From: Clostridia bacterium
GTDB taxonomy: Bacteria; Bacillota; Clostridia; UBA1381
Length of the DNA: 64,000 bases
Reading direction: 5' to 3'
NCBI GenBank assembly: GCA_017551095.1
Contig: JAFZMQ010000022.1
Location: 1 to 64,000, forward strand
Part shown: positions 1 to 64,000 of the stretch, in pieces
Numbering within the stretch: the stretch's first letter is position 1
How the letters are laid out: each line of letters begins with the position of its first letter
The notes under the pieces: model-generated
The model's database searches: none
Seen by the model: the letters and a program-made list of their open reading frames with translations, nothing else
What the model was told of the DNA's origin: nothing
Position numbers and translations under genes: made by a program

Positions 1-2
1 AA

Positions 3-2684
3 TTACCAATAACTGTAACATATGATAATGACAATTATGCGATTTATGATATGGACTTCACTCTTGTCGATTTTGCTGTTGTCAATGGTAGTGTTACAGT
101 AGAAGGCGGAACAATTGATCCTCCGCATACACACACATTTGGTGAGTGGAACAAGGTTGACGATACTAACCATAAGAGAGTATGTGCATGTGGCGAAGAA
201 GAATTAGAAGCACACACATGGAATGAAGGAGAAGTAACAACTCCTGCAACACATACAACAGAAGGTGTAATGACCTATACATGTACGGTATGTGGAGGCA
301 CAAAGACAGAGCCTATTGCAAAATTAACAGGTCACACATTTGGTGAGTGGACCAAGGTTGATGATACTAACCACAAGAGAGTATGTGCATGTGGTGAAGA
401 AGAATTAGAAGCACACACATGGAATGAAGGAGAAGTAACAACTCCTGCAACACATACAACAGAAGGTGTAAAGACATACACATGTACGGTATGTGGAGGC
501 ACAAAGACAGAGCCTATTTCGAAATTAACAGAACACACATTCGAAACATGGGTAAAAGTTGACGAAACTTACCATAAAGGCGTATGTGCATGTGGAGAAG
601 AAACTGAAAACGAAGCCCACACATGGAATAACGGAGTAGAAACAACACCTGCAACACATACAGCAGAGGGCGTTAAGACCTACACATGTACAAAGTGTGG
701 AGCAACAAAGACAGAGCCTATTTCGAAATTAACAGAACACACATTCGAAACATGGGTAAAAGTTGACGAAACTTACCATAAAGGCGTATGTGCATGTGGA
801 GAAGAAACTGAAAACGAAGCTCACACATGGAATAATGGCGTAGAAACAACACCTGCAACACATACAGCAGAGGGCGTTAAGACCTACACATGTACAAAGT
901 GTGGAGCAACAAAGACAGAGCCTATTGAAAAAATCAAGGTACCTGCGACATCCTTTGGATTTGAGCAAATGACATTGGGACTCAAAGTTGGTGAAACAGG
1001 TCAAATAACAGCAGTAATCGAACCTGCCGATGCGGCAAATTTACCGATAGAATGGACATCAACAAACCCGAATGTTGCAAAAGTTGAAAACGGCGTTGTT
1101 ACAGCATTAAAAGCAGGTTTTGCAGTAATTGATGCTAAGATAACCAATCCTGACGGCAGTGAACTTGGTGCAAGTTGTCCTGTTAAGGTTACTGAGGATG
1201 TTGAAATCACAGCAATAGATGTAGAAGCAAAGACTGCAACATTTTCAACAGACGCCTTGACGGCAGATGACCTTGACTTTGATAAACTAAGTGTATCTAA
1301 GGTATTTGAGGGCAACAATGTTGCCGTTACGGTTACAAACTTCGTATTAAAGGGCGAAAAGGCAGAGTACTATTCTGTTGTAACAAAGAGCAAATCCTAT
1401 AATGCAGTTGCTCCATCATCAACAAACACAGAGGTTTCAGAAGGTATAACAGCAACTACTGTTGTATATGACGATACCGCAAAAGTTGATATTACCGATA
1501 GCAGTGCATTGACAGATGATAAAGCCGTAATCGACGTAACAGCTGAAAGTGATGTAAATGCAGTAGCAATTTCAGCAACGGCGATGAAAGATTTAGCAGA
1601 CAATGACAATGCTATTGAAATCAAAGTCAAAGATGAAACCGGTGCAGACACATCAATGACATTTAGCAAGGCTGCAATCATAGCAATGACAGATGGCGTA
1701 ACAGCCGATATTACAATCAGAGTAAGCAATCCTGATGATGAGGACTTGACAGAGGATCAGCAAGAAAAGACAGCAGAAGCAGCTACAAAGAACCCTGTTG
1801 TTTACTCATTGACAGTAGAAGGTGCAGCAACTACTGACTTTGGCACAAATAGCGTAACAGTTAAGCTGTACTATGATAAGACAACGGAAGGAACCATAGT
1901 TGTTAAATACATCAAGGATGACGGCAGTGAGGAAATTATTACTACAAATGCTGATTATAATAGCACAGATAAGGTGATAACTGTTTTACTCAGCCACTTC
2001 TCAGAATATCTGGTTTATACCGAGCCGGCAAGTAAAGGTCACTCAGTAAGCGGCGGCGTAAGCGGTGGCGGCGGAGCATCATCAACAGATGTAACCGTTA
2101 AGCTTAACACAAACGGCGGCGAAGAGATGAAGGATATAACTGTAACAAAGGGTCAGGCAATCGGAACTATTGCAGAACCTACAAAGAACGGTTATGTATT
2201 CACAGGCTGGTATGCTGATGAAGCTCTTACAAAAGAGTATTCAGCAGACGAAAAGGTAACAGACGAAACAACACTTTATGCAGGTTGGAAGGTTGACCCT
2301 GTTCGTCAAATCACCTTGACAATTAACAATGTTAATGCAACAGTATTCGGCGAAGAAAAGGCAAACGATGTTGCACCTATCATCAGAAATGACAGAACAA
2401 TGCTTCCGATAAGATTTATCGCAGAGGCACTCGGTGCAGAAGTTGGCTGGGACGGCGAAACAAGAACAGTAACCATCACAAGTGGTGAAACTGTTATAAC
2501 AATCGGCATAGACCAAAGCTTTGCAACGGTAAATGGCAGCGTTATCGCACTTGATTCACCTGCATTTATCGAAAGCGACAGAACATTCTTACCAATCAGA
2601 TTCGTTTCCGAAAACTTGGGAGCAGAAGTTGAATGGGTAGAAGCTTCAAGGCAAGTAGTTATTACAAAGCCGATAGCAGAATAA
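3..2684 (+). CDS. Secreted/surface repeat protein, 5' end outside window
   Basis: The reading frame is open to the window edge, so the true start and any signal peptide lie upstream. Numbering from the Met at base 51, residues 28-297 are four tandem ~67-residue Cys/His-rich units, each with a CACGEE motif, a CTxCG motif and several His. Residues ~301-385 resemble a bacterial Ig-like (Big_2) domain. Residues ~679-752 are an InlB B-type / Listeria-Bacteroides repeat ending in LYAGW. Residues ~753-877 match the copper amine oxidase N-terminal-like domain (PF07833), with two copies of the RTxLPIRF...LGAEVxW pattern, frequent at the ends of clostridial exported proteins. Residues ~390-675 are not recognised. 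An extracellular adhesin or wall-associated role is inferred from architecture only. Confidence 0.8.
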   Translation, partial: LPITVTYDNDNYAIYDMDFTLVDFAVVNGSVTVEGGTIDPPHTHTFGEWNKVDDTNHKRVCACGEEELEAHTWNEGEVTTPATHTTEGVMTYTCTVCGGTKTEPIAKLTGHTFGEWTKVDDTNHKRVCACGEEELEAHTWNEGEVTTPATHTTEGVKTYTCTVCGGTKTEPISKLTEHTFETWVKVDETYHKGVCACGEETENEAHTWNNGVETTPATHTAEGVKTYTCTKCGATKTEPISKLTEHTFETWVKVDETYHKGVCACGEETENEAHTWNNGVETTPATHTAEGVKTYTCTKCGATKTEPIEKIKVPATSFGFEQMTLGLKVGETGQITAVIEPADAANLPIEWTSTNPNVAKVENGVVTALKAGFAVIDAKITNPDGSELGASCPVKVTEDVEITAIDVEAKTATFSTDALTADDLDFDKLSVSKVFEGNNVAVTVTNFVLKGEKAEYYSVVTKSKSYNAVAPSSTNTEVSEGITATTVVYDDTAKVDITDSSALTDDKAVIDVTAESDVNAVAISATAMKDLADNDNAIEIKVKDETGADTSMTFSKAAIIAMTDGVTADITIRVSNPDDEDLTEDQQEKTAEAATKNPVVYSLTVEGAATTDFGTNSVTVKLYYDKTTEGTIVVKYIKDDGSEEIITTNADYNSTDKVITVLLSHFSEYLVYTEPASKGHSVSGGVSGGGGASSTDVTVKLNTNGGEEMKDITVTKGQAIGTIAEPTKNGYVFTGWYADEALTKEYSADEKVTDETTLYAGWKVDPVRQITLTINNVNATVFGEEKANDVAPIIRNDRTMLPIRFIAEALGAEVGWDGETRTVTITSGETVITIGIDQSFATVNGSVIALDSPAFIESDRTFLPIRFVSENLGAEVEWVEASRQVVITKPIAE
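132..926 (+). repeat. Four in-frame tandem repeats (~201-204 bp)
   Basis: Units start at 132, 333, 534 and 738. Units 1 and 2 are nearly identical in DNA, as are units 3 and 4, while the two pairs differ from each other, so the array looks like duplication of a diverged pair. All units stay in frame and keep the paired Cys motifs. Confidence 0.9.
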
Positions 2685-2697
2685 GCTAACCAATTTA

Positions 2698-2731
2698 AAC
2701 AAGAGGTCATTTAAATGACCTCTTGTTTTTG
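2698..2731 (+). terminator. Rho-independent terminator
   Basis: A perfect 15+15 nt palindrome (AACAAGAGGTCATTT and its complement) ends in a run of T, 14 bases after the stop codon of the preceding gene. Confidence 0.9.
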
Positions 2732-2798
2732 CGTGGGGGTTTTTCGGAATATATTTTGATAATTTTTGGTTAGCAGTTAAATTTATCGTAATTTTCTA

Positions 2799-2827
2799 TT
2801 GTAAAATTCGGGAAAATGTTATATAAT
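2799..2827 (+). promoter_or_regulatory. Sigma-A-type promoter for the LRR-dockerin gene
   Basis: TTGTAA, a 17-bp spacer and TATAAT precede a GAGG ribosome site and the ATG at 2858. The upstream 20 bases match the lysS promoter region with one difference (see findings). Confidence 0.75.
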
Positions 2828-2857
2828 TTTTCTATATTTTGTTTATGAGGTACAGTT

Positions 2858-5800
2858 ATGAAAAAACGCATTTTTTCACTTTTTGTGATTCTTTATATCC
2901 TGCTTCCTGTGGCGGTTATTCCTGTTCATGCGGCAATAGTTGGCAGTGGCACATGTGGTGATAACCTCACTTGGACGCTTAATGATAAGGGAACGCTCAC
3001 CATTAGCGGCACGGGGGATATGAAGGATTATAGTTACGATACTATGCCTTGGTACAGTTCGAGGTCATCAATTAAAACTGTAATTATTCAAAATGGAGTA
3101 ACAAGCATAGGTTCTGAGACGTTTTATAATTGCAGCAGCCTGACCAGTATCACAATTCCCGATAGTGTAACAAGTATAGGGAGTAGAGCATTTTCCAGTT
3201 GCACAGGCCTAACCAGTATCACCATCCCGGATAGCGTAACAAGCATAGGAAGTGGTGCGTTTTCCGGTTGCAACAAGCTTACCTCAATAAATGTTTCTGA
3301 AAACAATCAAAACTATTCATCGCAGGACGGAGTTTTGTTTAACAAAACTAAGATGGCACTTATATGCTGTCCGGGTGGCAAACAAGGCTCATATAGCATC
3401 CAAAACAGCGTAACAAGCATAGGGAATTATGCGTTTTCCGGTTGTAGCAACCTAACCAGTATCGCCATCCCGAACAGAGTAACAAGCATAGGTGATTGGG
3501 CGTTTGAGGGTTGCAGAGGTCTAACCAGTATCACCATTCCCAATAGCGTAACAAGTATAGGGAATTATGCGTTTTCTCGTTGTAGCATCCTTACCTCAAT
3601 CACAATCCCGGATAGCGTAACAAGCATAGGTGATTATGCGTTTTACGATTGCGGTAGCCTTACCAGTATCACAATTCCAAACAGCGTAACAAGTATAGGA
3701 AGTGGTGCGTTTTCCGGTTGCAGCGGTCTAACAAGTATCACATTACCATTTGGCAGTATTGGATATATATTTGGAACATCATCATATACGGGAAGTTATG
3801 AGGCAGATGGTTATTATATCCCGTCATCATTAAGAACAGTAAACATAACAAAAGCAACGCAAATTCCAGGTAGAGCATTTATGAGTTGCAGCAGCCTAAC
3901 CAGTATCACAATCCCGGATAGCGTAACAAGTATAGGAAGTGGTGCGTTTTACGGTTGCACAGGTCTAACCAGTATCACAATCCCGGATAGTGTAACAAGT
4001 ATAGGAAGTGCGTTTGAGGGTTGCAGCGGTCTAACAAGTATCACATTACCATTTGTTGGCAGTAGCATAAATTCAACAAATGTATTTGGATATATATTTG
4101 GAGAATATTCATATACGGAAAGTTATAAGGCAAATGGTTATTATATTCCGTCATCATTAAAAACAGTAAACATAACAAAGGCAACGCAAATTCCAGGTGG
4201 AGCATTTGATAGTTGCAGCAGTCTGACCAACATCACCATCCCGAACAGCGTAAAAAGCATAGAGGGTCGTGCGTTTGAGGGTTGCAGTAGCCTTACCAGT
4301 ATCACAATCCCAAACAGTGTAACAAGCATAGGGAATTATGCGTTTTATAGGTGTTATAACCTAACAAATATCACAATCCCCGGTAGCGTAACAAGCATAG
4401 GAAGGCATGCGTTTTCCAGTTGCACAGGTCTAACCAGTATCACCATCCCGAACAGTGTAACAAGCATAGGGGATAGTGTGTTTAGCAATTGTAGCAGCCT
4501 AACCAGTATCACCATCCCGAACAGAGTAACAAGCATAGGGGATTTTGCGTTTTCCAGTTGCAGAAGCCTGACCAGCATTACAATCGGTGACAGTGTAAAA
4601 AGCGTAGGGGACTATGCGTTTTCCTGGTGTAGCAGTCTTAAAAAGGTTTATTACTCAGGAATTTCTTCGCAGTGGAGTTATATATCAATAGGTTCAAGTA
4701 ATGAGTACCTTAAAAATGCGAAAATGTATTATTTATATACCATAACTTATACAGGCGAATATGAGGGAACGGATAAGGAATACCATCTAAATACCGTGAC
4801 TTTCCCTACTTTGCCCGAACTACCATACGGATATACATATAGCTTTAAAGTAAATGGTACAGAATGGGACGGAGTGGTACAGGGCGACACAACTGTTGTA
4901 GTCACAAAAACACCAATAAATTATACAGTAACCTATACAGGCGATTATATAGAAACACAGAGTGTTGCCTATAACACAAAAGCAAACTTGCCGAATGAAT
5001 ATGGTTACACATATACCTTTAAAGTAAATGGTGAAATATGGGACGGCGTTGTTAAAGGCGATACAACAGTTGCAGTCACCAAAACACCGATAAACTATAC
5101 TGTTACATACACAGGCGATTATGAAGGAACGGATAGTGCCGATTATTTAACAACAGTCACACTCCCAACACCGCCTGAAAACTACATTTACCGATTTACT
5201 GTAAACGGCTCGGCTTGGGACGGCGTCGTAAAAGGTGACACAACGGTTTTAGTGTCAAAGCTATGCGATTTAACAGAGCTTGACATAGCAAATATTGAAG
5301 ATGTGCAAAAAGACGAAGACAGCATTTACGGCAAATTCTATGGCAAATATTTCGTTCCGCAGGTGAGCGTTTCGGAAAATGCCGCATACTCCATATACCG
5401 TGATGAAAATTGCACACAAATTGTGCGGAATGTAACGCTTTCGCGTGGCGAAAATACATTTTACATAAAAGTAACGGCAGAAAGCGGTAGAATAAAGGTG
5501 TATAAGATTACGGTTGACAGAGATATACCGGAAAGCCTCGGTACGCTTTCATTTGTTCAGGCGATAAAGGATACTATGATATTTAAGCTTGACAGTAAGG
5601 TTGTAGGAAACCCGGAGATAACAATTCTTTTTGGAAAAACGCAGGATGTATTTAATGATCGTGAACTCTGTATTGAAAGAACGGCAACTATAAGCAGCGA
5701 CAAACAGAGCCTATACATTTCGGAATTATCGCCTGATGAGCAGTATTATTTTAAGGCGATTGCAAGGTATGATGATATTGAAACAGAAAGCTCGGTTGTA

Positions 5801-6559
5801 TTTGCGTACACGGCACTGTCAGGCGAGTGCTATGTTATTAGTGTATTATCCCCCGCAGGTGGCGTTATAAATCATGAAAAGGGGACTATTTCCGATTTGC
5901 GTGTTGCGAACAGGTTTAACGAGATTTTAATAGATGTTTTGGTAAGCCCAAAAGCGACATGGGATTTGTATTATGACAAAAAGGCAACAAAAATATGCGA
6001 AAACAGAACGCTCCCCCTTAACGCAGGTGAAGAAAAGACGGCATACATAAAGGTTACAGCAGAGGACGGAACAGAAAAGATTTACTCTATCAGCATTTAC
6101 AGGCAGACAAAGTCTAAAAAACCTGTAATATCGGTATGGGGCGGTATGGCGACCATTACTTCGGAAGATAATAAAAATATTTTCTACTCATTTAACGGAA
6201 CATATCCTACCGAATTTAGCGGAACGGCATATAGTGGTCCTTTTGAAGTGTCGGAGGGAACAGTAATCAGAGCCATAGCAAAGCAGGAGGGCATGGACGA
6301 ATACAGTGATGTTGCATCTTATACGGTTGATGAATTCGGGCTCATAGCATACGGTGATGTTAACGGTGACGGAGAGGTTACCGCCGCTGATAATGTGTTC
6401 CTGGCACGGCATTTGGCAGGTTGGAGAGGATTTGGCGAAATAAACACCGACACAGCTGATGTAAACTGCGACAAAAAGGTCAACGCCTTTGATAATATCG
6501 TTTTAGCACGGCACTTGGCGGGTTGGATCGGATATTTGGATTTGCCTTATGAAGAATAA
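2858..6559 (+). CDS. Secreted BspA-type leucine-rich-repeat protein with dockerin
   Basis: A 1233-residue exported protein starting with a signal peptide (MKKR, hydrophobic core, cleavage near VHA-AI). Residues ~78-600 are some twenty BspA/Treponema-type LRR_5 repeats (LTSITIPxSVTSIG). Three ~55-residue beta repeats follow (~629-798, [10 protein letters not shown]...[11 protein letters not shown]). Next come two cadherin-like beta-sandwich regions (~806-886 and ~995-1085) and a chitobiase C-terminal-like module (~1087-1158). Residues ~1167-1228 form a type I dockerin: two calcium loops ([12 protein letters not shown] and [12 protein letters not shown]), each followed by LARHLAGW. No catalytic domain is visible. 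Dockerins bind cohesins, so the protein is probably docked on a scaffoldin or surface cohesin encoded elsewhere. A nested larger duplication is visible at ~3730-3900 and ~4020-4240. Confidence 0.9.
3090..4660 (+). repeat. LRR_5 coding repeat array (~69-bp unit)
   Basis: About twenty in-frame ~23-codon repeats have strong DNA-level similarity (the phrase GTAACAAGCATAGG recurs), indicating ongoing intragenic duplication or homogenisation. Confidence 0.85.
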
Positions 6560-6563
6560 ATAC

Positions 6564-6597
6564 AAAATTACCTCCTTATGACAGGGGGTAATTTTTA
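6564..6597 (+). terminator. Rho-independent terminator
   Basis: AAAATTACCTCC pairs with GGGGGTAATTTT (one G-U) around an 8-nt loop and runs into TTTTT, just after the LRR-dockerin stop. Confidence 0.85.
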
Positions 6598-6627
6598 GTC
6601 AGACGGTAAATTTCTTGTAATTTGCTA

Positions 6628-6656
6628 TTGTAAAATATTCCAAAATAGTGTATAAT
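6628..6656 (+). promoter_or_regulatory. Sigma-A-type promoter for lysS
   Basis: TTGTAA, 17-bp spacer, TATAAT, 29 bases before the lysS ATG. No T-box leader fits in this short space. Confidence 0.8.
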
Positions 6657-6685
6657 TGCAGTAATTGAGTTTGAAAGGATAAAAA

Positions 6686-8158
6686 ATGATGGAAAACGAA
6701 TTATCACAGCTTTTAAAAGTAAGACGCGAAAAGCTTAAAGAGCTTCAAGATTGCGACAGGGACCCGTTTAAAATAACCAAATTTGACGGGCAGGTGCATT
6801 CGCAGGAAATAAAGGACAATTATGAAAAATACGACGGAAAAACCGTAACGGTTGCAGGTAGAGTTATGTCCAAACGCAGAATGGGCAAAATCGGGTTTGC
6901 TCACTTGCAGGACCTGACGGGACAAATTCAGCTTGTTGTTAAAAAGGACACGCTCGGCGAGGCGGAGTATGAATTTTTCAAAAAGCTCGATATAGGCGAT
7001 ATTGTCGGTGCAACAGGCAGTATTTTTACGACCGACGCGGGTGAAATTTCGGTTGCAACCGAAAAAATGACTATACTTTCAAAGTCGCTTTTGCCGCTTC
7101 CTGAAAAATTCCACGGACTTCAAGACCCCGATTTGCGTTATAGGCAGAGATATGTTGACCTTATTATGAACGAGGATGTTAAGAACACCTTTATAAAACG
7201 CAGCAAAATTGTCAGCTCAATAAGAGAATATCTTGACGGGCAGGGATTTTTGGAAGTCGATACACCCATGCTTAACACTATCCCGGGCGGTGCGGCGGCA
7301 AGACCGTTTATCACGCATCACAATGCCCTTGATATTGATATGTATATGCGTATCGCGACTGAGCTTCATTTAAAGAGACTCATTGTCGGCGGTATGGAAC
7401 GCGTTTATGAAATGGGCAGGATTTTCAGAAATGAGGGTATGGATATTCGCCATAATCCTGAATTTACCACTATTGAGATTTATCAGGCATATACCGATTA
7501 CCACGGCATGATGGACCTGACCGAAAATCTTATAAGAAACGCCGCAAGGGCAATCGGCTGCGGTGACAAGATAATGTATCAGGGCGTCGAAATCGACCTT
7601 TCGCACTTTGAGCGTATTACCATGATTGACTCGATTAAAAAGTATGCGGGTATTGATTTTAATGAGATAAAGACTGACGAAGAGGCACAAAAAATCGCAA
7701 ATGATTTGGGTATTGAGTTAGAACCGGCAAAATCGACGCGTGGTGATATAATAAGCCTTGTATTTGAAGAAAAGGTTGAAGAAAAGCTCATTCAGCCGAC
7801 ATTTATAACAGATTATCCTGTTGAAATTTCGCCACTTGCAAAGAGAAAGCCTGACCAGCCGGAGCTTACAGAAAGATTTGAGCTGTTCATAACGGCAAGG
7901 GAGATAGGAAATGCATTTTCCGAACTCAACGACCCGATTGACCAGCGTGAACGCTTTAAAGCACAGGTTGCTCTGCGTGATGCAGGTGACGACGAGGCAA
8001 GTATGATGGACGAGGACTTCTTAACAGCATTGGAGTACGGTATGCCTCCCACAGGCGGAGTCGGCATAGGCATTGACCGTTTGGTAATGTTACTCACCGA
8101 TAGCTATTCAATCCGTGATGTTTTGCTCTTCCCGACAATGAAGCCACTCGACAAATAA
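6686..8158 (+). CDS. lysS: Lysyl-tRNA synthetase, class II
   Basis: It charges tRNA-Lys with lysine in the cytoplasm. The 490-residue length is normal for bacterial LysS. An N-terminal OB-fold anticodon-binding domain (~55-160, with [13 protein letters not shown] and LQDLTGQIQ) precedes the class II catalytic core. Motif 2 is seen in [15 protein letters not shown] and motif 3 in [11 protein letters not shown] near the C terminus. The tandem ATGATG start is 7-8 bases after AAAGGA. It has its own promoter and terminator, so it is probably monocistronic. Confidence 0.97.
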
Positions 8159-8166
8159 AAACAACG

Positions 8167-8194
8167 AAAACCCTTGTAAAATCAAGGGTTTTTT
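8167..8194 (+). terminator. Rho-independent terminator of lysS
   Basis: AAAACCCTTG, 6-nt loop, CAAGGGTTTT and T-run. Confidence 0.9.
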
Positions 8195-8277
8195 ACTAAT
8201 AGCTGTGCGTTTTATGGTATTTGGTGGCAAAAATGCCGTGGTTTATTTAGTATTTGAAATTATAATGGGAGGATATT

Positions 8278-8883
8278 ATGGATTTTGAGAGCATTAAAAA
8301 CACGCTGATGGGTAAGGGATATAAGGTCACAATATTTGACTCTGCAAAAGACGCATGTGATTATTTGGAAAAAAATATATGTAATACTACCGTAGGCATT
8401 GGTGGGTCAATGACTGTTCAGGAGATGGGCTTATATGACAGATTGGCTGAACATAACCGCGTATTTTGGCATACAAAAGCAGATGCCAAAAAGACGAATG
8501 AGGAAGTAAAAGCATTGGCAAATACGGCGGAAATATACATATCCTCGGTCAACGGCTTGGCGGAAACAGGTGAGATAGTCAACATAGATGGGGCATGTAA
8601 CAGAGTTTCTTCGATTTGCTATGGACATAAAAAGGTGTATTTTATTGTCGGTCAGAATAAAATCGCAAAAAACTATGAAGACGCATTGTATAGAGCAAGA
8701 AATATTGCGGCTCCCAAAAATGCGAAGCGTTTGGGAAAACGCACCCCATGTGCTATTAAAGGCGATAAATGCTATAACTGCAACAGTCCGGAAAGAATTT
8801 GCAGAGTGCTTTCGGTATGGTGGGAAAAACCGTCACAGGGAGAATATGAAATTGTATTGATAAAAGAGAATTTAGGGTATTAA
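8278..8883 (+). CDS. LUD-domain protein (LutC/DUF162-like)
   Basis: A 201-residue protein of the LUD (lactate utilisation, DUF162) superfamily, recognised by the VGIGGSMTVQEMGLYD segment near residue 40 and NxVSxICYGHKKVYFIVGxNKI around residues 109-130. A C-terminal cysteine group C-x6-C-x2-C-x6-C (from CAIKGDKC) could bind metal. LutB and LutA partners are absent, so a lactate-oxidation role is not supported. Stand-alone LUD proteins of this size are common in Clostridia with unknown function. The start is supported by GGGAGGA five bases before the ATG. Confidence 0.8.
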   Translation: MDFESIKNTLMGKGYKVTIFDSAKDACDYLEKNICNTTVGIGGSMTVQEMGLYDRLAEHNRVFWHTKADAKKTNEEVKALANTAEIYISSVNGLAETGEIVNIDGACNRVSSICYGHKKVYFIVGQNKIAKNYEDALYRARNIAAPKNAKRLGKRTPCAIKGDKCYNCNSPERICRVLSVWWEKPSQGEYEIVLIKENLGY

Positions 8884-8899
8884 ATACAGTAAAAAGCCC

Positions 8900-8928
8900 T
8901 TGATTTATTGGCGTAAATATGATAAAAT
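8900..8928 (+). promoter_or_regulatory. Promoter for the thymidylate kinase gene
   Basis: TTGATT, 17 bp, TAAAAT with an upstream TG one base before the -10. It lies inside the longest possible reading frame of the kinase, which argues for the downstream ATG at 8978. Confidence 0.75.
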
Positions 8929-8977
8929 TGCACATAATTCAAAGTATGTGCTGCTGACATACAAAGGAGATTTAATT

Positions 8978-9637
8978 ATGTTATCAAATTTAAAACAGTC
9001 TGCTGATACAACTCCAAATAAACCTCTTTTTATAGTATTCGAGGGATTGGACGGCTCTGGAAAGAGCACACAAATCAGTATGCTGAAAGACAAGTTAAAG
9101 CAAATGGGAAGAAAGGTGTATGTCACAGCTGAGCCTACAAGCTCTGCAACGGGAGGGCTTATCAGGGACGCCCTTAGCAACAATTATAAAAGAGAACCGT
9201 CGGAACTTGCAAGTCTGTTTTTGACAGACCGTGTATCCCATAATGTAAATCCTGTATGGGGTATCAAGAAGGCTCTTAAAGAGGGCTCGGATGTTATTTG
9301 CGACAGATACTACTATTCTTCATTTGCATACCAGAGTTTAGGCACGGACTTAAAATGGATTATGGATATGAATTTGAACTGTCCGCAGATACTCAAACCT
9401 GATTTATGTATTTATCTTGATGTTGATCCCGAGAGGTGTAAGAACAGAGTTGACAGTGAGCGTAACCATTTGGAGATTTTTGAAGAGGACGCAAAAGTGA
9501 TGCAAAAAATACGGAATCAATTTTTTGATGTGTTTGACAAGCTTGGCTCTTCCGAAAACATTCAAATCGTGGACGCAAATAAGCCTATCAATGAGGTGGC
9601 TGATGATATATTGTCAATCGTAATGGGATTAAAATAA
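8978..9637 (+). CDS. tmk: Thymidylate kinase (dTMP kinase)
   Basis: It phosphorylates dTMP to dTDP. The Walker A loop GLDGSGKST lies near residue 23, TAEPTSS follows, and a DRYYYSSFAYQS segment corresponds to the conserved DR motif; a LID-like region precedes residue 170. The frame stays open upstream to a TTG at 8900, but the promoter occupies that stretch and AAAGGAGA sits seven bases before the ATG at 8978, so 219 residues is the chosen form. It is not next to holB, where clostridial tmk often lies, so it could be a second, paralogous nucleotide kinase. Confidence 0.88.
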   Translation: MLSNLKQSADTTPNKPLFIVFEGLDGSGKSTQISMLKDKLKQMGRKVYVTAEPTSSATGGLIRDALSNNYKREPSELASLFLTDRVSHNVNPVWGIKKALKEGSDVICDRYYYSSFAYQSLGTDLKWIMDMNLNCPQILKPDLCIYLDVDPERCKNRVDSERNHLEIFEEDAKVMQKIRNQFFDVFDKLGSSENIQIVDANKPINEVADDILSIVMGLK

Positions 9638-9653
9638 CCTTGTAAGAAGTTTT

Positions 9654-9690
9654 AAAACAGCGGTCTTGATGTGTAAGACCGCTGTTTTTG
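9654..9690. terminator. Bidirectional terminator between tmk and the dockerin gene
   Basis: A 14-bp stem (AAAACAGCGGTCTT) with a 7-nt loop and T-runs usable on both strands lies between the convergent stop codons. Confidence 0.9.
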
Positions 9691-9704
9691 TATATTTTTT
9701 TGTT

Positions 9705-12700
9705 TTATTTCATATACGGCAAGGTTTCGTAGCCTTTCCAACCTGCTAAATGCCGAGCCAAAATGATATTGTCAAGGGCATTGACCTTTCCGTCACAGTT
9801 AACATCGGAGGTCACGGTGTTTATTTCACTAAATCCTTTCCAACCTGCTAAATGCCGTGCTAAAAATACTGTATCCGATGGCGTTGCAATGCCGTCGCCG
9901 TCAACATCTCCATAAAGAACAGGGTTGTAGAGGTCAACATCGCCTATTTCGTAGATTTCAACAATTTGATCGTCAATTACAAGTGCCATAGCGTAATATG
10001 CGTAATCAGCCGTTTTTTCTCCTGATAGTGCATCAGTCGCCCACTCATTCATCCCTCGGGCTTTTGCCCAAGCTATACTATGATCAGGAACGGCATTTTC
10101 TCTCCAAACGATTTTTCCTATATCGTTTGCAGTATAATTTGACAGACTGCCATCAGGCACTGTTGTGATTTCCCAATCGTTGAAGTAAGAGGTAAATAAC
10201 TTGCCTTGCGGATTTAATCTGTATTGGTCTTCTACATCAACAACTGTGTTGTAGGTGTAAATCAAACAATCGTCAGCTAAACGGAATGCCTCATAGTTTG
10301 ATATATCAACAGGACCGTCTGCTGTTGTGGGAATATCTATCATCTTAACCGTGTCAGAATCTACTCCGACTACAATACCTTGAATGAGACGATAACTTGC
10401 CGTTCCTGTGTATGAAGGCAATGATGAGCCTATATCCCACTTTGTAGGGCTGTTATCATAATATAAACCTGCTGGGCCGAATGCATTTGCAAGTGTTACT
10501 GTTCCGCCTCTGATAGTTGCCTTAGGAATCCAACGAATAGAATCTACTAAACCGTCATCGTCAACTGTATAGAAGAATGCGTCACCGCGGCTTCCGCCTA
10601 ATGTCGGATTTGATGACTTATAAGATGTTGCAACATCCAATGTTGTCTTCTTGCCGTCTATAACAACTTTGAGTTGATCAACTGTGTCGCCGTCTTCGTC
10701 AAGACCTTGTGACCAATCATTTGTATCCAAAACAGCAAACCGTGATCTTGAATTAAATGCAAATCCGGCATTTGTCAGAATTACGAAGGAGTAAACTGAT
10801 GTTCCTGTAATCTTACCGTAAGCTGCACCTGCATATTTTTCACCGTCTAATAGTTGACTAACTGACATACCCGAATACTGTCTGTAAGAAATCTTGTCAA
10901 CATCAATTATCTGCGTATTACTGTTTACGCCGATACTACCAATTCTTGATACTTCTGCTCTGTATTCTTCTTTTGTATATGCATTTATAGAAATATAAGT
11001 TGGTGTTTGATATACTAATGAAGTTATCTTACTGCTCTTTAAGGTGTATTCAACTACGCAGTCTTGAACCTCTGCATTTGGATGTTTATTAGCTGTTGCT
11101 ACAACTGTTGTCTTAACATCTTTAATGGTTTCATTTGCCCAAAGACCTGAAACACCTGCGGTTGTCTTTGCGTTCCTATAAACGTCTGTGTCTTTTACTT
11201 CATATGTCTTCTTTGTTCCGTCTGCAAGAACAAGAGTTACATCATAGTCGTCAATTTTGGCAACAATTGCATAGTTATGGATTTCTAACACCTCAGTATC
11301 GTCATACGAGAAGATTCTGCCAAAAGGATCAAGAAAAATCTTATTATAAACTGTTCCCATACAAAAACCCAAATCATACTTGTCAACAGCGGCATAATCA
11401 TTTCCGTCAACGGTAAAGCTATTATCCTCTATATCAATAGCCGTAACTTTTCCCGATATTACATTTCTTGTGGCGAGAATCTCGGTATCATAGTCGTTAC
11501 CTGAATACAAAGTCGGATAATTGTTAACAATTTTTGTCTTTATTGCTATTACATCATTAGGTTTTAGCTCTTTTAGCTGAATAGGATTGCCGTCAAGAGA
11601 AACGGTAAAATCAGGGTCAGAATCAGAAACGGTAATTTGATCGTATGAGGATAAATTACTCATAGAAGAGTTAAATTTAACTGTCGTAAAACCGTCTCGG
11701 TAGTTCACCGAAGAAACCTGACCGATATCATATGCTTCAACATAAATCTCATTGTATTTTGTTGCAGAGCCTGTTTTGTTGAGCCGTACGTTGCCGCGGA
11801 CAACTTGCATCACGTTGCCGATGGTGTAGGCAGAATAATACGGCTGAATTGTATCGTAAAAATGACCATTTATATATATATTTACAGACGAATCAAGCAA
11901 ATACTTAATAGAACCAAACTTGATACTATTGTCCCAAGAAGAAACAGATTCAAATGTATCTGCCGGAACTTCAACCGATTCGGCATTTGAATAAGTGATT
12001 CCGGATTCAGAAGGGTCTTCCATAATTTCGTAGATTTCAACTACCTGATCATCAATTACAAGTGCCATGGCATATTCTGCTTTTGAATTCGTATTCTTGC
12101 CCTTTATGCTTGAAACCTTTGATTGTTTAATACCACGCTCTGCTGCCCACTCGTTTGCACTTCCCGCCCAAAATGTCGGGTTTTCCTCAGTTGTAGTAGG
12201 AACAGAGGTTGTTGTCCATGCAGTCCAGCCAATATTTGAAATACTGTATCCGGTGGCAGCCGCAATTGCGGTTGTACCAACATTATAACCGGGTGTTTCG
12301 GTAATCTTCCAATCAGAAAAGTCGGAAGCAACCAATGTGCCTTGTGCTTTCAATCTGTCTTCAATATCAGGAGCTGTGTTGTAAGTGTAAATCAAACAAT
12401 CGTCAGCTAAACGGAATGCCTCATAGTTTGATATATCAACAGGACCGTCCGTTACGGTGGGCACATCTATCATCTTAACTGTGTTAGAATCTACTCCGAC
12501 TATGATACCTTTTACGAGGTTGTTTTTGTAATAATTTGTGTTATACAATGAGCTTCCCCATGTTGACGTATCATAATTCCAACCGAATGCATTTGCAAGT
12601 GTTACTGTTCCGTCTGTGATAGTTGACTTAGGAATCCAACGAATAGAATCTACTAAACCGTCATCATCAATCGTATAGAAGAATGCGTCACCGCGGCTTC

Positions 12701-13484
12701 CGCCTAATGTCCAGTTTGCCGACCTATATGCTGCGGAAACATTCAATGTTGTCTTTTTGCCGTCTACAACAACTTTGAGTTGGTCAACTGTGTCACCGTC
12801 TGCATCAAGACCTACTGTCCAGGCATTTGTATCCAAAACTGCAAACCGTGATTTTGAATTAAACAGATATCCGGCATTTGTCAAGATCACGAATGAATAA
12901 ATCGATGTTCCTGTAATCTTACCGAAACCTGCCCCTGCATATTTTTCGCCGTCTGCAAGTTGATCTACATCCATTCTCTTATAATCGCGATAAGAAGCCC
13001 AATCAACGTCAACGATATTGGTTGAGCTGTTTACGCCGATACTACCAATCCTTGATACTTCTGCTCTGTATTCACCCTTTGTCCAGATATTAGTATCAAT
13101 ATAGGTTGGCGTTTGGTACACTAATGAAGTAATCCTTCCGCTCTGCAAAGAATACTCGACAACACAGTCATGAGCTTCTGCATATTGATGCTGATCAGCT
13201 GTTGCTACAATGTAAGAATTAACATATCTAATGGTATCAACTGCCCAAAGACCTGCAACACCTGCGGTTGTCTTTGCGTTCATATAAACATCTGTGTCTT
13301 TTACTTCATATGTCTTATTTGTTCCGTCTGCAAGGACAAGTGTTACATCATAGTCGTCAATTTTGGCAACAATGGCATATTTTGCAGTTGTAATCTCCTC
13401 TTCCGTTGCAGCCAAGGGGACTGTCGTAATGCCCAGAACCATACAGAATATGATGTAAAGGCATAAAATTCGTTTTTTTATCAT
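9705..13484 (-). CDS. Giant internally duplicated secreted protein with dockerin
   Basis: Start chosen at 13484, where AGGAGG lies seven bases upstream and a signal peptide (MIKKRILCLYIIFCMVLG) begins; a longer frame reaches 13520 without an RBS. Of ~1259 residues, two homologous ~450-residue copies (about 33-486 and 736-1177) share YAIVAKIDDYDVTLVLADGT, GSRGDAFFYT, DDDGLVDSIRWIPK and ISNYEAFRLADDCLIYTYNT. A unique ~250-residue segment separates them. The C terminus (~1192-1259) is a type I dockerin (DVDGDGIATPSD, DVNCDGKVNALD, each before [10 protein letters not shown]), closely matching that of the LRR protein at 2858. The repeated domain is not one I can name. Aspartate-rich loops suggest calcium binding (inference). 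Probably a structural, cohesin-docked extracellular protein. Confidence 0.85.
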   Translation of the reverse strand: MIKKRILCLYIIFCMVLGITTVPLAATEEEITTAKYAIVAKIDDYDVTLVLADGTNKTYEVKDTDVYMNAKTTAGVAGLWAVDTIRYVNSYIVATADQHQYAEAHDCVVEYSLQSGRITSLVYQTPTYIDTNIWTKGEYRAEVSRIGSIGVNSSTNIVDVDWASYRDYKRMDVDQLADGEKYAGAGFGKITGTSIYSFVILTNAGYLFNSKSRFAVLDTNAWTVGLDADGDTVDQLKVVVDGKKTTLNVSAAYRSANWTLGGSRGDAFFYTIDDDGLVDSIRWIPKSTITDGTVTLANAFGWNYDTSTWGSSLYNTNYYKNNLVKGIIVGVDSNTVKMIDVPTVTDGPVDISNYEAFRLADDCLIYTYNTAPDIEDRLKAQGTLVASDFSDWKITETPGYNVGTTAIAAATGYSISNIGWTAWTTTSVPTTTEENPTFWAGSANEWAAERGIKQSKVSSIKGKNTNSKAEYAMALVIDDQVVEIYEIMEDPSESGITYSNAESVEVPADTFESVSSWDNSIKFGSIKYLLDSSVNIYINGHFYDTIQPYYSAYTIGNVMQVVRGNVRLNKTGSATKYNEIYVEAYDIGQVSSVNYRDGFTTVKFNSSMSNLSSYDQITVSDSDPDFTVSLDGNPIQLKELKPNDVIAIKTKIVNNYPTLYSGNDYDTEILATRNVISGKVTAIDIEDNSFTVDGNDYAAVDKYDLGFCMGTVYNKIFLDPFGRIFSYDDTEVLEIHNYAIVAKIDDYDVTLVLADGTKKTYEVKDTDVYRNAKTTAGVSGLWANETIKDVKTTVVATANKHPNAEVQDCVVEYTLKSSKITSLVYQTPTYISINAYTKEEYRAEVSRIGSIGVNSNTQIIDVDKISYRQYSGMSVSQLLDGEKYAGAAYGKITGTSVYSFVILTNAGFAFNSRSRFAVLDTNDWSQGLDEDGDTVDQLKVVIDGKKTTLDVATSYKSSNPTLGGSRGDAFFYTVDDDGLVDSIRWIPKATIRGGTVTLANAFGPAGLYYDNSPTKWDIGSSLPSYTGTASYRLIQGIVVGVDSDTVKMIDIPTTADGPVDISNYEAFRLADDCLIYTYNTVVDVEDQYRLNPQGKLFTSYFNDWEITTVPDGSLSNYTANDIGKIVWRENAVPDHSIAWAKARGMNEWATDALSGEKTADYAYYAMALVIDDQIVEIYEIGDVDLYNPVLYGDVDGDGIATPSDTVFLARHLAGWKGFSEINTVTSDVNCDGKVNALDNIILARHLAGWKGYETLPYMK
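9960..13390 (-). repeat. Large intragenic direct duplication (~1.3 kb copies)
   Basis: The copies, roughly 12030-13390 and 9960-11280, share long identical DNA tracts, for example around 10267-10315 and 12387-12450, so the duplication looks recent or homogenised. Confidence 0.8.
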
Positions 13485-13515
13485 CGCTTTCCTCCTAAAT
13501 ATTGTAATTTTGATC

Positions 13516-13544
13516 ATCATATCATATTTAACACTTTTTTACAA
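13516..13544 (-). promoter_or_regulatory. Promoter for the duplicated dockerin gene
   Basis: On the minus strand TTGTAA, 17 bp, TATGAT, ~32 bases before the chosen start. Confidence 0.65.
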
Positions 13545-13621
13545 GCAATTTGTCCGAAAAAATATGCCTATATTTCGGGTATGGAATCTTATAAAGAGAT
13601 TTACTTTTTTTCGGTGTTTGC

Positions 13622-13649
13622 TTGACAAATAGTAATAAAATGTTAAAAT
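13622..13649 (+). promoter_or_regulatory. Promoter of the flippase cassette
   Basis: TTGACA, 16-bp spacer, TAAAAT upstream of the four-gene run that ends at 17607. Confidence 0.75.
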
Positions 13650-13683
13650 AAATATATGGTTTGAATTTTTGGAGGCACGGAAG

Positions 13684-14325
13684 ATGCACAATTGGAGTTC
13701 GCTAAAAGCGTTTTTTGATGTTCTGAATGAAAAATCGAATTATGTTGTTCTCAGGAATTACGAGAATTTTGCGGATAGTCTATTAACAGATGAGCATCCG
13801 GATATTGACATTTTGTGTGACAATCGTGATGTCCTATTAAGTGTATCCAAGTCAGAGCCGAGGCATGAAAATGACAAAATACACAGAAAAATTTTGGTTG
13901 ATAATAAAGAAGTAGACCTTGATGTGCGTTATGTAGGCGATGGATATTATGATACAAAATGGGAGAGGGAGCTACTATCAAATCGTCGGTTATATAACGG
14001 CTTATGCTATGTTTTAACGGAAGAATACTACTATTACTCTCTTTTATATCATGCCCTGATACAGAAGTTCAAAATAAGCGACGATTATATATCACGATTA
14101 AAAAATATGGCGGAAAAATGCGGTATATCAGGCGACGAGGCACTTTCTATTGATACTTTGCAGAATTATATGAGAAAGCACGGATACAGTTTTACATATC
14201 CTGCTTTTGTGGGCGGTATTACTAATTTTAGGCGTGTTGACAAAGCTATGATTAAGAAAAATCCGCTTCGTATATGTGCCAGATTTTTATATAAAGTAAA
14301 AATACATCTGCGAAAAAGAAAATAA
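13684..14325 (+). CDS. Nucleotidyltransferase-fold-like protein of a polysaccharide cassette
   Basis: A protein of 213 residues starting at the ATG eight bases after GGAGG (13671-13675); a TTG at 13669 would put the Shine-Dalgarno inside the gene. Residues ~30-90 look like a minimal nucleotidyltransferase fold: LRNYENFADSLL, then HPDIDILCDN with a DxD pair, then VDLDVRYV supplying a third acidic position. The C-terminal half is helical, with a YYYYSLLYHALIQKFKIS segment and a very basic tail. First gene of a four-gene run ending with a Wzx-like flippase. A glycan-modification role is inferred from context and the substrate is unknown. Confidence 0.55.
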   Translation: MHNWSSLKAFFDVLNEKSNYVVLRNYENFADSLLTDEHPDIDILCDNRDVLLSVSKSEPRHENDKIHRKILVDNKEVDLDVRYVGDGYYDTKWERELLSNRRLYNGLCYVLTEEYYYYSLLYHALIQKFKISDDYISRLKNMAEKCGISGDEALSIDTLQNYMRKHGYSFTYPAFVGGITNFRRVDKAMIKKNPLRICARFLYKVKIHLRKRK

Positions 14326-14354
14326 TTGTAATTTACTATACAGGAGATTATAAT

Positions 14355-15203
14355 ATGGGCGAAAAAATAAGGGATTTACATGATATTTCCATAGGCGACG
14401 CATCATTGATGATAGAACTGAATGAGGGATATTCCGCTTCACAGGGGCGGCTTATTCATATACAAAACAAAAAATTCCGTTATCTTTTAACCGAACGCAA
14501 TTTTTATCAGCTCTCGTCAATGGTTATGAGAGCGTGGAGTGAATTTGACTTTCTTAAAAACAAAAAGAGAACAATAGCAAAAGATTTTCCGGTAAGAGAA
14601 AGTGTAAAGAATGAGTCAAACAATGCTTTTCGGGAATACCTAACATATATGGACAAGAGCGGGATAGGCTATCGCGTAATAGATGTACAGGACAAGATGA
14701 TAACCTTGCTGGTTGATAAGAAATCAAATAACAAGATTTTGCAAAAGGATATGAAGGAAATCCCCCATCCGTACGGAAAAGAGACGGGATATAGATTTCT
14801 GTACCAGATGACGCCGTTTAAGCTATACAAAAAACAGGATTATTACATAGAGGTTTATAATCAGCTTCCGTGCGGCAGTCTTACTGCAAAAACATGGATA
14901 CCGCTTGACCGGGCAATCCAACAACGTGCGTGGGGTGATTATGAGTTAAAAGACGGCATTAAATGGTGCGACGGGATATGCAGATATTTGTATCATTTAT
15001 GTTGGGCGATATTTAAGCATAATGGGTTTTCGCCATTTGAAATGCAGTATTTAAAAGAAAACAGAGAACTTTTAAAAACCGAAGAATTTATGCATTGTGC
15101 GTCGTTAGTTTTTTTCAGTTATACGGATAAGCTGATTGAGCATTTGTATAAAGGGGATTATTATGCAGTAATTCACGAATACTATTCGTTTATCGGATAT
15201 TGA
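14355..15203 (+). CDS. Unknown protein of the flippase cassette
   Basis: A 282-residue protein I cannot assign to a family. It has no signal peptide or membrane segment. The N-terminal ~75 residues form an apparent beta/alpha unit with NKKFRYLLTERNFYQLSSM. The middle has ITLLVDKKSNNKILQKD. The C-terminal half is aromatic-rich (IPLDRAIQQRAWGDYELKDG, CRYLYHLCWAIFKHNGFS), recalling the helical tail of the preceding nucleotidyltransferase-like protein. AGGAG lies nine bases before the ATG. It sits 29 bases after the preceding gene and 26 before the next, so co-transcription is likely. Confidence 0.7.
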   Translation: MGEKIRDLHDISIGDASLMIELNEGYSASQGRLIHIQNKKFRYLLTERNFYQLSSMVMRAWSEFDFLKNKKRTIAKDFPVRESVKNESNNAFREYLTYMDKSGIGYRVIDVQDKMITLLVDKKSNNKILQKDMKEIPHPYGKETGYRFLYQMTPFKLYKKQDYYIEVYNQLPCGSLTAKTWIPLDRAIQQRAWGDYELKDGIKWCDGICRYLYHLCWAIFKHNGFSPFEMQYLKENRELLKTEEFMHCASLVFFSYTDKLIEHLYKGDYYAVIHEYYSFIGY

Positions 15204-15229
15204 TAAAATAGGTTAAAAAGGAGCTAATT

Positions 15230-16030
15230 ATGAGCAATCCGGCGGTAATAAAGTTGCAGTCAGGTAAAATAGGTAAAAGTAAAGTATGGCTTGATGATAA
15301 TTTTGGTGAATCGGTGCATATCCATATAGATGATATGCGTATTGATTTAACCACAAATGAATTTAAAAAGCTCTACACGGACCTTTGCGATACTTTAAAC
15401 GCACTTGTGGATGTGGAAGGCTGTGATATACATGATATTGATCCCGTTTATCTCCAGGTTCTGCTATGGAGGTATCTTCCTAAATTGGTAGGCGTGTCTA
15501 TTGACAAAGTGAAATTGGGTGATATGCTTGCACCAAGGGGCGAAAAAATCCATAGATTGCCGGAATCTGACGGTGTAAAAGCATTGGAAGGTCTGTCAAA
15601 CGAAAATGAAGGTTACAGAAAATCGCATCACATCGGTCAAACCGACGGGGAGCGTATGCAAGACTCTCTTGACAGTATTAAGGCTAACGGATATCCCTTT
15701 AACAATCAATATATTATAATGTACGGGGACGATAATATAATACGGGATGGTCAGCATAGAGCGTCATGTCTGTATCACCTGTACGGAAATATTGAAGTGC
15801 CCGTAATGCGATTAAAAATAAAAGGTTACAAATCTCCAAATATACATAAAAACTATAATAATTGTATTCTTTGTCTTTATAGAAAATGCAGACAAACCCT
15901 GCCGAGCAAAATTAAACATTTTTCAATCAAAAGGGTATGTGCGGATTTTAAAAAGACGGCAAAAAGCGTTTTAAAAGGAAGAAAAGAATATACGGATACG
16001 AAAGTATTAAACATATTTAAGGCAAAGTAA
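15230..16030 (+). CDS. ParB/Srx-like domain protein of the flippase cassette
   Basis: A 266-residue protein. Residues ~143-192 contain NGYPFNNQYIIMYGDDNIIR, then DGQHRASCLYHLYGNIEVPV. This is the strand-turn-helix signature of the ParB/sulfiredoxin-like fold, including the DGxHR core. Such domains recur in capsule and cell-surface loci with uncertain enzymatic role. The N terminus (HIHIDDMRIDLTTNEF) and the strongly basic, Cys-containing C terminus (~205-266) are not recognised. AAGGAG precedes the ATG by seven bases. Chromosome-partition ParB is unlikely because the HTH and ParA are missing. Confidence 0.6.
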   Translation: MSNPAVIKLQSGKIGKSKVWLDDNFGESVHIHIDDMRIDLTTNEFKKLYTDLCDTLNALVDVEGCDIHDIDPVYLQVLLWRYLPKLVGVSIDKVKLGDMLAPRGEKIHRLPESDGVKALEGLSNENEGYRKSHHIGQTDGERMQDSLDSIKANGYPFNNQYIIMYGDDNIIRDGQHRASCLYHLYGNIEVPVMRLKIKGYKSPNIHKNYNNCILCLYRKCRQTLPSKIKHFSIKRVCADFKKTAKSVLKGRKEYTDTKVLNIFKAK

Positions 16031-16056
16031 AGTGCTATCAGGGGAAGGCATTTGTT

Positions 16057-17607
16057 ATGGTAAAAAAGTATTCCAGAACAAAAAATTCAATATTTAATAT
16101 CATTACAGGATTTGGTGGGCAAATAATCTATGCAGCACTAAATTTCGTTTGTAGAACTGTATTTATAAAGACGCTTGGAGCGGAGTATTTGGGTATAAAC
16201 GGCTTGTTTTCGGATATTCTTTCGCTCTTTTCTCTTGCAGAACTGGGATTTGATACTGCAATAAGTTTCAGATTGTATAAGCCGATTGCGGAAAATGATG
16301 AGGTCAAGATTCGGCAATATGTTAAAATGTTTCGTAATGTATACAAAGTCGTTGGCTTGGTAATAGTGTGCTGCGGACTTACCATGGTGCCGTTTTTGAG
16401 AATTTTCATTAAAGACTATGATAAATTAAGCGGACTGGGCATAAATGCCACATTCATTTTCATATTGTTCTTAACCCAGAATGCGTCATCATATTTGTTT
16501 TTGGCATACAGAAGTATTGTTATAACAGCACATCAAAAACAGTACCTGCTTAGTGTGGCGGGCTATGTGATAAACCTTGTGAACAGTATAGTAAAAGTAC
16601 TGGTGTTGATATTTACACATAGCTTTATTGCGTATATCATTACCATTACAGCACAAATCATTTTGCAAAGCCTTATAAATGCTGCAATTGCAACAAAAGC
16701 ATACCCACAGTATTTCATAAAAGAAAAAACAAAACTAAGCAAGGAAGAGAAGGTTGAGTTATATAAAGATTGTGGTGCACTGCTTGTTTATAAAATCAAT
16801 AATGTTGTAATAAAGGCAACGGATAACTTGGTTTTGAGCAGTTTTGTCGGTCTTACAATAGTAGGGCTATATTCTAACTATCTCATGCTTTTTAATGCAA
16901 TACACGGTGTTCTTCATATCATGTTCAGGTCTGTTAAAGCAAGTATGGGAGATTTGTTTGCCTCTGACGAAATAGAAAAAAAGCATAGCTTTTTTGAAAT
17001 TATGAATTTTATCACTATATTACTATACGGCACGGCAGCGGTTGGGATCGCAATTACAAGTAATGAGTTGATTGATTGCTGGATAGGTGATAAATATGTC
17101 GTTCCGCAGCCGCTTCCCATGCTGATTGGATTGGAGCTGTTATTTACAGGTCTGAAACTCAATCTGGCACAGATAAGGAATGTAAGCGGAGTGTTCAAGC
17201 AAATGTGGTATAGGCCTGTAATAGGCTCAATTATAAATGTTGTTTCATCTATAATTTTGGTGCAATACTGGGGAATTTCCGGTGTTATCACCGGTACGGT
17301 TTTAGCCGCCATATTTGCAAATTTCATGGTTGACCCGAGAGTTATTTATAAGTACAGTTTTCAGGGTGTTAAACCGGTCAAACGGTATTATTCAAAAAAC
17401 ATTCTGTTTATAATAATATTGATGTTGATATGTGCTGTGGATTTTGTAATTTGTGAGAATCTTGTAACGGGTTACGGCATTATATCATTGGCTATACATA
17501 TGCTCATTTGTGCAGTGTCCGTACCCGCAACATTTGTTCTTATATTCTGGAAAACTCACGAATGTGTCTATATAAGGCAAAAGGTGAGATCAATCATAAG
17601 AATTTAA
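16057..17607 (+). CDS. Polysaccharide flippase (Wzx-like, MOP superfamily)
   Basis: An integral membrane protein of 516 residues with about 12-14 predicted hydrophobic segments. The N terminus (SIFNIITGFGGQIIYAALNFVCR, abbreviated to its key RTVFIKTLGAEYLGINGLF continuation) is typical of Gram-positive capsule/teichoic O-antigen-type flippases, as is the AELGFDTAISFRLYKPI segment. The family moves lipid-linked oligosaccharide across the cytoplasmic membrane. It is last in a cassette lacking visible glycosyltransferases, so the substrate must be assembled by enzymes encoded elsewhere. The terminator at 17615 closes the operon. Confidence 0.88.
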   Translation: MVKKYSRTKNSIFNIITGFGGQIIYAALNFVCRTVFIKTLGAEYLGINGLFSDILSLFSLAELGFDTAISFRLYKPIAENDEVKIRQYVKMFRNVYKVVGLVIVCCGLTMVPFLRIFIKDYDKLSGLGINATFIFILFLTQNASSYLFLAYRSIVITAHQKQYLLSVAGYVINLVNSIVKVLVLIFTHSFIAYIITITAQIILQSLINAAIATKAYPQYFIKEKTKLSKEEKVELYKDCGALLVYKINNVVIKATDNLVLSSFVGLTIVGLYSNYLMLFNAIHGVLHIMFRSVKASMGDLFASDEIEKKHSFFEIMNFITILLYGTAAVGIAITSNELIDCWIGDKYVVPQPLPMLIGLELLFTGLKLNLAQIRNVSGVFKQMWYRPVIGSIINVVSSIILVQYWGISGVITGTVLAAIFANFMVDPRVIYKYSFQGVKPVKRYYSKNILFIIILMLICAVDFVICENLVTGYGIISLAIHMLICAVSVPATFVLIFWKTHECVYIRQKVRSIIRI

Positions 17608-17614
17608 GAGAATT

Positions 17615-17639
17615 AAAAGGACTGTTCACAGTCCTTTTT
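17615..17639 (+). terminator. Terminator of the flippase cassette
   Basis: AAAAGGACTG, TTCA loop, CAGTCCTTTT, T-rich tail. Confidence 0.9.
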
Positions 17640-17652
17640 GTATATAAAGTGA

Positions 17653-17681
17653 TTTACTTTTTTTAAGAAGTGTGATATAAT
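17653..17681 (+). promoter_or_regulatory. Promoter for lepA
   Basis: TTTACT, 17 bp, TATAAT with an extended -10 (TGA directly before it). Confidence 0.75.
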
Positions 17682-17709
17682 CATAAAAAAATAACGGCGG
17701 AGAATTAGT

Positions 17710-19506
17710 ATGCAGGACAGAATAAGAAATTTTTGTATAATCGCACATATAGACCACGGCAAATCGACCTTGGCGGACAGGCTTTTGGAGCTGACCGGCG
17801 AGGTTTCCGAGCGTGACATGGAGGAACAGCTTTTAGATGATATGGACCTGGAGCGTGAGCGTGGAATTACCATAAAGGCACACGCGGTACGGCTTAAATA
17901 TAAGGCAAAAGACGGAAAAGATTATATTTTGAATCTTATCGACACCCCGGGACATGTGGACTTTAATTATGAGGTTTCAAGAAGTCTTGCCGCCTGTGAA
18001 GGTGCGATACTTATTGTTGATGCGTCGCAGGGAATAGAGGCACAAACTCTTGCAAACACATATCTTGCGGTTGAACATAACCTTGAAATCGTGCCTGTAA
18101 TAAACAAGATTGACCTTCCCAGTGCCAATCCCGAAAACGCAATCCGTGAAATTGAGGATATTATCGGCATACCGGCGGAGGACGCACCGAGAGTTTCTGC
18201 AAAAACGGGACTTAATGTTGAGGAAGTTTTAGAGGCTATTGTAAATAGAATCCCGTCGCCTGTCGGTGACAGTAACGCACCTTTAAAATGTCTTATTTTT
18301 GACTCTTATTATGACAGTTACAAGGGTGTTATAGTTTATGTGCGTGTAAAGGACGGCACTTTAAAGGCAGGAGACAGGATAAGAATGATGGCAACAGGTG
18401 CGGAATTTGATGTAGTGGAAGTCGGAACAATGCACCCCGGCGGACTTAAACAGACGGAGAATTTATCGGCAGGTGATGTCGGTTATATTGCTGCAAGTAT
18501 AAAATCTATACGCGATACCCGCGTCGGCGATACTGTTACAAGGTGCGATTTCCCTGCAAAAGAGGCACTTTCGGGATATAAAAAGGTAAATCCTATGGTT
18601 TATTGCGGTATTTACACCGCAGACGGTGCACAGTACGAGGATTTAAAGGAGGCACTTTTAAAACTCCAACTAAATGATGCGTCGCTTATGTTCGAGCCTG
18701 AAACATCTATTGCCTTAGGCTTTGGTTTCAGGTGCGGTTTTTTGGGACTTTTGCATATGGAAATCATACAGGAGAGGTTAGAGCGTGAATACAATCTTGA
18801 TTTGGTAACAACAGCACCGAGCGTTATCTATAAGGCACATAAGACAAACGGCGAGGTCGTTATGGTCTCTAACCCTGCAAACCTGCCCGACGGCTCGGAG
18901 CTTGAATATATGGAAGAGCCTATGGTAAATGCGGATATTATGGTTCCTGTCGATTTTGTCGGAAATGTTATGGATTTGTGCCAGGAACGGAGGGGCATCT
19001 TCAAAAATATGACCTATATCGAAACGACAAGGGTGCAGATTCATTACGAACTGCCTCTTAATGAGATAATCTACGACTTTTTTGATGCTTTAAAATCGAA
19101 AACCAAGGGATATGCGTCCTTTGATTATGAGCTGAAAGATTATATGCGTTCCGATTTGGTAAAGCTTGATATACTCATAAACGGTGAAGCGGTTGACGCT
19201 CTGTCCTTTATAGTGCATAAGGACAGCAGTTATAAAAGGGGCAGAAAAATGGCGGAAAAGCTCAAAGAATCTATCCCACGCCAACTTTTTGAAGTGCCTA
19301 TACAGGCGGCAATCGGCTCAAAGATAATTGCCCGTGAAACAGTCAAGGCAATGCGTAAGGATGTTTTAGCAAAATGTTACGGCGGCGACATTACCCGCAA
19401 AAAGAAGCTTTTGGAAAAGCAAAAAGAGGGTAAAAAGCGTATGCGTCAGGTCGGAAATGTGGAGATTCCGCAGGAGGCTTTTATGTCGGTCCTAAAACTC
19501 GACTAA
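17710..19506 (+). CDS. lepA: Elongation factor 4 (LepA), back-translocating GTPase
   Basis: A ribosome-associated GTPase of 598 residues, normal length for LepA. G1 is AHIDHGKST (residues 12-20), the switch I region has [11 protein letters not shown]3 is DTPGH, G4 is NKID and G5 is SAKTG. Domains II-IV and the LepA-specific C-terminal domain follow, with [20 protein letters not shown] near the end. The ATG follows GGCGGAG. No partner gene such as hemN follows, which is often the case elsewhere. Confidence 0.97.
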
Positions 19507-19579
19507 ATGTGCAAAAATCACAATATATTGTATAAGAATTATTGAAATATTACAAAAATTATACAATTTTAAAAATGTA

Positions 19580-19608
19580 TTGCTAAAAGTTTTCTAATGT
19601 GTTAAGAT
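19580..19608 (+). promoter_or_regulatory. Promoter for the S-layer homology gene
   Basis: TTGCTA, 17 bp, TAAGAT, followed by GGGAGGA before the ATG at 19642. Confidence 0.6.
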
Positions 19609-19641
19609 GTAGATATAGTATATAGTCTGGGAGGAAATATT

Positions 19642-21480
19642 ATGAAAAAACTTACTTCGGCAATCATAGCATTTGCCATTTCAGTGTCGGCTTTGGTGCC
19701 TGTTTTTGCAGCAGATACCTTTAAAGACGTAAATTCAAAAAGTTATAGTTGGGCTTACAGCTATGTTGAAGATATGGCTGAACGCGGACTTATAAAAGGA
19801 TATGAAGACGGAACATTCAGACCGGGTAATTCCGTTTCAAGAATGGATGCATTTGCATTATTTGCAAGACTTATCGGCTCAAACAGCGAAATAAATGCGG
19901 ATGCGTTGGCACAAGCAAAGGAAAAATATGCAGGTGCTCTGGCAAAATACAATCTTTCCTATGCTGAGGGCGATATTGCATTTATGCTTTTAAGGGGTGT
20001 TTTGACAGAGAGCGAACTTGATACATACTTTGCGGGAACTAAAAAGACAGAGGCTATGCCAAGACATGAGGCTGCCATTCTTATAACAAAGGCTATGCTC
20101 GGTGAGCAGGATGCAAAAAATGAGGTTTTGGTGGATATGGACTATACAGATGTATCATCAATACCGAAAGCGTCCAAGCAATATGTTTATTATGCAACAC
20201 AAAAAGCTATTATGCAGGGCATGGGCGAAAATGAATTTTCACCTAACACTGATGTTTTAAGAGGACAGATTGCAGTAATGCTTTCAAAAACTGCCGAGGC
20301 TACAAAATATACCTTTGAGGGCGTAACCATAAGCGGAATAGACGCTGCATCACAAAATATTGACATAAAAGATGCAAGTGGGAAAGATTACAAAATCGGA
20401 TATGATGATGACGCAAGATTCTTTAAAGGCGGAGAAGCGGTTGCAGTTTCACAGATAAAGGTTGGACAAAAAGCGGTTTTGACATATGTTTCTGACGAAA
20501 ACGGAGCAAAACTTGCATTTGCTGACATTACGGCAAATTCCATTGATGAAATCAAGTCGGTTATATTTAAGAGCTATAACACAGCAGGAAATACGCTCGT
20601 AATAGCAGTTACAAATCCTGAGAACGATGCTGTTGAGACATATAATCTGAGTGCATCGGCAAGTATAACAGCTGACGGAAAGACAATAACTGTTAATAAC
20701 CTTAAAGCAGGCGACTATATAACAATAGGTTTAAGCGGTGACGAGGTTGTTGATGTAGACGCAATGCAAAAAAGCACAAAGGTAACTGCCACTATCGAAA
20801 AGATAAGCATTATCGGTGGCACAATCACAATCAGCTCCACTGATGCGGAATTTGACGGAATCACACTTTCAGTATCGAAGGATGCTACCGTTTACAAGAA
20901 CGGCGATACATCAAGCTTTTCTGAGCTTGGCAGAGGCGATTCGGTTGTAATTACCCTGGAATACGGATTAGTTACCAAGATAAATGCAACATCGGCAACA
21001 AAGACTGTAACAGGCGTTTTAAAGGCATATACCGTTTCCGATTCGCCGTCACTTACAATAAACCAAGACGGAAGAAACTATACATTTGATATTCCTGCAA
21101 ATGTTGATATTACTTTAAACGGCGAAAAAGCAACTCTGGCGTCCTTCAACTTAGGAAGCAGCATTACTGTTACGGTTGAAAGCGAAGTAGTAAAGAAAAT
21201 AACGGCAAACGACGCAACCGGAACATTAAGCGGAAATCAGGTTACAGGTAAGGTTGTAGGAGTTTATGACAAGACAATAAATATACTAAATTCCGACAAT
21301 GGCGGAGATATTGTAATAACGATTTCTTGCACAAACTTGACAAAGATTATATCTATTCCACAGTTTGCGGAATATAGCCTCAACAAGATAAAAGAAGGCG
21401 ATACAATAATAGCATACGGTGATTATTCAAGCGGAATATTTGTGGCATCGGGAATTACGGTAACTCCCGCAGGTAAATAA
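19642..21480 (+). CDS. S-layer homology (SLH) domain protein
   Basis: A 612-residue exported protein with a signal peptide (MKKLTSAIIAFAIS... ending VFA-AD). Three SLH modules follow: ~26-80 (FKDVNSKSYSWAYSYVEDMA, GLIKGYEDGTFRPGNSVSR), a degenerate one at ~95-152, and ~168-222 (YTDVSSIP, MGENEFSPNTDVLRGQIA). SLH triplets anchor proteins to pyruvylated secondary wall polymers. The remaining ~390 residues are repeated small beta units without a recognised catalytic motif. A structural or anchoring role is likely. It has its own promoter and terminator. Confidence 0.92.
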   Translation: MKKLTSAIIAFAISVSALVPVFAADTFKDVNSKSYSWAYSYVEDMAERGLIKGYEDGTFRPGNSVSRMDAFALFARLIGSNSEINADALAQAKEKYAGALAKYNLSYAEGDIAFMLLRGVLTESELDTYFAGTKKTEAMPRHEAAILITKAMLGEQDAKNEVLVDMDYTDVSSIPKASKQYVYYATQKAIMQGMGENEFSPNTDVLRGQIAVMLSKTAEATKYTFEGVTISGIDAASQNIDIKDASGKDYKIGYDDDARFFKGGEAVAVSQIKVGQKAVLTYVSDENGAKLAFADITANSIDEIKSVIFKSYNTAGNTLVIAVTNPENDAVETYNLSASASITADGKTITVNNLKAGDYITIGLSGDEVVDVDAMQKSTKVTATIEKISIIGGTITISSTDAEFDGITLSVSKDATVYKNGDTSSFSELGRGDSVVITLEYGLVTKINATSATKTVTGVLKAYTVSDSPSLTINQDGRNYTFDIPANVDITLNGEKATLASFNLGSSITVTVESEVVKKITANDATGTLSGNQVTGKVVGVYDKTINILNSDNGGDIVITISCTNLTKIISIPQFAEYSLNKIKEGDTIIAYGDYSSGIFVASGITVTPAGK

Positions 21481-21490
21481 TTCAAAGATT

Positions 21491-21529
21491 AAAGTTGCTT
21501 TGCCGTATTAACGGCAGAGCAACTTTTTT
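21491..21529 (+). terminator. Terminator of the SLH gene
   Basis: A ~16-bp stem AAAGTTGCTTTGCCGT with a 4-nt loop and one wobble leads to a T-run. Confidence 0.9.
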
Positions 21530-21546
21530 GTAAGGGGTAGAGAGGT

Positions 21547-22680
21547 ATGGAAAAATTAAAAGACTACAAAAAATGGATTATGGCGCTCATCTTTGCGATA
21601 ATCGTTATTGCGGTATATAAAACCTTTGATAATTTCAACAGGATAATTGATGTAATAAAGCTGACATGGTCGGCTCTCACACCGTTTATCATAGGCTTTG
21701 TTATAGCGTACATCTTTAATATGCCATGCAAAAAGATTGACGCAGGAATGAAAAAGAGCAAGTATGCTATTTTAAGCAAAAATAGCAAGTTGATAAGCAT
21801 AGTTTTAGTCTATATTGCGGCACTTTTATTGCTTTTTATTGTAATACGCTCAATAGTTCCTGCACTTTATAAAAATATCTTGGATTTATATTATAATGCT
21901 CCTAAGTATTTTGATGAGGTCATTTCTGTTCTGGTTAAATGGCAGGAAAAGCATAATATAACTCTGTTTGAGGTTGATAAGCTGACAGCAACAAGTGCAC
22001 TCAACAATATTTTAAATAGCATTGATATAACACAGTTTTCAAAGTACGCACAAGGCGTAATAAAGATAACATCGGGTGTTATGAATGTTTTAATCGGCGT
22101 AATCGCATCCGTTTATATGCTTATTGAGAAAGAAAATATAATAGCATTGGGAAAACGGGTTTGCCGACTGATTTTTAAAGAGGAAACGGCGGTAAAACTG
22201 ATAGAAGATGTTGCAAAAATAAATGACATATTCTCAAAGTATATTTTCTGTTTGCTCTTAGACGCTGTTATGATGACGGTACTTGCAACAATTGTACTCT
22301 CGCTGCTTGGGGTAAAGTATGCAATTATTTTAGGTGCTTTAATCGGGATATGCAACTTAATCCCATATTTCGGAGCAATAATTGCAGGTGTTTCTTCTGT
22401 TTTAATAACCCTTATAACAGACGGATTATTAAAAGCAATTTGGGCGGCTATTGCCTTAGCTATTCTGCAACAGGTTGACGGCAATTTTATAGGTCCTAAG
22501 ATTATGGGAAATGTACTTAATATTTCGCCGCTATGGATAATTTTTGCAGTTACCTTAGGAGGAGGACTTTTCGGAGTTGGCGGAATGGTAATATCAGTCC
22601 CCGTTTTTATGGTAGTAAAAATGCTTCTTTCCGAAATAGCAAGAAGACTTGAAGCAAGAAAGGCAAATAAAGATGAATAA
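21547..22680 (+). CDS. AI-2E family transporter (UPF0118)
   Basis: A polytopic membrane protein of 377 residues. It shows the family's features: an N-terminal hydrophobic hairpin, a long amphipathic middle region (~110-180), and a C-terminal bundle with LGVKYAIILGALIGICNLIPYF, then QQVDGNFIGPKIMG and GLFGVGGMVISVPV. Family members have been proposed as AI-2 exporters or cation/proton antiporters; the substrate here cannot be told. It starts 17 bases after the SLH terminator without a visible promoter and overlaps the next gene by 8 bases. Confidence 0.88.
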   Translation: MEKLKDYKKWIMALIFAIIVIAVYKTFDNFNRIIDVIKLTWSALTPFIIGFVIAYIFNMPCKKIDAGMKKSKYAILSKNSKLISIVLVYIAALLLLFIVIRSIVPALYKNILDLYYNAPKYFDEVISVLVKWQEKHNITLFEVDKLTATSALNNILNSIDITQFSKYAQGVIKITSGVMNVLIGVIASVYMLIEKENIIALGKRVCRLIFKEETAVKLIEDVAKINDIFSKYIFCLLLDAVMMTVLATIVLSLLGVKYAIILGALIGICNLIPYFGAIIAGVSSVLITLITDGLLKAIWAAIALAILQQVDGNFIGPKIMGNVLNISPLWIIFAVTLGGGLFGVGGMVISVPVFMVVKMLLSEIARRLEARKANKDE

Positions 22681-23854
22681 AGTGGCTGTTTTGGGCGGCG
22701 GTGCTTCGGGTATAATAGCGGCAATAACTGCCGCAAGGCGTGGAAGTGAAGTAGCAATACTTGAAAAGAACTCACGCATAGGCAAAAAACTGCTTATGAC
22801 AGGCAACGGACGCTGTAATATTACTAATATGAATTTAAAGGCGGAGAACTATAATTCCGCCTTTGTTTGTGATGCTTTAAACACATTTTCTGCAAAAGAT
22901 ACAATTGAGTTTTTCAAGGAAATAGGGCTTTTAACCTATGAAGAACAGGAAGGGCGGGTATATCCTGTTTCCAATCAGGCGTCGGCGGTTTTGGAAGTTT
23001 TGCGTCTTGAAATAGAACGGCAAAATGTAACCGTTGTATGCGATTTTGACATAACAAAAATAGAAAAGTATTCTGACGGATTTTTCATATACAGTAAAAA
23101 CGGCGAAAAGATAGCAGCAAATAGAATAATAGTCGCACTTGGCGGAAAATCAGCACAAAATACAGGCTCGGACGGGAGCGGATACAGACTTTTAACCGAT
23201 TTGGGACATAGCGTAAAAACGCCCGATAAAGCCCTTGTTCAGCTAAAAACAGATAAGAGCATAAAAGGGGTACGGGCATATGCAAAAGCATCTGTAAACG
23301 GAATTGAGGAAAAGGGCGAGGTGCAGTTTACGGGCTACGGACTTTCCGGAATACCTATTTTGAATCTTTCAAGATACGCAAAAAGCGGTGATGTTTTAAC
23401 CCTTGATATGATGCCCGACTACACCGAGGACGAACTTTTTGAATATTTACAAAAACGCCATAATCAAAATCTTGAAACCTACCTAATTGGTATGTTGAAC
23501 AAACCGCTGGGGCAGATGCTGTTAAAGGAATGTGATATAGGCAAACTGTCACGGAAAAGTGAAAGCTTAGAGGACTTTGAAATAAAAAAAATAGCAAAAA
23601 AACTAAAAGGCTGGAGCTTTATCGTAACAGGTAAAATGGGCTGGGATAATGCACAGGTTACGATGGGCGGAATAGAGCTTTCAGAGATAGATTCAAAAAC
23701 AATGGAGTCCAAAATAGTGAAAAACTGCTATATAACGGGCGAAATGATGGATATAGATGCAGAATGTGGAGGCTTTAATCTGCAATGGGCTTGGTCAAGC
23801 GGATTTGCGGCAGGTAAAAATGCGGCAAAAACGGAGGAAAGTGATGAGGTATAA
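22673..23854 (+). CDS. YhiN/HI0933-type FAD-dependent oxidoreductase
   Basis: A flavoprotein of 393 residues. The N-terminal dinucleotide-binding motif GGGASGIIAAITAARRG is followed by EKNSRIGKKLLMTGNGRCN, the hallmark of the HI0933/YhiN family. GGxSAQNTGSDGSGYRLL and a C-terminal GEMMDIDAECGGFNLQWAWS FAD-contact segment complete the fold. Physiological substrate unknown. The ATG at 22673 lies in the overlap ATGAATAA with the upstream stop; an in-frame codon at 22649 lacks an RBS. The next gene starts inside its last codons, so translation is probably coupled. Confidence 0.92.
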   Translation: MNKVAVLGGGASGIIAAITAARRGSEVAILEKNSRIGKKLLMTGNGRCNITNMNLKAENYNSAFVCDALNTFSAKDTIEFFKEIGLLTYEEQEGRVYPVSNQASAVLEVLRLEIERQNVTVVCDFDITKIEKYSDGFFIYSKNGEKIAANRIIVALGGKSAQNTGSDGSGYRLLTDLGHSVKTPDKALVQLKTDKSIKGVRAYAKASVNGIEEKGEVQFTGYGLSGIPILNLSRYAKSGDVLTLDMMPDYTEDELFEYLQKRHNQNLETYLIGMLNKPLGQMLLKECDIGKLSRKSESLEDFEIKKIAKKLKGWSFIVTGKMGWDNAQVTMGGIELSEIDSKTMESKIVKNCYITGEMMDIDAECGGFNLQWAWSSGFAAGKNAAKTEESDEV

Positions 23855-24836
23855 GCTAAGCTACATAGCGACGGAAGATATAAATTTTGGAAGGCTTAAA
23901 AATGACGCCGTAGGAGGCATAATATTTTCGTCAAAATCATTGTCAATGGAGAATCTTGAAAATGCTAAGAAAAACAAATTAAAACGGTTTATTCACCTTG
24001 GTGAATTGGATAAACGCACCTGCAATTATCTTTCCGATTGCGGTATAAAAGAGGGTAAAATCAGCTTTATTTCACCTTTTTCGGCAGAAAAGGCAATAAA
24101 TGGCTTAGGAGATTTAATTTCTCAAACGGACGGATTTGTAATGCCTATCCCATGTATTTCCGGACTTTTTTGGGACAACTCTTTTCCGGAGGAATACGAA
24201 AAAACTTACGGTTACAATTTATATGACGAATTACCTGTTTTATTTGATTGCGATACGCACTATTCAAAAGTCCGAATCTGGTACTATAAGGTAGCCGCAG
24301 AAAAAATATTTGAAAGCTACATATCGCCTGTATGTGAGTATATTAAATCATGCGGGAAGACGGTATGTGTTGATTTGGGCAATATGCAACGTGGTGACTA
24401 TTTCATACGCAAACTTTTGATGCCACATATGTTCCGCAAATTCAATATACCGACTATCTGTGAGGAAAATGGGGAAAGTTACTTTGTAAGCCCCACACAT
24501 AACAAAAACTCAAACACGCTTTTTGTGACCGCGATAAAGGATATTATGGGTATGTATGTCTGGGATTTTCCGTATTCAAAATTAGAGAGCGATTTTTCCG
24601 TTGCCGTCTGGGAGGCAAAATATTATCGGGATTCGCTTAAAAAATGCGGAATAGAGGCGTATATAATTGACGAATTTGAGCTATCGCATATGAGAACCAA
24701 AACACTTGCAAAATTCAGCAATATACTTCTGCAACGGGAAAATATTATGGATGAAAAGGTGAGAAAAGAGCTTATAAATATGGGAGTAAATATAAATAGC
24801 TCGGAGCTTTTAAAAAGGTTGGATACGGTAAATTGA
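23844..24836 (+). CDS. Glycoside-hydrolase-like TIM-barrel protein, cytoplasmic
   Basis: A 330-residue protein starting at the ATG 23844, after GGAGGA; it overlaps the flavoprotein by 11 bases. No signal peptide. Residues ~105-200 resemble the barrel region of GH106/GH2-like glycosidases, in which an LFTDEP-type strand precedes a helix, a YGYDL..LP.LF segment and a WYY...F...P motif. Here these read GLFWDNSF, YGYNLYDELPVLF and VRIWYYKVAAEKIFESYISP. The acid usually present in the strand is Asn. It lies between YhiN and rluB. Enzymatic activity is uncertain; the assignment is by pattern only. Confidence 0.5.
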   Translation: MRYKLSYIATEDINFGRLKNDAVGGIIFSSKSLSMENLENAKKNKLKRFIHLGELDKRTCNYLSDCGIKEGKISFISPFSAEKAINGLGDLISQTDGFVMPIPCISGLFWDNSFPEEYEKTYGYNLYDELPVLFDCDTHYSKVRIWYYKVAAEKIFESYISPVCEYIKSCGKTVCVDLGNMQRGDYFIRKLLMPHMFRKFNIPTICEENGESYFVSPTHNKNSNTLFVTAIKDIMGMYVWDFPYSKLESDFSVAVWEAKYYRDSLKKCGIEAYIIDEFELSHMRTKTLAKFSNILLQRENIMDEKVRKELINMGVNINSSELLKRLDTVN

Positions 24837-24846
24837 GGGAGAAACT

Positions 24847-25566
24847 ATGGGAGAGATTGTAAGACTTCAAAAATATATAGCCATGTGCGGAATCGCGTCA
24901 CGAAGAGCGGGAGAAAAGCTCATTTCGGACGGAGAGGTTTTTGTAAACGGCAAAAAAGTGACGGAGCAGGGCATTAAAGTGGAAATCGGAGCGGACAAGG
25001 TGACGGTTTCGGGAAAACCCATAAAACCTGTGCAAAAAAACTACTATATTATGCTCAATAAACCGATAGGATATGTTTCGACCGCAAAGGACCAATTTGA
25101 CCGCCCTGCCGTTACCGACCTCACAAAAGACGAAATAAAGGCACGGCTATTTCCTGTCGGCAGACTTGATTATGATACAGAGGGACTTTTGCTTATGACA
25201 AATGACGGTGACTTTGCTTACAAAATCACACACCCCAAGCATAATGTTGAAAAAACATATATTGCGGTATTAAACAGGGGAATAACGGCAGCTGCATTAA
25301 ATAAACTGCGACGCGGCGTAACACTTTCGGACGGCTTTGTAACATCACCTGCCGAGGTTAGTATAATTGATGCAAAGTCGGGACAAAGCATAGTCAAAAT
25401 AACAATACACGAGGGCAAAAACAGGCAGGTAAGGCGTATGTTTGAGTCGGTAGGGCTGAAAGTTGACAGTTTAAAACGCATCAGCATAAGCGGTGTGGAG
25501 CTTGGGAACTTGCCTGTTGGCAGATGGCGGCACCTGACTTCACATGAAATTTCAAAGCTCAAATAG
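24847..25566 (+). CDS. rluB: Pseudouridine synthase RluB/RsuA family
   Basis: It isomerises a uridine of 23S (RluB) or 16S (RsuA) rRNA. Residues ~5-55 form an S4 RNA-binding domain (RLQKYIAMCGIASRRAGEKL). The catalytic domain has GRLDYDTEGLLLMTNDGD, whose Asp in RLDYDT is the family nucleophile, and later GKNRQVRRMFESVG. The 239-residue length suits RluB. It starts 10 bases after the preceding stop with GAGGGA upstream. It ends the coupled run begun at 21547. No terminator is evident. Confidence 0.93.
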   Translation: MGEIVRLQKYIAMCGIASRRAGEKLISDGEVFVNGKKVTEQGIKVEIGADKVTVSGKPIKPVQKNYYIMLNKPIGYVSTAKDQFDRPAVTDLTKDEIKARLFPVGRLDYDTEGLLLMTNDGDFAYKITHPKHNVEKTYIAVLNRGITAAALNKLRRGVTLSDGFVTSPAEVSIIDAKSGQSIVKITIHEGKNRQVRRMFESVGLKVDSLKRISISGVELGNLPVGRWRHLTSHEISKLK

Positions 25567-25626
25567 TAAAAAAATAAAAAATTCGAAAAAAATATACAAA
25601 AAAAGCTATACTTTTTTGAAATTTTA

Positions 25627-25635
25627 TGGTATAAT
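25627..25635 (+). promoter_or_regulatory. Extended -10 promoter element
   Basis: TGGTATAAT with no good -35 box at 17 bp; 36 bases before the ATG of the PucR-like regulator. Confidence 0.55.
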
Positions 25636-25670
25636 TTAAACTAAGATGTAACTTTTATGGAGGCAATGTT

Positions 25671-26762
25671 ATGATTAGTAAAGCATTTCAGAGCATAGTT
25701 TCACAAATGTCCGAAGTGTTTCCGAAAAAGTTTGGGATAGCTGACTCCACGGGTTTGGTACTTGCAACAAACGGAATATCAATATCAGGTGATGATTTAG
25801 GGGATATTTTTCATTATGTTTCAGATAATGAACTTGACAAGGCTTTTGTCCGAAACGGATACACTATGAGACTTATTAACGGAAAACCGTATCCGGAATA
25901 TGTTGTATATGTAGAGGGAACGGACGAGCTTTCAAAATATTGTTGTAATGCAGTTTGTGTGGCTGCTGACAATGTTCGCAGATACTATGACGAAAAGTAT
26001 GACAAGACAATTTTTATGCAGAATATTATCTTTGACAATATTTTAGCGTTTGACTTGCATCAAAAAGCATTGGAACTGCATGTTGATGTTGATGTTCCGA
26101 GAGCGGTTTATTATATAAAGGTTGTCAAAAAAGGCGAAATCGGCATATACGAAGTTATAAGAAATATGTTTCCCGATAAGGAAAAGGATTTTGTTATAAA
26201 TATTGACAGCAGTAATATTGTGCTTATTAAAGAGCTTAAAAAGGATAAGAGTGCTAAAACGATAGATTCCATAGCAAGACAAATACTTGACAATGTTCAT
26301 TCCGAAACGCTTATAGGAATAATTGTTGGCGTAAGCTCGGTATGCGATAATATAAATCAGCTGAATAACGCTTATAAAGAGGCTCAGATTGCACTTGAAG
26401 TGGGGAAGGTATTTGACGAAGAAAAGTCGATACTAAATTATGACAATCTGGGAATAGGCAGACTCATTTATCAGCTTCCTATAAAGCTTTGTGAACTGTT
26501 TTTGCATGAGGTTTTCAAAAAAGGCGACCTGTCGCTTTTGGATTCTGAGACAATTCTTACGATAAATAAGTTTTTTGAAAATGACTTAAATGTTTCCGAG
26601 ACTTCTCGTCAGCTGTTCGTGCACAGAAATACTCTGGTTTACAGATTGGAAAAAATTTACAAGCTAACAGGGCTTGATTTAAGAAAATTTGATGAGGCGA
26701 TTGTCTTTAAAGTAGCCATGATGGTTCATAAGTATTTGAATTCAAATCCGATGAAAATTTAA
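25671..26762 (+). CDS. PucR/CdaR-type transcriptional regulator
   Basis: A 363-residue protein. The N-terminal ~120 residues resemble the sugar-diacid-recognition type sensor of CdaR (MISKAFQSIVSQMSEVFPKKFGIADSTG, given here only by its first and last key residues M1 and G28). The C-terminal ~60 residues carry the PucR HTH_30 domain: FFENDLNVSETSRQLFVHRN, then TLVYRLEKIYKLTGLDLR. A sugar-acid or other small ligand is expected by family, but no catabolic operon is adjacent, so its targets may be distant. The ATG is preceded by GGAGG. Confidence 0.85.
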   Translation: MISKAFQSIVSQMSEVFPKKFGIADSTGLVLATNGISISGDDLGDIFHYVSDNELDKAFVRNGYTMRLINGKPYPEYVVYVEGTDELSKYCCNAVCVAADNVRRYYDEKYDKTIFMQNIIFDNILAFDLHQKALELHVDVDVPRAVYYIKVVKKGEIGIYEVIRNMFPDKEKDFVINIDSSNIVLIKELKKDKSAKTIDSIARQILDNVHSETLIGIIVGVSSVCDNINQLNNAYKEAQIALEVGKVFDEEKSILNYDNLGIGRLIYQLPIKLCELFLHEVFKKGDLSLLDSETILTINKFFENDLNVSETSRQLFVHRNTLVYRLEKIYKLTGLDLRKFDEAIVFKVAMMVHKYLNSNPMKI

Positions 26763-26773
26763 CAGAAAAATTG

Positions 26774-26800
26774 TGCGGCTTTTTTAAAGACCGCATTTTC
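26774..26800 (+). terminator. Weak terminator-like hairpin
   Basis: TGCGG and CCGCA enclose a 12-nt AT-rich loop and are followed by TTTTC, just after the regulator's stop. Confidence 0.45.
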
Positions 26801-26810
26801 TGTATATTTG

Positions 26811-26914
26811 GGAGAAAGTCCGGATAAAATTGCCCATCTAACCGCTTTTTGCAAGGGGCGGTGCCTTCGTACAGCACCACTTTCTGCAAAGCGGCAATAT
26901 GAACAATCTTCTCC
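26811..26914 (+). other. Structured leader or dispersed repeat upstream of ftsE
   Basis: Nested complementary segments: GGAGAA (26811) with TTCTCC (26909), CCGCTTTTTGCA (26842) with TGCAAAGCGG (26885), and an inner GGTGC/GCACC hairpin. It matches no riboswitch I recognise. It could equally be an intergenic repeat element. Confidence 0.45.
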
Positions 26915-26951
26915 AAGACTTAGCTTTATGAAAGGATTTAATAGCGTAACC

Positions 26952-27641
26952 ATGATTGAATTTGTTAATGTTAAAAAAGTATTTGAAGATTCGGGCGTTG
27001 TTGCCCTTGAAAATGCAAATTTCAAAATAGAAAACGGAGAGTTTGTGTTTTTGGTAGGCTCTTCCGGTGCAGGAAAAACCACAATCACAAAGCTTTTGAT
27101 GCGGGAAACTAATGTGACAGAGGGCGAAATATACCTAAACGGCAACGATATTACCAAGATTCCTGATAAGGAAATCCCGTATCTACGCAGAAAAATGGGC
27201 GTGGTTTTTCAGGATTTCCGTCTTTTAGAGGACAGAACGGTATATGAAAATGTCGAATTTGCAATGCGTGTAGTAGGAGCAACCAAGCGTGAAATAAGAA
27301 AGCGTGTGCCTGAGGTTTTAAGCGAGGTTGGGCTTAACTATAAGGCAAAGATGCTTCCAAGACAGTTATCCGGCGGTGAACAGCAAAGGGTGGCTCTTGC
27401 GAGGGCGTTGGTGAACCGTCCGCTTATACTTATTGCGGACGAGCCGACGGGAAATCTGAATCCCAAAACGGCTATGGAAATTATGGATATTTTTGAGGAA
27501 ATCAACCGTATGGGAACGACCATAATTATGGCAACTCATGCAAAGGACATTGTAGATACAATGAAAAAGCGTGTTATCGAGGTCTCGGACGGGAATATTG
27601 TCCGTGACGAAATGGGAGGTGTGTATCATGAAACTGTTTAA
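26952..27641 (+). CDS. ftsE: Cell division ATP-binding protein FtsE
   Basis: ATPase subunit of the FtsEX complex, which activates peptidoglycan hydrolases at division or elongation sites. 229 residues: Walker A GSSGAGKTT near residue 36, Q-loop VFQDFRLL, signature LSGGEQQRVALARAL, Walker B LIADEPTGN and H-loop MATHAKD. The ATG at 26952 gives the normal N terminus MIEFVNVKKVF; the open frame upstream runs through the structured leader and is not family-like. FtsX overlaps its end by 14 bases. Confidence 0.96.
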   Translation: MIEFVNVKKVFEDSGVVALENANFKIENGEFVFLVGSSGAGKTTITKLLMRETNVTEGEIYLNGNDITKIPDKEIPYLRRKMGVVFQDFRLLEDRTVYENVEFAMRVVGATKREIRKRVPEVLSEVGLNYKAKMLPRQLSGGEQQRVALARALVNRPLILIADEPTGNLNPKTAMEIMDIFEEINRMGTTIIMATHAKDIVDTMKKRVIEVSDGNIVRDEMGGVYHETV

Positions 27642-28521
27642 GGTCAGATATGCCTTTTCAGAAGCAAAAAAGAATGTTTTGCGAAACGGACTAATGAGCG
27701 TGGCATCTCTCTTTACAATAGCCTCATGCCTTGTTATACTCGGCGTTTTTGCGATAATCTCCATGAATGTAAACTCCTTTACCGATAAAATTGAGGATCA
27801 ATGCGAGGTACAGCTTTACATAAATGCGGGAACTTCGGAAGAGCGTGTTAACCAAATCGGCGAGGAAATTGCAAAAATTCAGAATGTAAAAGAAGCATCG
27901 CTTTTTACAAAAGAAGAGATGCTTGACTATGCAAAAAAGGATATGTTCGGGGAAGACGCGGAGCTTTTATCGGGGTTTGAAGACGATAATCCGTTTAGCG
28001 ATTCCTATAAAATAATCTTGGAAAGCATTGAAAATACGGGCGAAACCGTTTCCGAGCTTGAAAAAATCGCGGATGTCGAAAAGGTTGTAAACAAGCAGGA
28101 TATAGTGAATATGGTAATGAATCTGTCAAAGATTATAAAAAGATTCAGTATGGCAGTAATGCTTGTGCTTTTGATTATTGCGGTAGTAATAATTTCAAAT
28201 ACGGTGCGTCTTACGGTCTTTAACCGCCGTAAAGAAATAAACATAATGAAGTATATCGGTGCGACGGACAGATTTATAAAAGGCCCGTTTCTTTTAGAGG
28301 GCGTTATAATAGGCTTTTGCGGAGCGATACTTGCGTTTTTGGCAGTATTTTGGGGGTATTTTGCACTTTTAAAATACGTGGGAAGTCTCAGCATAGGTGC
28401 ATTGGAGCTTATCGGAATATGGAGCATATCGCCTGTTATTGCGGTACTTTTCATATTCTTCGGCTGTGTTATCGGCGTTTTGGGAAGCTCAATCTCAATG
28501 CGTAAGTATCTGCACGTTTAG
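27628..28521 (+). CDS. ftsX: Cell division protein FtsX (permease-like)
   Basis: Membrane partner of FtsE, 297 residues. The first transmembrane helix (~20-45) is followed by an extracytoplasmic domain (~50-165), then three helices with ISNTVRLTVFNRRKEINIMK and YIGATDRFIKGPFLLEG characteristic of FtsX. GGGAGGTG lies seven bases before the ATG at 27628, inside the ftsE end, so the start is well supported. The next gene, 11 bases on, encodes the expected hydrolase partner. Confidence 0.95.
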   Translation: MKLFKVRYAFSEAKKNVLRNGLMSVASLFTIASCLVILGVFAIISMNVNSFTDKIEDQCEVQLYINAGTSEERVNQIGEEIAKIQNVKEASLFTKEEMLDYAKKDMFGEDAELLSGFEDDNPFSDSYKIILESIENTGETVSELEKIADVEKVVNKQDIVNMVMNLSKIIKRFSMAVMLVLLIIAVVIISNTVRLTVFNRRKEINIMKYIGATDRFIKGPFLLEGVIIGFCGAILAFLAVFWGYFALLKYVGSLSIGALELIGIWSISPVIAVLFIFFGCVIGVLGSSISMRKYLHV

Positions 28522-28532
28522 GAGGGATTGAT

Positions 28533-29669
28533 ATGGTAAAAAGGCTTATATCATTCACTCTGGCGTCGGTGCTTTTGCTGTCAACAGTATCTTATGCCGC
28601 AAAAAGCGTAAGCGATTTAAAGAGCGAACTTGCACAGAGTCAGAAAAAGACCGAGGAAACAAAAAAGCAAATCCAAAGTAAACAGGCGGAGAAAAATTCG
28701 CAAAAGGCGAAAAAGGACTCGTTAGACGTTGAAATTGCAGGATTACAGTCGGATATTGATAAAATCCAAAGCGTGATTGACGAAAAAAACGCTGAAATAG
28801 ACGAAAAAAATAATGAAATCGCAGTTTTGGAGGATGAATTACAAGCAACCGACAAACGCCTGAAAAAGCGAATGAAAGTCATTTACGAAAGCGGAACGGA
28901 GTCATACTTGGAGCTTATTCTAAAATCCACGGGAATTGCGGACTTGTTTACAAGAATTGCGGTTGTCGAATCCATTTTAAAACACGATAATAACATTATG
29001 GACAACTACCGAAACGATATAGCGGAAATCGCTGCGGCTAAGGAAGTTGTTGAAAAGGAAAAGAACGAGCAGGTTGAGGCAAAGAGCATTTTAGCCGAAA
29101 AGCAAAATCAGATAAAGGCGAAACAAGCGGAAAGCCAAAAGATAATAGACGCTTTAAGCAAGGACATAAATGAACTGAAAAAGCAGGAGGCGGAGCAGGA
29201 AAAGGCGGAAAAGCAACTGCAATCGCAGATAAACGCCGCATTAAAAAGCTCATCTCAGCAGTCGGTTACATATTCTGGTAACGGCAAATTCGGTTTTCCT
29301 TTAACAAGCTATACGAGAATTTCAAGTACTTACGGATACAGAATACACCCTATAACGGGTACAAAGAAGCTGCATACAGGTATTGATTATGCCGCACCGT
29401 ACGGAACATCAATTCTGGCGGCGGAGGATGGCGTAGTGCTTACATCAGGCTGGAACAGCGGATATGGGTACTGCGTTACCATAAACCACGGCGGCGGATA
29501 TGTAACGCTTTACGGACATTGTAGCAGCCTTTTGGTATCGGCAGGACAAAAAGTAACAAAGGGACAAACTATTGCAAAGGTGGGCTCTACGGGAAATTCG
29601 ACAGGTAATCACCTGCATTTTGAAGTGAGAGTAAACGGTTCTACTGTAAATCCTGCGGGATATCTTTAA
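28533..29669 (+). CDS. EnvC-like coiled-coil LytM/M23 peptidase
   Basis: An exported 378-residue protein: signal peptide ending TVSYA-AK, two long coiled-coil stretches (~25-110 and ~150-235, rich in K/E/Q), then an M23 domain (~255-378). Zinc-binding motifs are present (HTGIDYA with H and D; HLHFEV with the second HxH), so it looks catalytically competent, unlike degenerate EnvC. Its position behind FtsEX matches the PcsB/CwlO-EnvC logic where FtsX gates the coiled coil. Cleaves peptidoglycan cross-links (family inference). Confidence 0.93.
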   Translation: MVKRLISFTLASVLLLSTVSYAAKSVSDLKSELAQSQKKTEETKKQIQSKQAEKNSQKAKKDSLDVEIAGLQSDIDKIQSVIDEKNAEIDEKNNEIAVLEDELQATDKRLKKRMKVIYESGTESYLELILKSTGIADLFTRIAVVESILKHDNNIMDNYRNDIAEIAAAKEVVEKEKNEQVEAKSILAEKQNQIKAKQAESQKIIDALSKDINELKKQEAEQEKAEKQLQSQINAALKSSSQQSVTYSGNGKFGFPLTSYTRISSTYGYRIHPITGTKKLHTGIDYAAPYGTSILAAEDGVVLTSGWNSGYGYCVTINHGGGYVTLYGHCSSLLVSAGQKVTKGQTIAKVGSTGNSTGNHLHFEVRVNGSTVNPAGYL

Positions 29670-29677
29670 AATAAAAA

Positions 29678-29695
29678 GGGTGACGGTTGTCACCC
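29678..29695 (+). other. Hairpin between the M23 gene and ctpA
   Basis: GGGTGAC, GGTT loop, GTCACCC with no T-run afterwards. It is more likely a processing or stability hairpin, or a weak terminator, than a strong stop. Confidence 0.5.
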
Positions 29696-29761
29696 TATAA
29701 TATTATCCGAAAATCTGCATAAGATAGAATATATGTAAAATCAGGGTTTACAAGGAAAGGA

Positions 29762-30952
29762 ATGATTATAAAGGTGAGGATTAAAAAAGGCACAGTCTGG
29801 ACAGTTTTAATTACTGCGATTATTACAGCAGTAATAACAAGTGCCGTAAAGGATATTCTTTATTTTGTGGATGCAGGTGAGCTTTCATATAAAATGACGG
29901 CAGTCACGAAAATGCTCAAAAATTACTGCATTTATGATGTTGACGAAGACAAAATGAATGATTATGCTTTGATAGGGCTCACGGCTGCGGCAGGTGACCC
30001 TTACACATCATACTACCCGAAAGATGAATTTTCATCATACAAGGACAGTATATCGTCAAGCTATGTGGGTATAGGAGCAACAATCGGGGCAGATTTGGAA
30101 AACAATCAGCTTGTCATAATTTCGCCAATGGAGGATAGTCCGGCGGAAGCGGCAGGATTAAAATCGGGTGATGTTATAAAAGCCATAGACGGTACGCCAT
30201 ATGTCGCAGTACAACTTTCAGATGCCGCTACATATTTAAAAACGGGCGATGAAGGAACAAGCGTGGTTTTGAAAATTGAGCGTGACGGCAAAGAATTTGA
30301 TATTACAGTAAAAAGGGCAAAGATAATCAAAATCAGCGTAAAATCAAAAATGCTTGGAAATAACACAGGATATATAAGAATTACAGGCTTTGAAAGGGAT
30401 ATAAAAGGCGAAAGCAAAAACACATATGAGGAGTTTTGTGAGCATTTGGAGGCACTTAAAACGGCAGGGATTAAGTCCCTTGTAATAGATTTAAGAGATA
30501 ATCCGGGCGGCGATTTCGATTTGGTATGCAAAATTGCCGATAAACTGCTTCCCGAGGGGATTATAACTTATACGGAAGATAAAAACGGAAAAAAAGAAGA
30601 GGTTAAATCCGATGCAGAGAGTCTGGATATGCCGATGGCGGTCTTGATAAACGGCGGAAGTGCGTCAGCATCTGAAATTTTAACGGGTGCGTTAAAGGAC
30701 AATAAAAAAGCAACCGTAATCGGTACAAAAAGCTATGGAAAAGGCATTGTGCAATCGGTATTTTCCTTTACCGACGGCTCAGGAATGTCGGTTACAACGG
30801 CAAAATATTACACGCCAAGCGGCGTCTGCATACACGATATAGGAATAGAACCCGATATAGAAGTTTTGCCAGGCTCTAAAAAAGCAATTTCAGAGCTTAG
30901 TCTATCGGAGGACACGCAACTTCAAAAGGCATTAGAGGTCCTTTCCCGATAA
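29762..30952 (+). CDS. ctpA: S41 carboxy-terminal processing protease (CtpA)
   Basis: A 396-residue membrane-anchored protease (N-terminal helix ~10-33). PDZ domain ~100-185, with DSPAEAAGLKSGDVIKAIDG. The S41 core has YIRITGF, VIDLRDNPGG and the catalytic dyad: Ser302 in GGSASASEI and Lys327 in SYGKG, spaced 25 residues as in characterised CtpA enzymes. ftsE-ftsX-M23-ctpA is a recurrent Gram-positive order, where the protease probably tunes the hydrolase or its activators. Its last 21 bases overlap the convergent permease gene. Confidence 0.94.
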   Translation: MIIKVRIKKGTVWTVLITAIITAVITSAVKDILYFVDAGELSYKMTAVTKMLKNYCIYDVDEDKMNDYALIGLTAAAGDPYTSYYPKDEFSSYKDSISSSYVGIGATIGADLENNQLVIISPMEDSPAEAAGLKSGDVIKAIDGTPYVAVQLSDAATYLKTGDEGTSVVLKIERDGKEFDITVKRAKIIKISVKSKMLGNNTGYIRITGFERDIKGESKNTYEEFCEHLEALKTAGIKSLVIDLRDNPGGDFDLVCKIADKLLPEGIITYTEDKNGKKEEVKSDAESLDMPMAVLINGGSASASEILTGALKDNKKATVIGTKSYGKGIVQSVFSFTDGSGMSVTTAKYYTPSGVCIHDIGIEPDIEVLPGSKKAISELSLSEDTQLQKALEVLSR

Positions 30953-31819
30953 TTTAATATTGATTAAAACTACTGCTGCAAGAATTAGGATAATTCCTAA
31001 AATTCCCGCGGCAGTAATTTTTTCGTGAAAGAACAGTATCCCGACAAGTGATGCCGTCAAAACCTCGGTAGTAGTGAGTATTGCAGCTTTTCCTGCCTCA
31101 ACATATTTAAGCCCTATTGTAAGGAGAAGATAGGGCATAAGCGTTGACACAAATGAAAATAAAATCACGGTTAAAATTGAAGCGGGATGTGCCGATACCG
31201 CGGAGGCAAACGAGTGAAAATCCGCTAAAAAGGCAGAACCTACGGATGAGAAAATGAAGGTATATGCGGTAATAACAAGCGGAGGATACTTCCCTACAAC
31301 AAACCGTGCAAATATGCTGTAAAGTGCATAGCTAAGTCCTGCCAAAAGCCCGATAATTATTACAACCGCAGTTATGGGCGTGTTTTTGTCGGTTTTACAG
31401 AGCAGAAAACAACCCAAAGTGGCGATAAAAAGAGCTACAAGTTTTACGGCAGTAATCTTTTCACGGAAAATAATTGCCGATAGAAGTATGACAAAAAACG
31501 GGGCAGTATACGCAAGGATTACGGCAACCGAAACGGAGGAATGCATAAGGGTATAAAAATAGCATACCGAAAAGGAAAATACGCTCAAAATTCCTGTTCC
31601 GAAAAAACACCATAAATCCTTGACCTCTATTCTAAGCTGCTTTTTGTCGGTTATTAAAAAGAAAATTATAAGGGAAACTGCTGCAAAAAGACTTCTGAAA
31701 AAAGCCAGATGAAAATTATCTATCCCAATGCCGTTCAGGTTTCTGACAAATATTCCTGTAAGCCCCCAAAGGACACCCGCAAGAGTGGGGAAAAGGGGTG
31801 CAATTTTTTTAAATAACAT
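30932..31819 (-). CDS. EamA/DMT-family permease
   Basis: A membrane protein of 295 residues with ten predicted helices in two EamA repeats (~8-140 and ~155-290). The LWGLTGIFVRNL start, AYTAPFFVILLSAIIFREKI mid-segment and matching GILFFHEKITAAGILGIILI near the end are typical. Probable metabolite exporter, substrate unknown. AAGGAG lies before the ATG. It starts 12 bases after recD2 on the same strand, so the two are likely co-transcribed. Its 3' end overlaps ctpA tail-to-tail by 21 bases. Confidence 0.9.
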   Translation of the reverse strand: MLFKKIAPLFPTLAGVLWGLTGIFVRNLNGIGIDNFHLAFFRSLFAAVSLIIFFLITDKKQLRIEVKDLWCFFGTGILSVFSFSVCYFYTLMHSSVSVAVILAYTAPFFVILLSAIIFREKITAVKLVALFIATLGCFLLCKTDKNTPITAVVIIIGLLAGLSYALYSIFARFVVGKYPPLVITAYTFIFSSVGSAFLADFHSFASAVSAHPASILTVILFSFVSTLMPYLLLTIGLKYVEAGKAAILTTTEVLTASLVGILFFHEKITAAGILGIILILAAVVLINIKLSGKDL

Positions 31820-31831
31820 AGTTTTTGCTCC

Positions 31832-34063
31832 TTAAAGCATAAATTTTTCTGTATCGCAGAGCTTTTTTAAAAGTCCCGAAAAACGCTTTTTTTCATCATT
31901 GTTTTTTACCATTGTTTCGCACACGGCAGAAGAGCCTACCATAATTACCATATTTTTTGCCCGGGTTACAGCGGTATATAAAAGGTTGCGGCACATAAGC
32001 ATAGGTGCGGTGCGTACAAGCGGAATAATTACCGTATTAAATTCACTTCCCTGACTTTTGTGAACGGTAATGGCATATGCAAGGTCTAAATACTCCAAAT
32101 CGCCAAGACGGTATTCGGTGCGTTTATCGTCGTCAAAAATCACCGTCATAACCCTGTCTTTTAAAGAGATGCTTTCAATAATACCCATATCTCCGTTAAA
32201 AATGCCGGAACCGACTTCCCCGTTTGGTCTTTCCCAGACAATGTCGTAATTATTCTTTATCTGCATAACCTTATCGCCTGTGCGGAAAACGGTTTTTCCG
32301 TATGGGTATTCCGTCTTCTGATTGTCATGCGGATTTACATACTCTTGCAGTAGGTTATTCAGATTATTTGAACCGGCTATGCCTTTTTTTGAGGGACACA
32401 AAACTTGTATTGAAGTCAAAGGATTTATGCCGTAACGGTTTGGTATGCGGTTTCGGTACAGGTCGCAGACCGTTGTAGCAACCGATTCGGCGGTCAGCCG
32501 TTTCATAAAAAAGAAATCGTTATCGCGTGTTTCAAGCTCGGGCATAATTCCGGTATTTATTTTATGAGCATTGGTAATTATAAGGCTTTGCCTTGCCTGA
32601 CGGAAGATGTGCGTAAGGCGTATAACGGGAATGCTGCCGCTTTTGCAAATATCGGAAAGAACATTTCCGGGACCTACCGACGGGAGTTGGTCGCTGTCGC
32701 CCGAAAATATTACCTTTGCACCCTTTTTTACAGCCCGTAAAAAGCTATGCATAAGCTGTATATCAATCATGCTCACTTCGTCTAAAATGATTGCGTCAAA
32801 GGGAAGCGGATTGCTCTCATTATGCAAAAATCTTGCAGATGCCGTGTCGCTGTCAGGCTGAACGCACAAAAGCCGGTGCAAAGTTTTTGCCTCAATGCCC
32901 GTAACCTCTGACATGCGTTTAGCGGCCCGTCCTGTCGGTGCGGCAAGTGCTATGGAAAGATGCATTGATGCCAAAATCTCTATAATCGCGTTTATGGCGG
33001 TTGTTTTACCTGTGCCCGGTCCGCCTGTTATGACAATAGCATTATGTTTAGCAGATTCTGAAACTGCAAGACGCTGCTTTTCGTCAAGCATAATACTGCT
33101 CTTTTTCTCGAAATCGGAAATAAGTCCGTCAATATCTTCGCTATTTTCCGAAAACGGCGGAGAAAAAGCTCCCAAAGACGCGAGGCGTGATGCTACATAC
33201 CGCTCAGCCTCGAAAAGATAAGTAAGGTAGCAGGGGTTGTCGGCAGAATCGGTATCCATGACTATTTCTTTTGCCTCTTCCAAGGCGTAGATTTCCTGCT
33301 CAACCTCATCATCGGTAACCGATAGCCTTGTTGATGCCTCGCTTTTTAAAATATCAAACGGAAGGTATGTATGCCCCAAATCGTAAGAGGCAGATTTTAA
33401 CAAATATTTTATACCGCACCTGAGCCTAAGAGGTGAGTTTTTGGGAATGCCCCGTGCCGATGCAATAGAGTCTGCGGTTTTAAAAGCAATTCCGTCAATA
33501 TTTTCACAGAGAATGTACGGATTTTCCTTGATTTTTGTAACCGATTCCGCACCTAAAACCTGATGAATTTTAACGGCAAGGCTTGAAGAAAGGCTGTACT
33601 GTTGCAGAAACATAACAATGCTTTGCATTGATTGAAGCTCCAAGTACGATTTACCTATCTTTTCCGCACGGGAAGCCGAAATACCCTTTATTTCGCTTAA
33701 TCGCATAGGGTCAGAAAGCATGATGTTCAAAGTATCGCTGCCGAAGTAATCGACAATCTTTTTTGCCGTTGCGGTGCGTATTCCGTATATCACACCCGAG
33801 GAAAGATAATCTAAAATGGCACTTTCATCGGTTGGGAGAATTGTTTCATAGGAATTTATTTTAAACTGCTCTCCGTAATCGTGATGCACTGTCCAGCTTC
33901 CCGTAACCGAAACGTTTTCGCCTTCGGCAGCATACGGCATATATCCGGTCGCGGTAAAAAGACCGTCTGTTGCAGAGTCGATTTCGCAGACGGTATATCC
34001 GTTTTCGGCATTTTGATATATTATATCATATATTTTCCCTGTTATTGTAATGCTTTCCTTCAT
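31832..34063 (-). CDS. recD2: RecD2-type helicase (RecD/TraA family)
   Basis: A 5'-3' DNA helicase without RecBC partners. The start at 34063 follows GAGAGG by seven bases; the frame is open seven codons further. N-terminal OB-like domain and helix-hairpin-helix region (~75-145, with GVIYGIRTATAKKIVDYFG) are typical of RecD2 rather than RecD. Walker A GGPGTGKT lies at ~347-354, Walker B ILDEVSMID follows, GDSDQLPSVGPG is motif III, and AYAITVHKSQGSEF marks the UvrD-like C-terminal motif. 743 residues, normal length. Roles in repair and fork processing follow from the family. Confidence 0.94.
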   Translation of the reverse strand: MKESITITGKIYDIIYQNAENGYTVCEIDSATDGLFTATGYMPYAAEGENVSVTGSWTVHHDYGEQFKINSYETILPTDESAILDYLSSGVIYGIRTATAKKIVDYFGSDTLNIMLSDPMRLSEIKGISASRAEKIGKSYLELQSMQSIVMFLQQYSLSSSLAVKIHQVLGAESVTKIKENPYILCENIDGIAFKTADSIASARGIPKNSPLRLRCGIKYLLKSASYDLGHTYLPFDILKSEASTRLSVTDDEVEQEIYALEEAKEIVMDTDSADNPCYLTYLFEAERYVASRLASLGAFSPPFSENSEDIDGLISDFEKKSSIMLDEKQRLAVSESAKHNAIVITGGPGTGKTTAINAIIEILASMHLSIALAAPTGRAAKRMSEVTGIEAKTLHRLLCVQPDSDTASARFLHNESNPLPFDAIILDEVSMIDIQLMHSFLRAVKKGAKVIFSGDSDQLPSVGPGNVLSDICKSGSIPVIRLTHIFRQARQSLIITNAHKINTGIMPELETRDNDFFFMKRLTAESVATTVCDLYRNRIPNRYGINPLTSIQVLCPSKKGIAGSNNLNNLLQEYVNPHDNQKTEYPYGKTVFRTGDKVMQIKNNYDIVWERPNGEVGSGIFNGDMGIIESISLKDRVMTVIFDDDKRTEYRLGDLEYLDLAYAITVHKSQGSEFNTVIIPLVRTAPMLMCRNLLYTAVTRAKNMVIMVGSSAVCETMVKNNDEKKRFSGLLKKLCDTEKFML

Positions 34064-34099
34064 AATTACGCCTCTCAAAAGCATAAGGTATTAAAACAA

Positions 34100-34128
34100 A
34101 TTATAACATATTTTTATGTTGACGGCAA
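34100..34128 (-). promoter_or_regulatory. Promoter for recD2
   Basis: Minus-strand TTGCCG, 17 bp, TATAAT. Its -35 overlaps the -35 of the divergent rdgB promoter by two bases. Confidence 0.7.
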
Positions 34129-34148
34129 GTGCATTTAGGTGGTATAAT
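34119..34148 (+). promoter_or_regulatory. Promoter for rdgB operon
   Basis: TTGACG, 18 bp, TATAAT with extended TGG before the -10. Confidence 0.75.
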
Positions 34149-34180
34149 AAAAAAATAAGGAATAAATTACAGGTGAAATT

Positions 34181-34765
34181 ATGAAAATAGTTGCGGCGAC
34201 AAATAATAGCGGCAAAGCAAGAGAGTTTGCCGAGATTCTAAAAGACACAGGCATATCGGTTTTGACCATGAAAGATGCAGGAATAAGCATAGAAATTGCC
34301 GAAACGGGCAAAAACTTTGCCGAAAATGCCATGATTAAGGCAAAAGCAGTGTCCGAGCTTTGCGACCTTCCCGTTCTGGCAGATGACTCCGGTCTTTGCG
34401 TAAACTGTTTAGACGGAGCCCCTGGACTGTATTCGGCAAGATTTGCAGGTGAAAATGCAACGGATAAAGAGCTAAGAGCAAAGCTTTTGTCGGAAATGCA
34501 GGGAATGACAGACAGAAGTGCATTTTTCATTTCAAGCGTGGTCCTTCTCTATAAAAATGGAAAAGCAATAACGGCAGAGGGAAAAGTTTTGGGACATATA
34601 CTAACAGAGGAAAAGGGCACGGGCGGTTTCGGCTATGACGCACTTTTCTACTGTGATGAAATAGGTAAAACCTTTGCCGAGGCAACACCCTTGGAAAAGG
34701 ATGCGGTAAGTCACAGAGGCAGGGCATTAAAAGCACTGTGCGAAAAAATAAAAGAGGTGAAATAA
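34181..34765 (+). CDS. rdgB: XTP/dITP diphosphatase (RdgB/HAM1)
   Basis: It hydrolyses non-canonical purine triphosphates (ITP, XTP, dITP) to monophosphates. 194 residues: the opening MKIVAATNNSGKAREFAEIL carries the SxNxxK-type substrate loop. ETGKNFAENAMIKAK, LADDSGLCVNCLDGAPGLYS with catalytic Asp, and GFGYDALF...HRGRALKAL follow. It is the first gene of a + strand run through mazF, with stop and next start adjacent (34765/34766). Confidence 0.95.
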   Translation: MKIVAATNNSGKAREFAEILKDTGISVLTMKDAGISIEIAETGKNFAENAMIKAKAVSELCDLPVLADDSGLCVNCLDGAPGLYSARFAGENATDKELRAKLLSEMQGMTDRSAFFISSVVLLYKNGKAITAEGKVLGHILTEEKGTGGFGYDALFYCDEIGKTFAEATPLEKDAVSHRGRALKALCEKIKEVK

Positions 34766-35269
34766 ATGGATATTTTCAGAGAACAGCTTGTAGTACGCAA
34801 AAAAAACAATAAGGATATAGCGATAATTGCAGGAATCATCGCATTAGCATTTGTTCTATCCCTTGTTGTTATGTCGTTTTTAGGAAGTTTAAGCTTCCTG
34901 CTTTTATGCGGAATCTGGTTTGGGGCATGGTGGCTGGTAACAGGCAAAAATATTGAGTATGAGTATATCATAACTTCTAATATTTTGGATATTGATAAAA
35001 TCATGGCAAAGCGTTCGAGAAAACGCATGGAAAGTATTGATTTAAAGGAAGCGGAGCGGTTTATGCCCATATCCGATATGCCGAAAACGGATATAAAAAT
35101 CGTTGACGCAACGCCAAACGGCATAGAAGACGGTGTTTACGGCATTGATTTTAAATCAAAGGCTCAAACAAAAAGACTTTTATTTAAACCGGATAAAGAA
35201 TTTTTGAATCTGGCAAAAATGGCTTGTCCAAGCCTTGTTGTTTTGAGAAATGAGGATATAGAGGAGTAA
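34766..35269 (+). CDS. Small membrane protein (DUF6106-like)
   Basis: A 167-residue protein with two N-terminal transmembrane helices (~20-40 and ~44-60) and a cytoplasmic beta-rich domain including YEYIITSNILDIDKIMAKRS and RKRMESIDL. This resembles conserved clostridial proteins of the DUF6106 type (recalled, not searched). The PH-like tail could monitor membrane or lipid state, but no function is known. It starts on the base after rdgB stops and ends five bases before nnr, so it belongs to the same operon. Confidence 0.7.
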   Translation: MDIFREQLVVRKKNNKDIAIIAGIIALAFVLSLVVMSFLGSLSFLLLCGIWFGAWWLVTGKNIEYEYIITSNILDIDKIMAKRSRKRMESIDLKEAERFMPISDMPKTDIKIVDATPNGIEDGVYGIDFKSKAQTKRLLFKPDKEFLNLAKMACPSLVVLRNEDIEE

Positions 35270-35274
35270 ATCCT

Positions 35275-36762
35275 ATGAAAGTTTGTACTGTTTCCGAAAT
35301 GCGTAACGCCGATAAAATTGCCTCGGAAAGGCTTGGCGTTCCAAGCGTTGTTTTGATGGAAAACGCCGCTATTTCCTGCGTCTTAGAGGTAATCGGGTTT
35401 GACAGCTTTACCGTGCTTTGCGGCAAAGGGAACAATGCCGGTGACGGCTTTGCAATAGCAAGACACCTTATAAACAGAGGTAAAAATGTAAAAATTTATA
35501 CACTTTTTGGCGAAGAATTTTCGGGCGACGGCAAAATCAATTTTGACATACTCAAAAATATGTCTGTGCCGATTTACGAGGCAGATTTGGAAACGCTGAA
35601 AACCGATATTATGCTTTCCGATTGTGTTATTGACGCCGTTTTCGGCACAGGTTTGCATGGCGAAATTGACGGGAAAACGGCAGAAATTTTTGATATAGTC
35701 AATAATTTTGCAAATTATGTGCTTTCGGTTGATGTTCCGTCAGGCGTAGATGCGGACAGCGGAGAAATCTTAAAAAATGCCATAAGAGCCGATAAAACTG
35801 TGACTTTTGCAGCATATAAAAAAGGACTTTTGCTTTATCCTGCGGCGGATTTTGCAGGAGAAGTAAAGGTTTCGGATATATCAATACCGAAATCTGTGCT
35901 AAGCGACATCAAAATTGAAACTACCGACGCCAAAATGGCAAAATCGCTGATGCCGAAGCGGCAGGAAAATTCGCATAAGGGCGATTACGGAAAAATCCTG
36001 ATAATCGGCGGCAGCGTCGGTATGGCGGGAGCTGTTTGTCTTGCGGCGAAATCGGCGTTTAAGGCGGGAGCAGGACTCGTAAAGGCGTGTGTTCCCGAGA
36101 AAATAAATGATATAGTACAAAAAACTGTTATCGAGGCCATGACCGAAAGTGTGAATTTTGAAAAGGATATAACTCATATAACGGATATGATAAATGGATA
36201 TGATGCCGTTCTTTTCGGTAACGGCATAGGCAGAGAGCCATTTGTGTGTGAGCTTTTGGAAGTAGTTTTAAAAACGGCAAAGGTACCGATTGTAATAGAT
36301 GCCGACGGGCTTTTTGCACTTTCTAAAAAGCCGGGGCTTTTGAAATTTTGCGGTGAAAATACCATTTTAACACCGCATACAATGGAAATGGCACGGCTTT
36401 TAGGCGTTACCGCAGACGAGGTAGAGGGAAAAAGATTTGAACTGTCAAAAGATTTTGCCGTAAAAAACAAATTGACACTTGTTTTAAAGGGAAATCATAC
36501 TATAATAACAGCACCTGACGGAACGCAAAGGGTGAATATGACGGGCAACAGCGGAATGGCAACGGCAGGGAGCGGCGATTCATTGGCAGGAATTTTGGCT
36601 GGGCTTTTGCCTACCTGCAAAAACGCTTTTGATGCCGCAACACTTGCGGTATATGTTCACGGAAAAGCCGGTGATTTTGTCGCACAAAGCATAGGCAAAA
36701 CATCACTCACGGCAGGGGATATAGTAGATGCAATATCCCACATATTACCTGTGGAAAACTGA
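35275..36762 (+). CDS. nnr: Bifunctional NAD(P)H-hydrate epimerase/dehydratase
   Basis: It repairs hydrated NADH and NADPH. The N-terminal YjeF_N epimerase domain (~1-210) has CGKGNNAGDGFAIARHL and VDVPSGVDADSGE. The C-terminal ribokinase-like, ADP-dependent dehydratase (~225-495) has KGDYGKILIIGGSVGMAGAV and the nucleotide/catalytic motif GNSGMATAGSGDSLAGIL. 495 residues is the usual length of the fused form. Upstream and downstream neighbours are close, ahead of alr. Confidence 0.95.
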   Translation: MKVCTVSEMRNADKIASERLGVPSVVLMENAAISCVLEVIGFDSFTVLCGKGNNAGDGFAIARHLINRGKNVKIYTLFGEEFSGDGKINFDILKNMSVPIYEADLETLKTDIMLSDCVIDAVFGTGLHGEIDGKTAEIFDIVNNFANYVLSVDVPSGVDADSGEILKNAIRADKTVTFAAYKKGLLLYPAADFAGEVKVSDISIPKSVLSDIKIETTDAKMAKSLMPKRQENSHKGDYGKILIIGGSVGMAGAVCLAAKSAFKAGAGLVKACVPEKINDIVQKTVIEAMTESVNFEKDITHITDMINGYDAVLFGNGIGREPFVCELLEVVLKTAKVPIVIDADGLFALSKKPGLLKFCGENTILTPHTMEMARLLGVTADEVEGKRFELSKDFAVKNKLTLVLKGNHTIITAPDGTQRVNMTGNSGMATAGSGDSLAGILAGLLPTCKNAFDAATLAVYVHGKAGDFVAQSIGKTSLTAGDIVDAISHILPVEN

Positions 36763-36771
36763 AAAATAATA

Positions 36772-36780
36772 TGATATAAT
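36772..36780 (+). promoter_or_regulatory. Extended -10 promoter for alr-mazEF
   Basis: TGATATAAT, with only a weak TGGAAA at the -35 position. Confidence 0.55.
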
Positions 36781-36795
36781 GAAGAGGAATCTAAG

Positions 36796-37947
36796 ATGAG
36801 AACTTGGGCAGAAATTGACTTGGACGCATTAAAATATAATTTTGAAAATATTAAAAGCGTCTTAAAGACTGAAACGAAAATTATGTCGGTAGTAAAGACC
36901 GACGCATACGGACACGGGTATGAGGAGTGTTGCAAAACCCTTTTGGAGTGCGGCACATACGCGTTTGCCGTTGCGACTCTTTCGGAGGCGAAGCAGGTGC
37001 GGAAAATATGCCCTGATACGCCAATACTGATTTTGGGTGTCACTCAAAAAGATGATATGGCAGAGCTTATAAAGTACGATATTATGCCCACAATAACCGA
37101 TACCGATAATTGTATTGCGCTTTCAAAAGAGGCGGAAAAAGCCAAAAAAACGGTAAAAATTCATATAAAAGCAGACACGGGAATGTCGAGGATAGGGTTT
37201 GTTGCAGACAATAAAACCACTATTTCGGACATTTTAAAAATATCAAAACTTCCAAATATTGAAATAAACGGGATTTTTTCGCATTTTGCGTGTGCTGATG
37301 AGGAAAGTCCCGAATATACCTATATGCAGTTTGACAGATTTTTAAAGCTCATAGATGAGCTGGAAGCTTTGGGTATAAAAATCCCGATAAAGCATATAGC
37401 AAACAGTGCCGCAATTATGATGTATCCTGAAATGCAGCTTGATATGGTGCGTCCGGGGATTATACTTTACGGCTACTACCCTTCCGATGAAGTCGATAAA
37501 AAACGGCTTTCAATAAAGCCCGTTATGACCGTAAAATCACGCATAACGCTTGTAAAGGAAGCGGAAAAAGGCGTTGGCGTAAGCTACGGAAAAGAGTACA
37601 TAACTGAGAGGAAAACAAAGATTGCGACAGTGCCTGTCGGTTATGGCGACGGATATTTACGGGCTCTTAAAAATAAGGCAAAAATGGAGTTTGGCGAAAA
37701 TCTTTGTGATGTTGTAGGAAGAATTTGTATGGACCAATGTATGATAGACGCCACAAATGTCAATAATATAGGCATAGGTGACGAAGTAACAGTATTTGGT
37801 AACGGAAAAATTACAGCGGACAGCGTTGCAAAGTGGCTTGGGACAATAAGCTATGAGGTTTTGTGCCTTGTTGCGAACCGTGTTCCGAGAATTTATGTTA
37901 AGGGAGGGGAAATCGTAAAAGCAAAGGATTATTTGGAGGAAGTTTAA
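36796..37947 (+). CDS. alr: Alanine racemase
   Basis: A PLP enzyme making D-alanine for peptidoglycan. 383 residues: the PLP-binding Lys34 lies in VVKTDAYGHG. HIKADTGMSRIGF, SAAIMMYPEMQLDMVRPGI and the second catalytic Tyr in GVGVSYGKEY follow, with CMDQCMIDA near residue 314. GAAGAGGA precedes the ATG. It is directly followed by mazE/mazF homologues, the classical Bacillus alr-ndoAI-ndoA order. Confidence 0.96.
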   Translation: MRTWAEIDLDALKYNFENIKSVLKTETKIMSVVKTDAYGHGYEECCKTLLECGTYAFAVATLSEAKQVRKICPDTPILILGVTQKDDMAELIKYDIMPTITDTDNCIALSKEAEKAKKTVKIHIKADTGMSRIGFVADNKTTISDILKISKLPNIEINGIFSHFACADEESPEYTYMQFDRFLKLIDELEALGIKIPIKHIANSAAIMMYPEMQLDMVRPGIILYGYYPSDEVDKKRLSIKPVMTVKSRITLVKEAEKGVGVSYGKEYITERKTKIATVPVGYGDGYLRALKNKAKMEFGENLCDVVGRICMDQCMIDATNVNNIGIGDEVTVFGNGKITADSVAKWLGTISYEVLCLVANRVPRIYVKGGEIVKAKDYLEEV

Positions 37948-37953
37948 AAAAGC

Positions 37954-38190
37954 ATGGCGGGGGGCATGATTACTTTGTCACACATAAAAAGGGGCATAGC
38001 CGATTTAAAATTCATAAAAAGTAAAAATAAATCCGTTCCCGAAATTTGCACCGTGTATGAGAGGAAAAATCTGCTTAAAAACGGCTATAAAGAAATGGCA
38101 AAAGAAAATATTTTTTTAGCCGAAATGTGTTTAAAATCGGATAACGAAGCGTTATCCGTGTGTGAGGAAAAACTGACGGAGTGTGAATAG
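37954..38190 (+). CDS. MazE/NdoAI-like antitoxin, N-terminal domain reduced
   Basis: A 78-residue protein (possibly 74, from the ATG at 37966) between alr and mazF. The C-terminal stretch [14 protein letters not shown]...CEEKLTECE resembles the MazF-binding tail of Bacillus NdoAI (GYMEMAKIN...CEAE, recalled). The N-terminal ~35 residues do not show the ribbon-helix-helix pattern (ISLPxxL...SRSELI...R.Y) expected for operator binding. Shine-Dalgarno spacing is long for 37954. Neutralisation of the neighbouring toxin is likely; autorepression is doubtful. Confidence 0.7.
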
Positions 38191-38191
38191 A

Positions 38192-38542
38192 GTGGTTGTA
38201 AAACGAGGCGACATTTATTATGCTGATTTAAGCCCCGTAATAGGGAGCGAACAGGGCGGTATAAGACCTGTTTTAATAATTCAGAATGATGTCGGAAATA
38301 AGTACAGTCCGACCGTTATAGCGGCGGCGATAACCTCGCAGATAAATAAGGCAAAAATGCCGACACATATAGAACTGTCTGCGTCGGAATACGGGCTGTA
38401 TAAGGATTCGGTGGTATTACTCGAACAAATACGGACTATTGATAAGAAAAGATTAAGGGAAAAGGTTGCACATTTGGATAAAGGGCTTATGGAGGACGTA
38501 AATAACGCTCTTGCCGTAAGCTTTGGTATAGAAAATATTTAA
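38192..38542 (+). CDS. ndoA: MazF/NdoA-type mRNA endoribonuclease toxin
   Basis: A 116-residue protein, the same length as Bacillus NdoA. The GTG at 38192 gives [20 protein letters not shown] (initiator read as Met), matching the family N terminus, with GGAG ten bases upstream; a GTG at 38183 is too close to it. Conserved [24 protein letters not shown] and [12 protein letters not shown] are present, including the Arg and Thr positions of the active site. It cleaves RNA at U-A-C-A-U-type sequences in Bacillus; specificity here is unproven. Confidence 0.93.
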
Positions 38543-38568
38543 TGTGGTGTTCGCACTACATAGACTTT

Positions 38569-38597
38569 AAGGGCTGCAAAGCAGCCCTTTTCTTTTT
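38569..38597 (+). terminator. Terminator of the rdgB-alr-mazEF run
   Basis: AAGGGCTGC, AAA, GCAGCCCTT followed by TTCTTTTTT. Confidence 0.9.
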
Positions 38598-38880
38598 TAC
38601 AATCCTCCCGTCACGCAAAGCGTGACACCCTCCTTTACACAAGGAGGGCAAGAAAAAATCTCTCTTTAAAAAGCAGAGCTTCCCGCTTTAAGCTTCAATT
38701 GCGTAAAGGAAGAGGGACTGCTTTTCTCATCCTCTGCCCAAAGGCAAAAAGCTCGACTTTTAATAGGGGATTTTTAAGGGGAATATCCCCTTAAACGGTT
38801 TGTGGAGGGTCTGGGAGGGAATCCGACCCTCCCAGTGCTTTTGCTACTTTTCACACTGAAAAGTAGGACTAAAACAACTT
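38598..38880. repeat. Cluster of intergenic palindromes, no gene
   Basis: 283 bases holding successive hairpins: GTCACGC-AAA-GCGTGAC (38610-38626), CCCTCCTT/AAGGAGGG (38628-38648), the perfect palindrome TTAAGGGGAATATCCCCTTAA without its last base (38774-38794), GGAGGGTC/GACCCTCC overlapping CTGGGAGGG/CCCTCCCAG (38804-38835), and CTACTTTTC/GAAAAGTAG (38844-38866). Such blocks recall REP-like intergenic repeats of Clostridia. No open frame with an RBS lies here. Confidence 0.75.
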
Positions 38881-38881
38881 T

Positions 38882-39109
38882 TTAATCCCGAAATTCAAAT
38901 AGCTTTTTAAGCGGTATATTTAGTGCCTCGGCAATATCTATTAGCGTATCAAGCGTACACGAAGATGCCGCAGTTTCAATCTTTTGCATATAAGTTCTAC
39001 TTATATTGGCTTTTTCTGCTAATTGAATTTGTGTCATACCCTGTTCTTTTCTATAATGTAAAATATTTAAACCTATGGCTAACCAAACATCAAAATTACG
39101 ATTTTTCAC
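38882..39109 (-). CDS. Small XRE-family (HTH_3) transcriptional regulator
   Basis: A 75-residue one-domain regulator. The helix-turn-helix is in MTQIQLAEKANISRTYMQKI (~25-44), followed by LDTLIDIAEALNIPLKKLFE, the standard Cro/C1-type end. No sensor domain. It reads out of the palindrome cluster's right edge, divergently from the SLOG-like gene at 39255. Target unknown. It could regulate its divergent neighbour. Confidence 0.85.
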   Translation of the reverse strand: MKNRNFDVWLAIGLNILHYRKEQGMTQIQLAEKANISRTYMQKIETAASSCTLDTLIDIAEALNIPLKKLFEFRD

Positions 39110-39192
39110 TTTGAATCACCTCTATACTGTATTATATTTGTTGTCAATAATTCAATCGACAGATAAATTTTTCTCAAAAGAGAATAAATTAT

Positions 39193-39221
39193 TTGCATTT
39201 ATGGTTTAAATATGATAAAAT
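39193..39221 (+). promoter_or_regulatory. Promoter for the SLOG-like gene
   Basis: TTGCAT, 17 bp, TAAAAT with extended TGA. The 15 bases ending in the -10 are identical to those of the tmk promoter. Confidence 0.75.
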
Positions 39222-39254
39222 GCAAACAAAAAATACAATTTATAGACGGAGATA

Positions 39255-39713
39255 ATGAAAATGAAACAAAAAATGTGCTGTTTTGACGGAGGAAAATCAG
39301 ATTTTGATGAAACAAAGCTAAAAAATGCAATAATTGAGCTTATAAAAAAAGAAAATGTGCGGAAATTCTGCTTTTTACGCAAATCCGAGCTTGACAGTGT
39401 TGCCCTTAATATACTGAAAGAATTAAAAAATGAATATCCCGACATCACTTTGGGTATGATTTTGCCGAACATAAATGTAGAATTTTTGGACAGAAATGCA
39501 AAACCGTTTTGCGAGTATGATTTTTTCCTGACTGACAAGATTTCTTATGAAACAGAAAACGGTTGGGTTACAAAAAAATTCAATCATTATATGGCAGAAT
39601 GCTCCGACTTTTTAATTTGTCATTGTGACAGCAAATCGGGAAGGGCGTATGATACCATAAAATATGCCAAAAATCTGGGAAATATAAAAATACTGAATAT
39701 AGCGGAAATGTAG
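39255..39713 (+). CDS. SLOG-superfamily protein (DUF1273/YpsA-like)
   Basis: A 152-residue protein. The C-terminal CSDFLICHCDSKSGRAYDTI followed by KYAKNLGNIKILNI, and the early alternation of helices and strands, resemble SLOG (LOG-like Rossmannoid) proteins of the DUF1273 type. These bind nucleotides or nucleotide-derived ligands. The ATG at 39261 is better spaced (nine bases from GGAG) than that at 39255, so the first two residues are uncertain. Stand-alone gene with its own promoter. Possible roles include ligand sensing or stress/defence signalling, but none is demonstrated here. Confidence 0.6.
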   Translation: MKMKQKMCCFDGGKSDFDETKLKNAIIELIKKENVRKFCFLRKSELDSVALNILKELKNEYPDITLGMILPNINVEFLDRNAKPFCEYDFFLTDKISYETENGWVTKKFNHYMAECSDFLICHCDSKSGRAYDTIKYAKNLGNIKILNIAEM

Positions 39714-39722
39714 TAAAATTTG

Positions 39723-39751
39723 TTGCAATTTGTGCGGGGCTGGTGTATAAT
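39723..39751 (+). promoter_or_regulatory. Promoter for the antiporter gene
   Basis: TTGCAA, 17 bp, TATAAT. Confidence 0.75.
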
Positions 39752-39768
39752 ATAGCGAGAATTATAGG

Positions 39769-39797
39769 GGATAGGGCGGTTTTTGACCGTTCTATCC
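39769..39797 (+). other. Leader hairpin upstream of the antiporter
   Basis: GGATAGGGCGGT pairs with ACCGTTCTATCC over 12 bp (two G-U) around TTTTG, followed by AAATTTTTG. It lies between promoter and RBS, so it may attenuate or stabilise the transcript. Confidence 0.6.
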
Positions 39798-39827
39798 AAA
39801 TTTTTGTGCTAAAAAGGACAGATAAAA

Positions 39828-41138
39828 ATGGAAACTTTATTAACTTTAAGCATAGCTCTGATTGCAGGAATGATGATGACAAGGGTGGTAAAACCCTTGA
39901 AACTTCCTGCCGTTACGGCGTACCTTATTGCAGGTGTTTTAGTAGGACCTTACTGCTTGGGACTTTTAAAGATTGCAGGACTTGGATTTATTTCGCACGG
40001 AAATGTCGAGCAGTTTTCGATTATAAGTGATGTTGCACTCGGGTTTATTGCATTTGCGATTGGTAACGAATTCCGTTTGTCACAGCTTAGAGAAACGGGC
40101 AGACAGGCGACAATAGTCGGAATTGTTCAGGCACTTTTTGCTACGCTTTTTGTGGATATTGCACTCATTTTATTGCATTTTGCAGTCGGCGATATACTGC
40201 CCCTGCCGTCAGCAATAATCTTAGGTGCGATTGCAACTGCAACAGCCCCTGCGGCAACGCTTATGGTAGTCCGTCAATATAAGGCAAAGGGCAAACTTAC
40301 CGATATTCTTCTGCCCGTAGTCGCACTTGATGACGCGGTAGGACTTGTGGTTTTTGCCGTTTCATTCGGAATCGCGGAGGCATTGGGGAGCGGCAGAGTT
40401 GACGCTGTTTCCATAGTTTTAGAGCCGATTATAGAGATAGTTTTGTCGCTCATTTTGGGTGCTGCTATGGGATACATTTTAACACAGCTGGAAAAGCTTT
40501 TTAATTCCAACAGTAACCGCTTAACGCTTGTTATCAGCATAGTTATTCTGACGGTGGCACTTTCAATGATGGAATTTGATTTTTACGGCATACATATAGG
40601 GTTTTCATCACTTCTTGTATGTATGATGCTGGGAACGGTATTTTGCAATATATGCCCCGTTTCCTTTGACCTTATGGAACGGGCGGATAAATGGACCGTG
40701 CCGCTTAACGCACTCTTTTTCGTAATCAGCGGTGCAGAGCTGGAACTTTCTGTTTTTGCAAAAATGAGCGTGGTTTTGATAGGAATTGTGTATATAATTT
40801 CCCGCTCACTCGGAAAATATGTAGGTGCGTATGTCAGCTGTGAGCTGTCAAAATGCGACGAAACGGTTAAAAAATATTTGGGAATAACGCTTTTGCCTCA
40901 GGCGGGAGTGGCACTCGGAATGTGCGTTACGGTATCTGCAAAAATGGGCGAAAACGGCTCTCTTATCCGAAATATTGTGCTTTTTGCCGTGCTTATATAT
41001 GAGCTTTTCGGACCTGTAATGACCAAAAATGCACTTATGGCGGCAGGAGATATTAAGCCTAAGAGCGAGGAAGTGCTAAACAGGCGGAAAGCAAGGCTGG
41101 AAGAGGGAAAATTGCGAAAACCTGTAAAAAAAGCTTGA
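39828..41138 (+). CDS. Cation:proton antiporter (CPA2/Kef-type)
   Basis: A 436-residue protein with 12-13 transmembrane helices and no C-terminal TrkA-N/RCK domain. The first helices contain KPLKLPAVTAYLIAGVLVGP, typical of CPA2. The middle has ATATAPAATLMVVRQYKAKG and VVALDDAVGLVVFAVSFG with the DD pair proposed for ion exchange. Exchanges Na+ or K+ for protons by family. AAAGGA precedes the ATG. Its last codons contain the -35 box of the rpsB promoter. Confidence 0.9.
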   Translation: METLLTLSIALIAGMMMTRVVKPLKLPAVTAYLIAGVLVGPYCLGLLKIAGLGFISHGNVEQFSIISDVALGFIAFAIGNEFRLSQLRETGRQATIVGIVQALFATLFVDIALILLHFAVGDILPLPSAIILGAIATATAPAATLMVVRQYKAKGKLTDILLPVVALDDAVGLVVFAVSFGIAEALGSGRVDAVSIVLEPIIEIVLSLILGAAMGYILTQLEKLFNSNSNRLTLVISIVILTVALSMMEFDFYGIHIGFSSLLVCMMLGTVFCNICPVSFDLMERADKWTVPLNALFFVISGAELELSVFAKMSVVLIGIVYIISRSLGKYVGAYVSCELSKCDETVKKYLGITLLPQAGVALGMCVTVSAKMGENGSLIRNIVLFAVLIYELFGPVMTKNALMAAGDIKPKSEEVLNRRKARLEEGKLRKPVKKA

Positions 41139-41163
41139 CAATACGGGTAAAATCTGTTAAAAT
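41135..41163 (+). promoter_or_regulatory. Promoter for rpsB-tsf
   Basis: TTGACA, 17 bp, TAAAAT. The -35 overlaps the antiporter stop codon. Confidence 0.8.
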
Positions 41164-41171
41164 AGTCGGGT

Positions 41172-41280
41172 ATGACATTGGTTAAACCAAAATACACACA
41201 TTGTCTGACTTTTGCGGCGTTGCCGGAGTCGGTTCCGCAAGAGAGTGAAGGCTTTGGAGGAAATTAAAAACAAGGAGGAA
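41172..41280 (+). other. Long rpsB leader with potential stem
   Basis: A ~110-nt leader in which TTGCGG (41209) and CCGCAA (41235) can enclose a GC-rich loop containing GCCGGAGTCGG. Ribosomal protein leaders are often autoregulatory, but I do not recognise a catalogued S2 leader here. Confidence 0.35.
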
Positions 41281-41287
41281 TTTTACA

Positions 41288-42082
41288 ATGTCAAATGTAA
41301 TTGCTATGAAGCAACTTTTAGAGGCAGGTGTTCATTTCGGACACCAGACAAGAAGATGGAATCCTAAAATGGCTGAGTACATCTTCACCGAGAGAAACGG
41401 TATCTACATTATCGATTTGCAGAAGACCGTTAAAAAGGTGGAAGAGGCTTACTATTTCATCAGGGACATCGCTGCAAACGGAGAGGATATTCTCTTTGTA
41501 GGTACTAAAAAACAGGCTCAGGACTCTATAAAAGAAGAGGCTGAAAGAGTCGGTATGTACTATGTAAACGCAAGATGGCTCGGCGGTATGATGACCAACT
41601 TCAAGACAATTCAGAAGAGAATTGACCGTCTTGCACAAATCAACAAGATGGAAGAAGAAGGAACTTTTGACCTGCTTCCCAAAAAGGAAGTTATTAAGCT
41701 CAAAGCTCAAAGAGATAAGCTCGAAAAATACCTGGGCGGAATTAAGGAAATGAAGAAGCTCCCGGGTGCGTTATTCGTAGTTGACCCGAGAAAAGAGCAT
41801 ATCGCAATAACAGAGGCTAAAAAGCTAGGTATCCCTGTTGTAGCTATCGTTGATACAAACTGTGACCCTGATGATGTTGATTATGTTATCCCGGGTAACG
41901 ACGACGCTATAAGAGCCGTTAAGCTTATCGCATCAACAATGGCAAATGCCATCATTGAGGGCAGACAGGGCGAAGATGCACTTCCCGTGCGTGAGGAAGA
42001 GGCTGACGAGGAAGTTTCGATAGAAGAAGCAACTCTTGAAGCTCCCCAAGAAGAAGTAGAAGAAGAAAAAACTGAGGAATAA
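41288..42082 (+). CDS. rpsB: 30S ribosomal protein S2
   Basis: A small-subunit protein of 264 residues. The start [20 protein letters not shown], then RRWNPKM and [19 protein letters not shown], are diagnostic. [20 protein letters not shown] and the [20 protein letters not shown] segment follow, then an acidic tail (~235-264) longer than in E. coli but common in Clostridia. AAGGAGGA precedes the ATG. Followed by tsf in the universal rpsB-tsf order. Confidence 0.98.
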
Positions 42083-42100
42083 TTTTGGAGGTAGCAGACT

Positions 42101-42991
42101 ATGGCATTTTCAGCGTTAGATGTTAAAAAATTAAGAGAAATCACAAGCTGCGGTATGATGGACTGCAAAAAGGCATTAACAGAAACCGACGGCGATATGG
42201 ATAAGGCAGTAGAATATCTTAGAGAAAAAGGTCTTGCAACTGCCGCTAAAAAAGCAGGAAGAATTGCGTCAGACGGTATCGTAAAGGTATATATGAATGA
42301 TGCAAAAAATGTTGCCGTTTTGCTTGAAGTAAATTCGGAAACAGACTTTGTTGCTAAAAATGATGAATTTTTGGGCTTTGTAGAAAGTGTTGCAAAGGTT
42401 GTAGCAGAAAAGAATCCAAAAGATGTTGATGCGTTAAAGGCAGAAACTATGGGCGAAGGCACAGTTGAGGACGCTTTGACCGCTTTGATTGCAAAAATCG
42501 GCGAAAATATGAAGATAAGACGCTTTGTGCGTTTTGAGGGAAATGTTTGCTCATACTCGCACGGCGAGGGCAGAATAGGCGTTATCGTAAAGGCAGAAAA
42601 TGCCTTGACAGGTGAGGCTTATGACGCTGCAAGAGATATTGCTATGCAGGTTGCGGCTATCAACCCGTTATATCTTTCAAAGGACACCGTTCCGGCAGAA
42701 GATGTTGAACACGAGAAGCACATCATCATTTCGCAGATTAAGGAAGATCCGAAAAATGCGAATAAGCCTGACGCAATCATTGAGAAGATGGTTGGCGGAA
42801 AAATCGGCAAATTCTATGAGCAGAATTGCTTGTTGCAACAGGAATTTGTAAAGGACAGCGACCAAAAAGTTGAGCAGTATCTTGCTTCAAAGGGTGTTAA
42901 AATCATTGATTTTGCGCGTTTTGAAAAGGGCGAGGGCTTAGAGAAAAAGGAAGAAAACTTTGCAGACGAAGTTGCTTCAATGATTAAATAA
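42101..42991 (+). CDS. tsf: Elongation factor Ts
   Basis: Nucleotide exchange factor for EF-Tu, 296 residues. The UBA-like N terminus LREITSCGMMDCKKALTETD, the EF-Tu-contacting ETDFVAKNDEF near residue 80, and a core repeat with AMQVAAINPLYL are present. GGAGG lies before the ATG, 18 bases after rpsB. The strong terminator at 43004 ends the operon. Confidence 0.98.
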   Translation: MAFSALDVKKLREITSCGMMDCKKALTETDGDMDKAVEYLREKGLATAAKKAGRIASDGIVKVYMNDAKNVAVLLEVNSETDFVAKNDEFLGFVESVAKVVAEKNPKDVDALKAETMGEGTVEDALTALIAKIGENMKIRRFVRFEGNVCSYSHGEGRIGVIVKAENALTGEAYDAARDIAMQVAAINPLYLSKDTVPAEDVEHEKHIIISQIKEDPKNANKPDAIIEKMVGGKIGKFYEQNCLLQQEFVKDSDQKVEQYLASKGVKIIDFARFEKGEGLEKKEENFADEVASMIK

Positions 42992-43003
42992 TTATTGTTT
43001 TCC

Positions 43004-43050
43004 AAAAAGTCTTGGGATTGCCGGAATTGGCGGTTTCAGGGCTTTTTTTA
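43004..43050 (+). terminator. Terminator of rpsB-tsf
   Basis: AAAAAGTCTTG pairs with CAGGGCTTTTT (two G-U), with an inner GGATTGCC/GGCGGTTTC stem and a T-run. Confidence 0.85.
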
Positions 43051-43062
43051 TTATGTAGGAAA

Positions 43063-43149
43063 TTACAACATTTTGTTGTAATGACGAAATAACAAAACAG
43101 CTACCTTGTACCCACGTCCGCAGACGGAGCTTCTATCAGAAGCTTTTTT
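43063..43149 (+). other. Palindrome plus orphan terminator, no gene
   Basis: The gap between tsf and the convergent glycosyltransferase holds the palindrome TTACAACA-TTT-TGTTGTAA (43063-43081), CGTC-CGCA-GACG, and AGCTTCT-ATC-AGAAGCT with TTTTTT (43128-43149). No reading frame with an RBS. It may be a small RNA or a relic. Confidence 0.5.
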
Positions 43150-43154
43150 ATGTA

Positions 43155-43184
43155 AAAAATGCGTGGGCCGTAAAGGTCACGCAT
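43155..43184 (-). terminator. Terminator of the parE-parC-WecG operon
   Basis: On the minus strand ATGCGTG...CACGCAT followed by TTTTTT; the stem overlaps the gene's last codons. Confidence 0.8.
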
Positions 43185-43944
43185 TAAAATCCTGCAATTC
43201 CTCCGTAGTATCCTGCGGATATTTTCTGCCCTTTAAAAGCACAGTAAATGCAAATTTTGGCAGAGCCAACATACGCCAAAAGCGTTTGGGCTCTTTTTTG
43301 AGCCTGTAAAGCCATTCAAGACCTAAGTTTTGCCAACTCTTAGGAGCTCTTTCGGCGACGCCCGCAAAAACATCAAGACTGCCGCCGATGCCCATCATAA
43401 CATGGCAGGAAAGCCTGTCGCGGTTTTCAAAAATCCATTCTTCCTGTTTTGGAGAGCCGAGGCAGACAAACACTATATCCGCACCGCTGCTGTTTATATC
43501 CGAAATTATGCCGTCATTTTCCTCGGGCTTAAAATAACCGTTTCTTGTGCCTACGATATTTAGGAATGGGTATTTTGCTTTAAGATTTTCCGCCGCCATT
43601 TCAGCAACATCAGGCTTTCCGCCAAACAGATAAAGCCTGTCGCCCGATTCTGCAATCCGCTCAATCACATTACAGGCTATGTCATATCCACCGGCTCGTT
43701 CCGGAACGGGATTGCCTAAAATTTTGGAGGCATATACAACGCCTATTCCGTCAGCCGTCAGCATATCTGCGGAGTTTATGAGATCGCAAAACCGAGAGTC
43801 CTTGTACGCGGCATAAATAATCTCGGAATTTGGCGTAAAAACAGTGTGATTTCCGCTTTTTTTAAGCATTTCGCAAATTCTGTCCGTTGCGGATTCGATT
43901 GTCACTTTGTCAATTTTTACACCTAAAACATTTACCTTATCCAT
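43177..43944 (-). CDS. WecG/TagA/CpsF-family glycosyltransferase
   Basis: A 255-residue enzyme. The N-terminal MDKVNVLGVKIDKVTIESA, TPNSEIIYAAYKD, ADMLTADGIGVVYASKILG with the catalytic-base Asp, ERAGGYDI, and LGSPKQEEWI are family signatures. TagA adds ManNAc to GlcNAc-PP-undecaprenol in teichoic acid linkage-unit synthesis; WecG acts on ECA. The basic C-terminal helix is probably the membrane-association segment. GGAGG lies seven bases before the ATG. It follows parC by 12 bases, an unusual operon mate. Confidence 0.92.
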   Translation of the reverse strand: MDKVNVLGVKIDKVTIESATDRICEMLKKSGNHTVFTPNSEIIYAAYKDSRFCDLINSADMLTADGIGVVYASKILGNPVPERAGGYDIACNVIERIAESGDRLYLFGGKPDVAEMAAENLKAKYPFLNIVGTRNGYFKPEENDGIISDINSSGADIVFVCLGSPKQEEWIFENRDRLSCHVMMGIGGSLDVFAGVAERAPKSWQNLGLEWLYRLKKEPKRFWRMLALPKFAFTVLLKGRKYPQDTTEELQDFNA

Positions 43945-43956
43945 ATGTGCCTCCTA

Positions 43957-46167
43957 TTAAAACAGCGAAAGCTGTGTATCCTCTGTACGCAAGAATGAAC
44001 CTGCGGCAGGGATGTTTTTGGTTCTGTAATGTTTTGTGTCAATAAGACCACTATTTTGTGCAGTTACGGTTTTTGAAAGAGTAGCACCCTTTTTAGTCAG
44101 TTTCATAACCTGAACGCCTTGTGTTGATTTTGTCGATTTCAGCGGTATTTTTCCGGTATCAACGGCTATAACTTTGTTGTTATCGGCAAAAGCTACGATT
44201 TCACAATCGGCAGGTAGCCAAAGCATTCCCGAAAGCTCCGATTTATCGGAATATGCGTTTATCAGACGCTTTCTGTTCGATTTGGTTTCGTAATTTTTAA
44301 GCTCAACCTTTGCCATCTTGCCATTTTTGAAACTAAATAGCATAAAACCTTCATATTTTTTAGGCACTACCGCATAAACCGCTTTTTCGCCCTGCTCAAA
44401 ATCAAGAAGTGACGGCAAATATTCGCCAAGTCCCGAGACTTTTGAGTCCGGCATATCGCAAAGGCGTGACTTGTATGCAGAGCATTTATCGGTAAATACT
44501 ATAATTTCATCTGCGTTTGTTGCCTCGATTGTCTGTGAAATTTCGTCATTTTCCTTTAATTTATGCTCGGAGGTTGTAGAACGCAAGGAAACGGCGGAAA
44601 CTTTTTTAGCATATCCCTCTTTTGTGATAAATAGGGTAAGCGGGAAATCGTCAACGACCTTTTCCTCACGGTATTCCTGAACCTCGTCATTTTTAACAAG
44701 CCGTGTTTTTCTGTCCTTTCCGTACTTGTCGGCAATTTGCTTTAACTGTTTTGCTATGAGCTTTTTGAGTTCCGTTTCGCTTGACAGAATACGGTTAAGC
44801 TCGTCAAGCTCCGAAAGCAGCTTTTCAATTTCTGCCGTTCTGTTTATGATATATTCCTTATTAAGATTGCGGAGTTTTATTTCTGCAATATATTCCGCCT
44901 GAACTTTATCAAGCGAAAAGCCTGTCATAAGGTTGGGAACAACATCGGCTTCCTTTTCGGTATGGCGGATAATGGATATAGCCTTATCAATGTCTAAAAG
45001 GATTTTTTTGAGTCCTGTTAAAAGATGCAGTTTTTCGGTCTTTTTGTCAATGTCAAATTTTATGCCGTTTTTGACACAGTCAAGACGGAATTTTATCCAT
45101 TCGTCAAAAATGCCTTTTACTCCCAAAACCATAGGCACATTGTCAATCAAAAGATTGAAGTTGCAGGCGAAGCTATCCTCTAACGGCGTAAGCTTAAATA
45201 GTTTCAGCATAAGTGCGTCAGGATCTACGCCTCGCTTTAAGTCTATCGTGAGCTTAAATCCTGCCAAGCCCGTTTCGTCACGGGCATCGGAAATTTCCTT
45301 TAATTTATTGGCTTTCATAAGCTCCATTATTTTGGAAAGTATGGCTTCAATAGTAGTTGTATATGGTATTTCGGTTATCTCAATGCAGTTATTAGCTTTG
45401 TCATATTCATATACGGCCCGCATTTTGAAGCTGCCCTTGCCCGTGTCGTAAATCTCACGCATTTGTGCTTCATCATAGAGGATTTCCGCACCCAAAGGAA
45501 AATCGGGAGCGGGCATAATCTCTAAAATATCAGATTTCGGGTGCTTCAAATATTGAATAACAGCCGAGCAAACCTCACGCAGATTAAAGGAACATATATT
45601 ACTTGCCATACCTACGGCAATTCCTTGATTCGGGTTTACCAAAATGTTCGGAAAAGCAACGGGAAGTAGGGTAGGCTCTTTCATTTCGCCGTCATAATTA
45701 TCTACAAATTTTACGGTGTTTTTGTTAATGTCCCCGAAAAATTCCTGACAAATCGGGTCGAGTCTGACCTCGGTATAACGCGAGGCGGCATAAGCCATAT
45801 CGCGTGAATACTGTTTTCCGAAATTTCCCTGCGATTCAACAAGCGGGTGCAGGAGTGCTTCGTTACCCTTGGTAAGACGCACCATAGTTTCGTAAATTGC
45901 ACTGTCGCCGTGCGGATTAAGCTTCATAGTCTGCCCTACGACATTTGCCGACTTGGTAAGCTTTCCGCCCAAAAGCCCCATTTTATACATTGTATAAAGG
46001 AGCTTTCTGTGAGCGGGTTTTAAGCCGTCAATTTCGGGAATTGCACGGGACACGATAACGCTCATCGCATATGGCATATAGTTGGTTTCGAGCGTTTCGG
46101 TAATAGGTTGCTCAGCTAAGGGTGCAGGAATATAGCTATCATTTTCGGTAATTCTCTTTTTTGCCAT
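43957..46167 (-). CDS. parC: Topoisomerase IV subunit A-like (ParC/GyrA family)
   Basis: The cleavage-religation subunit, 736 residues. The catalytic Tyr131 is in AASRYTEVRL. The quinolone-resistance region reads NPHGDSAIYETM with Ser89. The DNA-binding core includes VGMASNICSFNL; a coiled coil (~420-470) and a reduced C-terminal beta-pinwheel region (~490-735) follow, without a canonical GyrA box. Paired with parE 15 bases upstream. The sequence is divergent from standard GyrA or ParC (for example KGSFKMRAVYEYD for the usual RGxxxMR region), so it may represent a clostridial second type II enzyme. Confidence 0.9.
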   Translation of the reverse strand: MAKKRITENDSYIPAPLAEQPITETLETNYMPYAMSVIVSRAIPEIDGLKPAHRKLLYTMYKMGLLGGKLTKSANVVGQTMKLNPHGDSAIYETMVRLTKGNEALLHPLVESQGNFGKQYSRDMAYAASRYTEVRLDPICQEFFGDINKNTVKFVDNYDGEMKEPTLLPVAFPNILVNPNQGIAVGMASNICSFNLREVCSAVIQYLKHPKSDILEIMPAPDFPLGAEILYDEAQMREIYDTGKGSFKMRAVYEYDKANNCIEITEIPYTTTIEAILSKIMELMKANKLKEISDARDETGLAGFKLTIDLKRGVDPDALMLKLFKLTPLEDSFACNFNLLIDNVPMVLGVKGIFDEWIKFRLDCVKNGIKFDIDKKTEKLHLLTGLKKILLDIDKAISIIRHTEKEADVVPNLMTGFSLDKVQAEYIAEIKLRNLNKEYIINRTAEIEKLLSELDELNRILSSETELKKLIAKQLKQIADKYGKDRKTRLVKNDEVQEYREEKVVDDFPLTLFITKEGYAKKVSAVSLRSTTSEHKLKENDEISQTIEATNADEIIVFTDKCSAYKSRLCDMPDSKVSGLGEYLPSLLDFEQGEKAVYAVVPKKYEGFMLFSFKNGKMAKVELKNYETKSNRKRLINAYSDKSELSGMLWLPADCEIVAFADNNKVIAVDTGKIPLKSTKSTQGVQVMKLTKKGATLSKTVTAQNSGLIDTKHYRTKNIPAAGSFLRTEDTQLSLF

Positions 46168-46182
46168 TTTTCTTGCCTCCTC

Positions 46183-48195
46183 TTAGCTTATGTCAAGCAT
46201 TTCCATATATAAATGCCCGTTTTTCGCGATATGCTCTTTTCGTTCTTGGAGCTTGTCACCCAAAAGTATGTCAAAAACTTCTGCCGTACGCTCGATATTT
46301 TCAGGATTGACACGGATAAGCCGTCTTGTTGCAGGATGCATTGTTGTAAGACTCATCATTTCGGGCTGGTTTTCACCAAGACCTTTGCTCCGCTTGATGT
46401 CAACATCATTTTTTTCAATGTCCTCATCTGCAAGGCCTGATAAAATAGTTTCTTTTTCGCCGTCGGAATATGCAAATAGCTTTTCGCCCTTGCGTTTCCC
46501 CTTTTCTATTGTAATTTCATAGAGCGGAGATTCCGCAATGTATACCTTGCCCATATCTATAAGGCTTGGCATAAGCCGGTAAATCATAGTGAGAACAAGG
46601 GTGCGGATTTGGAATCCGTCGACATCGGCATCGGTACAGATAATTACCTTATCCCACCTGAGATTGTCGATATTAAATTCCTCAATGCCCTTTATGTGCT
46701 TGGTTTTTATTTCTATTCCACAACCTAAAACCTTTACTAAATCCAAAATAACATCACTTTTGAAAATCTTGTTGTAATCGGCTTTTAGGCAGTTTAAAAT
46801 TTTGCCTCTAATTGGCATAATCGCCTGAAAATCAGGGTTTCTTGCCTGTTTACATGAGCCGAGAGCCGAGTCGCCCTCGACAATATACACTTCTCGTTTT
46901 GAAACATCTTTGCTGCGGCAGTCAACGAATTTTTCGACACGGTTCGTTATATCCATTGAGCCTGTGAGCTTCTTTTTTGTATCAATACGCACCTTTTCTG
47001 CATTTTCACGGCTACGCTTGTTTATAAGCACCTGATTTGCAATTTTTTCGGCGTCAATTTTATTTTCAATAAAGTAAACTTCAAGCTTATGCCGTAAAAA
47101 CTCGGTCATAGTGTCTTGAATAAACTTGTTATTTATCGCTTTTTTAGTCTGGTTTTCATAGCTTGTGTGCGTAGAAAATGAGTTTATCACAAGTGCCAGA
47201 CAATCGGCAATATCAATAAATGTTATTCTCGACTCATTTTTGTTATATTTGCCGCTTTGTTTTAAATATTGGTCAATCGCATAAACAAACGCATTCTTTA
47301 CCGCTTTGTCGGGAGCACCGCCATGTTCCAAAAAGCTTGAATTGTGGTAATATTCCAAAAGATTTACCGCTGTCGAAAAGCAAAATGCAATCTGCATTTT
47401 AACCTTATATTCCGGCTTGTCCTCTCGGTCACGCCCAACTCTTTCGGCATCCCAGACCTCTGTTTTAGTAAAGGAATTTTCGCCGACAAGGTCTTCTAAA
47501 TAGTCAACAATTCCGTTTTTGTAGTAGTATTCAAAAAGTTCAATTCCGCTTTCCGTTTCATTATAGAAAATAAAGCGGATTCCGGCATTAGTCATAGCCT
47601 GTTTTTGCAGCGTGTCCTTGAAAAAGTCAACGGGTATGTCAATATCTGTAAAAACATCTCTGTCGGGACGCCATTTGGTAATCGTTCCCGTTTTGGTAGA
47701 CGATACGGGAATTTTGGTAAGTCCGCCGATATTCTCGCCCTTTTCAAAATGAAGCGTGTATCGGGATTTGTCACGGACTACTTCAACATCCATATATTCC
47801 GACGAATACTGAGTAGCACACGCACCCAGACCGTTTAACCCCAAACTGTATTCATACATACCGCCGTCATTGTTGTTGTATTTTCCTCCTGCATAAAGCT
47901 CACAGAATACAAGCTCCCAATTATAGCGTTCCTCTTTTTCGTTGTAGTCAAGCGGAATTCCGCGTCCGTGGTCACGAACTTCGATACTGCCGTCTTTAAA
48001 GCGTGTGACCTCGATTACATTTCCGTAACCTTCGCGAGATTCGTCAATGGAGTTTGAGAGTATCTCAAAAAAGGAGTGTTCGCAGCCTTCCAAGCCGTCC
48101 GAACCGAAAATAACGGCAGGACGCTTTCTTACTCTGTCCGCACCCTTTAAGCTTGTTATGCTCTGATTTCCGTACTCTTCTTTACTTTTTGCCAT
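46183..48195 (-). CDS. parE: Topoisomerase IV subunit B-like (ParE/GyrB family)
   Basis: The ATPase subunit, 670 residues. GHKL motifs: NSIDE at 48-52, DHGRGIP at 75-81, and GLNGLGACATQYSS. The Toprim domain has YIVEGDSALGSCKQARN, where GyrB normally has EGDSAGGS, then IMPIRGKILN, and TDADVDGFQIRTL with metal-binding Asp residues. The end resembles GyrB with KGLGE. Divergent but complete. GAGAGGA before the ATG and a strong divergent promoter lead the operon parE-parC-glycosyltransferase. Confidence 0.9.
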   Translation of the reverse strand: MAKSKEEYGNQSITSLKGADRVRKRPAVIFGSDGLEGCEHSFFEILSNSIDESREGYGNVIEVTRFKDGSIEVRDHGRGIPLDYNEKEERYNWELVFCELYAGGKYNNNDGGMYEYSLGLNGLGACATQYSSEYMDVEVVRDKSRYTLHFEKGENIGGLTKIPVSSTKTGTITKWRPDRDVFTDIDIPVDFFKDTLQKQAMTNAGIRFIFYNETESGIELFEYYYKNGIVDYLEDLVGENSFTKTEVWDAERVGRDREDKPEYKVKMQIAFCFSTAVNLLEYYHNSSFLEHGGAPDKAVKNAFVYAIDQYLKQSGKYNKNESRITFIDIADCLALVINSFSTHTSYENQTKKAINNKFIQDTMTEFLRHKLEVYFIENKIDAEKIANQVLINKRSRENAEKVRIDTKKKLTGSMDITNRVEKFVDCRSKDVSKREVYIVEGDSALGSCKQARNPDFQAIMPIRGKILNCLKADYNKIFKSDVILDLVKVLGCGIEIKTKHIKGIEEFNIDNLRWDKVIICTDADVDGFQIRTLVLTMIYRLMPSLIDMGKVYIAESPLYEITIEKGKRKGEKLFAYSDGEKETILSGLADEDIEKNDVDIKRSKGLGENQPEMMSLTTMHPATRRLIRVNPENIERTAEVFDILLGDKLQERKEHIAKNGHLYMEMLDIS

Positions 48196-48249
48196 ATAAA
48201 AATCCTCTCTATATCAATATCTTTGAATTTTTACAATTATTACACACAT

Positions 48250-48278
48250 ATTATACCATATTTAGTGAATTTTGTCAA
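48250..48278 (-). promoter_or_regulatory. Promoter for parE-parC
   Basis: Minus-strand TTGACA, 17 bp, TATAAT with extended TGG: a near-ideal promoter. Confidence 0.85.
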
Positions 48279-48292
48279 ATTTATTCTTACTA

Positions 48293-48321
48293 TTGTAATT
48301 GCAGAAAAAATGTGGTAGAAT
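48293..48321 (+). promoter_or_regulatory. Promoter for the Cys-cluster/VanW/topB operon
   Basis: TTGTAA, 17 bp, TAGAAT with extended TGG. Confidence 0.75.
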
Positions 48322-48372
48322 GGAAGCGAAAAGTAGCATATTTTACTATTATGTGCGGAAGGTATTAAAATA

Positions 48373-48894
48373 ATGAATGTGGAATATATATACTTGCAGC
48401 TTTACAGGCTGTTTGATAAATCGACACCGATAAAAGCCGATTGCGGAAAACTTTGCAAAAAACGGTGCTGCAAGGGTGATGACGGAGGAATGTATCTTTT
48501 TCCCGGTGAGGAAAAGGTCTTTAAACTTCTAAAACCGAATTGGGCAAAAACCGAAAAGTCTGATTTTTATTATGAATTTGGCGGAAAACGGAAAAATGTG
48601 CCGATTCTGTTTTGCGACGGAATTTGCGACCGTTATCAAAGACCACTTGCCTGTCGGATTTTTCCGCTCACGCCGTACATAAATAAGGACGGAAAAGCGG
48701 AAATTATAATAGACCCTCGTGCCAAATCAATGTGTCCGCTGTCAAATACTCTTGATATTGCGGATTTTGACGGGGGATTTGTTAAAAATATAAAAAAAGC
48801 ATTTGCGGTTTTAATGAGAAGCAAGGAAATAACCGAGTATTTAAAAGCATATTCGGAATATATAGATGAATATAAAAAATTTTTTAAAGAGTGA
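48373..48894 (+). CDS. YkgJ-like cysteine-cluster protein
   Basis: A 173-residue protein with the Cys-rich arrangement of the YkgJ (PF03692) metal-chelating family: CGKLCKKRCC near residue 24, then FCDGICDRYQRPLACRIFP near residue 78, and a further Cys at MCPLS. The spacing in the first cluster (C-x3-C-x3-CC) differs slightly from the usual CxxCxxCC. The family is thought to bind zinc or iron; function unknown. Its stop overlaps the VanW gene start region. Confidence 0.8.
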   Translation: MNVEYIYLQLYRLFDKSTPIKADCGKLCKKRCCKGDDGGMYLFPGEEKVFKLLKPNWAKTEKSDFYYEFGGKRKNVPILFCDGICDRYQRPLACRIFPLTPYINKDGKAEIIIDPRAKSMCPLSNTLDIADFDGGFVKNIKKAFAVLMRSKEITEYLKAYSEYIDEYKKFFKE

Positions 48895-48899
48895 TTGAT

Positions 48900-50606
48900 A
48901 TGAAAAGAGAAAGAAAAAAAGAAAAAGCACCAAAAAAAGCAAATAAAGCACTTATAATCGTATTGTCGGTAATAGGTGCAATAATAGTTCTTGCAGGAGG
49001 TGCTTTGGCGGCACTGAATCCGGGTGACAAAATAGCCAAAGGCGTAAGGATTGATGGAATAAATGTCGGCGGAAAAACTGCTGAGGGAGCAAAGGAAATA
49101 ATAGCTCCTGAAAATAGTTTTAAGGGGCAGGAATTTGTTTTAAAGGACAGTAATTCGGACGCTCAAACGAGTTTTTTGGCAGATGATGTGGCATTTGATT
49201 ACGATATAGATAAAACAGTGGAAGAAGCATACAAAATAGGCAGGGGCAACGGTCTTATAAATGATGCGGTTGACCTTGTAAAGCTTGTATTTTCGCCTGT
49301 TGATATTCCGTACAGCTATGGATATGATGAAGAAGCACTTAATAAAGTTTTATATGATTTCGGTGTTTCGGCAAACGGCGAACAGAAAAACTATGATTTG
49401 GAATTCGGTGACGGAATTGTTAAGGTAAAAAAGGGTTCAAGCGGACAGGATAAGGATGTAACGAATCTTTTGGAAACATTTTTGGAGGCGGTAGGAAAGG
49501 GCGAGACCGAGATTTCGTTAGCTCTTGAAACCAAAAATCCGCCTGAGCCCAGCGTAAACAGTCTGTATGATGAAATATATATAAAACCGCAGGACGCAAC
49601 ATATGAAATAGCAAACGGCAAAATGACAGTAACACCTGAGGTTTTAGGACGGGAAATTGACAAGGAAGAGGCAGAAAAGCAAATAGAGACGATTAAAAAC
49701 GGCGGAGAAGCAACATTAAAAGTTGTAACGCTTAAACCCGAGGTTACCGAAGCGTCCATAAATGCCGAACTTTTCGGGACTGTGCTCGGTAAATTTGCAA
49801 CATCATATGCTACATCCTCAAAAAACAGAAGCGATAATGTGGAACTTGCGGCAAGGAGGATAGACGGGATAATCCTTATGCCAAACGAGGAATTTTCCTA
49901 TAACAGCGTTGTGGGCAAGAGAACGGCGGAAAACGGATTTAAGGAAGCTCCCGTATTTGAAAACGGCGAAACTGTGCAAGGTATGGGTGGAGGAGTGTGC
50001 CAGGTCAGCAGTACGCTTTACTCTGCGGTTTTGTATGCAGATTTGCCTGTTTTGGAGCGTCAAAATCACTCTATGACTGTTTCCTATGTTCCCAAAGGGC
50101 AGGACGCAACAGTTGCGTATGGCTCAATTGATTTCCGTTTTAAAAATGACACAAAAGGACCTATTAAAATTTCTGCAAAAACAGGCGGAAAGACCGTTGA
50201 AATGTCTATTTGGGGAGCGAAACCCGAAAAGGAAAAGAAAGTTGAAATAATTAACAGTGTAGTGGAAACAAAAGCACCGACGGTTGAGGAAGTCACCGAG
50301 CCGACAATGAAATTGGGCGAAAGAAAGGTGATTTCAAACGGTAAAACGGGATATACCGTCGCCACCACGCGAAAAGTGTATGAGAACGGTAAGGAAGTTA
50401 AGTCTGAAAAAATGACTTCGAGCAAATATAAAATGATACCGACAAAGGTTGCGGTCGGCTCCCAGTCAGTTCCTGTATTTGATGAGGTTTCGGAGGAAGA
50501 TGCCGAAACGGCAGATAAAAAAGAGGAAGAAAAGACAGAAACACCTGAAAAAACCGAAAAACCTGTAATTGAAAGACCGAGTGCAAACGAAACGGTAGAG
50601 GAATAG
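48900..50606 (+). CDS. VanW family protein with G5-like domain
   Basis: A membrane-anchored extracellular protein of 568 residues: basic N terminus, transmembrane helix ~22-45, two peptidoglycan-binding-4-like segments (~50-290), then the VanW domain (~310-435) with EFSYNSVVGKRTAENGF, MGGGVCQVSSTLYSAVL and QNHSMTVSYVP. A G5-like stretch (~450-515, YTVATTRKVYENGKEV) and an acidic tail follow. VanW is linked to glycopeptide-resistance loci but its function is unknown; no van genes are nearby. A GTG at 48891 is a possible alternative start. Confidence 0.9.
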   Translation: MKRERKKEKAPKKANKALIIVLSVIGAIIVLAGGALAALNPGDKIAKGVRIDGINVGGKTAEGAKEIIAPENSFKGQEFVLKDSNSDAQTSFLADDVAFDYDIDKTVEEAYKIGRGNGLINDAVDLVKLVFSPVDIPYSYGYDEEALNKVLYDFGVSANGEQKNYDLEFGDGIVKVKKGSSGQDKDVTNLLETFLEAVGKGETEISLALETKNPPEPSVNSLYDEIYIKPQDATYEIANGKMTVTPEVLGREIDKEEAEKQIETIKNGGEATLKVVTLKPEVTEASINAELFGTVLGKFATSYATSSKNRSDNVELAARRIDGIILMPNEEFSYNSVVGKRTAENGFKEAPVFENGETVQGMGGGVCQVSSTLYSAVLYADLPVLERQNHSMTVSYVPKGQDATVAYGSIDFRFKNDTKGPIKISAKTGGKTVEMSIWGAKPEKEKKVEIINSVVETKAPTVEEVTEPTMKLGERKVISNGKTGYTVATTRKVYENGKEVKSEKMTSSKYKMIPTKVAVGSQSVPVFDEVSEEDAETADKKEEEKTETPEKTEKPVIERPSANETVEE

Positions 50607-50616
50607 GGGAAAAGCT

Positions 50617-52694
50617 ATGATACTCATAATAGCCGAAAAACCGAGCCTTGCAAGAAATATTGCCGCCGGCATAGGCAAAATGCAAAGAGCCGACGGCTTT
50701 TTGTATGATGAAAACTACATAATAACATGGGCTTTTGGGCATCTTTTTTCTCTTGCCGATATAGAGGACTATTCGCCGAACAGTGCGGGAAAATGGACGC
50801 TTCAAAATATCCCGTGCTTTCCTGAAAATTTTGAATTTAAATTAAAAAGGGACAAAAACGGGAAGGTTGACGCAGGTGTTAAAAAGCAGTTTGAAACCAT
50901 AAAAACGCTGATAAACCGTGATGATGTGGATACTGTTGTAAATGCCGGGGACTCTGACCGCGAGGGAGAAATTATTGTAAGAATTTGCATTAATAAGGCA
51001 AATTGCAAAAATAAGGCATTTAAACGGCTTTGGTTGCCTGACCAGACGCCGCAGACAGTACGCTCGGCACTTAGCGATATGAAAGACGAATCACAGTATG
51101 ACAACCTTGCAAACGAGGGCTACGCAAGGACTTTTCTGGATTGGCTTTACGGCGTAAATCTTACGAGATATGCGACCTTAAAAACAGGCACTCTTTTGCG
51201 TGTAGGAAGAGTTATAGTGCCGATTGTAAAGGCGATATATGACAGGGATATGGCAATCCGCAATTTCAAACCCGATATTTATTATGCCATAACCAGCAAG
51301 GCGGAAACAAAGGGCGAAGAAATAGAGCTTACAAGTACGAAAAAGTTCCAAAAAAATGACTTAAAAAGGCGGAAGAGCTTTGCAAAACATACAACACACA
51401 AGAGGCAACAGTAGTTGAAAAAAAGACAAAAAAGGATAGCTTAAAGGCAGGAAAACTCTATTCACTCACAAAGCTTCAAAACTTTTTAGGCAAAAAGTAT
51501 AAGATGCCTATGGAGGAAAGCTTAAAAATTCTGCAAGGGCTTTATGAAAAGGGTTATGTTACATATCCCAGAACAAACTCCGAGTACTTGGCGGAAGCAG
51601 AAAAGGACAAAATCAAAATGATTTTGGACGGAGTTAAAAAATTAGGCTATCCCGTCGAATTCAAAACAGGCAAAAATATTTTTGACGATTCAAAAATAGA
51701 GGCACATTCGGCACTTACGCCAACCTATAAAATTCCGCAAAAGGACGCACTATCAGGCGACGAAAAAAAGGTTTACGGTGCGGTTATGCGTCGGTTTGTA
51801 GCGGTTTTTTGCAGTGAGGAATGTGAGGTACAAAAGCAGGAAATCAAAATTGCGGTTGGTGATTTAGAGGAATTTACCCTAAAAGGAACAGTAATATTAA
51901 AAGCCGGTTGGACAAAATTTGATGATTACACCAAAAAGGACAAACTCTTGCCCGACTTGGACAAGGGAGATAAGGTAAATATCGACTTCAAACCGCAGGA
52001 AAAGGAAACAACTCCCCCGAAGCACTACACGATTGAAACGCTTAACAATTACCTCAAAAACCCGTTCCGTGAGGATAAGCAGAATATCGAAACGGAGGAC
52101 GATGCCGAAGAATACCGAGCCGTTTTTGAAGGGTTGGAGCTTGGCACAGAGGCAACAAGAACGGGGATAATAGATAATGCCATAAAAAGCGGATATATAT
52201 CGCTTAAAAAAGATGTTTATAGCATACTGTCGGGCGGTGAATTTTTAATAGAATCCTTAAAGCGAATGAATATCAGTATGGATAAATACAAAACCTCCGA
52301 ATTCGGAAAAGCTTTAAAAAAGGTGTATCACGGCGAAATGGCAATAGGTGAAAGCGTTAAACTTGCCGAGGATGAAATAAAAAGAGTTTTTGAAAATCGT
52401 GAAAAGGATAAAGACGACGGCTTTGTCGGAGATATTGTAGGCAAATGTCCGCTATGCAAAAAAGATGTTGCAAGAACAAGGTTTGGGTACAGTTGCACAG
52501 GCTACCGTGACGGCTGTAAATTTTCGGTAAATAATGTAATTTTAGGCAGGACAATTTCGATGGAGAACATGGAAAAACTGCTGAAAACGGGGGAAAGCGA
52601 CATAATAGACGGCTTTATTTCAAAGCATACAGGAAAGGAATTTTCAGCAAAATTGAAGCTCGAAAACGGAAAAACGGTGTTTGATTTTAACTAA
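50617..52694 (+). pseudogene. topB: DNA topoisomerase III, broken by a one-base frameshift
   Basis: A type IA topoisomerase coding region split in two frames. The first part (50617-51414, 265 codons) has the Toprim domain: Glu7 in AEKPSLAR and DSDREGE at 112-118. The second frame (open from 51360, first ATG 51504) continues the protein in register with KKAEELCKTYNTQEATVVEK, the catalytic Tyr in VTYPRTNSEYL, TRTGIID, and a C-terminal zinc ribbon (CPLC...SCTGYRDGC). Adding one A in the A5 tract at 51363-51367 restores a ~692-residue protein. Neither fragment alone has both catalytic elements. Sequencing or assembly error remains possible. Confidence 0.85.
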
Positions 52695-52708
52695 TCACAC
52701 ACCGTTTT
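52671..52708. terminator. Hairpin shared by the ends of topB and the CpsB-like gene
   Basis: AAAACGGTGT and ACACCGTTTT enclose an 18-nt loop. The topB stop lies in the loop and the downstream arm reaches the convergent gene's stop codon, so it may act on both transcripts. Confidence 0.6.
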
Positions 52709-53462
52709 AAAGTATCAGTTTTTTAATTGGATTAAGCCTTGGAAGTTTAGGAACAGGCACAGTTTTGTTTTCAAGTATCCTTTGCGACGCAGTGTCAATA
52801 TAATGGGAATATGGGGTTCCGAATTTTTTTTCGATTATTCTGTACGCCTCGGCAAAACACGGAGGGCGTGACGACAGGTTATGCATATCACTCCCTAATA
52901 TATGTAGCGAGTCGGTTTCAAAAAGTTCTAAGAGCTTTTTGCGGTTTGAATGAGAAATAAAGGACTCGGCATTTGCCTGATACAAAAGATTTAATGAAAA
53001 CAGCTCGGAAAACTTTTCCGAAAATTCAAAATATCTGTCAATGTGTGCTATAATCGGCTTTAATCCAAGATTTTTGATGCGGTATATTTCTTCAAAATCC
53101 TCATCCTTCCACTTCCCAAAAGGCATTTCTATTAAGATATAATCAGTATTTTCTATGCAAAGAAGAGGAAGCTCCGGAAAGGTGCTGAGGTTTTTCACTA
53201 AATGAACCTCGCTGCCAAGCACAATTTTAGGATATGCGTCTTTTTCGCTTTTTATGGCGTCGCAAACAAGCGAATACGCCGTTTTCCGCTTTTCCAGAAA
53301 ATGAGTTATACTCTTACTGCCGTGAAATGCGTAACAGTGCGAAGTAGAAACAACGGTATCAACTCCCGAAGCCTTAGAAAGTCTAAGCATTTCAAGACTT
53401 TCCGGGAGATTTTTTGCTCCGTCATCAACATTTGGCAGGAAATGTGAGTGGAAATCAATCAT
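52707..53462 (-). CDS. CpsB/YwqE-type PHP-domain tyrosine phosphatase
   Basis: A metal-dependent phosphatase of 251 residues. The N terminus MIDFHSHFLPNVDDGAKN contains the HxH metal motif and matches CpsB (HSHxLPGxDDG). Later motifs are STSHCYAF, GSEVHL, IIAHIDRY and GSDMHN, completing the PHP site. CpsB enzymes dephosphorylate capsule-regulating tyrosine kinases. No kinase or capsule operon is adjacent. It starts 13 bases after ireB, and the two are probably co-transcribed. Confidence 0.9.
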   Translation of the reverse strand: MIDFHSHFLPNVDDGAKNLPESLEMLRLSKASGVDTVVSTSHCYAFHGSKSITHFLEKRKTAYSLVCDAIKSEKDAYPKIVLGSEVHLVKNLSTFPELPLLCIENTDYILIEMPFGKWKDEDFEEIYRIKNLGLKPIIAHIDRYFEFSEKFSELFSLNLLYQANAESFISHSNRKKLLELFETDSLHILGSDMHNLSSRPPCFAEAYRIIEKKFGTPYSHYIDTASQRILENKTVPVPKLPRLNPIKKLIL

Positions 53463-53475
53463 AAATATCCCTCTT

Positions 53476-53730
53476 TTATAGGTGCTTGATGTAATTTTTC
53501 ACAAGTTCTTCCAAAAGCTCGTCACGCTCAACACGGACAATAAGGCTCCTTGCACCGTTATAGCTGGTAATATAGGTCGGGTCGTCGGAAAGAATATATC
53601 CAACAATCTGACTTATGGGGTCATAGCCTTTTACCTGCAAAGCATCATAAACGGCAGCTAAAATATCGTGTACCTCATTGGATTTTTCAGCACCGATATT
53701 GATTTTCATAGTATCGTTATTAAAATCCAT
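53476..53730 (-). CDS. ireB: IreB family regulatory phosphoprotein (UPF0297)
   Basis: An 84-residue protein starting at 53730 (AAAGGG eight bases upstream); an in-frame Met nine codons earlier lacks an [23 protein letters not shown], then [19 protein letters not shown] and [19 protein letters not shown], match IreB/YrzL closely. IreB is a substrate of the Ser/Thr kinase IreK in Enterococcus and modulates cephalosporin tolerance. The usual order ireB-ruvX-yrzB is altered here: ireB comes last, behind a terminator and its own promoter. Confidence 0.95.
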
Positions 53731-53765
53731 AGCTATCGCCCTTTCTGACAAAATCAATTTACATT

Positions 53766-53794
53766 ATTGTATCACAAAAAAAGGGAAAAATCAA
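53766..53794 (-). promoter_or_regulatory. Promoter for ireB
   Basis: Minus-strand TTGATT, 17 bp, TACAAT with extended TGA. Confidence 0.75.
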
Positions 53795-53813
53795 TAACAA
53801 AATGCGTACAACT

Positions 53814-53845
53814 AAAAAAATCATCGGCAAAAACCGATGATTTTT
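53814..53845. terminator. Strong terminator after the 6S-like RNA
   Basis: TCATCGG-CAAAAA-CCGATGA flanked by A and T runs; works on either strand and on the minus strand ends the ruvX/DUF1292/6S region. Confidence 0.9.
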
Positions 53846-54038
53846 CATTCCCCGCAAAGACCGTAATCAAGACCTGATTTCTTACCTGCATAAGCAGGTG
53901 GGTTATTTACTTTTTGCTTTATATGTCCACTGGCAGTCCCAAAAGGAAAAGGAGGCGTATATGCCACAAAAATATCAATATCCCGTATATAATTTGTTGG
54001 TAAAAAATAGAGGCTTTACACGCGAATCGCAGGGAAAT
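53846..54038 (-). ncRNA. ssrS: Probable 6S RNA (RNA polymerase decoy)
   Basis: A ~190-nt non-coding stretch, the usual 6S length. A closing stem pairs TTCCCTGCGA (minus strand, at 54035-54026) with TTTGCGGGGAA (53858-53848). TGTAA/TTACG and AAGCCT/AGGTCTT extend it. A central open region follows, whose 3' side carries a small hairpin ACCTGC-TTAT-GCAGGT, as in 6S RNAs, and an apical arm (TTTTTGT/GCAAAAA and inner pairs). A terminator follows at once. It was recognised by structure only; a covariance search is needed. It may be processed from the DUF1292 transcript. Confidence 0.5.
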
Positions 54039-54040
54039 AA

Positions 54041-54313
54041 TCAGTTATTTTCTTCTTCAAATTCTTCGTCGCGGCGTACAAATTCGTCGAATGCTGATGT
54101 AAGCTCGTTTTCGTCATCAATCGCAACCAGCTCGGCATCGTCGCCCTCGCCGTCAACACGCATAATTACGACTTCATCTGTTTCCTCGGTACTGCCCTCG
54201 ATAACTTCAAGAAGTGCAAAATATGTTTTGCCGTTAAATTCATATACATCATAAACCATAAACTCGGCAGGATTGCCCTGCTCATCTTCCAAAATCAAAA
54301 TATTATCTTCCAT
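54041..54313 (-). CDS. DUF1292 family protein (YrzB-like)
   Basis: A small acidic protein of 90 residues. ILEDEQGNPAEFMVYDVYEF, then NGKTYFALLEV, match DUF1292 (YrzB), whose gene is nearly always beside ruvX. The C terminus is highly acidic (FVRRDEEFEEENN). Function unknown. It follows ruvX by 55 bases; the 6S-like RNA begins within a few bases of its stop. Confidence 0.9.
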   Translation of the reverse strand: MEDNILILEDEQGNPAEFMVYDVYEFNGKTYFALLEVIEGSTEETDEVVIMRVDGEGDDAELVAIDDENELTSAFDEFVRRDEEFEEENN

Positions 54314-54368
54314 AGCTATTCTCCCATATAAGTATTTACCGATATTTTAATATAATTTGCGGTATATG

Positions 54369-54779
54369 TCAACCGTTTTTTTGCATATATCCTTCAAGGA
54401 TAAGACAGGCGGAAAGGGTATCAATAACATTTTTTCTCGCACCTTTTACGGTATTCGTTTCATTTAGATACCTTGCAGCTCCGACCGTTGTAAGCCGTTC
54501 GTCCCAGAAATCGATTTTGCCGTCAAATACGGTTTTTAAGGACTCTGCAAAGGCATAGGTTGCATCGGCACGAAAACCCAAACTGCCGTCCATATTTTTT
54601 GGAAGACCTATAACAATTTTTTCGGGCAGGTATTCGTCTATCACCTTTTTAAGCTCGGTAAGAGTCTTTTCTTCACCCTTGTTTTTTATAGTGGCAATTC
54701 CCTGTGCCGTTATTCCCAAAGGGTCAGAAACCGCAAGACCAATACGGGCATCACCGTAGTCAATTCCTATTATACGCAT
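54369..54779 (-). CDS. ruvX: RuvX/YqgF Holliday-junction resolvase-like nuclease
   Basis: A 136-residue RNase H-fold protein. MRIIGIDYGDARIGLAVSDP has the first catalytic Asp; IVIGLPKNMDGS, DERLTTVGAARYLNE and VIDTLSACLILEGY supply the others. The family acts in 16S rRNA 5'-end maturation and possibly Holliday-junction resolution. AAGGAG precedes the ATG. Confidence 0.95.
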   Translation of the reverse strand: MRIIGIDYGDARIGLAVSDPLGITAQGIATIKNKGEEKTLTELKKVIDEYLPEKIVIGLPKNMDGSLGFRADATYAFAESLKTVFDGKIDFWDERLTTVGAARYLNETNTVKGARKNVIDTLSACLILEGYMQKNG

Positions 54780-54798
54780 AATAAATCTCCTTATTCAA

Positions 54799-54827
54799 AG
54801 AATAACATAGAAGAAAGTAAAAGTCAA
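54799..54827 (-). promoter_or_regulatory. Promoter for ruvX-DUF1292
   Basis: Minus-strand TTGACT, 17 bp, TATTCT, back-to-back with the PqqD promoter two bases away. Confidence 0.65.
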
Positions 54828-54829
54828 CC

Positions 54830-54858
54830 TTGATTTTTGACGAAATATATGGTAAAAT
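54830..54858 (+). promoter_or_regulatory. Promoter for the PqqD-like gene
   Basis: TTGATT, 17 bp, TAAAAT with extended TGG. It overlaps the upstream part of the open frame, supporting the ATG at 54890. Confidence 0.75.
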
Positions 54859-54889
54859 ACAAGAAATGAAATATGAAAAGGTGATTTTT

Positions 54890-55153
54890 ATGAAAATAAA
54901 AGACGGATTTTTGCTAAGAAAGGTTGCAGACCGTTATATCGCTGTTGCAGTTGGCGAGGAATCGGTAAACTTCAATGCGATGGTTACAACAAATGAAACG
55001 GGTGCATTTTTGTGGGAAAAGCTGAAAAATGAAACTACCGAAGAAGAGCTTTTAAAGGCACTTTTGGATGAGTATGATGTAGATGAAGAAAGGGCAAAAG
55101 CCGACATTTCGGAATTTTTGGAAAAATTAAGGGACGGAAAGCTGTTAGATTGA
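54890..55153 (+). CDS. PqqD family protein (RRE-like)
   Basis: An 87-residue protein with the PqqD winged-helix pattern: MKIKDGFLLRKVADRYIAV, then FNAMVTTNETGAFLWEKL and a DEYDVDEERAKADISEFLEK helix. PqqD domains are RiPP recognition elements that bind leader peptides, though stand-alone copies in Clostridia often have no known partner. AAAAGGTGA lies seven bases before the ATG. The S24/S26-like gene begins one base after its stop. No radical SAM enzyme is nearby. Confidence 0.88.
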   Translation: MKIKDGFLLRKVADRYIAVAVGEESVNFNAMVTTNETGAFLWEKLKNETTEEELLKALLDEYDVDEERAKADISEFLEKLRDGKLLD

Positions 55154-55154
55154 T

Positions 55155-55631
55155 ATGGAAAATAGCCAGATTGCACTCTCTGAGCTGTGGCCTGTGATGA
55201 AGGAGCAGATAGATTGCGGAAAAACTGTGATTTTTTCGCCAAACGGAACAAGTATGCTTCCGCTGATGCGCCCTAACATTGACAGAGTAATGCTCAAAAA
55301 AGCCCCAAAAAAACTTAAAAAGTATGACATACCGCTTTATTTAAGGGATAACGGTCAGTTTGTCCTGCACCGTGTCGTAGCCGTTTTGGAAGACGGATAT
55401 GTTATGTGCGGCGATCATCAATATAAGCGTGAATACGGGGTAAAGGACGGACAAATTCTCGCCATAGCGTGTGGAATGTATAAAGGAGACGATTTTGTGC
55501 CGTTTGACGGCAAAAAGTATATAAATTATTGCAAAAAGCAGGTGGCAAAAAAGCACATTTATGGAGAATATATGCGTCTTAGAAATTTTGCCGGGAGAAT
55601 AAAGAAAAAGTTAAAAAGGCAGTTTTTGTAA
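55155..55631 (+). CDS. S24/S26 (signal-peptidase-like) family protein
   Basis: A 158-residue protein. FSPNGTSMLPLMRPNIDRVM carries the S24/S26 Ser (in TSML), and FVLHRVVAVLEDGYVMCGDH matches the next conserved block where Lys or Arg/His residues lie. No N-terminal transmembrane helix is visible, so it differs from leader peptidases. The C terminus is strongly basic. Co-transcribed with the PqqD-like gene. Peptidase activity is plausible; the substrate is unknown. Confidence 0.75.
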   Translation: MENSQIALSELWPVMKEQIDCGKTVIFSPNGTSMLPLMRPNIDRVMLKKAPKKLKKYDIPLYLRDNGQFVLHRVVAVLEDGYVMCGDHQYKREYGVKDGQILAIACGMYKGDDFVPFDGKKYINYCKKQVAKKHIYGEYMRLRNFAGRIKKKLKRQFL

Positions 55632-55643
55632 AACTGCTTTTTT
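55613..55643 (+). terminator. Terminator after the peptidase-like gene
   Basis: GCAGTTTT-TGT-AAAACTGC with TTTTTT; the stem spans the stop codon. Confidence 0.85.
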
Positions 55644-55700
55644 GTTTTAAAGAAGGATTTAAAAAAGAATTTTCGGGCAAGATAAGAAGGGGCGAAAATA

Positions 55701-55907
55701 ATGAAAGATGAAAATTCAGAATTTGATATTATGAATAATGAAAACACGGTAGCATCAATGACAGAGTGCACGGGACTTATGCAAATACCTCCCGAAAATA
55801 TGGCACAGGCGGAGGCATACGCCGATATTTATACCGTTCCGAAAACGGTAAATGAAGTAAAAAGAAAATTCAGGCATAAAAGAATCAAAAAAAATCGGAG
55901 CAAATAG
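55701..55907 (+). CDS. Small unknown protein (TECTGLM motif)
   Basis: A 68-residue protein with an acidic N-terminal part, the motif MTECTGLMQIPPENMAQAEA (Thr20 onward), a YADIYTVPK segment and a basic tail (KRKFRHKRIKKNRSK). AAGGGGCG lies before the ATG, and a terminator starts within the last codons, so it is a real short gene. I recognise no family. It follows the PqqD/peptidase pair by 69 bases but after a terminator. Confidence 0.75.
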   Translation: MKDENSEFDIMNNENTVASMTECTGLMQIPPENMAQAEAYADIYTVPKTVNEVKRKFRHKRIKKNRSK

Positions 55908-55920
55908 CTCCGATTTTTTT
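55887..55920. terminator. Bidirectional terminator between small gene and mscL
   Basis: ATCGGAGC-AAATA-GCTCCGAT with long A and T flanks. Confidence 0.9.
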
Positions 55921-55931
55921 GCTTTTACTAA

Positions 55932-56324
55932 TTAGTTTTTCTTTAAAAGGTCGCGAATTTCGGTCAAAAGCTCTTCCTCTTTTGTAGGAGCGGGAGGAGC
56001 AGCCTCTTCCTCTTCCTTTTTCTCGAATTTTTCTCTTATTTTGTTTATGAGCTTAACAATTGCAAATACGGAAATTGCAATAAGCAAGAAATCAATAATT
56101 GCCTGTAAAAACTGTCCGTAAGGGATAACCAGCTCATCTGTAACCTTCACAGATAAATCGGCAATATTTACCTTGCCTGTTATAACACTCAAAACGGGTG
56201 TTATAATGTTTTCAACAAGCGATGTTACGATTTTCGTAAATGCAGAACCCATAATAACGCCGACTGCCAAGTCTACAACATTGCCTCTTGAAATAAATTT
56301 TTTGAATTCGTCAAAAGCCTTCAT
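55932..56324 (-). CDS. mscL: Large-conductance mechanosensitive channel MscL
   Basis: A 130-residue homopentameric channel opening under hypo-osmotic membrane tension. The N terminus FDEFKKFISRGNVVDLAVGV, then IMGSAFTKIVTSLVENIITP, is the TM1 signature; TM2 lies at ~72-95 and the acidic helical C terminus (KKEEEEAAPPAP) follows. It is 23 bases downstream of glyS with GGAAGG before the ATG, so probably co-transcribed. Confidence 0.97.
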   Translation of the reverse strand: MKAFDEFKKFISRGNVVDLAVGVIMGSAFTKIVTSLVENIITPVLSVITGKVNIADLSVKVTDELVIPYGQFLQAIIDFLLIAISVFAIVKLINKIREKFEKKEEEEAAPPAPTKEEELLTEIRDLLKKN

Positions 56325-56347
56325 TTGTTTTACCTTCCTTTTTTGTT

Positions 56348-57739
56348 TTAAAATTCAAGCTTTTTCTCTAAAAAAGCCTGTAATTCACTGATTTTTATGC
56401 GTTCCTGTTCCATTGTGTCACGGTCACGGACGGTCACGCAGCCGTCGGTTTCGGAATCGAAATCATAGGTGATGCAAAATGGCGTACCGATTTCGTCCTG
56501 ACGGCGATAGCGTTTGCCGATTGAACCTGCGTCATCAAATTCCACATTGAACTTTTCCGAAAGTGCCTCAAATACCTTTTCAGCACCCTCATTGAGCTTT
56601 TTGGAAAGAGGCAGAACCGCTGCTTTAACAGGTGCGAGAGCGGGATTTAAGTGCAGTACGACACGGCTGTCTCCGCCGTCTAATTCTTCCTCATCATACG
56701 CTTCTACCAAGAATGCAAGGGTGACACGGTCTGCACCCAAAGACGGCTCAATACAGTAAGGGACATAGCGTTCGCCTGTTGCCTGGTCGATATAATCCAT
56801 ACTTTCGCCCGAGTGATTCTGGTGCTGCATAAGGTCATAATCGGTACGGTCGGCAATTCCCCAGAGTTCGCCCCAGCCGAACGGGAATACAAACTCGATA
56901 TCGGAGGTTGCTTTTGAATAAAAGGCAAGTTCCTCTTTGGAATGGTCGCGGAAACGCACATTTTCTTCCTTTATGCCAAGGGAGGTCAGCCATTTCATAC
57001 AGTAGTCTTTCCAATAATAGAACCAGTCCAGGTCCTCGCCCGGCTTACAGAAAAATTCAAGCTCCATCTGCTCAAATTCACGGGTTCTGAATGTGAAATT
57101 TCCGGGAGTAATCTCGTTTCTGAATGACTTTCCTATCTGTCCTATGCCGAAAGGAACTTTTTTCCTTGATGTACGCTGAACATTTTTGAAGTTTACGAAT
57201 ATGCCCTGAGCAGTTTCAGGACGCAAATAAATCGTTGATGATGAGTCCTCGGTAACGCCCTGAAAAGTTTTAAACATAAGATTGAATTGGCGTATATCGG
57301 TAAAATTATGCTTTCCGCATTCGGGGCATACAATGCCGTTTTCCTCGATATAGCTGAGCATCTTTTCGTTGCTCCAACCGTCAACCGTTATGTCCTCGCC
57401 CTTTTCGTGAGCAAAATCCTCAATAAGCTTATCGGCTCTGTGCCGTGCGTGGCATTCCTTGCAGTCCATCAACGGATCGGAAAAGCCGCCGATATGTCCC
57501 GACGCAACCCAAGTTTCAGGATTCATCAGAATTGCACAGTCAACGCCAACATTGTATTTTGATTCCTGAATGAATTTTTTCCACCAAGCCTTTTTTATGT
57601 TATTTTTAAGCTCCACTCCCAACGGACCGTAGTCCCAGGAATTTGCGAGACCTCCGTAGATTTCGCTACCCGGGTAAATAAAGCCTCTGCCCTTGCAAAG
57701 TGCAACTATTTTGTCCATTGTTTTTTCTGAATTTTTCAC
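56348..57739 (-). CDS. glyS: Glycyl-tRNA synthetase, single-chain alpha2 type
   Basis: A class II enzyme charging tRNA-Gly, of the eukaryote/archaea-like dimeric type (not GlyQ+GlyS). The GTG at 57739 follows AAAGGTGG by seven bases and gives 463 residues; the open frame continues 20 codons upstream without an RBS. Motifs: [20 protein letters not shown], a Cys pair [16 protein letters not shown], motif 2 [20 protein letters not shown], and SLGADRV motif 3. The anticodon-binding domain is at ~370-463. No T-box leader was seen upstream. Confidence 0.95.
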
Positions 57740-57858
57740 AGTCTTACCACCTTTATAAAGTATCATTATAAGTTTACTTAAAAAGGGCATTTTTGTCAAT
57801 AGAAAAAGGAAAAAATCACAATAAAAATACAGTTTTGGAGATTATGTAAACATAAAAA

Positions 57859-58058
57859 TATGGATAAACTTAAAAAGTTATCCACATTTAAAGGAAAAAT
57901 ACACCAAAACAAGACAAAAAACGCTGCCAAAATGATGGATAACTGCGTGGATAATGTGGATTGTAATCTTGCTGTAACAAGGCATTTATGTAAACCGACA
58001 GAATTTGACAACATAAAAGTAATTTAATATAATAGCTTTGGGTGATTGATTTGGATAA
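57859..58058. promoter_or_regulatory. Cluster of DnaA-box-like sites
   Basis: One perfect box TTATCCACA at 57878-57886. Near-matches on the opposite strand: TATGGATAA (57859), GATGGATAA (57934), CGTGGATAA (57946), TGTGGATTG (57955) and TTTGGATAA (58050). All lie in or at the edge of the AT-rich gap between divergent glyS and birA. Confidence 0.6.
58005..58033 (+). promoter_or_regulatory. Consensus promoter for birA
   Basis: TTGACA, 17 bp, TATAAT: exact consensus boxes. The expected transcript start is near 58040, leaving almost no leader. Confidence 0.85.
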
Positions 58059-58806
58059 AAATGATTATGAAAAAATCAAAAATGCCGTTTTGGGCAGTTT
58101 TTTCTATTATGATGAAATAGAATCAACAAATACCGAGGCATTAAATAGCGAAAATGCACCTGATAAAAGCCTCTTTTTAGCAAAAAATCAGACTCACGGA
58201 AAGGGCAGAAAAGGCAGGTGCTGGGAGGCGTCAAGAGGCGGTATTTATATGACAGTTCTTGTAAAGCCAAAAGAAATAACGGAAGATATATCCGCACTGA
58301 CACTTGCCGTAGGACTTGCCGTTTCGAGAGTAATCCCAAAATCGCAGATAAAATGGCCTAATGATGTGATTTTGGGGGATAAAAAAGTGGCAGGGATTCT
58401 GCTTGAAACAAAAATCACAGGCAAAACGGGCGTTATTGCAATCGGCGTCGGCATCAATGCAAATAATACTTCATTTTCGGAAGAACTTTCGGAAAAAGCC
58501 ACATCAATCCGCTTATTTTCGGGAGAGAAGCAAAACGAAACAGAACTTGTTTTGAAGGTATATAATGAAATTCTTAAAGTTTTAGATGAGTTTTCGCAAG
58601 GGTTTGGTAAAATCAGGGAGGAATATATAAAAAAGTGCATTATATTAAACCGTGAAATAACGGTGGTTGAAAACTCCAAAAATCGCAAGATGTACGCGGT
58701 AGGGATAGGCGAAAAAGGTGAGCTTTTGGCAGAGTGTGACGGCGAAATCGAGCGGATAACTTTTGGCGAAGTATCGGTAAGGGGGCTTTTGGGGTACTGC
58801 CTATAA
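58042..58806 (+). CDS. birA: Biotin-protein ligase (monofunctional BirA)
   Basis: It attaches biotin to acyl-CoA carboxylase or decarboxylase carrier domains. 254 residues with no N-terminal HTH, so not a repressor. YYDEIESTNTEAL, the biotinyl-AMP loop GKGRKGRCWEASRGGIYMT, IKWPNDVILGDKKVAGILLE and IGVGINAN are the catalytic motifs; a small C-terminal SH3-like domain follows. The start is either the GTG at 58042 or the TTG at 58051 (GGGTGA five bases upstream); no in-frame ATG exists nearby. Confidence 0.93.
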   Translation: MIDLDKNDYEKIKNAVLGSFFYYDEIESTNTEALNSENAPDKSLFLAKNQTHGKGRKGRCWEASRGGIYMTVLVKPKEITEDISALTLAVGLAVSRVIPKSQIKWPNDVILGDKKVAGILLETKITGKTGVIAIGVGINANNTSFSEELSEKATSIRLFSGEKQNETELVLKVYNEILKVLDEFSQGFGKIREEYIKKCIILNREITVVENSKNRKMYAVGIGEKGELLAECDGEIERITFGEVSVRGLLGYCL

Positions 58807-58868
58807 GGCCTTTTCTTATGCCATAAACTCCTATATATTGATAAAAAAATACAAAATTTAACAATTTT

Positions 58869-58915
58869 CTACAATATATTGATTGACAACCGACGGTTTA
58901 TAGTATATAATAATG
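58869..58915 (+). promoter_or_regulatory. Candidate NrdR box pair at nrdG
   Basis: CTACAATATATTGATT at 58869 matches the NrdR consensus core (ACAATATATTG exact). A weaker ATAGTATATAATAATG lies 31 bp downstream at 58900, on the -10. Confidence 0.55.
58883..58911 (+). promoter_or_regulatory. Consensus promoter for nrdG
   Basis: TTGACA, 17 bp, TATAAT, flanked and overlapped by the NrdR-like boxes. Confidence 0.85.
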
Positions 58916-58939
58916 CTATCTTTTAAATGAGGTAATAAT

Positions 58940-59632
58940 ATGAAAATTTACGGACTTCAAAAACTTACGCTTTTAGATTATCCGGGCAAGACCGCCTGTA
59001 CCATATTTACGGGCGGGTGCAATTTCAGGTGTCCTTTCTGTCATAATGCACTTTTGGTAACCGATATTGACAGCTCACAAACCTATTCCGAGGAGGAAAT
59101 TTTGGATTTTCTCTCAAAACGGACAGGACTTTTGGACGGTGTCTGTATAACGGGCGGTGAGCCGCTTATGAATAACGATATTGAGGATTTTATCAGAGCA
59201 ATAAAGAAATTGGGTTATAAAGTAAAGCTGGACACTAACGGCAGCTTCCCGGAAATATTAAAAGAACTGCTAAACAATCATCTTGTCGATTATGTTGCCA
59301 TGGACATAAAAAATTCAAAAGAAAAGTATGAAAAGACGGCAGGGATTAAAAATGTCAGCATTTCCGATATAGAAAAGAGCATAAATCTTTTAAAATTATC
59401 GGATATTGACTACGAATTCCGCACCACTGTTGTAAATGAATTTCATACCGAAGGGGATATTTTAAAAATAGCCGAGTGGATAAAGGGTGCGAAAAACTAT
59501 TTTTTACAGAATTTTGAGGATAGCGGAAACCTGATCGGCGAAAATTTAAGTGCCGTCTCAAAAGATATTTTGGAGAAGATGAAAACTTCTGCAAAAGCGT
59601 TTGTTGAAAATACACAAATACGGGGAGTGTAG
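58940..59632 (+). CDS. nrdG: Anaerobic RNR-activating radical SAM protein
   Basis: It generates the glycyl radical on NrdD using S-adenosylmethionine and a [4Fe-4S] cluster. 230 residues: the C-x3-C-x2-C motif is C27, C31, C34 in CNFRCPFC; GGEPLMNNDIEDFIRAIKKL is the SAM-binding GGE motif; DTNGSFP and VDYVAMDIKNSKEKY follow. The N-terminal GLQKLTLLDYPGKTACTIFT marks the NrdG/PflA-like subgroup found with NrdD in Clostridia. It precedes nrdD, reversing the common order, and each has its own promoter. Confidence 0.94.
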   Translation: MKIYGLQKLTLLDYPGKTACTIFTGGCNFRCPFCHNALLVTDIDSSQTYSEEEILDFLSKRTGLLDGVCITGGEPLMNNDIEDFIRAIKKLGYKVKLDTNGSFPEILKELLNNHLVDYVAMDIKNSKEKYEKTAGIKNVSISDIEKSINLLKLSDIDYEFRTTVVNEFHTEGDILKIAEWIKGAKNYFLQNFEDSGNLIGENLSAVSKDILEKMKTSAKAFVENTQIRGV

Positions 59633-59706
59633 TAAATTTGCCGATTTTTGACGAAAAAAAAGACTTTTTATCTAAAATTGCGGAAAAATTTGTCGAAAGT
59701 CACAAA

Positions 59707-59754
59707 ACACAATATATTGTATTTTTTAGCTTGACTTTATACAATATGTATGAT
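59707..59754 (+). promoter_or_regulatory. Candidate NrdR box pair at nrdD
   Basis: ACACAATATATTGTAT at 59707-59722 fits the NrdR consensus nearly perfectly. A second, weaker ATACAATATGTATGAT starts exactly 32 bp later (59739) and overlaps the promoter spacer. Confidence 0.7.
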
Positions 59755-59759
59755 AAACT
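59731..59759 (+). promoter_or_regulatory. Promoter for nrdD-trxB
   Basis: TTGACT, 17 bp, TAAACT with extended TGA, 32 bases before the ATG. Confidence 0.75.
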
Positions 59760-59791
59760 GATGAAGTAATTTAAAGAAAGAGGACAAAAAA

Positions 59792-62158
59792 ATGTATGTT
59801 GTACTAAAAAGAGATGGTAGAGTTGCAGACTTTAACATCACAAAAATTAAGGACGCTATAACGATGGCGTTTGATGCTTGTGAAAAGCAATATCATCCGG
59901 ACACGGTAGATTTTCTGGCACTGAAAGTAACTGCGGATTTTGAGCCGAAGATTGAAGACGGCAAAATCAGCGTCGAAAATATTCAGGACAGCGTGGAGTC
60001 TGTTTTGATTAAGGCAGGATATGACGAAGTTGCAAAGGCGTACATCCTTTACCGTAAACAGCATGAGAAAATGCGTAACATTAACGCAACCATGCTTGAT
60101 TATAAAGCGATAGTTGATAACTATTTAAAGGTAAACGACTGGCGTGTTAAGGAAAATTCAACTGTTACCTATTCGGTAGGCGGTCTTATTCTTTCAAACT
60201 CAGGTGCAATCACCGCAAACTATTGGCTTTCCGAAGTTTATGACGAAGAAATCGGCAATGCTCACAGAAATGCCGATATCCATATCCACGACCTTTCAAT
60301 GCTTACCGGATACTGTGCAGGTTGGTCATTAAAGCAGCTCATCCAGGAGGGCTTAGGCGGTGTTCCGGGCAAGATTACATCATCACCGGCATCGCATCTT
60401 TCCACCCTTTGCAACCAGATGGTAAACTTTTTGGGTATTATGCAGAATGAGTGGGCAGGAGCACAGGCATTTTCATCATTTGACACATATTTAGCACCTT
60501 TTGTAAAGGTGGACAACCTTACTTATAAAGAGGTTAAGCAGTGTATTCAGTCCTTCATCTACGGCGTAAATACACCGAGCAGGTGGGGTACGCAGTCGCC
60601 CTTTACGAACATAACGCTTGACTGGACAGTTCCTAACGACTTGGCAGAATTAAATGCAATCGTCGGCGGCAAGGAAATGGACTTTAAGTATAAAGACTGC
60701 AAAAGAGAGATGGATATGGTAAACAAGGCGTTCATCGAAATCATGATCGAGGGTGACGCAAACGGCAGAGGCTTCCAATATCCTATCCCGACATATTCAA
60801 TTACGAGAGATTTTGATTGGAGCGATACCGAAAACAACCGTCTTTTGTTCGAGATGACAGCAAAATACGGAACACCGTATTTCTCTAACTATATAAACAG
60901 TGATATGGAGCCGTCGGATGTCCGCTCAATGTGTTGCAGACTTCGTCTTGACCTTCGTGAACTCCGTAAAAAATCGGGCGGTTTCTTTGGAAGCGGCGAA
61001 AGCACAGGCTCGGTCGGCGTTGTTACGATAAATATGCCGAGAATTGCATATCAGGCAAAGGATAAAGAGGACTTTTATGCCCGTCTTGACAGAATGCTTG
61101 ATATCGCGGCAAGGTCATTAAAAGTAAAAAGAACGGTTATCACAAAGCTTTTGGATAACGGGCTTTACCCATATACAAAGCGTTATTTGGGAACATTTAA
61201 TAACCACTTCTCAACAATCGGTCTTGTAGGTATGAACGAGGCGGGACTTAACGCAAATTGGCTCAAAAAGGATATGACGCATAAGGAAACACAGGACTTT
61301 ACAATAGAAGTTTTGAATCATATGCGTGAGCGGCTTTCCGATTACCAGGAGGAATACGGCGACCTTTATAACTTAGAGGCAACTCCTGCTGAGTCAACGG
61401 CATACCGTTTGGCAAAGCATGATAAAAAGAGATTCCCTGATATCATAACGGCGAACGAAAACGGAACGCCGTACTATACAAATTCATCACATCTTCCGGT
61501 TGGATTTACCGAGGACATTTTCTCGGCACTTGATATTCAGGACGAACTCCAAACGCTTTATACATCGGGTACTGTATTCCACGCATTCCTGGGCGAAAAA
61601 CTTCCCGATTGGAGTGCGGCTGCAAACTTAGTAAGAAAGATTGCAGAAAACTATAAATTGCCGTACTACACAATGTCACCTACCTATTCGGTATGTAAAA
61701 ACCATGGCTATATAGCAGGTGAAGTTGCAACCTGTCCCGAATGTGGTGAAAAGACCGAGGTTTATAGCAGAATAACGGGTTATTACCGACCTGTTCAGAA
61801 TTGGAACGACGGAAAAACTCAGGAATATAAAGACCGCAGAACATATGATATTGCAAATTCTAAGCTAACAAGAAGCGGTGTCGTAAAAGAAGAAAAGGAA
61901 GAGCAAAAAGTGCAGATTGTAACAAGTGAAGGCGATGCAGTATATCTTTTTGCGACACCTACTTGCCCTAACTGTAAAATAGCCGGTGTTACGCTTGATA
62001 AAGCGGGTATTGCATATGAGAAGATTTATGCAAACGAGCATCCCGATATGGCGGAGGAATACGGCATAAAACAAGCACCTACGCTTGTTGTAATATCGGA
62101 CGGCGAGGTTTCAAAATTCACAGGTGTATCCGATATTAAAAAATATATAAATGCGTAA
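59792..62158 (+). CDS. nrdD: Anaerobic ribonucleotide reductase NrdD with fused glutaredoxin-like domain
   Basis: It reduces ribonucleoside triphosphates without oxygen. 788 residues, ~80 longer than usual. ATP-cone ~1-95 (VLKRDGRVADFNITKIKDAI). The catalytic barrel contains the GYCAGWSLKQLIQEGLGG, SAMCC-like DVRSMCCRLRLDLRE and GSVGVVTINMPRI segments. The zinc site is CKNHG...CPEC, and the radical Gly663 lies in SRITGYYRPVQ. After a linker, residues ~708-788 are an added thioredoxin/glutaredoxin fold with C725-P-N-C728 and a KQAPTLVV cis-Pro motif. The fusion and the adjacent trxB point to dithiol reductant. Confidence 0.95.
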   Translation: MYVVLKRDGRVADFNITKIKDAITMAFDACEKQYHPDTVDFLALKVTADFEPKIEDGKISVENIQDSVESVLIKAGYDEVAKAYILYRKQHEKMRNINATMLDYKAIVDNYLKVNDWRVKENSTVTYSVGGLILSNSGAITANYWLSEVYDEEIGNAHRNADIHIHDLSMLTGYCAGWSLKQLIQEGLGGVPGKITSSPASHLSTLCNQMVNFLGIMQNEWAGAQAFSSFDTYLAPFVKVDNLTYKEVKQCIQSFIYGVNTPSRWGTQSPFTNITLDWTVPNDLAELNAIVGGKEMDFKYKDCKREMDMVNKAFIEIMIEGDANGRGFQYPIPTYSITRDFDWSDTENNRLLFEMTAKYGTPYFSNYINSDMEPSDVRSMCCRLRLDLRELRKKSGGFFGSGESTGSVGVVTINMPRIAYQAKDKEDFYARLDRMLDIAARSLKVKRTVITKLLDNGLYPYTKRYLGTFNNHFSTIGLVGMNEAGLNANWLKKDMTHKETQDFTIEVLNHMRERLSDYQEEYGDLYNLEATPAESTAYRLAKHDKKRFPDIITANENGTPYYTNSSHLPVGFTEDIFSALDIQDELQTLYTSGTVFHAFLGEKLPDWSAAANLVRKIAENYKLPYYTMSPTYSVCKNHGYIAGEVATCPECGEKTEVYSRITGYYRPVQNWNDGKTQEYKDRRTYDIANSKLTRSGVVKEEKEEQKVQIVTSEGDAVYLFATPTCPNCKIAGVTLDKAGIAYEKIYANEHPDMAEEYGIKQAPTLVVISDGEVSKFTGVSDIKKYINA

Positions 62159-62168
62159 GGAAAAAGAT

Positions 62169-63074
62169 ATGTACGATATTATTGTAATCGGCGGCGGTCC
62201 TGCTGGGCTGACCGCCGCTCTGTATGCATTAAGAGCGAATAAAAAAGTTCTTGTAATTGAAAAGGAAACCTTTGGCGGACAGATAACATTTTCTCCAAAA
62301 GTTGAAAATATCCCCGGATTTACCGAGCTTTCGGGAAACGAATTTGCCGAAAAGCTGGTAGAGCAGGTGCTTTATCAGGGTGCAGATGTGGAATCTGCTG
62401 AGGTTTTTGCTATCAGCGGTGAAGATATAAAAACCGTTATGACAGATAGCGGAGAGTTTTCGGCAAAAGCGGTAGTTATCGCAACAGGTGCTAAACACCG
62501 CCTTTTAGGACTTCCTGATGAGGATAAGTTCATAGGCGAGGGAATTTCCTTTTGTGCTGTTTGCGACGGTGCGTTTTATATGAATAAAACCGTTGCGGTA
62601 GTCGGCGGCGGAAACTCTGCACTTCAAGAGGCGATTTTGCTTTCCGATTTAGCAAAAAAGGTATATATTGTGCAAAACCTGGACTTTTTAACAGGTGAAA
62701 AGAAGCTGCAAGAACAATTAAAGGACAATGTAGAAGTTATTTTGGGAAGTGTTGTTACGGAGTATCTGGGAGATAGTGAGCTAAGCGGAATCCGTATTAA
62801 AAATGAAAATAGCGGACAGATTAGCGAACTTTTGGTTGACGGAGTATTTTTGGCAGTCGGACTTATTCCGCAGAATGAGGCATTTTCAAATGTTTTGGAC
62901 CTTGATGAGCGAGGCTATGCAAAAGCGGACGCTGATTTAAACGGTGCAAAAAGCGGAATTTTTGTAGCAGGGGATTGCCGCCAAAAGAAGATAAGACAGG
63001 TGACGACAGCGGCATCAGACGGTGCGATTGCCGCACTTTCTGCGTGTGATTATATAGATTCTAAAAAGTTTTAG
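62169..63074 (+). CDS. trxB: Thioredoxin-disulfide reductase-like flavoprotein
   Basis: An FAD enzyme of 302 residues. The start at 62169 follows TAAGGA; an upstream ATG at 62151 overlaps nrdD's end and lacks an RBS. FAD motif VIGGGPAGLTAALYALRA, EKETFGGQI, redox pair C129-A-V-C132 in SFCAVCDGAF, NAD(P) motif GGGNSALQEA, and GIFVAGDCRQKKIRQVTTAA are present. The NAD(P)-binding loop reads VQNLDF, so cofactor preference is unclear. Only 10 bases separate it from nrdD. Likely reduces the fused glutaredoxin domain. Confidence 0.93.
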   Translation: MYDIIVIGGGPAGLTAALYALRANKKVLVIEKETFGGQITFSPKVENIPGFTELSGNEFAEKLVEQVLYQGADVESAEVFAISGEDIKTVMTDSGEFSAKAVVIATGAKHRLLGLPDEDKFIGEGISFCAVCDGAFYMNKTVAVVGGGNSALQEAILLSDLAKKVYIVQNLDFLTGEKKLQEQLKDNVEVILGSVVTEYLGDSELSGIRIKNENSGQISELLVDGVFLAVGLIPQNEAFSNVLDLDERGYAKADADLNGAKSGIFVAGDCRQKKIRQVTTAASDGAIAALSACDYIDSKKF

Positions 63075-63085
63075 GAGCGATATTT

Positions 63086-63952
63086 ATGGGGAAAAAGCGT
63101 AAACGCGGCGACAGGCGTGACGGTGTACTCTTACGAAATGTTGATGCAATGCATTTTATGATGCCGATTATGATGCCCAATAGGTGCGATAATGAGGCGT
63201 TTGTATCCGAAAGAGTTGACCTTACCAATCTTGCGGCATATTTGGAAAAGAAAAACAGTCAAAATCCCGAATATAAGTATAATCTTTTTCAGGCGATAGT
63301 TACTGCAATTTTGAAAACGGTAACGCTAAGACCGAAAATGAACAGATTTATTGCAAACAATAACCTGTATCAGAGAAATGAAGTAAGTGCTTCATTTGTA
63401 ATCAAGAAGCAGTTTACCGATTCAAGCGAGGAAGGGTTGGCTTTTATTCACGCAAAGGAAACCGACACGATTGAAGATGTGCATAACGAAATCTACCGTC
63501 AGGTGACCTATTGCAGAACGGGCGATAATAAGGACGCCACAAGCGAGGTTATGGATATATTCAATAAAATGCCGAGATGGTTCGCAAAATCGCTCGTAAA
63601 ATTCTTATGCGTTTTGGAGCGGCACGGCAAAGTCCCTGCATCACTTCTGGAAACAGATCCGTATCAGTCATCGGTAATCCTTACGAATCTCGGCTCTATA
63701 AAGCTGCATTCAGGCTATCATCATCTGACAAATTGGGGAACTACCTCTGTTTTTGTAATTGTGGGAGAGAGAAAAATACGCCCGTTTTTTGATGAAAACG
63801 GGAATGTCACTATGCGTGACAGTGTGGATTTAGGCTTTACCGTTGATGAGCGAATTGCAGACGGATATTATTTTTCAAAGACGATAAAACTCTTTAAGGA
63901 TATTTTGGAAAATCCTGAAATTTTGGATAAACCGCTCTCTGAGGAGGTATAA
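63086..63952 (+). CDS. 2-oxoacid dehydrogenase E2-like (CAT-fold) protein, catalytic His absent
   Basis: A 288-residue stand-alone protein with the chloramphenicol-acetyltransferase/E2 fold: FMMPIMMPNRCDNEAFVSER, LFQAIVTAILKTVTLRPKMN, SVILTNLGSIKLHSGYHHLT and the C-terminal LGFTVDERIADGYYFSKTIK. E2 enzymes have DHRxxDG at this last site. Here the catalytic His is Glu (DERIADG), so classical acyl transfer is doubtful. No lipoyl or E1-binding domain. It is 11 bases after trxB and followed by another gene's start. Stand-alone proteins like this occur in Clostridia without known function. Confidence 0.8.
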   Translation: MGKKRKRGDRRDGVLLRNVDAMHFMMPIMMPNRCDNEAFVSERVDLTNLAAYLEKKNSQNPEYKYNLFQAIVTAILKTVTLRPKMNRFIANNNLYQRNEVSASFVIKKQFTDSSEEGLAFIHAKETDTIEDVHNEIYRQVTYCRTGDNKDATSEVMDIFNKMPRWFAKSLVKFLCVLERHGKVPASLLETDPYQSSVILTNLGSIKLHSGYHHLTNWGTTSVFVIVGERKIRPFFDENGNVTMRDSVDLGFTVDERIADGYYFSKTIKLFKDILENPEILDKPLSEEV

Positions 63953-63958
63953 GGGACA

Positions 63959-64000
63959 ATGGGAATGATTGTCAAAACGCCATGGCTTTCCTCAATGGGC
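63959..64000 (+). CDS. Start of the next gene, truncated by the window
   Basis: An ATG at 63959 after AAGGGA opens a frame of 14 codons (MGMIVKTPWLSSMG) to the window end, seven bases after the E2-like gene. Too short to identify; the TPWLSS start is reminiscent of acyl-CoA-ligase-type proteins but this is only a guess. Confidence 0.55.
   Translation, partial: MGMIVKTPWLSSMG

Follow-up and report, generated by a model that had tools for sequence, protein, structure and literature searches.

Organisation of the cassette

Within the window analysed here, the whole 64,000-nucleotide stretch of a Clostridia genome (assembly completeness, 80.66%), four intact open reading frames, g1 to g4, follow one another on the plus strand (Table 1). 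They encode proteins of 213, 282, 266 and 516 amino acids and are separated by gaps of 29, 26 and 26 nt, which bears out the co-directional four-gene operon proposed in an earlier, sequence-only reading of this DNA. Sequences resembling ribosome-binding sites were clear in front of g1, g2 and g3 and weaker in front of g4. The ATG at 13684, already given as the start of g1 in that reading, was retained; the mechanically called frame begins at TTG 13669. The operon had also been credited with its own promoter and terminator. This claim is favoured by the promoter candidate, which was the best-scoring site of the region, and by the hairpin with its T-rich tail; however, neither promoter-like sites (29 observed versus 35.0, sd 5.6, expected) nor terminator-like sites (6 versus 7.6, sd 2.5) were in excess over shuffled sequences in the region. 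The terminator scan reported the hairpin in the minus orientation only.

Table 1. Coordinates of the genes and putative signals of the cassette
Feature	Position	Strand	Basis
Sigma-70-like promoter, TTGACA-16-TAAAAT with TG	13622..13649	+	Score 11/12, best in the region
g1, putative NTase-fold protein with D40, D42 and D80	13684..14325	+	Alignment, HMM and fold match
g2, HIQ-type small domain (~1-71) and NTase-like domain (~114-282) without DxD	14355..15203	+	Sequence comparison
g3, HIH domain (~1-66) and predicted ParB/Srx-fold domain, DGQHR at 173-177	15230..16030	+	Domain homology and model fold match
g4, Wzx-type oligosaccharide flippase	16057..17607	+	PF01943, 4.4e-7
Inverted repeat, probable terminator	17615..17638	+	Core followed by TTTTTG on the plus strand

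The earlier identification of g4 as a Wzx-like flippase was upheld by its PF01943 score (30.1 bits, above the curated Pfam cut-off of 28.2). The protein is 40% identical (207/522) to the flippase of a polysaccharide locus in G004, a genome of the same genus. No glycosyltransferase, polymerase or priming enzyme is encoded by the four genes, as had been stated, and a Pfam scan of 11 neighbouring proteins revealed no glycan enzymes; these neighbours include a class II tRNA synthetase, a LUD-domain protein, a thymidylate kinase, dockerin proteins and an SLH protein. In the window, g4 is not surrounded by a polysaccharide locus. Matches to the flippase were found in 18 other genomes; the relatives do adjoin glycosyltransferases and lay within polysaccharide loci in all seven neighbourhoods examined. 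The possibility that g4 is the only glycan-type flippase of its genome was ruled out by a 37-residue match on contig C4, where a second Wzx gene starts, is truncated by the contig end and adjoins a glycosyltransferase-4-like gene (both named by likeness to L053).

Nucleotidyltransferase-like domains of g1 and g2

The g1 product looks like a nucleotidyltransferase (NTase)-fold protein. Its DxD, taken in the earlier reading to be of the NTase type, consists of D40 and D42 and is accompanied by a third aspartate, D80; all three are invariant in the four aligned rows. Where classical NTases carry the hG[GS] motif, as defined in PMC6965139, g1 has VVLRN instead. Pfam returned no match of any kind for g1. 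An HMM of the g1 family matched the NTases of three Campylobacterales-order loci (two at 2e-8 and 7e-8, the third at 2e-5), and a BLASTP comparison of g1 with one of them, from L014, gave no likeness (E 0.18). The predicted g1 model was poor (mean pLDDT 42.1) and matched known structures at Z of at most 5.1. The 50 structure matches listed comprise pol beta/X, CCA-adding and tRNA-processing enzymes, MenT1, ANT(2''), Cid1 and small alarmone synthetases, all of which we take to be NTase-like. A Z of 5.1 falls within the range of a common fold arrangement.

The g2 product, previously regarded as an unknown aromatic-rich protein, had to be redefined: by sequence comparison, it is a 70-aa domain fused to an apparently degenerate NTase-like domain. 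An HMM of the Campylobacterales-order NTases, trained without the g2 C-terminal domain, matched that domain at 4.7e-14. The DxD is replaced (KMITLLVD, where homologous NTases carry GKDIDIL) and the region of the third aspartate is altered. No direct homology between g1 and the g2 C-terminal domain was seen (probability 0.55%), and the kinship of the two is suggested by the Campylobacterales-order NTases, which serve as a bridge. Neither g1 nor g2 matched PF14907. The same genome carries a second copy of the module within a large polysaccharide locus, C24, in which the copy of the g2 domain is altered too, so the cassette is not alone in this loss.

The predicted fold of g3

The description of g3 as a DGQHR ParB/Srx-like protein agrees with its predicted model, which has a ParB/Srx-type fold. 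In this poor model (pLDDT 46.6), 22 of the 24 structure matches with Z from 8.9 to 4.0 belonged to the ParB/Srx superfamily by title; the remaining two at Z of at least 4.0 (1vk1 and 2hwj) carry no functional title, and directly below the 24 the Z drops to 2.2. The best match was 5k5d (Z 8.9, rmsd 4.2, 99 aligned), and Srx, SbnI (6nr6, Z 5.2) and 5x0k, a kinase of free serine (Z 4.0), were also among the matches. Neither PF02195 nor any other Pfam family matched g3 at E up to 1, including the HTH DNA-binding and C-terminal dimer domains of a canonical ParB, and the model cannot be relied on in its outer parts. Overall, Pfam, NCBIfam, PHROGs and PADLOC yielded nothing usable for g1 to g3, and profile searches of PDB sequences returned 0 rows for ParB/Srx and four chance-level rows for each of two NTase profiles.

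According to a survey of the ParB fold (PMC12704722), it often serves as a switch operated by CTP or ATP, and the top fold matches of g3 were ParB proteins (Z 8.9 and 8.0). Accordingly, g3 could be a nucleotide-controlled switch or scaffold that sets the timing of assembly or flipping without any chemistry of its own. We consider this unlikely, as Pfam gives no DNA-binding domain in g3 and kinase-like proteins adjoin, or are fused to, related NTases that lack a ParB partner. It is very improbable that the NTase and the ParB-like protein form a toxin-antitoxin or anti-phage cassette. NTase folds do include toxins, e.g., MenT1 among the g1 structure matches listed, and PADLOC gave a single weak match for g3 (CARF model, 1e-3, 30 residues); however, it gave none for g1, g2 or g4, and the relatives are located in glycan loci next to glycosyltransferases and flippases.

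Paired small domains accompany an NTase

The small domains (approximately 60-70 aa) were given the working name HIH domain and fall into two types, HIQ and HIH. The small domain of g2 is homologous to the start of g3 (A11 versus A12 in hhalign, 93% probability, E 2.8e-7). The A12 HMM also matched proteins on which it had not been trained, namely a 69-aa Haladaptatus protein (1.4e-14) and the ends of viral glycosyltransferase-like proteins (2e-15 and 1e-16). Among the small Campylobacterales-order proteins it reached a single one, at 1e-3, and the two types therefore lie far apart.

Thirteen loci were scanned by HMM, and two domain copies together with an NTase were present in all nine distinct domain-carrying loci. 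Copies or near-copies of counted loci (L063, L066, L067-L074, L026 and L032-L034) were excluded from the counts, and L056 and L057 were analysed by HMM scan only. The pattern was the same whether a locus had been recovered via ParB/Srx (L014, L018 and L022), HIH (L064 and L065) or the NTase (L075), each having two HIH domains and an NTase. The Campylobacterales-order loci L014, L018 and L022 encode a small protein, an NTase and a ParB/Srx protein, and the viral contigs a small protein, an NTase and a second domain copy. This second copy is either free or fused to a glycosyltransferase-like protein; the free copy in L075 indicates that a ParB/Srx partner is not required. ParB/Srx relatives without the domain pair were found in L013 and L023. 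In L013 (L. plantarum), the ParB/Srx part lacks an HIH domain and the HMMs detected no NTase, and the NTase-like proteins of L023, L025 and L027 occur without HIH domains. As a pair next to an NTase, the small domain is present in distant bacteria, an archaeon and viral sequences. Judging from these comparisons, the pair formed by the small domains of g2 and g3 probably keeps the enzymes in contact by docking.

Related loci and distribution

Homologues of the g2 and g3 domains are adjacent in four strong loci recovered by the g2 and g3 searches (C24, L014, L018 and L022), and the linkage of these parts is conserved. The suggestion that the three soluble proteins act together gains from this linkage, but elsewhere the parts reside inside larger glycan loci: both the C24 copy and the Campylobacterales-order copies sit in polysaccharide loci. 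By the refuting condition set in the earlier reading, a cassette that is a fragment of a larger locus in relatives, the idea of a compact module is thereby refuted in part, and the bare cassette has the look of a satellite to a larger glycan locus. No Wzx-sized hydrophobic protein was found in C24, which does encode an ABC exporter of its own.

The exact four-gene form had no second example in the genomes searched. Both g2 and g3 were detected in 1/101 genomes, i.e., their own, and in 0/100 other relatives. The g3 profile matched 1/391 genomes in one set and 2/398 in a second; the second of these two matches (L012), 60 residues long, spanned a TAA, had unrelated neighbours and was rejected. 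In the order of G850, four of 248 genomes matched (G850 included). The matches in G850 and G912 were strong, the weak one in G990 was retained as a distant ParB that may have an NTase as its neighbour, and that in G1093 was rejected. The g1 profile matched 2/95 genomes (1/348 in its four-row version), and a search of genome contigs with A2 yielded one locus from 461 stretches. None of 45 viral stretches matched the g3 profile, and phage records had no match to g3 or the L027 protein. Plasmid records gave one L. plantarum and one Haladaptatus match and none for g1 or the G004 NTase.

These data also bear on whether a polysaccharide locus left the cassette behind as a stranded remnant, decayed in part and of little function. 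The location of the flippase relatives in polysaccharide loci in seven of seven neighbourhoods, the missing DxD of g2 and the absence of g2 and g3 from the 100 other relatives are in line with such an origin. We regard it as improbable, given the four intact, tightly spaced frames, the clear ribosome sites of g1 to g3 and the altered g2 domain in the C24 copy as well.

A putative glycan-tailoring and export module

Kinase-like sequences recur beside related NTases. In G004, a choline-kinase-like gene (PF01633, 1.2e-6, just below the cut-off) precedes a g1-type NTase and a flippase. In the viral contig L027, a kinase-like domain is fused N-terminally to a g1-type NTase (PF00069, 4.7e-5; Bud32, 7.9e-6; both below the cut-off), and L064 and L065 encode, a few genes downstream, a GT2-fused protein that is weakly kinase-like (PF00069, 0.015 and 0.0021). 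All kinase-family matches were below the curated cut-offs, and the downstream neighbour in L075 had no Pfam kinase match. Because related NTases adjoin or are fused to kinase-like proteins, a kinase role is favoured for g3, which we infer by analogy.

We tentatively read the operon as a glycan-tailoring and export module, a reading that is quite possible rather than probable: a kinase and an NTase, brought together by paired domains, would modify a lipid-linked glycan that is flipped by g4. It is plausible that the glycan is made elsewhere in the genome. The HIQ domain of g2 and the HIH domain of g3 would hold the enzymes together, and g3 would consume a nucleotide in phosphorylating a sugar or another group on the lipid-linked oligosaccharide. 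The next step would fall to g1 with its three aspartates, which would transfer a group (nucleotidyl, glycosyl or phospho-alcohol) either to this phosphate or through it, while the degenerate NTase domain of g2 may be a partner or acceptor-binding subunit. Finally, g4 would flip the decorated lipid-linked unit, the backbone of which would come from another locus, with C24 as a candidate.

A wider proposal, speculative but a real possibility, is that the HIQ/HIH pair is an exchangeable docking device. It would travel with an NTase-fold enzyme, its second half either standing alone or being joined to a ParB/Srx kinase, to a glycosyltransferase or to the NTase itself. Bacteria, archaea and viruses would all use it to build complexes for glycan-phosphate tailoring. 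In the boldest form of this proposal, the small proteins may themselves carry the group while it is being built. Under the docking proposal, g3 would phosphorylate surface glycans as a ParB/Srx-fold enzyme, an activity of which we found no description. Titles and abstract openings revealed no published linkage of ParB, NTase and polysaccharide, and the terms polysaccharide, nucleotidyltransferase and flippase are absent from the main text of the ParB fold survey (PMC12704722).

Four anonymous genes thereby become a testable assembly. The small domain has no Pfam match, and its paired occurrence beside an NTase is conserved across very different hosts. If g3 is indeed a kinase, the ParB/Srx fold would gain a role in surface-glycan building.

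Comparison with known systems

Like the Wzx flippases of polysaccharide loci, g4 belongs to PF01943, but it lies outside any such locus in the window. The predicted fold of g3 is shared with the kinases SerK and SbnI (PMC5120207; PMC12704722), whose structures 5x0k and 6nr6 were among its matches; the likeness is one of predicted fold, and g3 differs in the HIH domain at its start, the DGQHR motif, the partner NTases and the glycan context of its relatives. The LicD/FKRP phospho-alditol transferases decorate glycans with an NTase fold, the putative fold of g1, and resemble g1, as described for FKRP (PMC6965139), in having three aspartates, whereas g1 lacks both the hG[GS] motif and any Pfam match.

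SerK and FKRP inspire an alternative in which the substrate of g3 is a small molecule in free form, like the serine of SerK. Once phosphorylated, it would be activated by g1 or transferred as a phospho-alcohol in the manner of FKRP, and the product would join the lipid-linked glycan. SerK is described as a ParB-annotated kinase of free serine (PMC5120207), FKRP as an NTase-fold phospho-ribitol transferase with three catalytic aspartates (PMC6965139), and g1 has kept three. We rate this as rather unlikely, since the cassette encodes no nucleotide-sugar or CDP-alcohol synthetase and nothing points to a substrate.

The favoured tailoring module, with a kinase and an NTase-like protein acting in turn, is close in logic to PsmK and PsmN of the lasso peptide pseudomycoidin, compared here by their description in a review (PMC9266682). 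PsmN is needed for the hexoses on phosphorylated Ser, and the review leaves open whether PsmN itself adds them. The substrate there is a peptide, and that description mentions no ParB/Srx fold, paired small domains or flippase. Lastly, the uncharacterised nucleotidyltransferases of PF14907 (NTP_transf_5) are matched around the DxD by the viral relatives at 2.6e-5 to 6.7e-4. All these relatives score below the 31.2-bit cut-off, the best of those with the domain pair at 24.4 bits, and two full members of the family are encoded in the polysaccharide locus of G004.

Composition of the four-gene cassette

The four genes of the cassette proposed by the sequence-only reading are real; they are co-directional ORFs, separated by 29, 26 and 26 nt, with a G+C content of 35-37%. 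The promoter-like and hairpin-type sites listed with them belong to classes whose counts do not exceed those in shuffles. A dockerin-bearing protein is encoded upstream on the opposite strand, and the genes for an SLH protein and a presumptive LepA-like protein lie downstream. At 9705-13520 the window encodes a 1271-aa dockerin-bearing protein of two similar halves, with YAIVAKIDDYDVTLVLADGT in both, and at 2858-6559 another dockerin protein, with BspA-type repeats.

Features of the cassette and its flanking sites (window positions)
Feature	Position	Strand	Basis
g1	13684-14325	+	ORF; ATG start read from sequence
g2	14355-15203	+	ORF
g3	15230-16030	+	ORF
g4	16057-17607	+	ORF; passes PF01943 cut-off
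Promoter-like site, good	13622-13649		Site scan
Hairpin with T run	17615-17638		Site scan and sequence reading

No useful match to any Pfam or NCBIfam family was obtained for g1, g2 or g3. A second locus with g1-, g2- and g3-like parts was found on C24, another contig of the same genome. There, a 78-aa protein starting with MGEKI (GTG start; visible in one of two HMM scans) resembles the g2 start (35-38% identity), a 457-aa protein has a g3-like front (28-31%) and a g2-like back (24-25%), and a 531-aa protein (L006:15561-17153) has a g1-like front (30%) and a squalene/hopene-cyclase-like back, whose matches to PF13243 (2.4e-5) and TIGR01787 (3.2e-6) are both below cut-off. The g1-g3 domains recur on C24 in another order and another fusion pattern. 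Because its start and back match separate C24 proteins, g2 consists of two domains; this fusion, in place of the protein previously described as unknown, is the most useful correction to the sequence-only reading. The small domain at the g2 start is homologous to that at the g3 start (hhalign, 5 versus 5 sequences: 93% probability, E 2.8e-7), and was given the working name HIH domain after its motif, which is HxH in the g3 type and IHIQ in the g2 type. Outside its polysaccharide locus, C24 also carries tandem PF14907 nucleotidyltransferases of 392 and 394 aa (L036:8220-10596).

Pairing of the HIH domain with a nucleotidyltransferase

The most interesting result was the pairing of the small domain in the company of a nucleotidyltransferase (NTase). 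The HIH domain was present in 9 of 13 distinct loci scanned, namely the window, C24, L014, L018 and L022 (Campylobacterales order), L017 (Haladaptatus plasmid) and the viral contigs L064, L065 and L075, and in every one of the nine it occurred twice, with one or more NTases encoded within those genes or directly next to them. The HMM scan did not find the domain in L013, L023, L025 and L027. Training of the A10 HMM took in six of the nine loci, leaving out L064, L065 and L075. Since the loci were retrieved through different parts (ParB/Srx for L014, L018 and L022, HIH for L064 and L065, NTase for L075), the co-occurrence of the remaining parts was not built in. The linked homologues bear out the guess that the soluble proteins belong together.

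L014, in a MAG titled Campylobacterales, was the sole locus from the genome-contig scan with the g3 profile; L018 and L022 came from this MAG and a second genome belonging to that order. All three encode, in order, a 70-71-aa MGEKI protein, a 217-218-aa NTase (GKDIDIL) and a 241-244-aa ParB/Srx protein (start MSNPAV). The next gene in L014 and L022 is glycosyltransferase-9-like; in L018 an ORF6N-domain gene stands before it. The glycosyltransferase assignment used PF01075 for L014 alone and likeness for L018 and L022. A C5-epimerase-like gene (PF06662, 3.7e-49) was also seen at L022:4855-5808. An HMM trained on these NTases, with the window excluded, matches g2 at 4.7e-14, and with the g1 HMM the three NTases score 2e-8, 7e-8 and 2.2e-5. 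Profile comparison of g1 with these NTases gave 91% probability; as single sequences, g1 and the L014 NTase yielded no BLASTP alignment.

Two HIH proteins are encoded on the Haladaptatus plasmid, one of 69 aa and the other, of 340 aa, fused to an NTase. This group (L017:14935-16153) adjoins fructose-bisphosphate aldolase and FGGY kinase genes, not a glycan locus. In L064 and L065, an HIQ-type protein (69-72 aa) and an NTase (210 aa) are accompanied by a third protein that ends in an HIH domain and whose front is weakly glycosyltransferase-8-like (0.023, scored for L064 alone). L075 has the same HIQ-type protein and NTase, plus a free 72-aa HIH protein. Separately, a glycan locus with an ABC exporter encodes, at L023:8954-10497, a distant ParB/Srx protein (DGLHRA) and, adjoining it, a possible NTase (GSDIDIF).

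The flippase and the possible source of the glycan

The g4 flippase is 40% identical to that of the same-genus genome G004, and its search of 41 genomes gave matches in 19, including its own. A homologue stood among polysaccharide genes in all seven neighbourhoods read, where most gene names are presumptive. In its own genome (1.37 Mb, 41 contigs, 80.66% complete), the PF01943 search returned g4 and a SpoVB-like protein, the latter suggesting a spore-forming Firmicute lineage. A 37-residue match on contig C4 (about 17102-17212; L061:358-1611) is the start of a second Wzx-type flippase, truncated by the end of the fetched stretch and adjoining a glycosyltransferase-4-like gene; therefore, g4 is not the sole Wzx of this genome. 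The 72.8-116 kb region of C24 encodes two priming-type sugar transferases, glycosyltransferases, an O-antigen-polymerase-like protein, EpsG (PF14897) and an ABC exporter, some of these names being presumptive; of its ORFs of at least 100 aa, none codes for a hydrophobic protein as large as a Wzx. That g4 serves this locus would be compatible with the missing Wzx-sized protein. The cassette has the appearance of a satellite to a polysaccharide locus.

Predicted folds and comparison with known systems

The g3 model was of low confidence (mean pLDDT 46.6), and 22 of its 24 structural matches at Z of at least 4.0 belonged by title to the ParB/Srx superfamily. The best was 5k5d (Z 8.9, rmsd 4.2, 99 aligned), and the serine kinase 5x0k was matched at Z 4.0 (rmsd 3.3, 77 aligned). 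The titles of the remaining two, 1vk1 and 2hwj, name no function; MutL came next below (Z 2.2). The best 50 matches of the g1 model (mean pLDDT 42.1), at Z 5.1 to 4.2, were NTase-type by title or presumptively so, a result that agrees with an NTase fold but does not establish it. D40, D42 and D80 of g1 are kept in all four alignment rows. Because g2 has KMITLLVD in place of its relatives' GKDIDILI, and the C24 copy is likewise altered, the second NTase is probably a pseudoenzyme here.

Some related NTases have kinase-like neighbours or fusion partners, with all kinase matches below curated cut-offs. In G004, a choline-kinase-like gene is followed by an NTase and then the flippase, and in the viral contig L027 (4089-5498) a kinase-like domain is fused ahead of a g1-type NTase, near presumptive glycosyltransferase-like genes and a presumptive terminase-like gene. 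In L064 and L065, a GT2-fused protein with weak likeness to kinases is encoded within a few genes downstream; L075 gave no Pfam kinase match. By analogy with these arrangements and with three systems, a kinase role may fall to g3 and the transferase role to g1: SerK, a known ParB/Srx kinase, phosphorylates free serine (PMC5120207); a kinase and then an NTase-like protein act in sequence on the lasso peptide pseudomycoidin (PMC9266682); and FKRP has an NTase fold capable of decorating glycans (PMC6965139).
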